Source: Acidobacteriota bacterium
GTDB lineage: Bacteria > Acidobacteriota > Terriglobia > Acidiferrales > UBA7541
Assembly (NCBI GenBank): GCA_003224525.1
Contig: QHZB01000188.1
Location: 1-39,037 of the forward strand
DNA: 39,037 nucleotides
Direction: 5' to 3'
Shown: positions 1-39,037 of the stretch, one piece after another
Layout of the letters: the number at the start of each line of letters is the position of its first letter
How positions within the stretch are numbered: position 1 is the first letter of the stretch
Made by a program: the position numbers and the translations under genes
Notes under the pieces: model-generated
Seen by the model: the letters and a program-made list of their open reading frames with translations, nothing else
Told to the model about the DNA's origin: nothing
Databases searched by the model: none

Positions 1-472
1 TATCTCCGCGCAAATCGAATTTTCCGGGGTGCCCCACCTCACCGCCCACAATGAAGTATGGTTTTTCAAAATCCTTCAGCTCCACGTTGATTACTGGGTC
101 GTGCAGAATCTTGGCGTAAGTGCTCCGCAGCAAATCAACCAGCTCCGGTATCGTTTTTCCGTCCACCTTTATGCTTTCCACGCTGCGAAGGGTGATATAT
201 CCGTCAGGCTGGATGGTCACAGCCTGATTGAACTCCGGCGTGAACGGAAAACTCAATTCCAGAACATCCGATGAATGCAATTGATATCGGCTATTGCGGT
301 GCTGCAGCACAGGCGTTTGTCCGTGCCCAGCCTCGTCCCCGCCTCCGCCGGCGGTAATGGCTTGTGGAACGGGAGGAATTGCCGGGGCTGCCTCCTGCGC
401 CTGTGCCGCGACAGCTCCCATGATTGTCAGATAAACCAGGAAACTAGCATGCACCATATTCTTGTGAAGCAC
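1..472 (-). CDS. Wza-like polysaccharide export protein, N-terminal part (cut by window edge)
   Basis: Outer-membrane polysaccharide biosynthesis/export protein, the family that forms the exit channel for capsule or exopolysaccharide. About 157 residues are visible. They comprise a signal peptide (positive residues, then a hydrophobic stretch ending near AQAQE), a low-complexity Pro/Gly linker, then the poly_export domain with the typical start YQLHSSDVLELSF, the QPDGYITLRS segment, and the beginning of the SLBB-type repeat (VGHPGKFDLRGD). I chose the GTG at 472 because GGAGG sits at 478-482 with a 5-nt spacer and because it adds Lys before the hydrophobic core. An in-frame ATG at 457 is the alternative. 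The gene lies 41 nt downstream of the NusG-like gene on the same strand, a usual pairing in EPS loci. The C-terminal part lies outside the window. Confidence 0.88.
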   Translation of the reverse strand, partial: MLHKNMVHASFLVYLTIMGAVAAQAQEAAPAIPPVPQAITAGGGGDEAGHGQTPVLQHRNSRYQLHSSDVLELSFPFTPEFNQAVTIQPDGYITLRSVESIKVDGKTIPELVDLLRSTYAKILHDPVINVELKDFEKPYFIVGGEVGHPGKFDLRGD

Positions 473-513
473 CGGCGCCTCCTTCTCTGGCGTGAGATGT
501 CTTTCCGGCACGG

Positions 514-1134
514 TCAGTCCGCCTCAACCAGCTTGTTCGCGAAGACTTGCGCTCCGGATAGATGGGCCGGATCAACAGGAGTCTCGGAGTCTGTGGCATC
601 CTTAAAAAATGCGCTTGGACCTCCGTTCGGATGCACGCTCAGCCAGTGGCGATCGACTTCGACGGCGACGGATCGTTGCAGGAGGGTAACCGATAGCACG
701 AGCTTCAATCCCGACTTGATCTTTACGACGATTCCGGTCAAACCGGACAGCGGCCCGTCCTCGATTCGTGCAACGTGGCCGACTTTCAGGTAGGGCCACG
801 GCATTACCGATAGACCGCTTTTCTCTGCGCGCTGGATGGCTGAGATCTCCTCTTCCTCTACTGGAATCGGGCTCTTGCCAACTCCTACGATCTGGATAAC
901 ACCCGGAGTCTGGAGCACGGGCAGGCGATTGTGCGGATTCATCCTGCAAAACAGGTAACCAGGGAACAACGGCACGTCCAACTCCTTAATGCGGTCAGAC
1001 CACTGCCTCCTGGACTTGCTAACGGGCAAGAAACACTGGTAGCCCAAGTTCTCCAGAAGCAGCGTCGTCGACTTTTCTCTGCCGGTTCTGGCCAGGATCG
1101 CAAACCATGGCCACTGTAGTTGGCGTAAACTCAT
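514..1134 (-). CDS. NusG/RfaH-like transcription antitermination protein
   Basis: Specialised NusG paralogue, predicted to bind RNA polymerase and allow read-through of a long polysaccharide operon. The N-terminal NGN domain shows WPWFAILARTGREK, the LENLGYQCFLP segment and the LFPGYLFCRM motif. A short PVEEEEI linker leads to a KOW-type domain (VGHVARIEDGPLSGLTGIV). The open frame extends upstream to a GTG at 1251, but the extra 39 residues are not NusG-like and lack a ribosome site. The ATG at 1134 has AGGGAG about 6 nt upstream and gives 206 residues. About 35 residues after the KOW domain have no family match that I recognise. Directly upstream of the Wza-like gene, it probably controls that operon, as UpxY/LoaP/RfaH-type factors do elsewhere. 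Confidence 0.85.
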   Translation of the reverse strand: MSLRQLQWPWFAILARTGREKSTTLLLENLGYQCFLPVSKSRRQWSDRIKELDVPLFPGYLFCRMNPHNRLPVLQTPGVIQIVGVGKSPIPVEEEEISAIQRAEKSGLSVMPWPYLKVGHVARIEDGPLSGLTGIVVKIKSGLKLVLSVTLLQRSVAVEVDRHWLSVHPNGGPSAFFKDATDSETPVDPAHLSGAQVFANKLVEAD

Positions 1135-1696
1135 GCTTGACTCCCTAGAGAAGCTACCGCCGTAAGAGTCCCAAGGTTCGGACGACCCTCTCACGGTGTT
1201 GGTCCGGGGTTCCCTCGAACGCTCCTGTCGTTTTTCCAACCGCAGCGCCACAGGAGAAGGAAATGGCCCAGGGCAGTAAGCTAGCTGACACCCAACCTCC
1301 TCACAATCCGGTTAAGACCTTAAAAGCCTGAACGTACATGCCTTAACGAGACTGGCGCGCCTCCTTCCTGGCACATCACGACCACTGCGCGTCAGGCTCG
1401 TGAGTACCTGTCAAGTTGGTGAACCTTGACTTGAAGCTTGAAGAACGAGCAGCAAACAGTTTCACCTCATTGGGCGAGATTGCAGGTTTCACGGTCGCGC
1501 TGGGAATCCTTCGCCAAGTACGAATTCTCCAATCTCCTCAATTCCATTTTAGGCCGCAGGTATATCCCGCATCGAAACTCAGAGATTCCCCTGACTCCAA
1601 TGCCCCGATTCGATGGATTGTCTAGGTCATGCCCCTTTAAATATGCTCAGTCTGACCCAGTGCGAGAGACTGAAATGAGAACATTGATTTGGTCCT
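1135..1696. other. Divergent intergenic region of the EPS locus
   Basis: This 562-bp stretch separates the minus-strand nusG-like gene from the plus-strand MBOAT gene and must hold both promoters. I see no convincing gene. Two short dyads are present: TTAAG-AC-CTTAA at 1312-1323, and GTCAAG-N9-CTTGAC at 1410-1430. A possible sigma-70 element on the plus strand is TTGTCT (1618-1623) and AAATAT (1639-1644) with a short 15-bp spacer. A minus-strand GTG ORF of about 45 codons from 1291 follows a GGAGG at only 4 nt and could be a leader peptide, but nothing else supports it. Confidence 0.4.
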
Positions 1697-3130
1697 ATGC
1701 TCTTTGACTCTCCAGCCTATTTCCTCTTCCTGATCCCCGTAGTAGCGGTGTATTGGCGCCTGAGCCATCGCGCGCAAAACATTTTCCTGCTACTGGCAAG
1801 CTACTTTTTCTACGGCTGGTGGGACTGGCGCTTCCTTGCACTCATGATCGCCAGCACCACGATGGATTTTCTGATCGCCCAGAGAATCACGCCCAGCCGT
1901 ACGGACTCGAACCGCAAGAAGTGGTTTATCTTCTCACTCGTATTGAATTTTGGGATTCTCGGGGTCTTCAAGTATTTTGATTTCTTCACAGGGTCCTTTT
2001 CGAGTGTGCTGGAGACCCTGGGCATTCACCATATTCCTCTGCCCCTCATTCGCGTGATTCTTCCACCGGGCATTTCGTTTTACACCTTTCAAGAGGTTGC
2101 CTACATCGTGGACGTTTATAAAGGCAGGCTGGAACCGGCTAAGTCATTCTTGGACTATGGTCTCTTCATCAGCCTCTTCCCGCACTTGATTGCCGGACCG
2201 ATTCAAAGACCGGGACATCTTCTTCCTCAAGTTCAAAAGGACCGCACCTTCGATGCGGATCGTTTTTTCGACGGCCTGATGCTTATTTTTTCTGGCCTCG
2301 TGCGCAAATGCGTAGTCGCGGACAATTGTGCACTGCTCGCAAACGCGGCTTTTGGCGGCCAATTCGGTCCTTCGAATTTTTGGGTTGTTCTGATCGGAAC
2401 CTACGCGTTTGCCTGGCAAGTCTATGGCGACTTCAGCGGTTACAGCGATATTGCGCGCGGTAGCGCTCAATTGCTGGGCTTCCATTTCATGGTCAACTTC
2501 CGGCAGCCCTATTTGTCACATCGCCTTCAGGAGTTTTGGCGGCGCTGGCACATCAGTTTGAGCACCTGGCTCCGCGATTACTTGTACATTCCTTTGGGAG
2601 GCAGTGCCGGCGGCGAATGGAAAATCTCGCGAAACCTTCTAGTTACTATGGTCCTGGCTGGCCTCTGGCATGGCGCAAACTGGACGTTTGTGGTCTTTGG
2701 GGCAATTCATGGCACTGTTTTGGCTGCGGAACGTTACTTTTTTCCTGCCAAAACAAAGCAAAAAGATGCAGCCCTGCCCCAACATTCCGCCGGCGTCTTC
2801 TCCCTTTGGGCCCAGCGAATCCTGACATTCAATGTCTTTTGTCTGAGCTTGGCATTCTTCCGTGCCACCTCACTCCCTGCGGCGGTGCAGTTCCTGGCTG
2901 GCCTGTCTAACTTCGCCTGGCGCACCGAGTACGCCTCGGCGTTCTTCATGCTCTGTCTTTTCTCCATACCTTTGTTCGTCGTGGATCTGTTGATGGAAGC
3001 CAGCAACCAGGAATACCCATTTGCAACCGCTCCCTATTCCGTTCGGACCGCGCTCGCGGCTTTCACACTCATCATTCTTGCACTCTTTTCGGGGAACAAT
3101 CTCAATGCCTTCGTCTATTTCCAGTTCTAA
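1697..3130 (+). CDS. MBOAT family O-acyltransferase (AlgI-like)
   Basis: Polytopic membrane O-acyltransferase of the AlgI/DltB/PatA-like group. These proteins move acyl, often acetyl, groups across the membrane for attachment to extracytoplasmic polysaccharide. The 477-residue length fits the family. The N-terminus (MLFDSPAYFLFLIPVVAVYW) is typical, and many hydrophobic segments follow. The MBOAT signature is clear: YGDFSGYSDIARG, then the WRRWHISLSTWLRDYLYIPLGG stretch with His-285, then GLWHGANWTF with the expected catalytic His-325. The next gene overlaps its end by 26 nt and encodes an SGNH-like protein, the usual partner in AlgI/AlgJ-type O-acetylation. The position beside wza and nusG-like genes points to modification of the local exopolysaccharide. 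Substrate and acyl group cannot be read from the sequence. Confidence 0.93.
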   Translation: MLFDSPAYFLFLIPVVAVYWRLSHRAQNIFLLLASYFFYGWWDWRFLALMIASTTMDFLIAQRITPSRTDSNRKKWFIFSLVLNFGILGVFKYFDFFTGSFSSVLETLGIHHIPLPLIRVILPPGISFYTFQEVAYIVDVYKGRLEPAKSFLDYGLFISLFPHLIAGPIQRPGHLLPQVQKDRTFDADRFFDGLMLIFSGLVRKCVVADNCALLANAAFGGQFGPSNFWVVLIGTYAFAWQVYGDFSGYSDIARGSAQLLGFHFMVNFRQPYLSHRLQEFWRRWHISLSTWLRDYLYIPLGGSAGGEWKISRNLLVTMVLAGLWHGANWTFVVFGAIHGTVLAAERYFFPAKTKQKDAALPQHSAGVFSLWAQRILTFNVFCLSLAFFRATSLPAAVQFLAGLSNFAWRTEYASAFFMLCLFSIPLFVVDLLMEASNQEYPFATAPYSVRTALAAFTLIILALFSGNNLNAFVYFQF

Positions 3131-4064
3131 GTCTCCCGCCCTGGTCTACCTAAGGGTGCTGCTGGGAATCTGCGCTATTCTTGTCCTTCTCTTGGAGATT
3201 TGTGCCAATTACCTTCTCAAACAAGATTCGGAAACCTACGCTCGCGTATCCCAGCAATACGCTGAGGCCGTCAAGGTGCGCTCCTCAAGGTCTGGCGAAC
3301 CAGCATCCGTTCTGATGGTGGGCAATTCCTTACTCATGGAAGGAATAGACGTAGACCGCCTGCAGGAATTGACCTCCAGCAAGATGCGCATATATCCCAT
3401 CTTTCTTGAAGCCACTGGTTACTACGACTGGCTGTATGGCCTGCAGCGCCTCTTTCGTCAAGGTGCAAGGCCCCAGGTCGTGGTCCTGGGCGTCGGCGTG
3501 AATAGCTTTCTTCAAAATAGCGTGCGGCAGGACTATGCTCCGATGCTGTTTTTTGACGTCCGCGACGTCCTCGGTGCCGCTGCCGATTTAAATCTGGATC
3601 GCACTGCCACGAGTAACCTGTTGCTTGCGCACTTGAGTGTATTCTGGGACACGCGCAGCGTTATTCGAACGCAAGTGCTCCGCCGCATGGTTCCTCATTG
3701 CAAAGAGCTTTTCTCGCTGGTAAAGCCCAAACCCGCACTGCCGCCAGCTCCGGAACTTGCAGCCATCACGACTGCCCGGATTCGGAGTTTGCGTCAACTG
3801 TGTGAAGCGCACGGGGCAAAACTGATTCTCCTGGTCCCACCGACTCCCTCTTCGGAACAGTCGGTCCGCCAAATGGCCATCGCTTCAGAAAAGGCGGGGG
3901 TCGATTCCCTGGTGCCTATTGATCCGGCAACGCTTTCAGAAAGATTCTACCAGCCCGATGAACTCCATCTCAATTCCGAGGGCGCAGCGCTCTTCACGTC
4001 GGCCTTAGCAACTTACCTCCCGGTAGAGATTGGCGGACCCAAATCCGCATCCTCGCCTGATTAG
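3105..4064 (+). CDS. Membrane-anchored SGNH-hydrolase-like protein, O-acylation partner
   Basis: Predicted periplasm-facing SGNH/GDSL-type protein of 319 residues. An N-terminal membrane anchor (about residues 13-33, LRVLLGICAILVLLLEICAN) precedes the SGNH core. Block I is VGNSLLMEG with Ser-75 as putative nucleophile. A Gly-containing VVLGVGVNSFL segment resembles block II, and PDELHLN supplies the DxxH pair (Asp-285, His-288). I chose ATG 3105, which overlaps the MBOAT stop and has GGGGA upstream. The open frame continues back to 3021 in the MBOAT gene, but that extension has no family features. Translationally coupled to the MBOAT gene, it probably performs the final transfer of acyl groups to polysaccharide, as AlgJ/AlgX do. 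The family assignment is motif-level, since overall similarity to AlgJ is not evident by eye. Confidence 0.78.
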   Translation: MPSSISSSKSPALVYLRVLLGICAILVLLLEICANYLLKQDSETYARVSQQYAEAVKVRSSRSGEPASVLMVGNSLLMEGIDVDRLQELTSSKMRIYPIFLEATGYYDWLYGLQRLFRQGARPQVVVLGVGVNSFLQNSVRQDYAPMLFFDVRDVLGAAADLNLDRTATSNLLLAHLSVFWDTRSVIRTQVLRRMVPHCKELFSLVKPKPALPPAPELAAITTARIRSLRQLCEAHGAKLILLVPPTPSSEQSVRQMAIASEKAGVDSLVPIDPATLSERFYQPDELHLNSEGAALFTSALATYLPVEIGGPKSASSPD

Positions 4065-4338
4065 AACCCACGCCAAAAATAATTTCTGATCTCAGAAATT
4101 TCAGTCTGGCTCGGGCAGGACCCTTCGCCTAATTCCTGCAGGTCTCTACCCGCTCCCGTTCTACGGACATTCCCCTCGGACCGTTCCGGTATGTACCGCC
4201 TTGTCACAGTTGTGAAGATTAAGTACGGTATCCATGAGTATGAACCTGTGAAGTTTCACCAATTCCATCAAGGATGTTCAACATGAAGCTACTCGCTATT
4301 ATGAGAGCATTTTGGATAATCCATAGGAGTGGAGGCCA
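4065..4338. other. Intergenic region with hairpin 4081-4100
   Basis: This 274-bp gap follows the acylation pair. A perfect inverted repeat, AATTTCTGA-TC-TCAGAAATT, lies at 4081-4100, 17 nt after the SGNH stop. It lacks a downstream T run (TCAGTC follows), so it is at best a weak or factor-dependent terminator or an RNA-stability hairpin. The rest presumably contains the promoter of the oxidoreductase gene. I found no credible ORF or clear promoter boxes. Confidence 0.4.
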
Positions 4339-5529
4339 ATGTCGGCGTGTGATGTAGCAATTCTTGGAGCTGGTCCCTACGGACTCTCGGCGGCCGCGCA
4401 CTTGAAAGCCGCGGATGGTCTGGATGTTCGTGTCTTCGGTGAACCGATGTCTTTCTGGGAGAGACACATGCCCAAGGGCATGCTTCTCCGCTCTCCCCTG
4501 GAGGGGTCACACCTTTCCGATCCCGCCGGTGCGCTGTCATTGCAAGCCTATGCAGCGGCCAAAGGGAACCCGCTCACCGCGCCGTTCCCGCTCCACCGCT
4601 TCACCGACTATGGGCGTTGGTTTCAGAATCAAGTCGCGCCCGACCTGGATTCTCGGAAAGTGGACCGGGTGGAGAAGAACGGATCTGCGTTCCACCTCAC
4701 ACTGGAAAACGGGGAAAATCTAAAAGCACGGCGAGTCGTTATTGCCGCTGGAATCATGCCCTTCGCTTGGCATCCACAGGAATTTAGGTCTCTCCCGTCC
4801 TCGTTAGCCTCGCACGCCTCCGCGCACACCGATCTCAGCCGTTTTTCTGGAAAGAAAGTCGCCGTGATTGGCGGAGGGCAGAGCGCACTCGAATCGGCTG
4901 CACTGTTAAATGAGATGGGAGCTGAGGTTGAAGTGTTAGTCCGAACCCCGATTGTCCGTTGGCTGTGGCGGAGTCCTTGGGTGCACACCTGTCGGCCAAT
5001 CGCACGCATGCTGTACGCGCCACCTGACGTGGGCCAAGCCGGGATTAGCCACCTCGTGGCGCGTCCAAATTTGTTCCGGCGACTGCCCCGTTTGGTGCAG
5101 AACCGCCTTGCGGTGCGCGCCATCCGGCCGGCGGGTGCGGCCTGGTTGAAACCGCGATGCCAACACTTTCCAATAACGACGGGACGGGCAGTCATTTCCA
5201 CTGCAACCCTCGGCGACCGCGTAATTCTTAAATTGGGTGACGGCAGTGAGCGGAGAGTCGATCACGTTCTGCTTGCGACTGGCTACCGTGTGGACATCTC
5301 CCGCTATCCGTTCCTCGCCGTGAAACTGCTTTCCTCGATCCGTCAAATCGGCGGCTATCCACAACTTGACGTGGGATTCGAATCCTCTGTTCCCGGTCTG
5401 CACTTCCTGGGCGCCCCCGCCGCTTGGAGTTTTGGCCCGCTCTCGCGCTTCGTCGCTGGCTCGGCGTTCGCTGCCCTTGAGCTGACGCGCAAGATCCTTC
5501 GCAATGCCCCGAATCACGCCGCCTCGTAG
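4339..5529 (+). CDS. FAD/NAD(P)-binding oxidoreductase (flavin monooxygenase-like)
   Basis: Two-dinucleotide-fold flavoprotein of 396 residues. An N-terminal Rossmann motif GAGPYG (residues 10-15) binds FAD, and a second motif GGGQSA (about 178-183) binds NAD(P)H. The late ATG-type motif LLATGYRVDISRYPFL is typical of flavin-containing monooxygenases and lysine/ornithine N-hydroxylase relatives. The start ATG is preceded by GGAGG (GTGGAGGCCA). The gene ends 6 nt before the ATP-grasp gene, so the two are probably co-transcribed and act in one pathway, perhaps making a small modified metabolite or a polysaccharide substituent. The substrate is unknown. It lies downstream of the O-acylation genes, but the intervening 274 bp means that shared transcription is uncertain. 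Confidence 0.85.
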   Translation: MSACDVAILGAGPYGLSAAAHLKAADGLDVRVFGEPMSFWERHMPKGMLLRSPLEGSHLSDPAGALSLQAYAAAKGNPLTAPFPLHRFTDYGRWFQNQVAPDLDSRKVDRVEKNGSAFHLTLENGENLKARRVVIAAGIMPFAWHPQEFRSLPSSLASHASAHTDLSRFSGKKVAVIGGGQSALESAALLNEMGAEVEVLVRTPIVRWLWRSPWVHTCRPIARMLYAPPDVGQAGISHLVARPNLFRRLPRLVQNRLAVRAIRPAGAAWLKPRCQHFPITTGRAVISTATLGDRVILKLGDGSERRVDHVLLATGYRVDISRYPFLAVKLLSSIRQIGGYPQLDVGFESSVPGLHFLGAPAAWSFGPLSRFVAGSAFAALELTRKILRNAPNHAAS

Positions 5530-5535
5530 GGATCG

Positions 5536-6780
5536 ATGTCAGCTATAGCCGCGCTGCCGGAGACGTTGAATTCCTCGAATCTTAGCGCCGGCGTCCACGC
5601 CGGATCCGCCGGCGCGTTGATCATGGGTGCGGACTACCGAGGCCTCGGTGTGGTGCGCAGCTTGGGTCGTCGCGGAATTCCTGTTTGGGTGATCAAGCAG
5701 GGTGGACATCTTGTGGCAGCAACCTCCCGATATGTTTGCCGCAACATTTCCTGGCCACCCAAGGAAGAACAGAGACAAATTGACTTTCTCTTGGACCTGG
5801 CGGCCAAATATTATCTTAATGGGTGGGTGCTCTTTCCCACCGACGACTACGCTGTCACGCTGGTTTCGCGCAACTATGAGGCGCTGGCGAGTCACTATCG
5901 GCTCACCGTGCCTCCTTGGGAAGAGCTGCGTTGGGCCTGCGACAAGCGGCTCCTGCACCGTCTTGCACGCGACCTCGGCGTTCATCAACCCTGGGCCGCC
6001 GCTCCAAACACCCGAGAAGAACTCGTTGCCCTAGACCATTCTTTCCCCTTGATCCTTAAGCCCGCGCTCAGGATGGAACCTGGCAGTCTCGCCGTCCCTA
6101 AAGCTTGGCGGATCGATGATCGTGCTTCATTGCTGGCGCGCTATGACGAGGCATGCGCGCTGATTGCCCCTGAAAACCTAATCGTCCAGGAATTGGTGCC
6201 AGGGGGGGGTGAATCGCAGTTTTCCTACGCCGCTCTTTGCAAAGACGGTGTGCCTCTCGCTTCCATTGTCGCAAGGCGCACTCGGCAGTACCCGATGGAT
6301 TTCGGACAATTCAGCACCTACGTCGAAACAGTGGATGAGCCACAAGTTATCGAGCCCTCCGTGCGGCTGTTGAAGGCGTTGCGCTTCACGGGCCTTGTGG
6401 AAGTCGAGTTCAAGAAAGACCCGCGGGACGGTCAATGTAAGGTTATCGACATCAATCCGCGCGTTTGGGGCTGGCACACCCTTTCTAGGCGCTGTGGGGT
6501 TGACTTCCCTCACCTCCTTTGGCTCCTCCTCAGGGGCGAATCTTTCTCACAACTGCACGGGCGCGCCGGCCAGCGCTGGATGCACATGAGCGGCGACATC
6601 TCGGTGGCAATCCGGGAAATCCTGAGCGGCCGGCTCTCAGTTCGGGATTATGCGCGGTCACTGCGAAGACCTCTGGAGTCTGCCATTTTTGCCTGGGACG
6701 ATCCCCTGCCCGGACTTCTCGATCTGCCGCTTTTCGCCGGCACCCTCGGCAAGCGAGTTCTTCTGGGAAAGAAGGCTTAG
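5536..6780 (+). CDS. ATP-grasp domain carboxylate ligase-like protein
   Basis: ATP-grasp enzyme of 414 residues, probably forming an acyl-phosphate and then an amide, ester or thioester bond. The N-terminal pre-ATP-grasp region is GALIMGADYRGLGVVRSLGR. The ATP-grasp core shows FPLILKPALRM (lysine contact), NLIVQELVPGGGE and the metal-binding VIDINPRVWGWH segment near residues 303-314. The resemblance is to carbamoyl-phosphate synthase-like ATP-grasp proteins that occur in polysaccharide and natural-product loci. The start is 6 nt after the oxidoreductase stop, implying coupled expression. The C-terminus carries no other domain that I recognise. The actual acid and nucleophile partners cannot be inferred. 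Confidence 0.85.
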   Translation: MSAIAALPETLNSSNLSAGVHAGSAGALIMGADYRGLGVVRSLGRRGIPVWVIKQGGHLVAATSRYVCRNISWPPKEEQRQIDFLLDLAAKYYLNGWVLFPTDDYAVTLVSRNYEALASHYRLTVPPWEELRWACDKRLLHRLARDLGVHQPWAAAPNTREELVALDHSFPLILKPALRMEPGSLAVPKAWRIDDRASLLARYDEACALIAPENLIVQELVPGGGESQFSYAALCKDGVPLASIVARRTRQYPMDFGQFSTYVETVDEPQVIEPSVRLLKALRFTGLVEVEFKKDPRDGQCKVIDINPRVWGWHTLSRRCGVDFPHLLWLLLRGESFSQLHGRAGQRWMHMSGDISVAIREILSGRLSVRDYARSLRRPLESAIFAWDDPLPGLLDLPLFAGTLGKRVLLGKKA

Positions 6781-7009
6781 CGCTGTCCGCGAATCAACCG
6801 CACTTGCACATCGCGGGAATGATATGATTCTTTGGATCAAACGCGTCTTGCACTCCGATCGTGGAGCGCCTCGTTGGCGATCCATGTTCGATGGAGCGGC
6901 AAGGTTCTTTCACGGAGCTTTTCTCCGCCCGGCTCGCCGGTCACCTCGCCGCTTCTCCGGGCAGACGAATTGAATCCAGCGTTGGAAGTCAACAACGCCC
7001 AATTTCGCA

Positions 7010-8134
7010 ATGGAAACTGAACGCCGCCAGCAACCCAGGAAGCAGCCGGAGAAACTCACCTACCTCCATTTTGAACCGGAGAACGGAGGCATCGTTTTGA
7101 ACGCCTCGGAGGGTGGTATCTCCTTTTTCGCCATCGCTCCCCTCCATCAGACGGGCACAATCCGTTTCGCTATCGTGCCGGGCACCCACGAACGGATCAT
7201 GGCCGCCGGCCAAGTCGTCTGGACGGATGAATTGAAAAAGGTTGGTGGCTTGAGTTTTGCGGAACTTGCTCCCGATGTTCGCCAACGGGTCCGCGGCTGG
7301 TTGAGTCAGCGAGCCGCGCCCGCAAACCCTCAAGCAAACCCAGCACCTTTGAATACTGATAAATTAATCGGAAAGGACAGACAGGAACAGCAGGCGAGAG
7401 ACGAGATGGGTCTCCTTGCTTCTTTCGCGCACAACATTCCGCCGCCTGACACAAGGATTCCCGCCGCCCGGGCTTCCAGCGTCCACGCTTTCCCAACGAC
7501 TTTGTTCCCGCCGGAAGCGCCTGCATGCGAACGGCAAATGCATCAATCTCGGCCGCAATACATGCGTGGCGCCGCCACGGGAATTCTCATTTCTATCTTC
7601 GCTTTGATGATCTTCGTGTTTCTCCAGAATTTTCGCCCCGGAATCGGCGGCTCGCTGATTCGGCTCGGAAAGAAACTACTGCAGGTAAATCAGCCGCTGC
7701 CTCCATCGCCGGTCACGGCGCCCGCGCTGCCCGCAAGCCCGGTTCAGGACGACCGCCCTGTCGCCAACGAGTCGAGTACGGAGATATCTTCTAGCAAAGC
7801 TTTGGAAAACTCTGCCCTGCCCTCCACGGTCGAGCCTCTGCCGGAGAATTCTCGGCCGGCAAACGCTCGTGCCGCCGAACGGCCGAACCCTCCACAACCC
7901 CTGCGCCACGCTATCGGTGCGAGAAACAGCGCCACAACATTGCAGCACCTCTGGAAAGCAGTAGGGGAGGGCAACACGACGGCGGAAATTGCACTCGCTC
8001 AGCTTTACCTGACAGGAAACGGCGTGCCCAAAAGCTGCGAACAAGCCCGCGTCCTGCTTGCTGCGGCCTCGAAAAAAGGAAATGCCGAGGCCACGCGGCA
8101 ATATCGCAGACTGCTCAGTACCGCTTGTAATTAG
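7010..8134 (+). CDS. PilZ domain - transmembrane - Sel1-like repeat protein
   Basis: Likely c-di-GMP receptor tethered to the inner membrane. The N-terminal PilZ domain (about residues 1-105) has both binding motifs: RxxxR (within ERRQQPR, residues 5-10) and [D/N]xSxxG (NASEGG, residues 31-36). One hydrophobic helix follows at about 187-207 (GILISIFALMIFVFL). Then comes a Pro/Ser/Ala-rich linker, and a C-terminal Sel1/TPR-like unit (about 305-370) with AEIALAQLYLTGNGVPKSCEQARVLLAAASKKGNAEA. The topology suggests a cytoplasmic PilZ domain with a periplasmic Sel1 tail. It follows the EPS-associated genes by 229 bp, so a role in coupling c-di-GMP to exopolysaccharide output is a reasonable but untested inference. 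A 49-codon basic ORF upstream (6824-6973) is not supported as a gene. Confidence 0.87.
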   Translation: METERRQQPRKQPEKLTYLHFEPENGGIVLNASEGGISFFAIAPLHQTGTIRFAIVPGTHERIMAAGQVVWTDELKKVGGLSFAELAPDVRQRVRGWLSQRAAPANPQANPAPLNTDKLIGKDRQEQQARDEMGLLASFAHNIPPPDTRIPAARASSVHAFPTTLFPPEAPACERQMHQSRPQYMRGAATGILISIFALMIFVFLQNFRPGIGGSLIRLGKKLLQVNQPLPPSPVTAPALPASPVQDDRPVANESSTEISSSKALENSALPSTVEPLPENSRPANARAAERPNPPQPLRHAIGARNSATTLQHLWKAVGEGNTTAEIALAQLYLTGNGVPKSCEQARVLLAAASKKGNAEATRQYRRLLSTACN

Positions 8135-8343
8135 CGGCGCCCAAGTGAGTATCGGACTGCCTGGTCGGGTAGGCCGGGTGAGCTGAAGCTTCGTCAAACT
8201 CACAAACGACATCGGGATGGCCAAAGAATACTTCGTCCTCCAGCTTCAGGAAACAATCTTCTGCGGCAAGACAAAACCCGCATATCCACGCGCGAGTGGG
8301 CCGAGCGATATGACCAAGACCAAATAACGGGAAACCTAGCCAC

Positions 8344-8976
8344 TTAGGGTTGCACCAGACCTCGACGGACTGCATAGCGTACTAGACTTGCCGTTTCATG
8401 GATATCCAGTTTCCGCATGAGTCTTGATCGATGTGATTCCGCCGTTTTCACGCTGATGTCCAGCAGAGAAGCCACGTCCTTCGTCGACTTCCCCTCCGCA
8501 ATCAGTTGCAGCACTTGGCGTTCGCGAGCAGTGAGCGGATCCGCGGGCCTCTCCGATTTCGTTCGGTACGCCTCAATCACTGTCCGGGAGACACCGGGAC
8601 TCAGATAGAACATCCCTCGTGAAACTTGCTGAATGGCGTGTACCAGGTCGCTCGCCACCTGGTTTTTCAGCACATATCCCTTTACGCCAGCTTCTAACGC
8701 CTCAAGGATGTACTGATCTTCTTCATGCTGCGTGAGCAGAATCACCTTCGTTTTCGGACAGGCACGGCCGAGTTCCCGTGCCGCATCTATCCCGTTTAGC
8801 ATCGGCATACTGATATCCATGATGGCGATGTCCGGATTAAGTGATACTGCCTGGGTCACCGCTTCCTGTCCATCAGCAGCTTCCGCAACGACTCTAAATT
8901 CTTCTCGCTCGAGCAATGACTTTAAGCCCTGGCGTACCAGGACATGATCATCAGCGAGCGCCACGCGAATTGGCAT
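8344..8976 (-). CDS. NarL/FixJ-type response regulator
   Basis: Two-component response regulator of about 210 residues. The receiver domain has the acidic pair ADD near the N-terminus, phosphoacceptor Asp in IAIMDISMP, Thr in ILLTQHEED and Lys in GYVLKNQV. The C-terminal LuxR-type helix-turn-helix is intact (LTARERQVLQLIAEGKS, then DISVKTAESHRSRLMRKLDIH). I chose ATG 8976 because GGAGG at 8983-8987 is 6 nt upstream. The ATG two codons earlier directly abuts that site. It overlaps the histidine kinase gene by 26 nt and is the last gene of the stressosome operon, so it is the probable DNA-binding output. Target promoters are unknown. The short palindrome upstream of the operon could be an autoregulatory site. 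Confidence 0.94.
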   Translation of the reverse strand: MPIRVALADDHVLVRQGLKSLLEREEFRVVAEAADGQEAVTQAVSLNPDIAIMDISMPMLNGIDAARELGRACPKTKVILLTQHEEDQYILEALEAGVKGYVLKNQVASDLVHAIQQVSRGMFYLSPGVSRTVIEAYRTKSERPADPLTARERQVLQLIAEGKSTKDVASLLDISVKTAESHRSRLMRKLDIHETASLVRYAVRRGLVQP

Positions 8977-9928
8977 ATGCATCCTCCAATGGAAGTCGAA
9001 TCAAAAGTTCAGTTCCTCGCCCCCGGTGCGATTCGATGCGCACCGTTCCACCGATTGCACTCAAGCGTTCCTGCATCCCGATCAAGCCCAACCCCTTCCG
9101 GCAACCCGTTGCTTGAAGAGCGCGAACGTCAAAACCCGCTCCGTCGTCCCGGATCGAGCAACACAACACGAACTCATCTCGCCACGCGCGCACCCAGATA
9201 TTGCCCGCCTTTGCATGCTTGACCGCGTTGGTCAAGGCTTCCTGGACGACTCGATACAGCGCCACCTCGGTTGTGCTGGGGAGGCGCCCGGCAAATGCCA
9301 CCTTGATATGGATGGGCAGATTGGCGCGCTTCGAAACCCCTTCGGCCAGGAAGCGGATCGCCGGAATCCATCCAAGATCGTCCAAAACCGTTGGCCGAAG
9401 TTCGTGGGAATACCGCCGCAACTGCTTTTCAACCTGGTTGAGCAATTCTTCAACCCGCCCCATCTGCTCTTTGTGACGTTCCGGCAATTCCCGCGCGACG
9501 TCGGCGAGCGCAAGATGCACGGCCACCAAAAGCTGCCCGGCCTCGTCGTGCACGGCATACGCGATCCGCTTGATTTCTTCCTCCAGCGTTTCATTGAGGT
9601 GCCGCAACGCCGCGATCGCATCTTGCACTCCGCGGTGCGCCATTTCGTATGGCGAGAGCATCTCTGCCAGGAAATCTCCAGCCGCCTTCAGCAATTCCTG
9701 GTGCTGCGCCGCGCCTTGTGCCTCGGCAAGCATCCCGTAGATCGCCTGATGATGCATGAATGCGATTTCCATGAAGCTCTTTTTCTCGGTGATGGCGCGG
9801 CGCCCCAGCTCGTAGGCCCGGCCTAGCGCGGCCTCGCCGCCGCTCCGGGTGTATTCACCAAACGCCGAGCGATATTCTTCTTCAAAATTTGCGGGCGTCT
9901 TTCCTCTCCGTTTCGCTGCCGTCTTCAT
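8951..9928 (-). CDS. NarX-type histidine kinase with RsbU-like N-terminal RsbT-binding domain
   Basis: Cytosolic histidine kinase of 325 residues with no membrane segment. Residues about 17-112 resemble the N-terminal, RsbT-binding region of Bacillus RsbU: compare FMEIAFMHHQAIYGML and FLAEMLSPYEMAHRGVQ here with RsbU's IISIHRKVLKEL and FLIEVMIGYGMAYQEH (recalled from memory). A HisKA_3 dimerisation/phosphoacceptor region follows (AYAVHDEAGQLL, His-127). The HATPase_c domain has the N box ALTNAVKHA (Asn-234), the G1 box DDGAGF (261-266) and the G2 box GLGLIGMQERL. The gene overlaps rsbX by 4 nt and the response regulator by 26 nt. I infer that free RsbT activates this kinase, which then phosphorylates the adjacent LuxR-type regulator. 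The PP2C domain of true RsbU is absent. Kinase identity is certain, and the RsbU_N call is by-eye similarity. Confidence 0.88.
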   Translation of the reverse strand: MKTAAKRRGKTPANFEEEYRSAFGEYTRSGGEAALGRAYELGRRAITEKKSFMEIAFMHHQAIYGMLAEAQGAAQHQELLKAAGDFLAEMLSPYEMAHRGVQDAIAALRHLNETLEEEIKRIAYAVHDEAGQLLVAVHLALADVARELPERHKEQMGRVEELLNQVEKQLRRYSHELRPTVLDDLGWIPAIRFLAEGVSKRANLPIHIKVAFAGRLPSTTEVALYRVVQEALTNAVKHAKAGNIWVRAWRDEFVLCCSIRDDGAGFDVRALQATGCRKGLGLIGMQERLSAIGGTVRIESHRGRGTELLIRLPLEDAYANSRGAR

Positions 9929-10542
9929 GCCTGAACCCCGGTTAGCCTCACCACCAAAACGAGCGCGTCATCATTTCCCCGGCAGTGACGTTCCAGAATT
10001 CTCTCCGCGGCTCTTTGCGGGGGTTCCAGCGCGGAGAGACCTTCGGCAAATTCACCTCGAATCCCATCCGTAACAAATACCAGAGTATCCCCCTTCGCAA
10101 TGGGAAGCACTGCGGCCTGCAGCGCTGGCAATTGCGAACCAACGACACCGCCACGCAGCAGCAGCACTTCCTGCACGCTTCCCTTCTGGGCCCCGGCGCG
10201 CATCAATGCTCCCTGCACGTTGCCGACCCCGGCCCACGTCATCAAGCCACTCTGCGTGTCAATCCAAGCAAGGCTGAGCACGACTCCGCGCGTCCAGCGG
10301 AGCCCCTCGTGGCAGCTCTTTAGCAGTGAAATGACCGGTTCGTCCGCTCCCGCTTTGAGAATGGAAACCGCCGTCTTCGCCGCGTTGGCAGCTTCTTCTC
10401 CGTGTCCTATTCCGTCAATCGCCGCGATCAGAATTCCACTGTGGTTACAGCAAACCAGATGCTGGTCGCCCGATTCACCCTGACCCGGGAGAACAAACTT
10501 CGCCACTCCATACTCCACCAGCGGTGCCTTTATTGTTTCCAC
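9925..10542 (-). CDS. rsbX: RsbX-like PP2C phosphatase
   Basis: Small SpoIIE/PP2C-type serine phosphatase of 205 residues, close in length to Bacillus RsbX. In that system RsbX dephosphorylates RsbS and RsbR to reset the stressosome. Metal-binding motifs are present: AAIDGIGHGEEA (Asp-43), VFVTDGIRGEF in the middle and GNDDALVLVV at the end. There is no N-terminal sensor or RsbT-binding domain, which separates it from RsbU. It overlaps rsbT by 13 nt upstream and the kinase by 4 nt downstream, so all are translated from one message. Position and size both favour the feedback-phosphatase role over an output phosphatase. Confidence 0.88.
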   Translation of the reverse strand: METIKAPLVEYGVAKFVLPGQGESGDQHLVCCNHSGILIAAIDGIGHGEEAANAAKTAVSILKAGADEPVISLLKSCHEGLRWTRGVVLSLAWIDTQSGLMTWAGVGNVQGALMRAGAQKGSVQEVLLLRGGVVGSQLPALQAAVLPIAKGDTLVFVTDGIRGEFAEGLSALEPPQRAAERILERHCRGNDDALVLVVRLTGVQA

Positions 10543-10934
10543 TTCTTCACCCTCACGATCGTCCCCTGGCTCGGTTCGGAGCTAATTTCAAACTCGTCCA
10601 TCAGGCGGCGCACTCCCGGCAGCCCCAGTCCAAGGCTTCCCGACGTCGAGAACCCGTCTCGCATTGCTTGACGAATGTCCCGGATTCCCGGGCCGCTATC
10701 GGAAGCGATGATCAAGATGCCCTGGCGGCTCGACCCATGGACCATTTTCAGGCTGATTTCACCTTTGCGCGCGTAGGACACGATGTTGCGCGCCAGCTCG
10801 GAAATAGCCGTGGCGATGAGTGTGGCGTCGCCAGTCGTAAAGCCAAGTTCGGTTGCGAGAGCGCGGCCTTTCTGACGGGCTGCTACGATATCTTGGTCCG
10901 AGTTGATGGCCACCCGGATTTCTCCCGCCCTCAC
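10530..10934 (-). CDS. rsbT: RsbT-like switch serine/threonine kinase
   Basis: GHKL-fold protein kinase of 134 residues. The ATP site motifs are SELARNIVSYA (N box, Asn-50), ASDSGPGI (G1, Asp-79) and GSLGLGLPGVRRLMD (G2). In characterised stressosomes RsbT is held by RsbR/RsbS, phosphorylates them under stress and is then free to bind an activator target. The start is a GTG. The gene lies 10 nt after rsbS and overlaps rsbX. No RsbU phosphatase, RsbV/RsbW pair or sigma-B gene is nearby, so the local target is probably the kinase two genes downstream. Confidence 0.93.
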   Translation of the reverse strand: MRAGEIRVAINSDQDIVAARQKGRALATELGFTTGDATLIATAISELARNIVSYARKGEISLKMVHGSSRQGILIIASDSGPGIRDIRQAMRDGFSTSGSLGLGLPGVRRLMDEFEISSEPSQGTIVRVKKWKQ

Positions 10935-10944
10935 AGTGTCTCTC

Positions 10945-11307
10945 TCAGTCTATGTTCTTGAATTTTTCAATCAAGTACGCCAAACCTTCTTCCAGGTCCA
11001 GCGCCGTCGCAACACCTTCCAGCGTCAGTCCAAGTTGAACCATGGCAAACGCCACTTCCGGCTGAATCCCCACGATCACTGTTTCGGCGCCGCGCAGCCG
11101 GATCATGTGTGAGATCTCCCGCAGCGTCCGCGAGGCGAACGAGTCCATCACGTCCATCGCCGTCACGTCCACAATGACCCCGCGAGAACGAAACCTGACC
11201 ACCTGCTGCACCAGACCACGCCGCAAGTGCTCCAGGTCCGCGTCCGAGAGAGCCGCCTGAAAGGTGGCAATCAGGACCTCTCCCTGTTTCAGAATGGGGA
11301 CTTCCAC
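10945..11307 (-). CDS. rsbS: RsbS-like STAS domain stressosome core protein
   Basis: Single STAS domain protein of 120 residues, the size of Bacillus RsbS. The phosphorylatable serine region is conserved: DVTAMDVMDSFASRTL, with Ser-56 aligned to the RsbT-phosphorylated Ser-59 of B. subtilis RsbS. The later segment VIVGIQPEVAFAMVQLGLTLEGVATALDLEEGL is highly typical. With RsbR it should build the stressosome core that sequesters RsbT. A 15-nt gap separates it from rsbR. A STAS-only protein could be SpoIIAA/RsbV-like, but the neighbouring rsbR and rsbT and the DSF motif argue for RsbS. Confidence 0.94.
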   Translation of the reverse strand: MEVPILKQGEVLIATFQAALSDADLEHLRRGLVQQVVRFRSRGVIVDVTAMDVMDSFASRTLREISHMIRLRGAETVIVGIQPEVAFAMVQLGLTLEGVATALDLEEGLAYLIEKFKNID

Positions 11308-11322
11308 GTAGCCCTCCTTCCG

Positions 11323-12243
11323 TTAAGCTTGGCGGGGTTCCGCCAGTGTCACCACTTTGTATCCCAGCAGTCTTTCCGCCTGCTCGATGCCGCCTTGCAG
11401 GTCGCCCACCGTGTTCATCTTCCCCAGGTCCACGCCGATGGTCACCAGCGTCTGCGCAATCTCCGGTGAAAGGCCCGTGACAATGACCGTCGCGCCGAGC
11501 AGCCGCGAAGCTTCCACCGTCTGCACCAAGTGGTTCGCTACCGTCACGTCCATGGCTGCCACACCGGTGATATCGATCACCACGACTTTTGCGCGATTCG
11601 TGCGGATGCCACGCAGGAGTTGTTCTGTCAACTGCCGGGCGCGTTGTGGATCGATCACGCCGATGATCGGCAGAATCAGCAATCGTTCGCGGACCTGCAG
11701 CACCGGCGTGGAGAGTTCGCGGATCGCTTCCTGTTGCTGGCGGATGACGCGCTCGCGCTCCTGCACGAATCCTACTGCCACGGTGTTCGCGATGCGGTTC
11801 GCGGCAGGCTCGTAGGCATCCAGGATGCGATTCAATTTCTTGAAATCCGTCTGGTACTTTGCGAAGAGGGACCGCGCCAGGACGTCGCGCAGCAACAGAA
11901 CGATTCCCACGACTTCGTGGGTTTCCACGCCCCGCGGAATGATGCGTTCAGACAGGTTGCGCGCATAAGCTTGCAGCGCTTCGAATGCTTCGGTTTCCAG
12001 AGCCTCCACGTAGCTGTCGTACACCGAAGTTGCTTCCGCGAAGATCTCTTCTTTGGTCATGGCCGTCAGCAGGCGCGTCTCCGAGATGCGCACCACCCAT
12101 TCCTCGCGCAGCAGCGTTCGGTTTTGCCGAAGGTGCGCCACGAGTTCGCGAAGAAGCTCTGACGGCGCTTCACTCCGCACTATTTCCACCGCTGGACCGC
12201 CCCTGGCCTCCGAGTCCCTTGAAGTGATCTCTCGTTTGGACAT
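11323..12243 (-). CDS. rsbR: RsbR-like stressosome sensor (globin-like N-domain + STAS)
   Basis: Stressosome sensor/scaffold of 306 residues. The N-terminal half (about 30-165) is helical and resembles the non-haem-globin RsbR_N sensory domain (LREEWVVRISETR, then FAKYQTDFKKLNRILDAYEPAAN). A linker helix (QERERVIRQQQEAIRELSTPVLQV) leads into a STAS domain (about 180-295). Thr-234 (MDVTVANHL) and Thr-265 (EIAQTLVTIG) lie about where RsbT phosphorylates RsbR proteins, but exact correspondence needs an alignment. I chose ATG 12243, with AGGAG 9 nt upstream. The longer frame to 12369 adds a 42-residue stretch unlike RsbR. It is first in the operon and only one RsbR paralogue is present here. The physical or chemical signal cannot be read from sequence. 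Confidence 0.92.
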   Translation of the reverse strand: MSKREITSRDSEARGGPAVEIVRSEAPSELLRELVAHLRQNRTLLREEWVVRISETRLLTAMTKEEIFAEATSVYDSYVEALETEAFEALQAYARNLSERIIPRGVETHEVVGIVLLLRDVLARSLFAKYQTDFKKLNRILDAYEPAANRIANTVAVGFVQERERVIRQQQEAIRELSTPVLQVRERLLILPIIGVIDPQRARQLTEQLLRGIRTNRAKVVVIDITGVAAMDVTVANHLVQTVEASRLLGATVIVTGLSPEIAQTLVTIGVDLGKMNTVGDLQGGIEQAERLLGYKVVTLAEPRQA

Positions 12244-12727
12244 GAATCGATTCTCCTTGCGCTCGGCGGGTTGAACTTGTGCACACGGATTGCTTGAGCC
12301 CCCTGCAAATTTGCAACAAGTACCATGACTTGCCGGCCCCTTCAAGCAGGCGAACCGCTGCAAGGGCAATCAGGTAAATACCTGAGTTGCAAGCCATGTT
12401 TCCGTGAGAATAGCAGACCTCTTGCTCACAGGCGGTAAAATCCATTAGAAACGTGCAGGCCCATGCCAGGAGGGGTACTCGGCGCCAAGGAGCGGTAACC
12501 GTGTAGTCTGTAAGGGTTTATCTTTTGAGGACGGAATCCCTCAATTTCAAACCTCTGGGCTTCCTCCCGACCGATTCACCGTTATAGCACCTAACAGTTA
12601 GCCGAGGCCTCACACATCCGGTCTCGCACGCGGTTATCACCTGCGCTGCTCGCGCGCCCAGTGTGCCACCCAAGGCCCACCCAAGGCCACGTTTAACTGG
12701 CACATTTGAGTGGCCAGGGGTAGCATT
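12244..12727. other. Intergenic region upstream of the stressosome operon
   Basis: This 484-bp region separates rsbR (minus) from a broken plus-strand gene. It contains the palindromes GCAAATTTGC (12305-12314) and TCAGGTA-AA-TACCTGA (12370-12385), an inverted repeat TTGAGG-N8-CCTCAA (12525-12544) and a perfect 11-bp tandem duplication of CCACCCAAGGC (12666-12687). The stressosome promoter should lie here, but no clear -35/-10 or -24/-12 pair stands out. No credible ORF was found. Confidence 0.4.
12370..12385. promoter_or_regulatory. Palindrome upstream of rsbR, candidate operator
   Basis: A perfect 7-bp inverted repeat TCAGGTA/TACCTGA with a 2-bp centre lies 127 bp upstream of the rsbR start. 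The symmetric layout fits a dimeric helix-turn-helix regulator such as the LuxR-type protein encoded at the end of this operon. Only symmetry supports it, and the same dyad could be chance. Confidence 0.28.
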
Positions 12728-13209
12728 TTGCACCTGTCCAAACTACTTTTTGCCGTGCTCGGTTTCTTCGCGGCGGCGTACTCTGCCGATCTGCCCACCA
12801 GAAAATCTGTGAACCTCGCGGCAATCAAAACTAATGGTCGCGGCCGCTGAAGCGCAGGCCAAAAAAGCTAAATGTTGAAGTGACTATCTGCACTGTCGAC
12901 GAAAGTGGCAATCTGCTTTTTCTCACGAAAGCGGGTGCCGCTCCGCTCAACACCATCGAATTCGCCCAAAAGAAAGCCCGCCAGGCTGCGCTCTACAAGA
13001 TTCCCTCGAAGGACGGCGCCCATGCAGTCAAAAAAAGGCCATCTCGATGTCCTCGTTTTTCCGGACTTTTTCCCCAACCAGGGCGGACTCCCCAGCTACT
13101 GGAAGCGGACGGCCAGACCATCGGCGGTATTGCTGCCACTGGCGCCAAATCTGAGATTGATGAAACCTTCTCACAAGCAGCACTCGACGCTGTTTTCAAC
13201 AAGAAGTAA
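12728..13209 (+). pseudogene. GlcG/HbpS-like (DUF336) secreted protein, multiply frameshifted
   Basis: Broken gene for a GlcG/HbpS (haem-degrading/DUF336) family protein with signal peptide. The pieces read in order in different frames. First is LSKLLFAVLGFFAAAYSAD then LPTRKSVNLAAIK (frame of TTG 12728). Next is MVAAAEAQAKKAK (ATG 12834), then LNVEVTICTVDESGNLLFL continuing to AHAVKK. After that come GHLDVLVFPDFFPNQGGLP and finally LLEADGQTIGGIAATGAKSEIDETFSQAALDAV to the stop at 13207-13209. The shifts fall near 12830-12834, the A-rich 12861-12873, a seven-A run at 13030-13036, and 13089-13100. Four shifts in about 480 bp indicate decay rather than programmed frameshifting, though assembly error in homopolymers cannot be excluded. 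The recovered order matches the family along its whole length. Confidence 0.8.
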
Positions 13210-13487
13210 TCAAGACCAACTTTCATCCAGCCTCCAGCGGGCGAGTGAAATGATTCGCGGAAATGCATAGGAGCGTCACCCGTCGATGGGAAGGTTTTGC
13301 GTTTCTCGGGCTCGAAATAGAGCTTCGGCCAGCCGGGGTAGCGCGATGGACTGGGACCGCTGGCGCCTTTCGGCTGGCTCGCCCTGCTAGGTTAAGCTCT
13401 TTACAAAGCCTCGCCTAAAACGTAAAGTGGCGCGGCCTGTCGGCCGGGCAGGCCCATCGCAACGGTTCTATCGGAGAGGAGACTGCC
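13210..13487. other. Intergenic region upstream of GH97 gene
   Basis: A 278-bp region that presumably carries the GH97 promoter and, at its end, the ribosome site GAGAGGAG before the GTG start. The reverse strand around 13270-13380 reads as a short protein-like stretch (including YPGWPKLYFEPEKRK) that begins after a TAA and has no start codon I can support. It may be a further gene remnant, but I cannot name it. Confidence 0.35.
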
Positions 13488-15461
13488 GTGGTCAACAGTC
13501 TGAAACTAAGGCCGCTGCCCTTGCTAGCTCTGCTTTCCGCATTGCTGACCACGGCCGGTACAGCTGCTGCGCAATCGAGCTACGACCTGCGTTCTCCTGA
13601 CAACCGGATCGAAATCAGAATCCGCACCGCCCAACACCTCCGCTACGACGTGCTCCTGAAAGGCCGCACTTTGCTGCAGGATTCGACTCTGTCTCTCGAC
13701 ATCGACCACAAGACTCTAGGCGTAGACCCGAAAGTCCTCGCCGCAAAAAAACTTACTTACGACCAGACCGTTGAGCCACTGGTGCGTCAGAAGTTTGCCC
13801 GAATTCGCGAAAACTACAATGAATTGCGCCTCGAAATGGAAGGCCGGTACGCCGTTGTCTTTCGCGCATACAACGAAGGCGCCGCCTACCGATTCGAAAC
13901 GTCGCTTTCTCAGCAGCAGGTGAAAGTCTTCAGCGAAGAAGTAAAGTTCACTTTCCCCGGAGATTCCATCGTCTATTATCCACAGGAAGACAGCATGTTT
14001 TCGCACAACGAGCGAAAGTATCTTCCGCAACATTTGCGCGAAATCGATCCGGCGTTCATCGCCACCATGCCTGCAGTTGCGGATGCCGGAGGAGGCGCCA
14101 AGCTCGCGCTCGCCGAATCGGATGTGGAAGATTATCCGGGAATGTGGCTGCGCGGCACCGGCGGCTTCGGACTTGCCGGTACGTTCCCGCTTTACCCACT
14201 AAAAGAAAAATTGCAGAAAGACCGCGATTTCAGAGTCGTTGAAGCCGCCGATTACATCGCCGTTACTTCCGGCACGCGCACTTTTCCCTGGCGGCTTATG
14301 GGCATTGTTGAGAGAGACGCAGACCTGCTGACAAACCAGCTTGTGTGGTTGTTGGCGAAGCCGTCGCAGTTCGAAGACACCTCGTGGATCAAGCCGGGCA
14401 AAGTCGCGTGGGACTGGTGGAACTACAACAATATTTACGATGTGGATTTCAAGGCGGGAATCAACACCGAGACCTATAAGTATTACATCGACTTCGCCGC
14501 TAAATATGGCCTCCAGTACATCATTTTGGACGAAGGCTGGTACAAACTTGGAAACGTGCTGGAAGTCGTGCCGGAAATAAATATGGAGGAGCTGACTGCT
14601 TACGCCAAAGAAAAAAACGTGGGAATCATTCTTTGGGTGATCTGGAAGTCGCTCGACGATCAGCTGATCCCCGCTCTCGATCAATACGCGAAGTGGGGGA
14701 TCCAGGGAATCAAAGTCGATTTCATGCAGCGGGATGATCAGCTGCTGATCAACTTCTACCACAAAGTCAGCCGCGAAACCGCTAAGCGCAAAATGCTCGT
14801 CGATTTTCACGGCGGACAGAAACAAATCACCATGACCCGCACGTGGCCCAACATGATCAGTGGGGAAGGAGTTCGCGGGATGGAGTGGAGCAAATGGAGC
14901 GCCGACTCCGAACCAAAACACAACGTCACGCTTCCTTTTACAAGAATGTTTCTTGGCCCCATGGACTACACGCCTGGAGCAATGCGGAACGCCACCAGAA
15001 CCACCTTTGCACCAATCCACCAGCAGCCGATGGCACTGGGTACGCGCTGCCATCAGCTCGCTATGTACGTGGTATTCGAGAGCCCCCTGCAGATGCTTTC
15101 CGACAGCCCGTCGAATTACTTGCGCGAACCGGAGGCCATGGAGTTTCTAGCTCCCGTTCCATCCGTCTGGGATGACACCAAAGCCCTTGATGGCCGCATC
15201 GCTGAATACGTTTTGGTGGCGAGAAGAAACGGCAGCGACTGGTATGTGGGCGCGATGACGGATTGGACGGCGCGCGAACTCGAAGTGGATTTCTCCTTCC
15301 TGCCCGAAGGAAATTTTTCGATGGAAGCTTATCAGGACGGAGTAAACGCCGACCGCATGGCCAGCGACTATAAGAAAGTGAGAATGCGGGTCAACAAATC
15401 CACGAAACTGAAAATCAAATTGGCGCCCGGCGGCGGCTGGGCGGCACGCATCCACCCGTAA
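13488..15461 (+). CDS. Glycoside hydrolase family 97, probable retaining alpha-galactosidase type
   Basis: Secreted GH97 alpha-glycosidase of 657 residues, the usual family length. It has a signal peptide (about 1-29, ending TAAAQS), an N-terminal beta-sandwich (YDLRSPDNRIEIRI, then YRFETSL), a TIM barrel (KVAWDWWNYNNIYDVDFKAG, then YIILDEGWY) and a C-terminal beta domain. In the barrel, GIKVDFMQRDDQ carries Asp-411. From published GH97 work, an Asp here is the nucleophile of retaining members such as the Bacteroides alpha-galactosidase, whereas inverting SusB-type alpha-glucosidases have Gly there and use glutamate bases. Glu-460 in ISGEGVRG is a candidate acid/base. The start GTG has GAGAGGAG upstream. 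It stands alone between a decayed gene and yceH, with no SusC/SusD-like partners in the window. Substrate preference is inference. Confidence 0.92.
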   Translation: MVNSLKLRPLPLLALLSALLTTAGTAAAQSSYDLRSPDNRIEIRIRTAQHLRYDVLLKGRTLLQDSTLSLDIDHKTLGVDPKVLAAKKLTYDQTVEPLVRQKFARIRENYNELRLEMEGRYAVVFRAYNEGAAYRFETSLSQQQVKVFSEEVKFTFPGDSIVYYPQEDSMFSHNERKYLPQHLREIDPAFIATMPAVADAGGGAKLALAESDVEDYPGMWLRGTGGFGLAGTFPLYPLKEKLQKDRDFRVVEAADYIAVTSGTRTFPWRLMGIVERDADLLTNQLVWLLAKPSQFEDTSWIKPGKVAWDWWNYNNIYDVDFKAGINTETYKYYIDFAAKYGLQYIILDEGWYKLGNVLEVVPEINMEELTAYAKEKNVGIILWVIWKSLDDQLIPALDQYAKWGIQGIKVDFMQRDDQLLINFYHKVSRETAKRKMLVDFHGGQKQITMTRTWPNMISGEGVRGMEWSKWSADSEPKHNVTLPFTRMFLGPMDYTPGAMRNATRTTFAPIHQQPMALGTRCHQLAMYVVFESPLQMLSDSPSNYLREPEAMEFLAPVPSVWDDTKALDGRIAEYVLVARRNGSDWYVGAMTDWTARELEVDFSFLPEGNFSMEAYQDGVNADRMASDYKKVRMRVNKSTKLKIKLAPGGGWAARIHP

Positions 15462-15554
15462 CAAGTTCCTGTTAAGCGCCAAGAAGCTGAGCAAACAGAG
15501 CAAGCCGCGCTCAGTACAGCCGACGGAATGGCTCTCCTACAAGAAGAGTGCTTC

Positions 15555-16232
15555 CTACTCGAATTGTTTTCTGAACTGGGCGAATTCTTTTCTCAGGTCC
15601 GCAATCTCCTTTTGAGAGTCGGCAACGTCGTTGCGAAGTGCGGCGACTTCCTTCTCCAGGTGAGTAATCCTTTCTCCGTCGGCGGACGCAGGAGGGAGTT
15701 GCGGCTCAGCTACTGACTTGGCATCCCACTCCTCTACGTCGCCGGACAAAAGATGTACATAGCGGGCCTCTTTGGTCCCGGGCTGCCGGGGAAGAACCTT
15801 GACGAGCGGGGGCTCGCGCTTCATCAGGTGCTGCAGACTGGATTGCACGGCGCCCAAGTCGTCGAATGGGTGCATGCGCTCGGCACGGCCGCGAAGTTCG
15901 CCGGGCGTCTGCGGGCCGCGCAGCAACAAGACGCAGAGGATGGCGACCTCGTAACGATAGAAGTTGAAGGCTTCCTGGAGGCGGTGCTCGTACTTGGTGA
16001 CGCGGCTGTCCGCAGCGCTGACATAGCGGACGAGGGATTCTCCATCCAGAGAATGCAAAGCCTGGCGGACGGCAGCTTCGTCCAGGTTCATGACGGGATC
16101 GCGATTCGATTTCTGGTTGCAGGCGTTGACGAGGGCGTTCAGCGAAAGCGGATAGTATTCAGGAGTGGTGATCTCTTTTTCGATGAGGGAGCCCAGGACG
16201 CGGCATTCGACTTCGTTCAGCAGGATGTTCAC
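15555..16232 (-). CDS. YceH/UPF0502 (DUF480) family protein
   Basis: Predicted double winged-helix protein of the YceH/DUF480 family, function not established. The signature is clear: EVECRVLGSLIEKEITTPEYYPLSLNALVNACNQKSNRDPVM, followed by RYEVAILCVLLLRGPQTPGELRGRAERMHPFDDL. The C-terminus (about 190-225) is a heptad-like helix (LEKEVAALRNDVADSQKEIADLRKEF), probably a coiled coil that could support self-association. I chose GTG 16232, which starts with the canonical N-terminus (VNILLNEVECR). The open frame runs back to 16337 through a repetitive non-family stretch. No good ribosome site is visible at either start, so the start is uncertain by a few codons. It is convergent with the GH97 gene. 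Confidence 0.87.
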   Translation of the reverse strand: MNILLNEVECRVLGSLIEKEITTPEYYPLSLNALVNACNQKSNRDPVMNLDEAAVRQALHSLDGESLVRYVSAADSRVTKYEHRLQEAFNFYRYEVAILCVLLLRGPQTPGELRGRAERMHPFDDLGAVQSSLQHLMKREPPLVKVLPRQPGTKEARYVHLLSGDVEEWDAKSVAEPQLPPASADGERITHLEKEVAALRNDVADSQKEIADLRKEFAQFRKQFE

Positions 16233-16572
16233 AAGGTGGAATGATACAACGTTTGGGGACTGGTGATTGGTGACTGCTGACTGGAAGAGGCAGGGAGGCA
16301 AGGAAGTACGGGGTACATGAAAATGGATCGTTTTCAAACCAAAGGAGTTGCGGGACGAGCAATTTGTAAATGGCTGAATAGAAACGAGATGGACGACGGG
16401 AGATTTTGTTACTTGTGAAGAAGCGAAGAGCCGGGAACCCGGGCGGAATGATCGGGCAGGCGGCTGACAATCCCAAGGTATGTTAGTATAAAGGTAACAT
16501 AGTTGTCAAAACAAAGTTGAAGGTTACTTGTAAGCGCTTTGGATGCTGCGCGCTACAGGGGTGTTTGTTTGA
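16233..16572. other. Non-coding stretch between yceH and HigA remnant
   Basis: About 340 bp with no credible gene. It begins with a degenerate run of short direct repeats built from TGACTGG/TGATTGG (16258-16284). The middle is purine-rich and the end (around 16480-16530) is AT-richer than its surroundings. A toxin gene would be expected near the downstream HigA remnant, but none is recognisable here. Confidence 0.35.
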
Positions 16573-16780
16573 TCTGGCACCAGTCTAACCATCCCGGACG
16601 CTGCCGCAGCGCTGGGGCTAACGCGCACCAGGCTGTCTGAGCTGGTGAAGGAGAAGCACGGGATTTCTCTTGAAAATGGCCGCGCGATTGTCCAAGGTGT
16701 CCCGAGGCAGCGCCGAAAGCTGGCTTTCACAGCAAGCGCTGTACGATCTTGCGCGGGTCCGTGCCGGCGCATCAAGCTCA
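16573..16780 (+). pseudogene. HigA-like antitoxin remnant (frameshifted)
   Basis: Remnant of a HigA/addiction-module helix-turn-helix antitoxin. After an in-frame TGA at 16570-16572, one frame reads TIPDAAAALGLTRTRLSELVKEKHGIS. The neighbouring frame then continues MAARLSKVSRGSAESWLSQQALYDLARVRA, which is the normal HigA C-terminal order. Removing one A from the AAAA run at 16673-16676 would restore a continuous frame (GISLEMAARLSK). The first helix and start codon are also missing or altered. No intact higB toxin gene is adjacent. The end coordinate is approximate. Confidence 0.72.
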
Positions 16781-16916
16781 AGCGGCTGGCACTGGTTTAG
16801 CCAGTTTCAAGGCTGGTCATTTGCGGAAGGATCGTGCCCAAGAGTGCTATTCAACGAATCGTATAAAAGTCAAAAGGAAGTCACTCTGGCTGGGGAATGA
16901 GAACCTGGGGTAGACT

Positions 16917-17212
16917 ATGGTCGTAAAGATTCATCTGCGACCTGAGCGGGAAAATAATGATCAAGCGGGACGTTCAGCGCGGGCCGTAGCAAACCGTGGA
17001 TGAGTTTGTGGGGCGCCATTTCCCTGCTTCACGAGCAAGAAGCCTGTCTGGCCGAGCATAGCACCGAGATCCGGTCAAAAATCGAGCGCGGCTACGCAGC
17101 CGCGCAACGCGGAGAATTGATCGATTCCGACCAGGTTCGTTCCAGGCTGGATGAAAGGAAACGTGCTTGGCTCTCGAGAGAAGCACCAAGCATGAGCAGT
17201 TATCAATGTTAA
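16917..17212 (+). pseudogene. ParD-like type II antitoxin remnant (two frameshifts)
   Basis: Remnant of a ribbon-helix-helix/ParD-like antitoxin. Frame of ATG 16917 gives MVVKIHLRPERENN. A short TVDEFVG piece in a second frame begins near 16993. From about 17012 a third frame gives AISLLHEQEACLAEHSTEIR and continues with ERGYAAAQRGELIDSDQVRSRLDERKRAWLSREA to the TAA at 17210-17212. The order and the DEFV and AAQRGELID-type motifs fit antitoxins of this group. Shifts lie near 16990-16993 and 17008-17014. No toxin ORF follows: the downstream lipoprotein start overlaps the remnant's stop codon. Confidence 0.65.
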
Positions 17213-17769
17213 TTCTAGATGGAACCCGTCACCTCAACTCTGTTGTACTGCTCCTTGCCTTGAGTTTGGCCGGTTGCGGGCAAGACGAAGGCAAGACCGC
17301 TTCCGCCGCAGCCTTTGACGATATTTTAATTAGCGTGGAGAGGCTATCAGACATTCACGGAGCTACGCACATCTGTGAATTAGTAGCGGCGATGAGCTTG
17401 AAGAGTCCCGGCAGGTCTGAAGAGTGTTCTAGCAGGCCCGCAGCGATGGCCGAAGAGTTGGAGAACGAATTTCTGAATGCTTTCCAGAAAAACCCGGCTT
17501 GCAAAGGGATCACGCTAATTGTTGGAACTGACGACTCCGCAAGGCTGGCAACCCCTGAGGAACAGCAAAGATTGGCGCATGCAAAGTATCGCCTCTATTT
17601 CCATCTCACGGTGACGAAAGAAGGAGACGTGAACTGGGACAATTCGAACTGGCAACTAGAGCGAATCCTTGGCGACAGCAAGCCAGTACACGGATCGATG
17701 AGGAACCTCGAAAAAGAAACTACCGCCTTCTGCGCCGTTGTTCGGGGTGAGGGTGGTTCCGTCCGTTAG
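17206..17769 (+). CDS. Hypothetical lipoprotein
   Basis: Small secreted lipoprotein of 187 residues, family not recognised. The N-terminus has a hydrophobic signal (NSVVLLLALS) and a lipobox LAGC with Cys-24 as the lipidation site. The mature part has four further cysteines around THICELVAAM, EECSSRP, NPACKGITL and AFCAVV, which may form disulfides. ATG 17206 is chosen because it places the signal peptide correctly. The longer frame from 17167 runs through the antitoxin remnant. The gene overlaps that remnant's stop codon and precedes the sugar isomerase-like gene by 62 bp. No function can be assigned. Confidence 0.7.
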   Translation: MLILDGTRHLNSVVLLLALSLAGCGQDEGKTASAAAFDDILISVERLSDIHGATHICELVAAMSLKSPGRSEECSSRPAAMAEELENEFLNAFQKNPACKGITLIVGTDDSARLATPEEQQRLAHAKYRLYFHLTVTKEGDVNWDNSNWQLERILGDSKPVHGSMRNLEKETTAFCAVVRGEGGSVR

Positions 17770-17831
17770 GTATACTCGCCGGCGCATTCCTCCAGGACTT
17801 CATGGTGGATGCGGAGTGGAATTGAGGGGCG

Positions 17832-18887
17832 ATGAGAACAATCAAAGGACCAGGGATATTTCTGGCGCAGTTTGCTGGCGATGCGGCGCCGTTCAACAGT
17901 TTAAAGAGCATCGCATCGTGGGCCGCGGGGCTCGGCTATAAAGGGGTGCAAATCCCGTGCTGGGATGCCCGCTTGTTTGATCTGCAGCGAGCGGCAGAGA
18001 GCAAAAGCTACTGCGACGAGATCCGCGGCACCCTGGCGGGCCACGGCCTTGCCGTCACCGAACTCTCGACCCATCTTCAAGGGCAGTTGGTGGCCGTGCA
18101 TCCCGCGTATGACGTGGCGTTCGATGGGTTCGCGCCGGAAAAACTGAGGGGCCACCCGCACGCGAGGCAAGCCTGGGCGGTTGAACAATTATTGCTTGCG
18201 GCGCGCGCGTCCGCCAATCTGGGACTTGCGGCACATGTTACCTTTTCCGGAGCGCTGGCGTGGCCGTATTTGTATCCGTGGCCGCAGAGACCGGCAGGGC
18301 TGATCGAAACTGCTTTTGAAGAGCTGGCGGCGCGCTGGCGTCCCATCCTGGATGCATTTGAAAAAGCAGGAGTGGATCTATGCTACGAAATCCATCCCGG
18401 CGAAGATTTGCACGATGGTGTCACGTTCGAAATGTTTTTGCAGCGCTGCGGCGATCATCCGCGGTGCAACATGCTTTTTGACCCGAGTCATTTCCTGCTG
18501 CAGCAGCTCGATTATCTGGAGTTCATCGATCTGTATCACCGCCGTATTAAAATGTTTCACGTGAAGGATGCGGAATTTCGTCCGACAGGCCGCCAGGGCG
18601 TTTACGGAGGCTACCAAACCTGGGCCAATCGAGCTGGAAGGTTTCGTTCGCCGGGTGACGGGCAAGTTGATTTCAGCGCCATATTTTCCAAGCTGACGCA
18701 GTATGATTTTCCCGGGTGGGCGGTGCTGGAATGGGAATGTTGCGTCAAGAGCGGCGAGCAGGGGGCGGCCGAAGGTGCGCCGTTTATCGAACGGCATATC
18801 ATTCAGGCTGCGGGCGGCAGTTTTGATGATTTCGCAAGTTCGGGCGCGGATCAACGCGCCAATCGCAGGATGTTAGGACTAGATTGA
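17832..18887 (+). CDS. Sugar phosphate isomerase/epimerase-like TIM-barrel protein
   Basis: Xylose-isomerase-like TIM barrel (AP_endonuc_2 superfamily) of 351 residues. Probable metal ligands are spread as usual for the fold: YEIHPGEDLHDG (Glu, His), NMLFDPSHFLLQQ (Asp, His), IKMFHVKDAEF (His, Asp) and AVLEWECC (Glu) near the C-terminus. The N-terminal barrel strand GYKGVQIPCWD is also typical. It is followed 15 nt later by a Gfo/Idh/MocA dehydrogenase, a frequent pairing in the catabolism of cyclitols or oxidised (keto) sugars. Carbohydrate is the likely substrate class, but the exact sugar is not readable. The start ATG follows GGGGCG. Confidence 0.88.
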   Translation: MRTIKGPGIFLAQFAGDAAPFNSLKSIASWAAGLGYKGVQIPCWDARLFDLQRAAESKSYCDEIRGTLAGHGLAVTELSTHLQGQLVAVHPAYDVAFDGFAPEKLRGHPHARQAWAVEQLLLAARASANLGLAAHVTFSGALAWPYLYPWPQRPAGLIETAFEELAARWRPILDAFEKAGVDLCYEIHPGEDLHDGVTFEMFLQRCGDHPRCNMLFDPSHFLLQQLDYLEFIDLYHRRIKMFHVKDAEFRPTGRQGVYGGYQTWANRAGRFRSPGDGQVDFSAIFSKLTQYDFPGWAVLEWECCVKSGEQGAAEGAPFIERHIIQAAGGSFDDFASSGADQRANRRMLGLD

Positions 18888-18902
18888 AATGGGACGAGGA
18901 TC

Positions 18903-20114
18903 ATGACAGCCAATCCAAAAGGCACTGATGCAATAAACCGGCGTCTCCGGCTAGGTATGGTCGGCGGCGGACCGGGGGCTTTCATTGGGGCGGTTCACCG
19001 CATTGCGGCGCGGCTCGACGATCGTTTTGAGCTGGTGGCGGCGGCTTTGTCGTCGAATCCCGAGCGAAGCCGCGCCGGGGCTCTTGAACTGCATATCGCG
19101 CCGGAGCGTGCTTACGGAAGTTTCGCGGAAATGGCAGCAGCGGAGGCGAAGAGGCCGGACCGGATTGACGCCGTCTCGATTGTCACACCCAATCATCTTC
19201 ATTTCGAGCCGGCGAAAGCGTTCTTGGAGGCGGGCATTCACGTTATTTGCGACAAGCCGCTGACCACAACGGTGGAAGATGCCTTGGCGCTGGCGCAGAT
19301 CGTGCGGCGCAGCGGGCTGATTTTTGGATTGACGCATAATTACACGGGTTATCCCCTGGTGCGGCAGGCTCGAGAGATGATTGAGGCCGGGGAACTTGGG
19401 CGAATTCGCGTCGTGCAGGTGGAGTACGCGCAGGACTGGCTGACCACGGCGGTAGAGAGGACTGGGCAGAAACAGGCCGTTTGGCGCACTGATCCAGCGC
19501 AGAGCGGACCTGCGGGTTCCCTTGGGGATATTGGAACGCACGCGTACAACATCGCCTGTTTTGTGACGGGACTGCGCTGCGATCAGGTGGCGGCCGACGT
19601 TTCCATTTTCGTGCCGGGGCGGCGGCTCGACGACAACGTGCAAGTGCTCTTGCGATTTGAGGGCGGCGCACGAGGAATGTTGTGGGCGAGCCAGGTGGCT
19701 CCCGGAAACGAGAACAACCTTCGCTTGCGGGTTTATGGGGAGAAGGCGGGAATCGAGTGGGGGCAGGAAAATCCGAACTATCTGCGGTTCACTCCTTATG
19801 GGAAGCCGCCGGTTACGATCAGCCGGGCCGGGGCTGGGGCCACGCCTTCGGTGAAGCAGGCGAGCCGCATCCCCTCCGGGCATCCCGAGGGGTATCTGGA
19901 GGCGTTCGCGCAGCTTTATACGGACTTGGCTGAGCAGATCGCTGCACGGAACGCCCGGCGCGCTGCGATGCCCGCATCGCTGCTTGTGCCGAAAGTGGAG
20001 GACGGCGTAGAAGGAGTTCGTTTCATCTCGGGAGTCCTGGAATCTTCTCGCCAAAACTCGGCCTGGGTGAAGATGCCGGCGTCCGAGCAGGGAGAGAAAA
20101 CCAGGCCGGCCTGA
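18903..20114 (+). CDS. Gfo/Idh/MocA family NAD(P)-dependent oxidoreductase
   Basis: Dehydrogenase of 403 residues acting on sugar or cyclitol hydroxyls. The N-terminal Rossmann fold has [12 protein letters not shown]. The strand [21 protein letters not shown] is followed by CDKPLTTT, which carries the family's catalytic Lys-Pro motif. The substrate domain includes [12 protein letters not shown] with the conserved Asp and His. The start ATG has GAGG 6 nt upstream. Close spacing (15 nt) to the isomerase/epimerase-like gene implies a two-step sugar conversion. On the opposite strand there is a long open frame (18951-20132), which I regard as a codon-bias shadow. Confidence 0.93.
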
Positions 20115-20266
20115 AGTTCCAGCCCTACACAATCGATGGGAGGGACTGCGCCGGGCTTGTTCGAAGCTGGGACGTGGAATCCCATTTCCGGGCGATTGGG
20201 GGAGATTTCGGCAAAGGAATTCCCGCTAAACCATTGAAGCAAAATATACTTAGCGAAGGGAACCTG

Positions 20267-20282
20267 GGGCCGGAGAGTTGCG
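20267..20282 (+). promoter_or_regulatory. Possible sigma-54 (-24/-12) promoter upstream of the efflux operon
   Basis: The segment GGG-CCGGAGAGT-TGCG has GG and GC dinucleotides 10 bp apart and an intact TTGC, as in -24/-12 promoters. It would suit the NtrC-type activator encoded in the same cluster. However, the AC of the TGGCAC consensus is missing. The predicted start of transcription would also fall inside or next to the ribosome site of the ATG at 20303, which weakens the case. Confidence 0.22.
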
Positions 20283-20302
20283 TTCTAGTAGGTGACAATA
20301 TC

Positions 20303-21556
20303 ATGGATATCCAGCGACCATCGAACGCCCGCGCCAAGAAGATCAGACGGATCGTGTACGGCACCGTCGCGCTCCTCCTCGTCGGAGGGGTAACCTATGG
20401 ACTCTCGAAGCTCCGGCCTGCGGCGCCAAGCGTGGACCGTGCCACGATCTGGCCCGATGAAGTGAAACGCGGGCCAATGCTGGTGGAGAGGCATGGCTTG
20501 GGAACGCTGGTGCCCGAAGACATCCGGTGGATCGCTGCACAGACAGACTCGCGAATAGACCGGTGGGTGCTGCGCCCTGGGGCCATCGTCAAGCCAGATT
20601 CCATCATTATGGAACTGAGTGACCCAACGTTGCAGCGAGAGGCGCTTGACGCGGAATTCCAGCTCAAAGGGGCGGAAGCGGACTACGCAAACCTTAAGGT
20701 GCAAGTTGACAGCGATCTGATGAACCAAAAGGCAAACGAAGCCGCCGTGCGCAGTGATTTCGAGCAGGCCCACCTGCAACATGTCGTAGACGAAAAGCTA
20801 TTCAAAGAGGGCATCGGGTCTGACCATATCAGGAATCTCTCCAGAGTGAGGGAAGAACAACTGGAGATTCGCGTGAGGCTGGAGGGTGAACGGACGAAAA
20901 TCTCCGCGGATTCGGCGAAAGCGCGGCTGGCCGCGCAGCAGGCGAAAATCGATGAACAGAAAGCTCTCTATCAACTGAAAAAGAGCCAAGTGGAGGCGCT
21001 GCATGTTCGCGCGGGCATCAACGGCGTATTGCAGCTGGTGCCAGTGGAAGTCGGCCAGCATGTGACGCCCGGCACAAACCTGGCACGGGTGGCTGACCCG
21101 AAGAAACTCAAAGCAGAAATCAAGATTGCGGAGACGCAAGCGAAAGATGTGCTGATTGGGCAAAAAGCGACGATTGACACACGCAACGGCGTAGTGAACG
21201 GGCATGTTTCACGGATCGATCCGTCCGTCGTGAACGGCACCGTGACCGTGGACGTGACCATCACGGATCCCCTGCCGAACGGTGCGAGGCCGGATTTGAG
21301 CGTGGATGGAACTGTGGAGATCTCGAACATAAAGGACGTGCTCTACGTGGGACGCCCAGTGCACGGGCAGGAGAACAGTACTATCGGAATTTTCAAGATC
21401 ATTGATGACGGATCGGAGGCGGTGCGCGTCAATGTTAAGTTGGGGCGAAGCTCGGTGAACACAGTCGAGCTCCTGGATGGATTGAAGGTCGGGGACAAGG
21501 TGATCCTCTCCGACATGTCCGCCTGGGACAACTTCGACCGGATCCGCCTGAAGTAA
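20303..21556 (+). CDS. HlyD/MacA-like periplasmic adaptor subunit
   Basis: Membrane-fusion protein of 417 residues, linking an inner-membrane ABC transporter to an outer component. It has an N-terminal anchor (about residues 14-32, RIVYGTVALLLVGGVTYGL) and a first half-barrel (LGTLVPEDIRWIAAQTDSRI). A long coiled-coil hairpin follows (about 110-235, rich in Lys/Glu/Ala/Gln, e.g. AKARLAAQQAKIDEQKALYQLKKSQVE). Then come a lipoyl-like return strand (VRAGINGVLQLVPVEVGQHV) and a beta-barrel/MP domain. I chose ATG 20303 because the anchor then begins normally. The open frame to 20174 adds 43 unrelated residues. It is the first gene of a seven-gene plus-strand cluster with two ABC permeases, two ATPases and a two-component pair. 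Confidence 0.9.
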   Translation: MDIQRPSNARAKKIRRIVYGTVALLLVGGVTYGLSKLRPAAPSVDRATIWPDEVKRGPMLVERHGLGTLVPEDIRWIAAQTDSRIDRWVLRPGAIVKPDSIIMELSDPTLQREALDAEFQLKGAEADYANLKVQVDSDLMNQKANEAAVRSDFEQAHLQHVVDEKLFKEGIGSDHIRNLSRVREEQLEIRVRLEGERTKISADSAKARLAAQQAKIDEQKALYQLKKSQVEALHVRAGINGVLQLVPVEVGQHVTPGTNLARVADPKKLKAEIKIAETQAKDVLIGQKATIDTRNGVVNGHVSRIDPSVVNGTVTVDVTITDPLPNGARPDLSVDGTVEISNIKDVLYVGRPVHGQENSTIGIFKIIDDGSEAVRVNVKLGRSSVNTVELLDGLKVGDKVILSDMSAWDNFDRIRLK

Positions 21557-21656
21557 CGGTGTGTCGCCCTTCGAGGGCGCTTCGGAATTGAGGATTCCCG
21601 ATTTCCGCGCCCGCTAAGAAATCGCGACGGGCGCCCGCGGAGGATTGAAGGTGCCC
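21557..21656. other. Spacer with short hairpins
   Basis: 100-bp spacer between the adaptor and the first permease gene. It holds a perfect stem CGCCCT-TCG-AGGGCG (21565-21579) and a GCGCCC/GGGCGC pair bracketing the next 20 or so bases. Neither is followed by a T run, so they may be RNA-processing or stability hairpins that set different expression levels within the operon, not terminators. Confidence 0.3.
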
Positions 21657-24161
21657 ATGCTCTTCGAGGACGTGCGGTACGGCCTGCGAATGCTCGCGAA
21701 AAATCCTGGTTTTAGCTTCATTGCCATTGTGACGCTCGCGCTGGGCATCGGTGCAAACACGGCGATCTTCTCCCTGCTCAATCAAGTGCTGTTGCGGCGG
21801 CTGCCGGTGCGGAATCCGGGCGAGTTGGTGGTGCTGAAGTCGCCCGGACCGAAACATGGGCATGTCTGGAGCGATGGCGACGATGCGGAGGTTTTTTCCT
21901 ACCCACTGTACAAGGGGCTGGCAAAAAACACGGCTGTTTTTGACGGCGTGATGGCGCGCTATCAATTTTCCGCCGCCATTGCGAGCCACGGACAGACCGA
22001 CCGTAGCTCTGGCGAACTGGTGACCGGAAATTATTTCGAGGTGCTGGGCGTGCGGCCGGCCCTCGGCCGAGTGCTGTCGCCTGCCGATGACGATGTCCAA
22101 GGCGCCCATCCCGTCCTGGTCCTTAGCCATGGCTATTGGACGGGGCATTTCGGCGGGGATGCCGGAGTGCTGAATCAGACGATTCTGGTGAACAACACGG
22201 AAATGACCATCGTCGGCGTTGCGCAAACAGGATTCAGCGGCGTCCAGGTGGGACAGACGCCGGATATTTTTGTGCCCATGACCATGAAGGGGCAGATGAC
22301 CCCCATCGGCAATGGGTTGGACGACTGGAATGATTCGTTTTTGGCAGTGTTGGCGCGCCGGAAGCCGGGCGTTTCCATGGAGCAGGCGCAGGCAGGGATT
22401 AACGTGGATTACCCAGGGCTGCTTGAGCAGCAAGCTGCCACCCTAAAGCTGCGCGCAGACGGAAAAGATAAGAAGGAGTTTCTAAGCAAGAAGATTGTAC
22501 TGTCTCCCGGTGCGCAGGGGAGGACGACGGTTCAGAGAGATTCGGGGCCGGCGCTGATGGCGCTGTTTGCCATGGTGGCGTTGGTGCTGCTGATTTCGTG
22601 CACCAACGTGGCGAATCTGCTGCTGGCAAAGGCGGCGGCAAGACAGCGCGAGTTTGCAATCCGTTCGGCCCTGGGAGCCACGCCGGGGCGGATGATGCGG
22701 CAACTGCTGGTGGAAAGCTTCCTCTCGGCAATGGGCGGAGGGGTTCTGGGACTGATTTTGGGCGCCTGGATAATGAACATTTTGACGCAAGCCGTCGTTT
22801 CTGAAGCAGGGATACAAGGGATCACGGCACAGGTGGATGGAGGTGTATTGGGATTTGCGGCGGCAGCGACGGGAGTCTCGGCGTTGCTTTTCGGGTTGAT
22901 TCCAGCTTGGCGCGCGACACGAACCGGTGTTTCGCAAATGCTGAAGGATCAAGGATCAACGACATCGGCGGGGCCTGGTCACGTGCGCTTCCGCAAGTAC
23001 CTCGTTGCGGGACAGGTGGCGTTCACGCTGCTATTGCTGACGGGCGGGGCGCTGTTTTCCCGGACGCTGTGGAATCTGCGGAAGCAAGACCTGGGACTGA
23101 CGACGGAGAACCTGATCACGTTTTCGATTGCGCCGCAGCTGAGCGGCTATGACGAGGCGAGAACGGTGGCGCTGGTCGACCAGTTGCGGGAACGGCTGGG
23201 GGCGCTTCCGGGAGTGCTCGGGGTGGGATCGTCGCAGATAGCGGTGCTGACCGGAACCGATATGGGCGGCAACATCACTGTGGAGGGCCGTCAAAACCTG
23301 GACACGGATGACCGGCACGTGAATTTTGACGCGGTGAGCCCGAATTATTTTTCGACCATGCGTATCCCGCGGCTTTCGGGACGCGAATTCAACGCCGGAG
23401 ACACAACCACGAGTACGAAAGTGGCGGTCATTAACGAAGCCATGGTGAAAGAGTTCTTTCCGAAGAGAAATCCGATCGGGGTGCACTTCGCGCTGGGCGG
23501 GGGAAATGACGTCAAGCCAAACATCGAGATCGTTGGTGTGGTGAGGAATGCAAAAGAGGGACACGTACGGGATCGAGAGCGGCCGTATTTTTATCAGCCG
23601 TATTCGCAATTCGGAAAACTCTACGGCATGAGTTTCTACGCCCGCAGCCAGCAAGACCCCCTGCTGATTGCGAATGCCCTGCGGGAAACGGTGCGGGGAG
23701 CAGACGCCAACTTGCCGGTGTACGACCTGAAGACGGTCGAGCGCGTGGTGGACGAAGATCTATTTGCGGAGCGGGTGATCGCGGGGCTTTCAGCGGCATT
23801 TGGCGGGCTGGCGGCGTTGCTGGCGGCGCTCGGGATTTATGGAGTGCTGGCCTACCTTGTCGTCCAGCGAACGCGGGAAATTGGAATTCGCGTGGCGCTG
23901 GGGGCAGGTGGCGGACACGTGAGAGGGCTGGTGTTCAAGGAGGTTGGGTGGATGGTGCTGGCGGGGGCGTTGGTGGGATTGCCATTGGCGTACGGGCTGG
24001 CGCGGCTGAGCGAGTCGCTGCTGTACGGGGTGCACGCGAGCGACGTTCCCGTGTATGCCGCATCGCTGGGGATCATCTGCCTGGTAGCCTTTGCAGCGTG
24101 CTACATCCCATCGCGGCGAGCCACACGGATCGATCCCATCGTAGCGCTGCGCTACGAATAG
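21657..24161 (+). CDS. MacB/FtsX-like ABC permease (large 'ADOP' type), first copy
   Basis: ABC transporter permease of about 834 residues with two tandem MacB_PCD-FtsX units, the architecture abundant in Acidobacteriota. The N-terminus (FEDVRYGLRMLAKNPGFSFIAIVTLALGIGANTAIF) is diagnostic. The first FtsX block is ALFAMVALVLLISCTNVANLLLAKAAARQREFAIRSALGA. The C-terminal block includes LAALGIYGVLAYLVVQRTREIGIRVALGA and ends with RATRIDPIVALRYE. Large periplasmic domains lie between. ATG 21657 gives the canonical start. A GTG at 21651 with GGAGG 7 nt upstream, or a TTG at 21645, are alternatives. It is followed by its probable ATPase at 24245. Likely substrates for MacB-type systems include lipids, peptides or antibiotics, and nothing here narrows that. 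Confidence 0.94.
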   Translation: MLFEDVRYGLRMLAKNPGFSFIAIVTLALGIGANTAIFSLLNQVLLRRLPVRNPGELVVLKSPGPKHGHVWSDGDDAEVFSYPLYKGLAKNTAVFDGVMARYQFSAAIASHGQTDRSSGELVTGNYFEVLGVRPALGRVLSPADDDVQGAHPVLVLSHGYWTGHFGGDAGVLNQTILVNNTEMTIVGVAQTGFSGVQVGQTPDIFVPMTMKGQMTPIGNGLDDWNDSFLAVLARRKPGVSMEQAQAGINVDYPGLLEQQAATLKLRADGKDKKEFLSKKIVLSPGAQGRTTVQRDSGPALMALFAMVALVLLISCTNVANLLLAKAAARQREFAIRSALGATPGRMMRQLLVESFLSAMGGGVLGLILGAWIMNILTQAVVSEAGIQGITAQVDGGVLGFAAAATGVSALLFGLIPAWRATRTGVSQMLKDQGSTTSAGPGHVRFRKYLVAGQVAFTLLLLTGGALFSRTLWNLRKQDLGLTTENLITFSIAPQLSGYDEARTVALVDQLRERLGALPGVLGVGSSQIAVLTGTDMGGNITVEGRQNLDTDDRHVNFDAVSPNYFSTMRIPRLSGREFNAGDTTTSTKVAVINEAMVKEFFPKRNPIGVHFALGGGNDVKPNIEIVGVVRNAKEGHVRDRERPYFYQPYSQFGKLYGMSFYARSQQDPLLIANALRETVRGADANLPVYDLKTVERVVDEDLFAERVIAGLSAAFGGLAALLAALGIYGVLAYLVVQRTREIGIRVALGAGGGHVRGLVFKEVGWMVLAGALVGLPLAYGLARLSESLLYGVHASDVPVYAASLGIICLVAFAACYIPSRRATRIDPIVALRYE

Positions 24162-24244
24162 CCGCGAGCAGATTTTGTTTTGTAGCGACGAGGGCGGGTG
24201 CAGGTGAACGGAGTTTCCGAGATCGAAAACGTGAAGGAGAGCAA

Positions 24245-24955
24245 ATGACGGACGCGAACGCAACACTCATCAAGATGGAAGGCGTGAAGAAGGTGTTTTA
24301 TACGGATGAGGTCGAGACGCACGCTCTGTCGGAGATCCACCTGGAGATCAAGAAGGGGCAATACATCTCGATCGCCGGGCCTTCAGGCTGCGGCAAATCG
24401 ACATTGCTCTCCATTCTGGGTCTTCTCGATTCACCGACGGGCGGAGGGTATACGCTCAACGGACAGCCGGTGGCGAATCTCTCGATCAGCGAGCGCACGC
24501 GGATCCGCAACCGCGAGATTGGATTTATTTTCCAGGCGTTCAACCTGATCGGCGACCTGACGGTATATGAAAACGTCGAGCTGCCGTTGACGTATCGCGG
24601 CACGAGCGCCGCGGAGCGGAAGCAGAAGGTGCAACACGCGCTGGAACGTGTGGGCATGGCCCACCGGCTGCGTCATTACCCGTCGCAACTCTCGGGCGGT
24701 CAGCAGCAGCGCGTAGCCGTGGCGCGTGCACTGGTTGGGGATCCGCTCATCCTGATGGCTGACGAGCCGACCGGAAACCTCGACTCGAAGAACGGCGAAG
24801 CGGTCATGGAGTTGCTGCGCGACTTGCACCGCAACGGGGCTACGGTCTGCATGGTCACGCACGACCAGCGTTACGCGAATTTCGCCGAGCGCACCATCCA
24901 CCTGTTCGACGGCCGCATCGTCGAGGAGACGCAGGAAGCACGCGTCGGAGCGTAA
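24245..24955 (+). CDS. MacB/LolD-type ABC transporter ATP-binding protein, canonical copy
   Basis: Nucleotide-binding subunit of 236 residues. All catalytic motifs are standard: Walker A GPSGCGKST (about 45-53), Q-loop IFQAFNLI, signature LSGGQQQRVAVARAL, Walker B LILMADEPTGNLDS and switch VTHDQ. The motif pattern and length match LolD/MacB-type ATPases that drive FtsX-like permeases by transmitting mechanical motion, not by forming a pore. ATG 24245 follows GGAGAGCAA. The open frame continues upstream into the permease gene but has no ABC features there. It sits between the two large permease genes and probably serves one or both. Confidence 0.95.
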   Translation: MTDANATLIKMEGVKKVFYTDEVETHALSEIHLEIKKGQYISIAGPSGCGKSTLLSILGLLDSPTGGGYTLNGQPVANLSISERTRIRNREIGFIFQAFNLIGDLTVYENVELPLTYRGTSAAERKQKVQHALERVGMAHRLRHYPSQLSGGQQQRVAVARALVGDPLILMADEPTGNLDSKNGEAVMELLRDLHRNGATVCMVTHDQRYANFAERTIHLFDGRIVEETQEARVGA

Positions 24956-24971
24956 GGCCGGGAGGTACAGC

Positions 24972-27407
24972 ATGAGTACCGTCTGGCAGGACCTTCGCTA
25001 TGCGGTCCGCGTGCTGGCGAAGAGTCCGGGGTTCACCGTCCTCGCTGTTTTGACGCTGGCGCTGGGGATCGGCGCAAATACCGCAATTTCCACGGTTGTA
25101 TACGGCGTTCTTCTCCGGCCGCTCCCGTTTCCAGAGCCAGACCGCATCGTGCAGCTCGCGGAGACCGCCGAAGGGCAGTCAGGCGAGATGGACTTGACGT
25201 CGCTGCAATTGCAGCGATTGCGCGAACATGGACAGTTCTTCGAGAGCATCGCAGGCTACACCGATGTTGGGTTCAATGTAGCAGCCGGAAACGAAGCAGC
25301 GCATGTGCGCGGAATGCCCGTCTCTGCCGATTATTTTCAGGTTCTTAGAGTGCATCCGGCGGCCGGCCGCGATTTTCTTCCGGAGGAAGATCGCGGCGAT
25401 GGTCAACGCGTCGCGATCATCAGCCACGCGTTTTGGTTGAGAAGGTTCGCCGGCGATCCCGGAACTGTCGGGCAGAAAGTCCTGCTCAATGGCGACCCGT
25501 ACACGGTGATCGGGGTGATGCCGGACGGGTTTGATCCGCGCGCTAGCTCCGATTTCAGCGCGGGCATTGCGGCCGACGTGTGGGTGCCCCTGGCCCTTGT
25601 GGCCAAGACCGTGGGAAGTGGGGAAAACATTGGTGTTGTCGCCCGCTTGAAGCCGGGCCTCTCGCGTGCTCAGGTTGACGCACAGATGAGCCTCATCACG
25701 CAAGAATTTCGCAAACAATTCCCCGGCGACGTCTCAGCGCGGCAAGCCATAGCCTTCCTGCCATACCAATTCATGATCGGTTCGGACGTGCGTCCTTATT
25801 TGCTTGTGCTGCTTGGTGCGATCGGTTTTGTGTTGCTGATTGCTTGTGCCAATGTGGCCAATTTGCTACTGGCCCAGGGCGGCTCGCGGGGACGAGAGAT
25901 TGCCGTGCGCATAGCGATGGGCGCTACGCGGCCACGCCTCGTCCAGCAGTTGCTAAGCGAGAGCTTATTGATCGCGCTCGCCGGCGGCGTGCTTGGTTTG
26001 GCAGTGGCGAACGCAGTGCTGGGCTGGCTTTTGGCCTTGGCGCCCGTCAGTTTGCCGCGACTGAGCGACATTCATTTGGATGCAGGCATCTTTGGCTTCA
26101 CCCTGCTCGTTTCCGTGCTGACTGGCATCCTCTTTGGACTCGCACCTGCGATTTACACCACGAACACCACCCTCAGCGAAGCCCTTAAGGAAGGGTCCGG
26201 AAAGGCCAGCGCTGGCGCCGGCCGCGCGCGATTGCGGCAGAGCTTGGTGGTTGGAGAATTCGCCCTGTCACTTGTGCTCCTGGCGGGCGCCGGTTTGATG
26301 ATCGCTACTTTTACTAAGTTGATGAATACCAGCCCGGGGTTTGATCCGCACCGCGTTCTCACAATGCAGTTCTGGCTGACGGGTTCGCGGTACAAGTCGA
26401 CTCCCGAAGTGGCCAATTACTATCAGTCAGTCGTACAAAAGATCGAAGCTTGGCCCGGCGTGGAAGCAGCGGGAATTGTCGCGGCAGGATTGCCGCTCGA
26501 GCGCGGCGGAAACAACGGCGTGAGAATTGCCGGCCAGCACCAATCCGACTGGCTGGCGTCCAATTACCGCGAGGCCTCTCCCGGATACTTTCGCGCCATG
26601 GGAATTGCATTGCGAGAGGGACGCGGCATCCTCGATTCGGACACGGGCGACTCAAACCAAGTGGTGGTTATTAACGAAGCGTTTGCACAAAAATATCTTT
26701 CGAATCGCAATGCGCTCGGCGAGCACGTTTACGTGAATGGCGTTCCCCGCGAAGTGGTGGGAGTCGTCGCGGACGTGAAGTCCTACCTCGATCGGCCTAG
26801 CGAGCCAACCACGTTTATCCCTGGTGCGCAAACGTCTTACGAAGGCTCTAAAATTTGGGAAGGGTGGTTTCCTAGAAGCATTGTTGTGCGCGCCAGCGGA
26901 AACCCTCTGCGCCTCAGCAAGTCCGTGCGCGAAGCGGTCGCCGCAGTGGATCCGCTGGTGCCGACTGGCGCGGTCCGGTCCATGGACCAGATGCTCGCTC
27001 ATTCTGTAGGCTTGCGAAGCTTCATGATGATGCTTTTGAGCATTTTCGGCGGCCTTGCGCTGGTCCTTGCGAGTGTTGGGATTTATGGAGTCATCTCCTA
27101 CGCGGTATCGCAACGAACGCGGGAAATCGGAGTGCGTATGGCGCTAGGGGCGCGGCCCGCGGACGTGCTGCGGATGATTCTGGCGGAAGGGCTGAAGCTT
27201 GTCGCCGTCGGAGTGGCGCTCGGCGTGGCAGCGGCGCTGATGCTGACGAGATTGCTCGAAGGAATGATCTACGGAGTGAGCATGAGGGACCCGCTCATAT
27301 TCGTGCTGGTGAATCTGCTCATGGTGGCGGTCTCGCTGGCGGCATGCTACGTCCCCGCATTGCGGGCAACGCGAGTTGATCCGATCACCGCCTTGCGGTA
27401 CGAATAG
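24972..27407 (+). CDS. MacB/FtsX-like ABC permease (large 'ADOP' type), second copy
   Basis: Second large permease, 811 residues, with the same two-unit layout as its neighbour. The N-terminus is VWQDLRYAVRVLAKSPGFTVLAVLTLALGIGANTAI. The first FtsX block includes LLGAIGFVLLIACANVANLLLAQGGSRGREIAVRIAMGA. The second has LASVGIYGVISYAVSQRTREIGVRMALGA, with the terminal RATRVDPITALRYE. It begins 16 nt after the ATPase gene, preceded by GGGAGG. The two permeases differ widely in their periplasmic regions, so they are ancient paralogues and not a recent duplication. They could form a heterodimer or two separate pumps. Confidence 0.94.
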   Translation: MSTVWQDLRYAVRVLAKSPGFTVLAVLTLALGIGANTAISTVVYGVLLRPLPFPEPDRIVQLAETAEGQSGEMDLTSLQLQRLREHGQFFESIAGYTDVGFNVAAGNEAAHVRGMPVSADYFQVLRVHPAAGRDFLPEEDRGDGQRVAIISHAFWLRRFAGDPGTVGQKVLLNGDPYTVIGVMPDGFDPRASSDFSAGIAADVWVPLALVAKTVGSGENIGVVARLKPGLSRAQVDAQMSLITQEFRKQFPGDVSARQAIAFLPYQFMIGSDVRPYLLVLLGAIGFVLLIACANVANLLLAQGGSRGREIAVRIAMGATRPRLVQQLLSESLLIALAGGVLGLAVANAVLGWLLALAPVSLPRLSDIHLDAGIFGFTLLVSVLTGILFGLAPAIYTTNTTLSEALKEGSGKASAGAGRARLRQSLVVGEFALSLVLLAGAGLMIATFTKLMNTSPGFDPHRVLTMQFWLTGSRYKSTPEVANYYQSVVQKIEAWPGVEAAGIVAAGLPLERGGNNGVRIAGQHQSDWLASNYREASPGYFRAMGIALREGRGILDSDTGDSNQVVVINEAFAQKYLSNRNALGEHVYVNGVPREVVGVVADVKSYLDRPSEPTTFIPGAQTSYEGSKIWEGWFPRSIVVRASGNPLRLSKSVREAVAAVDPLVPTGAVRSMDQMLAHSVGLRSFMMMLLSIFGGLALVLASVGIYGVISYAVSQRTREIGVRMALGARPADVLRMILAEGLKLVAVGVALGVAAALMLTRLLEGMIYGVSMRDPLIFVLVNLLMVAVSLAACYVPALRATRVDPITALRYE

Positions 27408-27480
27408 GGCCAAAGTTGTGTCGCAGGAACATGCGCTAAGATAGTGACGCGATTCACCGTTCGAAGCGCAAGGAGCTGAC

Positions 27481-28197
27481 GTGGAATCTCTGATTCAATT
27501 GCGAGGTCTCGAAAAGGCAATCGAGGCTGGCCCGAACAAATTCTTTTTGCTGCGGCGCATCAATCTGGATATCCAGCCCGGGGAATTTGTGACCATCATG
27601 GGCCCTTCGGGCGCCGGGAAGTCTACGCTGCTGAGTATCATCGGCATGTTGGATGGCGCGTGGACCGGGGACTATTACTTTCTCGGCGAGCCCGTTCACA
27701 AGCTCAACATCAAGAAACGCAACGAGCTGCATAAAGCAAACATCGGCTTTGTCTTCCAGAGCTACCACTTGATCGACAATCTGACGGTATTCGAAAACCT
27801 GGAAGTGCCGCTGTCCTACAAGAATGTGCCGCACAAAGAGCGCGTCAGCCTGGTCTGCGACACGCTCGATCGTTTCCACATCGTGGGCAAGAAGGATCTT
27901 TTTCCAAACCAACTATCCGGCGGCCAGCAGCAGCTTGTGGGGGTTGCCCGCGCCGTAATCCTCAATCCAAAACTGATTCTCGCTGACGAGCCGACAGGAA
28001 ATCTGCACTCGGCGCAAGGTGATGAGATCATGCAACTGTTCAAGAGGCTGAATGATGCGGGTACCACGATCATTCAGGTGACGCACTCAGAAAGAAATGC
28101 ATCGTATGGAAACCGCATCATCCAATTGAAGGACGGCTGGGTTGTGAGTGACAACGCAACAGCCGGCGCGCAAGTTGGCGCGGCACACCCCGCGTGA
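27481..28197 (+). CDS. Divergent ABC transporter ATP-binding protein
   Basis: ABC ATPase of 238 residues related to the LolD/MacB type but with altered motifs. Walker A is normal (GPSGAGKST, 41-49), as is the Q-loop VFQSYHLI. The signature reads LSGGQQQLVGVARAV, with Leu-Val-Gly where the family normally has Arg-Val-Ala. The D-loop region reads NLHSAQG in place of NLDS, and the switch is VTHSE. The Walker B Glu (LADEPTGN) is kept, so hydrolysis is possible, but the site may be degenerate or regulatory. The start is GTG with AAGGAG upstream. A possible weak promoter (TTGTGT, then TAAGAT, 15-bp spacing) lies in the 73-bp gap before it. It probably pairs with the preceding permease or with the canonical ATPase as a heterodimer. 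Confidence 0.91.
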   Translation: MESLIQLRGLEKAIEAGPNKFFLLRRINLDIQPGEFVTIMGPSGAGKSTLLSIIGMLDGAWTGDYYFLGEPVHKLNIKKRNELHKANIGFVFQSYHLIDNLTVFENLEVPLSYKNVPHKERVSLVCDTLDRFHIVGKKDLFPNQLSGGQQQLVGVARAVILNPKLILADEPTGNLHSAQGDEIMQLFKRLNDAGTTIIQVTHSERNASYGNRIIQLKDGWVVSDNATAGAQVGAAHPA

Positions 28198-28287
28198 GCG
28201 GGGGCTACCGGCTGCAAGGCGGCGCCTCGACCGTATCTCACGGTGCCTGGAAAACGGCAGTAGGTTAAACTTCGCAAATACATCCGA

Positions 28288-29664
28288 ATGAAGACGACTA
28301 ACCCGCACCCTTATCGAGTTCTTTTGGCTGACGACCAGGCGGACATCCGCGATGCTCTGCGCTTGCTCTTAAAGCGTGAGGGCTATGAAACGCAGGGCGT
28401 CGCCTCTCCGGCCGAGGCTCTGAGCGCCATCGAATCGCGGGAATTTGACGCAGTCCTGATGGACCTCAACTACGCGCGAGACACAACGTCGGGTCAAGAG
28501 GGACTCGATCTGCTCACTCGCCTACAAATGCTCGACAGCACGTTGCCTGTTATCGTCATGACCGCATGGAGCAGCATCGAACTGGCGGTGGAGGCGATGC
28601 GCCGTGGCGCGCGCGACTTTGTCCAGAAGCCTTGGGAAAATACTCGCCTGCTCGCCATTTTGCGCACGCAAATCGAATTGCGCCAGGCGCTGCGGCAGGC
28701 CTCTCGTCTCGAAGCCGAAAACCGCATCCTGCGCGCCGAATCGCGCCCGACATTTCTAGCGAAATCCCCGGCGATGGCGCCGGTCCTAGAGCTGATTGGG
28801 CAGATCGGCCCATCGGACGCCAACGTCTTGATCACCGGAGAACATGGCACCGGCAAGGAAGTTGTCGCGCGAACCCTTCATGCGTTGTCGTCGCGTGCGA
28901 CGAAGCCAATGGTAACTGTGAATGCGGCGGGGCTATCCGAGGGTATTTTCGAAAGCGAGCTCTTCGGTCACGTAAAAGGCGCCTTTACCGATGCGCGCGC
29001 GGACCGTGTCGGGCGGTTCGAACTCGCCGATGGCAGCACCCTGTTCCTGGACGAAATCGCCAACGTTCCGCTCAACCTGCAAGCCAAGCTTTTGCGCGTT
29101 CTGGAAACGGGGGATCTCGAGCGTGTCGGCTCGTCCAGCACCCGGCGGGTCAACGTGAGAGTGCTCGCGGCTACCAATGCGGACGTGAATGCCGAGGCCG
29201 CTGCGGGCCGGTTCCGTCAAGACCTGCTGTTTCGCCTGAATACCATCGAGATCCACATCCCTCCGTTGCGAGACCGCCGCGAGGACGTCGATCTCCTTGC
29301 GCACCATTTTGTTCACGGTTACGCGCAGCGCTATCGCAAAAACATTTCCGGTTTCGACCCGGCGGCCATGAAGGCTCTTCATGAACATGCCTGGCCAGGC
29401 AATGTTCGGGAGCTCGATCACGCGGTGGAACGCGGCGTGCTCCTCTCGCCCGGCCCGGCCGTTCGCGCGGCAGACCTCGGCTTGCGCGCGCAGGCTCTTG
29501 GCGGGGCGGCCAAGCTGGAGGAGATGAGCCTCGACGAAGTGGAGCGGTATCTCATCGAGCGTACTCTCTCCCGCCACGAAGGCAACGTCAGCCAGGCGGC
29601 CAAGGCTCTGGGATTGAGCCGCAGCGCCATGTATCGCCGGCTGCAAAAACACGGGCTGGAATGA
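28288..29664 (+). CDS. NtrC-family sigma-54-dependent response regulator
   Basis: Response regulator/enhancer-binding protein of 458 residues. The receiver (about 10-125) has phosphoacceptor Asp-59 in AVLMDLNYARDTTSGQEG, where the loop after Asp is longer than usual. The AAA+ domain has Walker A GEHGTGKE (184-191), the sigma-54 contact loop GAFTDA (231-236), and Walker B STLFLDEIAN. The C-terminus carries a Fis-type helix-turn-helix (NVSQAAKALGLSRSAMYRRLQKHGL). The sigma-54 loop is GAFTDA, not the consensus GAFTGA. The gene overlaps the sensor kinase by 4 nt and follows the transporter genes by 90 bp, so it most likely regulates the transporter cluster through a sigma-54 promoter. Confidence 0.95.
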   Translation: MKTTNPHPYRVLLADDQADIRDALRLLLKREGYETQGVASPAEALSAIESREFDAVLMDLNYARDTTSGQEGLDLLTRLQMLDSTLPVIVMTAWSSIELAVEAMRRGARDFVQKPWENTRLLAILRTQIELRQALRQASRLEAENRILRAESRPTFLAKSPAMAPVLELIGQIGPSDANVLITGEHGTGKEVVARTLHALSSRATKPMVTVNAAGLSEGIFESELFGHVKGAFTDARADRVGRFELADGSTLFLDEIANVPLNLQAKLLRVLETGDLERVGSSSTRRVNVRVLAATNADVNAEAAAGRFRQDLLFRLNTIEIHIPPLRDRREDVDLLAHHFVHGYAQRYRKNISGFDPAAMKALHEHAWPGNVRELDHAVERGVLLSPGPAVRAADLGLRAQALGGAAKLEEMSLDEVERYLIERTLSRHEGNVSQAAKALGLSRSAMYRRLQKHGLE

Positions 29665-30998
29665 GGCCATTGGCCTATGAGCGCCGCATCCAGCTTCTCG
29701 CGCTAGCGGCGGGTTTCCCAGGTTCTCTGATCGCCATGATTCTCTTGTGGCATGGCAATTATTCTTCGGGCGCCGCCTGGACACTTGCCTTTCTCATCCT
29801 TTCTCTCTGGCTCGGCTTCGCTTTCTCCCTGCGAAATCGCGTTGTTTTTTCGCTGCAAACTCTTTCGAATCTCCTGGCCGCTTTGCGCGAGGAGGACTTC
29901 TCGATGCGCGCTCGCGGGGCACGAAGCGACGATGCCATGGGTGAAGTGATTATTGAAGTCAATGCTCTCAGTGAAACCTTGCGGCAACAGCGCCTGGGCG
30001 CACTGGAGGCCACTGCCCTTCTGCGGACCGTGATGGAGGAGATTGACCTCGCCATCTTTACGTTTGACAACTGCAGGAAACTGCGACTGGTCAATCGCGC
30101 CGGCGAACGTTTGTTGGGCCGTCCTGAAGAACGCCTACTAGGGTTTACCGCGGAAGAACTGGGACTCGGCGCTTGCCTGGAAGGCGAAGCCGCGCACACG
30201 ATGGAGCTGGCCTTTCCCGGAAGTTCCGGGCGCTGGGGGCTGCGTCGCGGGACGTTTCGCCAGGGAGGATTGCCTCATCACTTGGTGGTTCTGAGCGATC
30301 TGAGCCGTACGCTCCGTGACGAAGAGCGCAAAGCGTGGCAGCGGCTCATTCGGGTTCTTGGGCATGAGTTGAACAACTCGCTGGCCCCGATTCAATCCGT
30401 CGCGCAAGGTCTGGAGAGCGGGCTCTTGAATGCTTCCAAGTCTTCCGAACTGCAGAGCGAAGCGTCCGCTGTGATTCTGGATGATCTCCGGCAGGGCCTT
30501 GGCATCATTCGCTCTCGCACGGAAGCACTTGGTCGCTTTATGGCAGCGTACGCACAACTTGCACGGCTGCCACAACCGAAGCTACTGCCTGTAAACGTCT
30601 CGGAATGGATCAGCCGGACCGTAAAACTAGAGACGCGGGTAAGAGTCAACCTTTTGAGCGGTCCGGACGTGGTCATTTCGGCCGACGTCGACCAATTGGA
30701 GCAGTTGCTGATCAACCTGGTTCGTAATGCAGCGGATGCCACGCTCGAAACTGGCGGCTCCGTTCAAGTTGGTTGGTCCCGGCAAGGCGCGCACCTTGAT
30801 GTCTGGGTTGTCGACGAGGGCCCTGGCCTTCCCAATACGTCGAACTTGTTCGTCCCCTTCTTCACAACCAAGCCGGGCGGCTCCGGAATTGGTCTGGTTC
30901 TCAGTCGCCAGATCGCCGAAGCTCACGGTGGTGAGCTAACTTTAAAGAACCGTTCCGATGCGCGCGGCTGCAGGGCCCTGCTTCGACTCCCCGTTTAG
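29661..30998 (+). CDS. NtrY-like membrane sensor histidine kinase
   Basis: Sensor kinase of 445 residues that should phosphorylate the overlapping NtrC-type regulator. Two membrane helices (about 12-30 and 38-55) are separated by a very short periplasmic loop, so the signal may be sensed in the membrane or through the adjoining transporter. A HAMP-like helix (LREEDFSMRARG) and a PAS-like region (about 115-215) follow. The HisKA motif is LGHELNNSLAPIQS (His-235). The HATPase boxes are NLVRNAADAT, DEGPGL, FTTKPGGSGIGLVLSRQ. The ATGA overlap with the preceding gene indicates translational coupling. It ends a plus-strand cluster that converges on kdpE about 200 bp away. Confidence 0.94.
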   Translation: MRPLAYERRIQLLALAAGFPGSLIAMILLWHGNYSSGAAWTLAFLILSLWLGFAFSLRNRVVFSLQTLSNLLAALREEDFSMRARGARSDDAMGEVIIEVNALSETLRQQRLGALEATALLRTVMEEIDLAIFTFDNCRKLRLVNRAGERLLGRPEERLLGFTAEELGLGACLEGEAAHTMELAFPGSSGRWGLRRGTFRQGGLPHHLVVLSDLSRTLRDEERKAWQRLIRVLGHELNNSLAPIQSVAQGLESGLLNASKSSELQSEASAVILDDLRQGLGIIRSRTEALGRFMAAYAQLARLPQPKLLPVNVSEWISRTVKLETRVRVNLLSGPDVVISADVDQLEQLLINLVRNAADATLETGGSVQVGWSRQGAHLDVWVVDEGPGLPNTSNLFVPFFTTKPGGSGIGLVLSRQIAEAHGGELTLKNRSDARGCRALLRLPV

Positions 30999-31201
30999 GC
31001 TAGGCGCGCGCCACGTCAGCGAGGTTGCGCTGCGCTCAGTCGTCGCCAAGCATACCTTGGGGAGACAGCTCGGGCGTCCTAGGCGAGCCACGCGTAAATG
31101 TTCTGGAACTGAATCTGGACCTCGACGCTCAACATCCGCTTTCGAAATCAGCGGTCGTCTTCCGGGCGATTTTGCTATCCGCCGAATATCGGGCACTTTT
31201 A
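30999..31201. other. Convergent intergenic region
   Basis: 203 bp between two converging genes. I looked for a bidirectional terminator and saw no long GC stem with T runs. The AT-rich patch near 31190-31210 (TTTTATTATTTTCG) is at the 3' end of kdpE and could contribute T residues on the plus strand, but no clear stem precedes it. No credible gene. Confidence 0.3.
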
Positions 31202-31918
31202 TTATTTTCGAGAGGACGACTTAGAGAGGCTCACGCGCGGCGGTTGGAAGCGATATCCCACCCACGGTTCCGTGCGGATGTAGTTCGGCTGCGCCGGGTC
31301 GCTCTCGATCTTTTTGCGCAACTGGTTGATGACCACCCGCAGGTTTTCCGTTTCTTCCCCATAGTCCGGCCCCCAAACGGACTGCAGGAGTCTTCGATGG
31401 GTCAGCGGCTTGCCCTGATTGGCAATCAGGTGCTTGAGAACGTCGAATTCCTTCGGCGTCAGGTGCACTTCCTCACCGCGCACCGTCAACTGCCGGCTTT
31501 CGAAATCCAGCGTGAGGTCCTTCGAAACAAAAGGGGGAAGCGTGTCACCGGGAGCGTAGCGCCTCAATGCGGCACGAATGCGCGCCAGCAGTTCTTCGAT
31601 GCCAAAGGGCTTGACCACATAATCGTCCGCTCCGGCATCGAGTGCGAGCACTTTGTCCCGCTCCGCGTTTCGGACCGTGAGCATGATAATGGGAGCATCG
31701 GAAGATTGCCGAATCTCCCGGCACGCTGCGATCCCGCCGATACCCGGCATGTTTACATCGAGAAGTACAAGATCGGGCTTCTCCTTGCGAACGGCTTCGA
31801 CTGCCTCCTCGCCTGTCTTGGCCTCGATGATCACGTACCCCTTGCTGGAGAGGGTGGAACGCAGCACTCGCCGAATCTGCGGCTCATCGTCTACGACCAG
31901 AATGGAGGCGTCATTCAT
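31202..31918 (-). CDS. kdpE: KdpE-like OmpR-family response regulator
   Basis: Response regulator of 238 residues. The receiver has VVDDEPQIRRVLR, the phosphoacceptor Asp-54 in LVLLDVNMPGI, Thr in IIMLTVRN and Lys in DYVVKPF. The C-terminal OmpR/PhoB winged helix has LTPKEFDVLKHLIANQGKPLTHRRLLQSVWG and VVINQLRKKIE. The sequence pattern, including ADDYVVKPFGIEELLARIRAALRR, is KdpE-like. It overlaps the partner kinase gene by 4 nt (ATGA). In known systems KdpE activates the high-affinity potassium pump kdpFABC. Those pump genes are not in the window, so the regulon must lie elsewhere or have changed. Confidence 0.93.
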   Translation of the reverse strand: MNDASILVVDDEPQIRRVLRSTLSSKGYVIIEAKTGEEAVEAVRKEKPDLVLLDVNMPGIGGIAACREIRQSSDAPIIMLTVRNAERDKVLALDAGADDYVVKPFGIEELLARIRAALRRYAPGDTLPPFVSKDLTLDFESRQLTVRGEEVHLTPKEFDVLKHLIANQGKPLTHRRLLQSVWGPDYGEETENLRVVINQLRKKIESDPAQPNYIRTEPWVGYRFQPPRVSLSKSSSRK

Positions 31919-33375
31919 GTTGATCGTTCCGCCCTTCGTCGAACGGGCAGGGAAAACGAGAAGACCGAGCCGTGCCCGAGTTGGCTGGTTACTCCAATGG
32001 TTCCCTTGTGCGCTGTCACAATCGCCTTCGCGATCGGAAGCCCCATGCCGGTTCCCCGGACAAGGTAGCGCTGATCTTTTCCGCGATAGAATTTATCGAA
32101 AATCATTCCCTGCTCGAGATCGTCGATGCCTGGGCCACGGTCAGCCACGCTGGTTGTCACGTAATCGCCGGTAAGTTCTGCGGTGATAACGATCGGCTGC
32201 TCCCTTCCCGAATACAGATTGGCATTATCGATGAGCTTCACCAAAATGTCCTGGGCACGGTCAAGATCCGCCTCCACAGACGGTAGGCCCGAGGCTACTT
32301 TCACCTGAATCTCGCGCACTCCCAGTGAAGACTTAGAAAGCGTTAGCGCTCCCTGAATGATCTCTTCAAGCGATGTCGGCGCAAAATGCAGCTCGATTTC
32401 ACCGGCTTCCAGCCGCGCCATCTCCGCGGCCTCTTCGACGAGATGGTTTAGCCGGTCGCACTCTTCATTGATGATGGTGAGAAATTCGTGAGCTTGGGGA
32501 GCGGCCACTTTTCCGCTGGCGAGCAGGCTGGTCACCGCTGCTTTCATGGAGGTCAGCGGTGTGCGGAAATCGTGCGTGACGGAATCCAGCAATGCGGACT
32601 TCAACCGCTCGCCTTGCCTCTCGGCCTCCGTCTGGCTGAGCTGTTCCACGGCTCGCGCCCGTTCGACGGCGATAGCCACAAGGCTCCCTACCGCATCGAG
32701 GGTCTGGCGCGAGAGTCTGGCCCCGGAAATACCGAGGCTCCCGATGGCCCTCACGCCAAGGCGCACTGGAACAAAGTATAGGCTCTGCTCGGATTCGATG
32801 GTCACTTCATCGCGGACGAACGCCGTCTTCATTTTCTCCTCATCGAGATGAGCAGCGCCATACCCCGATCGATAGAACTTTGCTTTTTGCGGAAGAAATA
32901 ATTCAGCTGCGCCCGCCTCGAAGCTCTCCACAATGTAATTTGGTATTGCATTCATCAACTGGATGACGTTGCCTTCTCCGAGCAATTTCTGGCTGAATTT
33001 GTAGAGCCGCTCAATCTCGCGGCGACGGCTGTGCGCCTCGTCTGCTTCCTTCCGGATACGGGCCGATAGCTGGCTGCCCATGATGGAGGTAACCAGGAAT
33101 GCGCCGAGCGCCACCCAATTCTGTGGGTCGGCGATGGTTAAATTCCCAACGGGGGGCAAGAACGCATAGTTGAAGACCAGCATCGCCACCACGGACATGA
33201 AGACGGAGACCACCATTCCCCAGACCGCCGAAACTGCTAGAATTGCGAGAAGAAGCGTGAGCGCAACGGTGGTCTGATTTACAAGAAGTACGTGGCGGTA
33301 GAGAAAAGCGATGCCGGCGACGATGATGGCGGAGAGCGCGAAACCGACTGCCCGGCCGGCTAGAAATCTCTGCAT
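31915..33375 (-). CDS. KdpD C-terminal-half histidine kinase (DUF4118-GAF-HisKA-HATPase)
   Basis: Sensor kinase of 486 residues equal to the C-terminal half of a classical KdpD. Four KdpD-type membrane helices (DUF4118, about 8-105) include VNQTTVALTLLLAILAVSAVWG and the typical FNYAFLPPVGNLTIADPQNW. A GAF-like region (about 125-245) follows. The HisKA motif is SVTHDFRTPLTSMKAAV (His-268). The HATPase boxes are KLIDNANLYS, DRGPGI and GTGMGLPIAKAIV. The KdpD N-terminal nucleotide-binding and Usp domains are absent here and are encoded by a separate divergent gene starting 49 bp away. No ribosome site is visible upstream of the ATG. A TAGAAT 7 nt before it could be a -10 of a nearly leaderless message. 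Confidence 0.93.
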   Translation of the reverse strand: MQRFLAGRAVGFALSAIIVAGIAFLYRHVLLVNQTTVALTLLLAILAVSAVWGMVVSVFMSVVAMLVFNYAFLPPVGNLTIADPQNWVALGAFLVTSIMGSQLSARIRKEADEAHSRRREIERLYKFSQKLLGEGNVIQLMNAIPNYIVESFEAGAAELFLPQKAKFYRSGYGAAHLDEEKMKTAFVRDEVTIESEQSLYFVPVRLGVRAIGSLGISGARLSRQTLDAVGSLVAIAVERARAVEQLSQTEAERQGERLKSALLDSVTHDFRTPLTSMKAAVTSLLASGKVAAPQAHEFLTIINEECDRLNHLVEEAAEMARLEAGEIELHFAPTSLEEIIQGALTLSKSSLGVREIQVKVASGLPSVEADLDRAQDILVKLIDNANLYSGREQPIVITAELTGDYVTTSVADRGPGIDDLEQGMIFDKFYRGKDQRYLVRGTGMGLPIAKAIVTAHKGTIGVTSQLGHGSVFSFSLPVRRRAERST

Positions 33376-33424
33376 TTATCTATTCTAGCGCAGGCCTACG
33401 TTTTGCCGCGGAGAAGATAATCCT

Positions 33425-34552
33425 TTGCCAAAGAAGCCGGAAGACTGGTTGGAAATCGCCTCTCCCTCAGAGAAGCCACGCGGCATTTTCAAGCTTTTCC
33501 TCGGCTACGCTCCTGGCGTCGGCAAGACCTTTAGCATGTTGAGCGAGGCTCTCCGCCGCAGAAGCCGCGGCGAAGACGTCGTGATCGGTGTCGTGGAAAC
33601 CCACGGCCGCAAAGGCATCGAAGAACTCCTCACACAGATTGCGTCTGTTCCGCGACGAAAAATCGAGTACAAAGGCACGATCTTCGAAGAGATGGACGTC
33701 GACGCCATCCTCGCGCGCCGCCCTCAAGTGGTTTTGATCGACGAGCTGGCTCATACGAATATTCCCGGAAGCAAGCACCGCAAGCGTTACGAGGATGTCC
33801 AGGAACTCCTGGCCGCGAAGATCGATGTTGTGTCTACACTCAACATTCAGCACATCGAGAGCATTGCGCCCGTGGTGCGCTCGATTACGGGGATCACCGT
33901 GCGCGAGACGGTTCCGGACTGGGTTCCGCTCACTGCCGCCGAAACCGTAATGGTGGACCTCACTCCGGAAGCCTTGCAAAACCGCATGAAGCGGGGGGAC
34001 GTCTACAGCTCCGAAAAGGTGGAGCGCTCTCTCAAGAATTTCTTCCGCCGCGGAAATCTCATTGCCCTCCGCGAGCTCGCTTTGCGACAGGTCGCCGAGC
34101 AGGTTGACCGCAGCCTCGAATCCTACATGGAAGCCGAGGACATCCGAAAAAACTGGGCAGTGCGAGAGCGCATGGCCGTGTGTATCTCATCGAATCCTTC
34201 AGGGCAGTACTTGATCGCTCGAGGGGCTCGCATGGCGCGCCGCATGGATGCCGAGCTCTACGTGGTTCACGTGGACCGCGAATTCGGGGTGAAAGAACCG
34301 AATAAGGACGCCCTCAATGCCAATCTGCGTTTTGCGGAAAGCCTCGGCGCTCAAGTGGTCCGGCTGAAAGGCCGAAGCGTTGCCGATAGTGTGGCGGACT
34401 TTGTCCGCTCGAAACACATCACCCAGGTGATTTTCGGCCGCGCTGCGATTCACGATTGGCGCAAGTACCTTTATTTATCGGCCGTTCATCGTTTCCTTCG
34501 CGAATCGCCCGCGGTAGACGTTCACATTGTCACGCAGGAATCTGAGGAGTAG
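33425..34552 (+). CDS. KdpD N-terminal-half protein (KdpD domain + Usp domain), stand-alone
   Basis: Cytosolic protein of 375 residues equal to the N-terminal half of classical KdpD. The KdpD domain (about 20-230) has Walker A APGVGKT (29-35), VVETHGRKGIEELL, Walker B-like VVLIDELAHTNIPGSKHRKRYEDV, and NIQHIESIAPVV. A Usp domain (about 248-372) follows, with GARMARRMDAELYVVHVDRE and QVIFGRAAIHDW. In E. coli KdpD these regions bind nucleotide and modulate the kinase/phosphatase balance. The start is TTG 33425, with GGAGA about 9 nt upstream. It is transcribed away from the kinase half across 49 bp. Presumably it acts in trans on the kinase or binds a second messenger (c-di-AMP is known for some KdpD Usp domains). 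Confidence 0.93.
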   Translation: MPKKPEDWLEIASPSEKPRGIFKLFLGYAPGVGKTFSMLSEALRRRSRGEDVVIGVVETHGRKGIEELLTQIASVPRRKIEYKGTIFEEMDVDAILARRPQVVLIDELAHTNIPGSKHRKRYEDVQELLAAKIDVVSTLNIQHIESIAPVVRSITGITVRETVPDWVPLTAAETVMVDLTPEALQNRMKRGDVYSSEKVERSLKNFFRRGNLIALRELALRQVAEQVDRSLESYMEAEDIRKNWAVRERMAVCISSNPSGQYLIARGARMARRMDAELYVVHVDREFGVKEPNKDALNANLRFAESLGAQVVRLKGRSVADSVADFVRSKHITQVIFGRAAIHDWRKYLYLSAVHRFLRESPAVDVHIVTQESEE

Positions 34553-34559
34553 CTTTGGA

Positions 34560-35192
34560 TTACGGCGCCGCGGGTTTTTGCAGATTGCCTTTCAATTCCA
34601 GTTCGATGTCTACCGCGTGGTTCACCTTGAGCAAGAAGTTGCTCGGATTCTTGAGGCCCCAATCGATGAAAGGCACGTTAAACGTCGCGCTGCCCGTCCA
34701 ATGATCTCCGGCAAGTTCTGCTTGGACGGGCACGGTCAATTCGTGTTCGCTGCCATGCAAAACAAGAAGTCCGTGCACTTGGACCGCAAAAGTTCCTTGC
34801 GGCGTAATTTTCCCTTCCACGCGGTCCGGTCGAAAAATGACTTCCGCGTATCGCGCGCTTTCGAGAACCTCTTTGTGCATTTTCTTGTCGCGTGAATCGT
34901 TGCCGCTATTCCCGCTTGTCGCGTCCACGATGATTTCGCCGCGGGCCCTGCCCGTTGAGGTATCCAGCTGCAGAGTTCCCTTCTTGAATGCGAATGATCC
35001 GTGGACCGTGTGAACCGTGCTCCCAAGCGTCCAGTGAACCATGCTCTTGGCTGGGTCGATCCCGAGAATTATTTCGCTCGCCGGGGGCTGCGGCGCAGCA
35101 TGCTGCGGCAGAGCACTCAGCACCATCAGCGTCACGGGCGTTGCCACCAGGACGTAGAAGACCGCTGCCAGGCGGCTTCGGGACCAATTCAT
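34560..35192 (-). CDS. YceI-family secreted lipid-binding-like protein
   Basis: YceI-like protein of 210 residues, a lipocalin-like beta barrel that binds polyprenoid-type lipids in characterised members. An N-terminal signal or anchor (about 8-28, LAAVFYVLVATPVTLMVLSAL) precedes the domain. Family features are IDPAKSMVHWTLGSTVHTVHGSF, RDKKMHKEVLESARYAEVIFRP and the terminal VPFIDWGLKNPSNFLLKVNHAVDIELELKG. The start ATG is preceded by GAGAGGG. It converges on the KdpD N-half gene with a 7-bp gap and lies 16 bp downstream of the broken FAD-dependent gene, with which it was probably co-transcribed. The ligand is unknown. Confidence 0.92.
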   Translation of the reverse strand: MNWSRSRLAAVFYVLVATPVTLMVLSALPQHAAPQPPASEIILGIDPAKSMVHWTLGSTVHTVHGSFAFKKGTLQLDTSTGRARGEIIVDATSGNSGNDSRDKKMHKEVLESARYAEVIFRPDRVEGKITPQGTFAVQVHGLLVLHGSEHELTVPVQAELAGDHWTGSATFNVPFIDWGLKNPSNFLLKVNHAVDIELELKGNLQKPAAP

Positions 35193-35208
35193 CTTTCACC
35201 CTCTCCAT

Positions 35209-36317
35209 TCAGGCGCTCAGAAATTGCCAACCGAGGCGCAAACTCGTAGCCGCCAGAAATTTCGCGGAAGCCTCTCCCAGGTGCGCTGCCAAAAGTCGAG
35301 CGAAAAGCTCCGGATCCGCGGCCAGACCTCGCAGCGCGCGCCTTCTTAAGGACGGACATCGATCGAGCAAAAGCAAGAGTCGGCCGACCGTATTCGGCCG
35401 CCTTGCGAGCCGGCGGTGTGCATGCTGGTAACTCTGAAGCTCTCCCTCCTCCAATGAGTGGGCGAGCGCTATCGCTTGGCGGAAGCTCAAGCAAAGTCCT
35501 TCCCCGGTAACTGCGTCAACACCTCCGGACGCGTCTCCCGCCAATGCGAAATTCCCCCGGTAAATCTGGCGCAATCTGCGCGTCACCGTCACGGCGCCTC
35601 GTTCCGTACTGCTTGGTCCCGCATGGCGCAAATAATTGGCTAACTTCGGAAACTTCCTCCAGGCCACTTCAAGACGCATTCAGAGATCGCGCGAAATCAG
35701 CGCCACGCATATCTCGTCGTTACTGAGTGGCGTGACGTAAGCCTGCACCTTTTCGCCCCAATGAATCTCCATACAATCGGTCCACGCCTTTCACTCGATA
35801 GTGTCGTCTCTGCGCGAACCGGACTCCTTGCCGCGCATTTGCGCCGAGGCCGATCCGACGCCTCATGCAGGAGTGTATTCCATCGGCTCCAATGATCCAC
35901 CTCGCCTTCACTACCGTACCGCCAAGGATGGCGCCATCATTGGACAAGCCGGCGACCGGTGTGTCCCATAGCAGGGTGATTCCACACTCTTGCATTCGTT
36001 TCACCATTTTCTGGTGGAGGACTGTTCGCCGTACGCCAACACCGCTGGCACCGGAAAAGCTTGTTTCCGCCGAGGTCACCGCGTCTAGGAAGCGGATTCC
36101 TCGAAAGACCTGCCCGTCGCCTGGACAAATCGCCACGCCTAGCTCGCGCAATGCAGCCATGGTGCTCGGCATCAGCCCTTCACCACAAGCTTTGCCTAGT
36201 AGGAGGCTTCGCGCCGTCCGCGACGGTAACATCAAGACCCTTCATTCGCGCAGCGATGGCCGCCGCCAGTCCTGCCGGACCCCCACCCATGACTAGCACA
36301 TCAGTGTCTTCCCCCAC
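35209..36317 (-). pseudogene. FAD-dependent reductase/monooxygenase, two frameshifts and a stop
   Basis: Broken gene for a geranylgeranyl-reductase-like/FAD-dependent monooxygenase. From GTG 36317 (AAGGAG 5 nt upstream) the first frame gives the FAD fold DVLVMGGGPAGLAAAIAARMKGLDVTV. After a shift at about 36194-36208 a second frame reads GKACGEGLMPSTMAALRELGV through WIIGADGIHSCMRRRIGL. A second shift near 35782-35795 moves to WTDCMEIHWGEKVQAYVTPLSNDEICVALISRD. An in-frame TGA at 35680-35682 interrupts it before MRLEVAWRKFPKLANYL and FALAGDASGGVDAVTGEGLCLSF (the second FAD motif, DA-G-VDA-TGEG). All the domains are present in order, so loss is recent. In Acidobacteriota such enzymes often sit with type III polyketide synthases, but none is here. 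Confidence 0.82.
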
Positions 36318-36621
36318 GTAGTCTCCTTTGATCGCTTCCGCTCTGGGTGACCGAAACCTATATTCGTTAGATGTTCAGACGGCTGGGAGGATGCCCGTCA
36401 TCTCCACCCTTTCGCCGCGGGTTTGTTCAGACGGGACGCAAGCGTTCAACTTCCGACGTCTTGCATAAGTTGAATTAATCCGATTCAGTATAACTATTAA
36501 TTTGACTCATTGACTCCCGCGCCCCATCCTGCTAGTTTGATGGCCAAGGCTTATGTTTAGCCCCGCCATAGGAAGAGATCGGACTCTCGCGAAGGATAGA
36601 ACTGCCCGAATCCTGTACTCA
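36318..36621. other. Promoter region between broken FAD gene and ilv leader
   Basis: About 300 bp between divergent units. It must hold the ilv promoter and the promoter of the broken FAD-dependent gene. The part around 36470-36520 is notably AT-rich (AGTATAACTATTAATTTGACTCATTGACTC) and could carry -35/-10 boxes: TTGACT occurs twice (36502 and 36511 region) and TATAAC and TATTAA precede it. I could not choose a convincing pair. No gene found. Confidence 0.35.
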
Positions 36622-36672
36622 ATGGCTGTAGGAATGATTCCCGTTCCCGTAAGGGGGACAACCGGCGGATGA
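36622..36672 (+). CDS. Putative ilv leader peptide (16 codons)
   Basis: Short ORF ATG to TGA encoding MAVGMIPVPVRGTTGG. It contains three Val codons (GTA, GTT, GTA) and one Ile codon (ATT), i.e. end-products of the ilvD/ilvB pathway downstream. Its stop codon lies inside the segment 36667-36680, which can pair with the left arm of the terminator, exactly where a regulatory leader should end. A weakness is that no good ribosome-binding site is visible upstream of the ATG. Other start codons in frame are possible. It is too short for any homology judgement, and the call rests on position and codon content. Confidence 0.45.
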   Translation: MAVGMIPVPVRGTTGG

Positions 36673-36744
36673 TGGCGGCCTAGTACAGCAACACCAGAAG
36701 CTTTCGGGGCCATCATCCAGACCTGGATGATGGCCTTGTTTTTT
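36667..36744 (+). terminator. Attenuator: antiterminator segment plus intrinsic terminator of ilvD-ilvB
   Basis: The terminator stem is perfect over 12 bp: GGCCATCATCCA (36708-36719), loop GACC, TGGATGATGGCC (36724-36735). It is followed by TTGTTTTTT (36736-36744). An upstream copy GGATGATGGCGGCC (36667-36680) resembles the right arm and can pair with the left arm instead (one extra base bulged), forming an antiterminator. This upstream copy overlaps the stop codon of the leader ORF. A GTTCCC/GGGGAC hairpin at 36643-36659 lies further upstream inside the leader ORF. ilvD begins 20 nt after the T tract, so termination here would shut off ilvD-ilvB. Confidence 0.82.
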
Positions 36745-36764
36745 CCTAGTTTCGAATTCTCCGG

Positions 36765-38531
36765 ATGGAAGCAGTTGACGACCATCGAAGGGACTCAGCA
36801 GTGATTGATTCTTTGCCTAAGCCGCGCAGCCACACTCTGACGGATGGAGCGCATCGTGCGCCGGCCCGCGCCATGTTGCGTGCTTCCGGCCTCGCCGACG
36901 AGGACTTCAGGAAGCCTCTAGTGGGCGTGGCCAATACCTGGATCGAGATCGGTCCCTGCAACTATCACCTCCGTGAACTCGCACAGCATGTGAAGGAAGG
37001 CATTCGCGCCGCCGGTGGAACACCTCTGGAGTTCAACACTGTCTCCATTTCCGATGGCATCACCATGGGCACAGAAGGCATGCGAACCTCACTCGTTAGC
37101 CGTGAAGTCATCGCCGATTCGATCGAGCTCGTCACACGAGGGAATCTCTTCGATGCGCTGATTGTTCTGGTCGGCTGCGACAAAACAATTCCCGGCGGTG
37201 TGATGGCCTTGGCGCGTCTCAATATTCCCGGACTTATTCTGTATGGCGGCTCGATCGCGCCGGGGCAGTTCGAAGGCCATTCCGTCACCATCCAGGACGT
37301 CTTCGAAGCCGTCGGCAAGCACGCCCGCGGCGGAATGACGGACGCGCAGCTCAGGACGCTTGAAGGTGCTGCATGCCCCGGAGCCGGTGCCTGCGGTGGA
37401 CAATTCACCGCAAACACGATGGCCTTGGTCTGCGAGTTTCTCGGGATCGCGCCCATGGGACTTTCGAGCGTTCCCGCCACGAATGCCCGAAAGGCAAACG
37501 CCGGTCATCGCGCAGGGGAATTAGTCGTTGATCTTCTTTGCCGCGATGTCACTCCCTCGAAAATTATCACCAAAGCTGCGATCGAGAATGCCATCGCCGG
37601 TGTTGCTGCAACAGGCGGTTCGACGAATGCCGTGCTGCACTTGCTGGCCATTGCTAACGAAGCGAAGATCTCGCTTTCCATCGACGATTTCGACCGCATC
37701 AGCTCGCGCGTTCCCATTCTCGCGGATCTCAAACCAGGCGGACGTTTTGTCGCAACCGATCTCTACGCAGCAGGCGGCACGGCGCTGGTCGCAAAGCGCC
37801 TCCTTGAAGCTGGATTGCTTCGCGGCGATTCCATCACCGTTACGGGACGCTCGCTCGCCGAAGAAGCGGCCGCCGCAAAGGAAGCGCCCGCGCAGCAGGT
37901 TGTCTCGAAGCTCGACGCGCCACTCAAGCCGACAGGCGGGCTCGTCATCCTCAAAGGAAATCTCGCTACGGATGGCTGCGTCATAAAGGTTGCCGGCCAC
38001 AATCTGCAGGATTTCCGCGGCCCCGCCCGCGTATTTGAAAGCGAAGAAGCAGCTTTCACTGCCGTCGAAAAAAGCATCATCATGGCGGGAGATGTAATCG
38101 TCATTCGTTACGAGGGCCCGAAAGGCGGCCCGGGCATGCGTGAAATGCTCGCCGTTACCGCCGCTCTGGTGGGCGCCGGTCTTGGCGATTCCGTCGCTCT
38201 CCTCACCGACGGCCGTTTCTCCGGCGCTACCCACGGCTTCATGGCCGGACACGTAGCGCCCGAAGCCGCCAACGGTGGCCCGATAGCGGCAATCGCGGAC
38301 GGTGACATCATCGTGTTCGACATTCCCAACAGGCGATTGAATGTCGAACTCAGCGCCGCGGACATTCAGAAGCGTCTCGCTGGGTGGAAGCCGCCTGCCC
38401 CCCGCTACACAAGCGGTGTCATGGCCAAGTACGCTTTGCTGGTTTCTTCTTCTTCTCTCGGCGCAGTCACTGTCGTTCCTACTTCCTTTTCAGGAACAGC
38501 TCAACCTGTTTTGAACGCGAGGACTCTATGA
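36765..38531 (+). CDS. ilvD: Dihydroxy-acid dehydratase
   Basis: IlvD (EC 4.2.1.9) dehydrates 2,3-dihydroxy-3-methyl acids in valine, isoleucine and leucine synthesis in the cytosol. The 588-residue protein has the cluster cysteines Cys-65 (IEIGPCNYH), Cys-138 ([10 protein letters not shown]) and Cys-210 (CPGAGACGG). The spacing (73 and 72 residues) is like that of [2Fe-2S]-type enzymes. Other signatures are the [14 protein letters not shown] stretch, [25 protein letters not shown] and [14 protein letters not shown] 36765 lacks a clear ribosome site. GTG 36801, with AAGGGA about 6-9 nt upstream, gives a more usual N-terminus and is a strong alternative. ilvB overlaps the stop by 3 nt. Expression is probably controlled by the attenuator just upstream. 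Confidence 0.97.
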
Positions 38532-39037
38532 AGCTCACTGGTGCGGAAATTCTTTGCGACTCGCTCACGCGCCTGGGCGTGCGCGAGATCTTCGGCTATC
38601 CCGGCGGCGCCATTCTTCCGGTCTATGACGCACTTGGTAAATCGAAGCTGCATCACGTCCTTGTCCGCCACGAACAGGGCGCCACACACATGGCCGATGG
38701 CTACGCGCGCGCCAGCGGTGGCATCGGCGTCGCCATGGCCACATCTGGTCCGGGCGCAACGAACATGGTTACCGGCATCGCCACCGCCATGCTGGACTCT
38801 TCTCCGGTCGTTTGCATAACCGGCCAGGTCAGCAGCAAAGTCCTGGGCTCCGACGCCTTTCAGGAGATCGACATCACGGGCATCACCATGCCCATCACCA
38901 AGCATAACGTGGTGGTCACGAAGACAGAGGACATTGCGCGCACTCTCCGTGAAGCCTTCCTGATCGCCAATAGCGGGCGTCCCGGTCCAGTCCTTGTGGA
39001 CATCACCAAAGACGCCCAACAAGCTTCCGCTGAATTC
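38528..39037 (+). CDS. ilvB: Acetolactate synthase large subunit, N-terminal part (cut by window edge)
   Basis: Thiamine-diphosphate enzyme making acetolactate/acetohydroxybutyrate, the first committed step of branched-chain amino acid synthesis. The 170 visible residues are the start of the N-terminal ThDP (PYR) domain: [32 protein letters not shown], then [16 protein letters not shown] with the catalytic Glu-49. [31 protein letters not shown] and [20 protein letters not shown] follow, typical of IlvB and not of other ThDP decarboxylases. The start overlaps the ilvD stop (ATGA), so the two are translationally coupled and share the upstream attenuator. The catalytic C-terminal domains and any ilvN regulatory subunit lie beyond the window. 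Confidence 0.96.

Follow-up and report, generated by a model that had tools for sequence, protein, structure and literature searches.

The leader upstream of ilvD-ilvB in the window (the whole 39,037-nt stretch of Acidobacteriota DNA analysed here) very probably acts as a ribosome-mediated transcription attenuator, judged on its sequence and on that of its relatives. The mechanism would be a variant of the classical one, in which a common switch core serves interchangeable sensor peptides. Such a switch had been proposed in the initial annotation, with a ribosome stalled at valine codons leaving a second copy of a terminator arm free to form an antiterminator, and a ribosome that reaches the stop codon covering it. 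That logic is supported here from two sides: the parts are conserved together, and the peptides of related switches match the pathway of the genes that they precede.

The ilvD-ilvB leader

The features of the leader and its genes, in window coordinates, are as follows:

36502-36507, + strand: -35-like TTGACT inside the conserved block TATTAATTTGACT; TTGACT or TGGACT in 27 of 27 located blocks
36525-36530, + strand: -10-like CATCCT after a 17-nt spacer, conserved as CATNCTGNTA; invariant alignment columns, start site putative
36540-36571, + strand: 5' inverted repeat whose loop contains the leader start codon; ATGGCGAT...ATCGCCAT in many relatives, with a degenerate form in the window
36553-36672, + strand: leader peptide ORF, 39 codons plus TGA, MFSPAIGRDRTLAKDRTARILYSMAVGMIPVPVRGTTGG and stop; frame open and conserved across the genus
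36628-36651, + strand: control codons GTA, ATT, GTT, GTA; VVRIIPVPV in relatives
36640-36658, + strand: candidate pause hairpin covering the last Val codons, CCCGTTCCCGTAAGGGGGA; consensus helix, several pairs with changes on both sides
36667-36676, + strand: region 2, GGATGATGGC; carries the leader stop codon
36708-36720, + strand: region 3, GGCCATCATCCAG; partner of region 2 or region 4
36723-36744, + strand: region 4, CTGGATGATGGCC, with T tract, forming the intrinsic terminator; arm 36723-36735, six T 36739-36744
36801-38531, + strand: ilvD, dihydroxy-acid dehydratase; likely start GTG 36801 (ATG 36765 in the ORF list)
38528-39037, + strand: ilvB, acetolactate synthase large subunit; start approximate, runs off the window

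On re-reading of the sequence, the arms, terminator stem and T tract lie where they had first been placed, and the coordinates bear out the claim that the leader TGA (36670-36672) falls within the alternative arm, region 2, which is a second copy of the terminator arm. Region 4 repeats the region 2 arm, region 3 is complementary to both, and an intrinsic terminator is present between the leader ORF and the first gene. The predicted energies are -26.2 kcal/mol for the 3:4 hairpin versus -20.9 for the 2:3 hairpin, making 3:4 the more stable, and the leader (36600-36764) folds better than 198 of 200 shuffles; in the predicted fold of this leader, region 2 sits in an upstream helix, a candidate for the 1:2 pairing that would protect the terminator when the leader is untranslated. 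The control codons are Val at 36628 (GTA), 36643 (GTT) and 36649 (GTA) and Ile at 36637 (ATT), with the last Val codon 16 nt upstream of region 2 and the stop within it. Judged against the ribosome footprint as generally known, this placement would allow a stalled ribosome to free region 2 and a finishing ribosome to cover it.

The transcription start, leader translation, stalling, termination and amino acid response that we infer would run as follows. RNA polymerase would start just upstream of ATG 36553, with a ribosome translating the 39-codon leader behind it. When charged tRNA-Val and tRNA-Ile are scarce, the ribosome would stall on the Val/Ile codons (36628-36651), before coming near region 2 (36667-36676). 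Region 2 would then pair with region 3, block the 3:4 terminator and allow ilvD-ilvB to be transcribed. When charged tRNA is ample, the ribosome would reach the TGA inside region 2 and cover that region, region 3 would pair with region 4, and transcription would end at the T tract. Elsewhere in the phylum, the same 2-3-4 core would be combined with different sensor ORFs upstream of further amino acid genes.

All 27 genus leaders with a located promoter block carry (T)ATTAATT(T/G)GACT followed, after 17-18 nt, by CATNCTG or a close form; an alternative promoter (TTGACT 36510-36515 with TAGTTT 36533-36538) overlaps it in the window. The position of this block would therefore put the leader start near the 5' end of the transcript. 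The 5' inverted repeat, with a loop of 9 to 24 nt among relatives, has both arms changed with the repeat kept in two of them (GGCGCT/AGCGCC in L027, GGGCGAT/ATCGCCC in L029), and it may be an RNA hairpin or an operator; as a hairpin it is mostly not significant in individual sequences. At least two genus members (L025, L026) have ilvD but lack the attenuator entirely, and retain the conserved TTAATTTGA promoter block, a natural deletion; the promoter element reads TTGACT in one (G021, L025) and TTGATC in the other (G002, L026).

Downstream, ilvD probably starts at GTG 36801, a codon that is preceded by GAAGGGA, in frame with ATG 36765 and common to relatives, where it follows a Shine-Dalgarno sequence. 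The T tract had been described as lying 20 nt before ilvD; the tract stands, and the distance becomes about 56 nt to this GTG. The second gene is presumably ilvB, on the basis of family knowledge and of similarity to ilvB of related loci. The location of the gene start bears on whether the leader ORF acts instead on translation, with ilvD coupled to it or reached by reinitiation. One study proposes reinitiation between leaders and genes in many bacteria, Acidobacteria included, but sets the peak of reinitiation distances near 10-13 nt and places attenuation at 40 nt or more (PMC4833913). With 128 nt between the leader stop and GTG 36801, and a strong terminator in between, a translational role is very hard to credit.

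Conservation of the predicted leader peptide and antiterminator

The leader ORF had at first been given as 16 codons from 36622, with three Val codons and one Ile codon. The codons, the frame and the stop are confirmed; the start and the length are revised, as the same frame is open upstream to ATG 36553 (39 amino acids) with the stop unchanged. The shorter ORF was rejected on comparative grounds: relatives have an ATG at the 36553 position, where their peptides begin (MFSLAIVNDR... in L003, MLSLAITNDR... in L004, MTSIAITSTQ... in L010), and often none at 36622, where the ATG is peculiar to the window genome and is replaced by ATT or CTT in close relatives. An early worry, that 36622 lacks a ribosome-binding site, is accounted for because the true start lies upstream, and there too no consistent Shine-Dalgarno sequence was seen before the leader ATG in the window or the genus leaders.

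The genus set comprised 28 aligned leaders. In 21 of them the frame runs without interruption to a stop within the antiterminator arm, and frame statistics were taken from these 21 undisturbed sequences. Since they were chosen as in-frame, their stop counts over 33 codons (0 in the Val/Ile frame versus 39 and 7 in the other frames) are a description, and the tests proper are the substitution pattern and the Val/Ile content. Mean BLOSUM score at differing codons is 0.13 in the Val/Ile frame versus -1.24 and -0.80 in the others, and the synonymous share is 22% versus 10% and 7%; the substitution pattern of the predicted upstream ORF is thus coding-like in 21 of 28 genus leaders. Val and Ile together average 7.4 of the last 25 residues, versus 3.1 for shuffled versions of this DNA that are free of stops. 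The window leader is among the least Val/Ile-rich of the genus copies and is weak by itself (5 Val+Ile in 25, P = 0.07 versus shuffles); on the present sequences, the strength of the case comes from the comparative data.

Seven of the 28 leaders are exceptions: the stop comes slightly early in L006 and L013, the frame extends past region 2 in L007 and L009, and L023, L028 and L030 have no clear Val/Ile frame. The TGA-to-TAA change in L009 was considered as a sign of selection on the stop and rejected, as an indel moves the Val/Ile frame of that leader beyond region 2; the change that it carries in regions 2 and 3 is compensatory. Across most of the genus, the ORF, the Val/Ile codons, the stop position, the antiterminator and the terminator are kept together, the opposite of a terminator retained while ORF and codons are lost, which had been named at the outset as the pattern that would count against attenuation.

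Covariation among relatives, a check suggested in the initial annotation, was run on a diverse phylum alignment (A3). The antiterminator 2:3 shows 17 cells changed on both sides versus 8.3 in shuffles (0 of 500 reaching this value), and slid controls are far lower. Fifteen of the 17 fall at two outer pairs, columns 7/71 and 8/70, which include G-C, C-G, U-A and U-G forms; they lie outside the 3:4 stem and therefore support 2:3 beyond the reach of the terminator. These outer two positions are unpaired in 8 to 12 of the 28 A3 sequences. The terminator stem is paired in 97.4% of cells, with the T tract present.

These data bear on the simplest reading of the locus, an ordinary intrinsic terminator before ilvD with chance copies of its arm and no regulatory role. 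Stems resembling GGCC(A/G)TCATCC also serve as plain terminators at the ends of genes in the class (L240, L260, L261), but a plain terminator would leave unaccounted for the joint conservation of second arm, ORF and stop, and the covariation specific to 2:3. An exact search for the pattern, too strict to serve as a survey tool, found it in 10 of 396 genomes, versus none of 396 for the reversed control pattern. We consider a plain terminator highly improbable.

A probable switch core across the Acidobacteriota

Two covariance models were used to follow the attenuator beyond the genus. The first (R1), built from the genus leaders, has one match in the window's genome (a second listed match is the same terminator on the other strand). 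At class level it matches 26 of 200 genomes and at phylum level 25 of 247, with many of these matches preceding ilvD, ilvB or ilvN of other families. The second (R2), made from the R1 matches, covers only the core, beginning just upstream of region 2 and ending with the T tract. At E <= 0.01 it matches 81 of the 396 Acidobacteriota genomes, spread over 45 of 211 genera, the weakest of these matches including plain terminators. Some genomes have two or three R2 copies, each before different genes, and G445 has them before three gene sets; in the window's genome no second copy was found with R1, and R2 gave only the ilvD copy below E = 1. Among 50 named genomes, the R2 matches below 1e-6 are confined to five genomes, all Acidobacteriota, while the 33 named controls from other phyla give no match below 1e-3. 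Weak matches before unrelated genes (L134, L135 and L156 for R1; L240, L241, L244, L250 and L257 for R2) were set aside as chance or plain terminators.

In two Verrucomicrobia (L089, L105), the terminator that precedes ilvD has a competitor for its stem in an upstream arm, GGGCGGCT, and a simple scan found no Val/Ile frame in either. In Geothrix paludis (L062), the 300 bases before ilvD hold a Val/Ile-rich short ORF followed by a GGCCCCGCA/TGCGGGGCC terminator, a layout that matches the window switch with a different core sequence.

Genes downstream of the core were grouped by BLAST and assigned with Pfam and NCBIfam on one representative per group. They comprise ilvB, ilvN, ilvD, ilvA, cimA, hom, ask, cysteine-pathway genes and pheA, with products that include acetolactate synthase large and small subunits, dihydroxy-acid dehydratase, citramalate synthase, homoserine dehydrogenase, aspartokinase, threonine ammonia-lyase, prephenate dehydratase and sulfur/cysteine proteins. 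The two cases among these that we take to be cysteine synthase were identified by a PALP match of partial length and by eye from the motif GSIIEQVGNTPLLRLRHVA. Representative leader peptides, each followed by a stop, are:

ilvB leader, L231: ending SVITLLIPVIIVVVVLLIKSG
ilvD leader, L151: MHSMSFRPVVVVVSRVGVVITPTASG
citramalate synthase leader (gene feeds isoleucine), L246: MAQRTITHIGIAIIIITGVSPGG
aspartokinase leaders, L210: MLIVPVRPTMTRTTTITTGDSSGG; L215: ending METMTTTTTTIGVDGRCG
homoserine dehydrogenase leader, L221: MTAGHMKTTATPGTPMTGRTGSG
cysteine gene leader, L242: ending MLVRACACPCCCPACCRRQDVVYG
pheA leader, L265: MNFAKDQFFAFYFSGFYYSAL

The predicted leader peptide matches the pathway downstream, being rich in Val/Ile, in Ile only, in Thr/Met or in Cys. 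As R2 holds no sequence upstream of region 2 bar about 8 bases, the peptides were not selected by the model. With a single peptide-picking rule and 100,000 permutations of the gene labels, Val+Ile is 0.32 in ilv leaders versus 0.17 (reached in 0 permutations), Ile 0.23 in citramalate synthase leaders versus 0.11 (68), Thr 0.22 in hom and ask leaders versus 0.07 (0), and Cys 0.25 in sulfur-gene leaders versus 0.01 (3; class of n = 3), figures that overstate certainty because related genomes are not independent. Two pheA genes with Val-rich leaders (L163, L201; L268) fit the same pattern, as ilvB follows them in the same direction.

Several loci add detail to this repertoire. In three homoserine dehydrogenase leaders (L164, L207, L222) the frame is shifted and region 2 encodes Met-Met-stop (GG ATG ATG TAG), which places Met codons inside the switch arm. 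Leu-rich leaders accompany the core at L159, L186, L218 and L209; the first three precede a conserved protein of 88-90 amino acids (the one tested had no Pfam match), which was not found at L209, and in two Leu-leader loci checked (L269, L272) ilvC lies convergently downstream. At L232 and L239, the core and Leu/Ile-rich leaders precede a cupin-like gene and what, read by eye, we presume to be an mqnD-like gene, rather than amino acid genes.

Conservation of the 2-3-4 core beyond the needs of pairing, across different operons, could hint at a trans-acting factor, and so at a switch under the control of an RNA-binding protein, a metabolite or uncharged tRNA, in which the short ORF would be a by-product. 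The upstream ORF is nevertheless coding-like, its residues track the pathway of the downstream gene, and no Rfam family, T-box included, matches the leader even at E up to 5. A switch without ribosome stalling thus seems unlikely, and attenuation by a translating ribosome is preferred. The core itself may be common by descent, by copying within genomes or through a core-reading factor; it may also reflect a general preference for the stem, because ordinary terminators with similar stems exist in the class. On a broader scale, we see an even chance that the phylum holds a modular attenuator, one core with a built-in leader stop joined to sensor ORFs for Val/Ile, Ile, Thr/Met, Cys, Phe and Leu, and either spread within genomes by duplication and sensor swapping or held by a core-reading factor.

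Relation to known attenuators and implications

The Proteobacterial attenuators of trp, his, ilvGMEDA and thr combine a leader peptide rich in the end product with alternative 2:3 and 3:4 hairpins and a T tract. In a general comparison, the leaders described here share all of these, as well as genes of the same pathways downstream, but differ in three respects: many unrelated operons carry a near-identical 2-3-4 core, region 2 contains the stop, and no consistent Shine-Dalgarno sequence precedes the start. Outside the Proteobacteria, attenuators of ilvB/ilvBNC have been predicted and tested in Actinobacteria (PMC1262725, PMC11857589, PMC10272879); they likewise pair leader-peptide regulation with branched-chain genes, whereas the present switch belongs to another phylum, has no sequence relation that we could see (no Rfam match) and heads an operon that begins with ilvD. 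A 2010 survey reports premature terminators in Acidobacteria, the same phylum as the present switch, and states that almost none of them had an assigned function and that knowledge of leader-peptide systems was then limited to Proteobacteria and Actinobacteria (Naville and Gautheret 2010, PMC2965389). The initial annotation knew of no described example for the phylum, and our search of the open full-text literature likewise found no leader-peptide attenuator in Acidobacteriota, a result short of proof because most subscription papers, including the survey of Lopatovskaya et al. 2010, lie outside its coverage.

Leader-peptide attenuation is textbook biology, covered in the open literature for Proteobacteria, Actinobacteria and some Firmicutes, and the mechanism proposed here is itself classical; what is unusual is the phylum, the breadth, and a single core with the stop codon built in. 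The finding would assign a role, in several amino acid pathways at once, to attenuators of a phylum whose surveyed examples almost all lacked one, and it draws attention to small leader ORFs, which gene callers tend to overlook. A common core with swappable sensors would also make testable how attenuators arise and how they move between operons.
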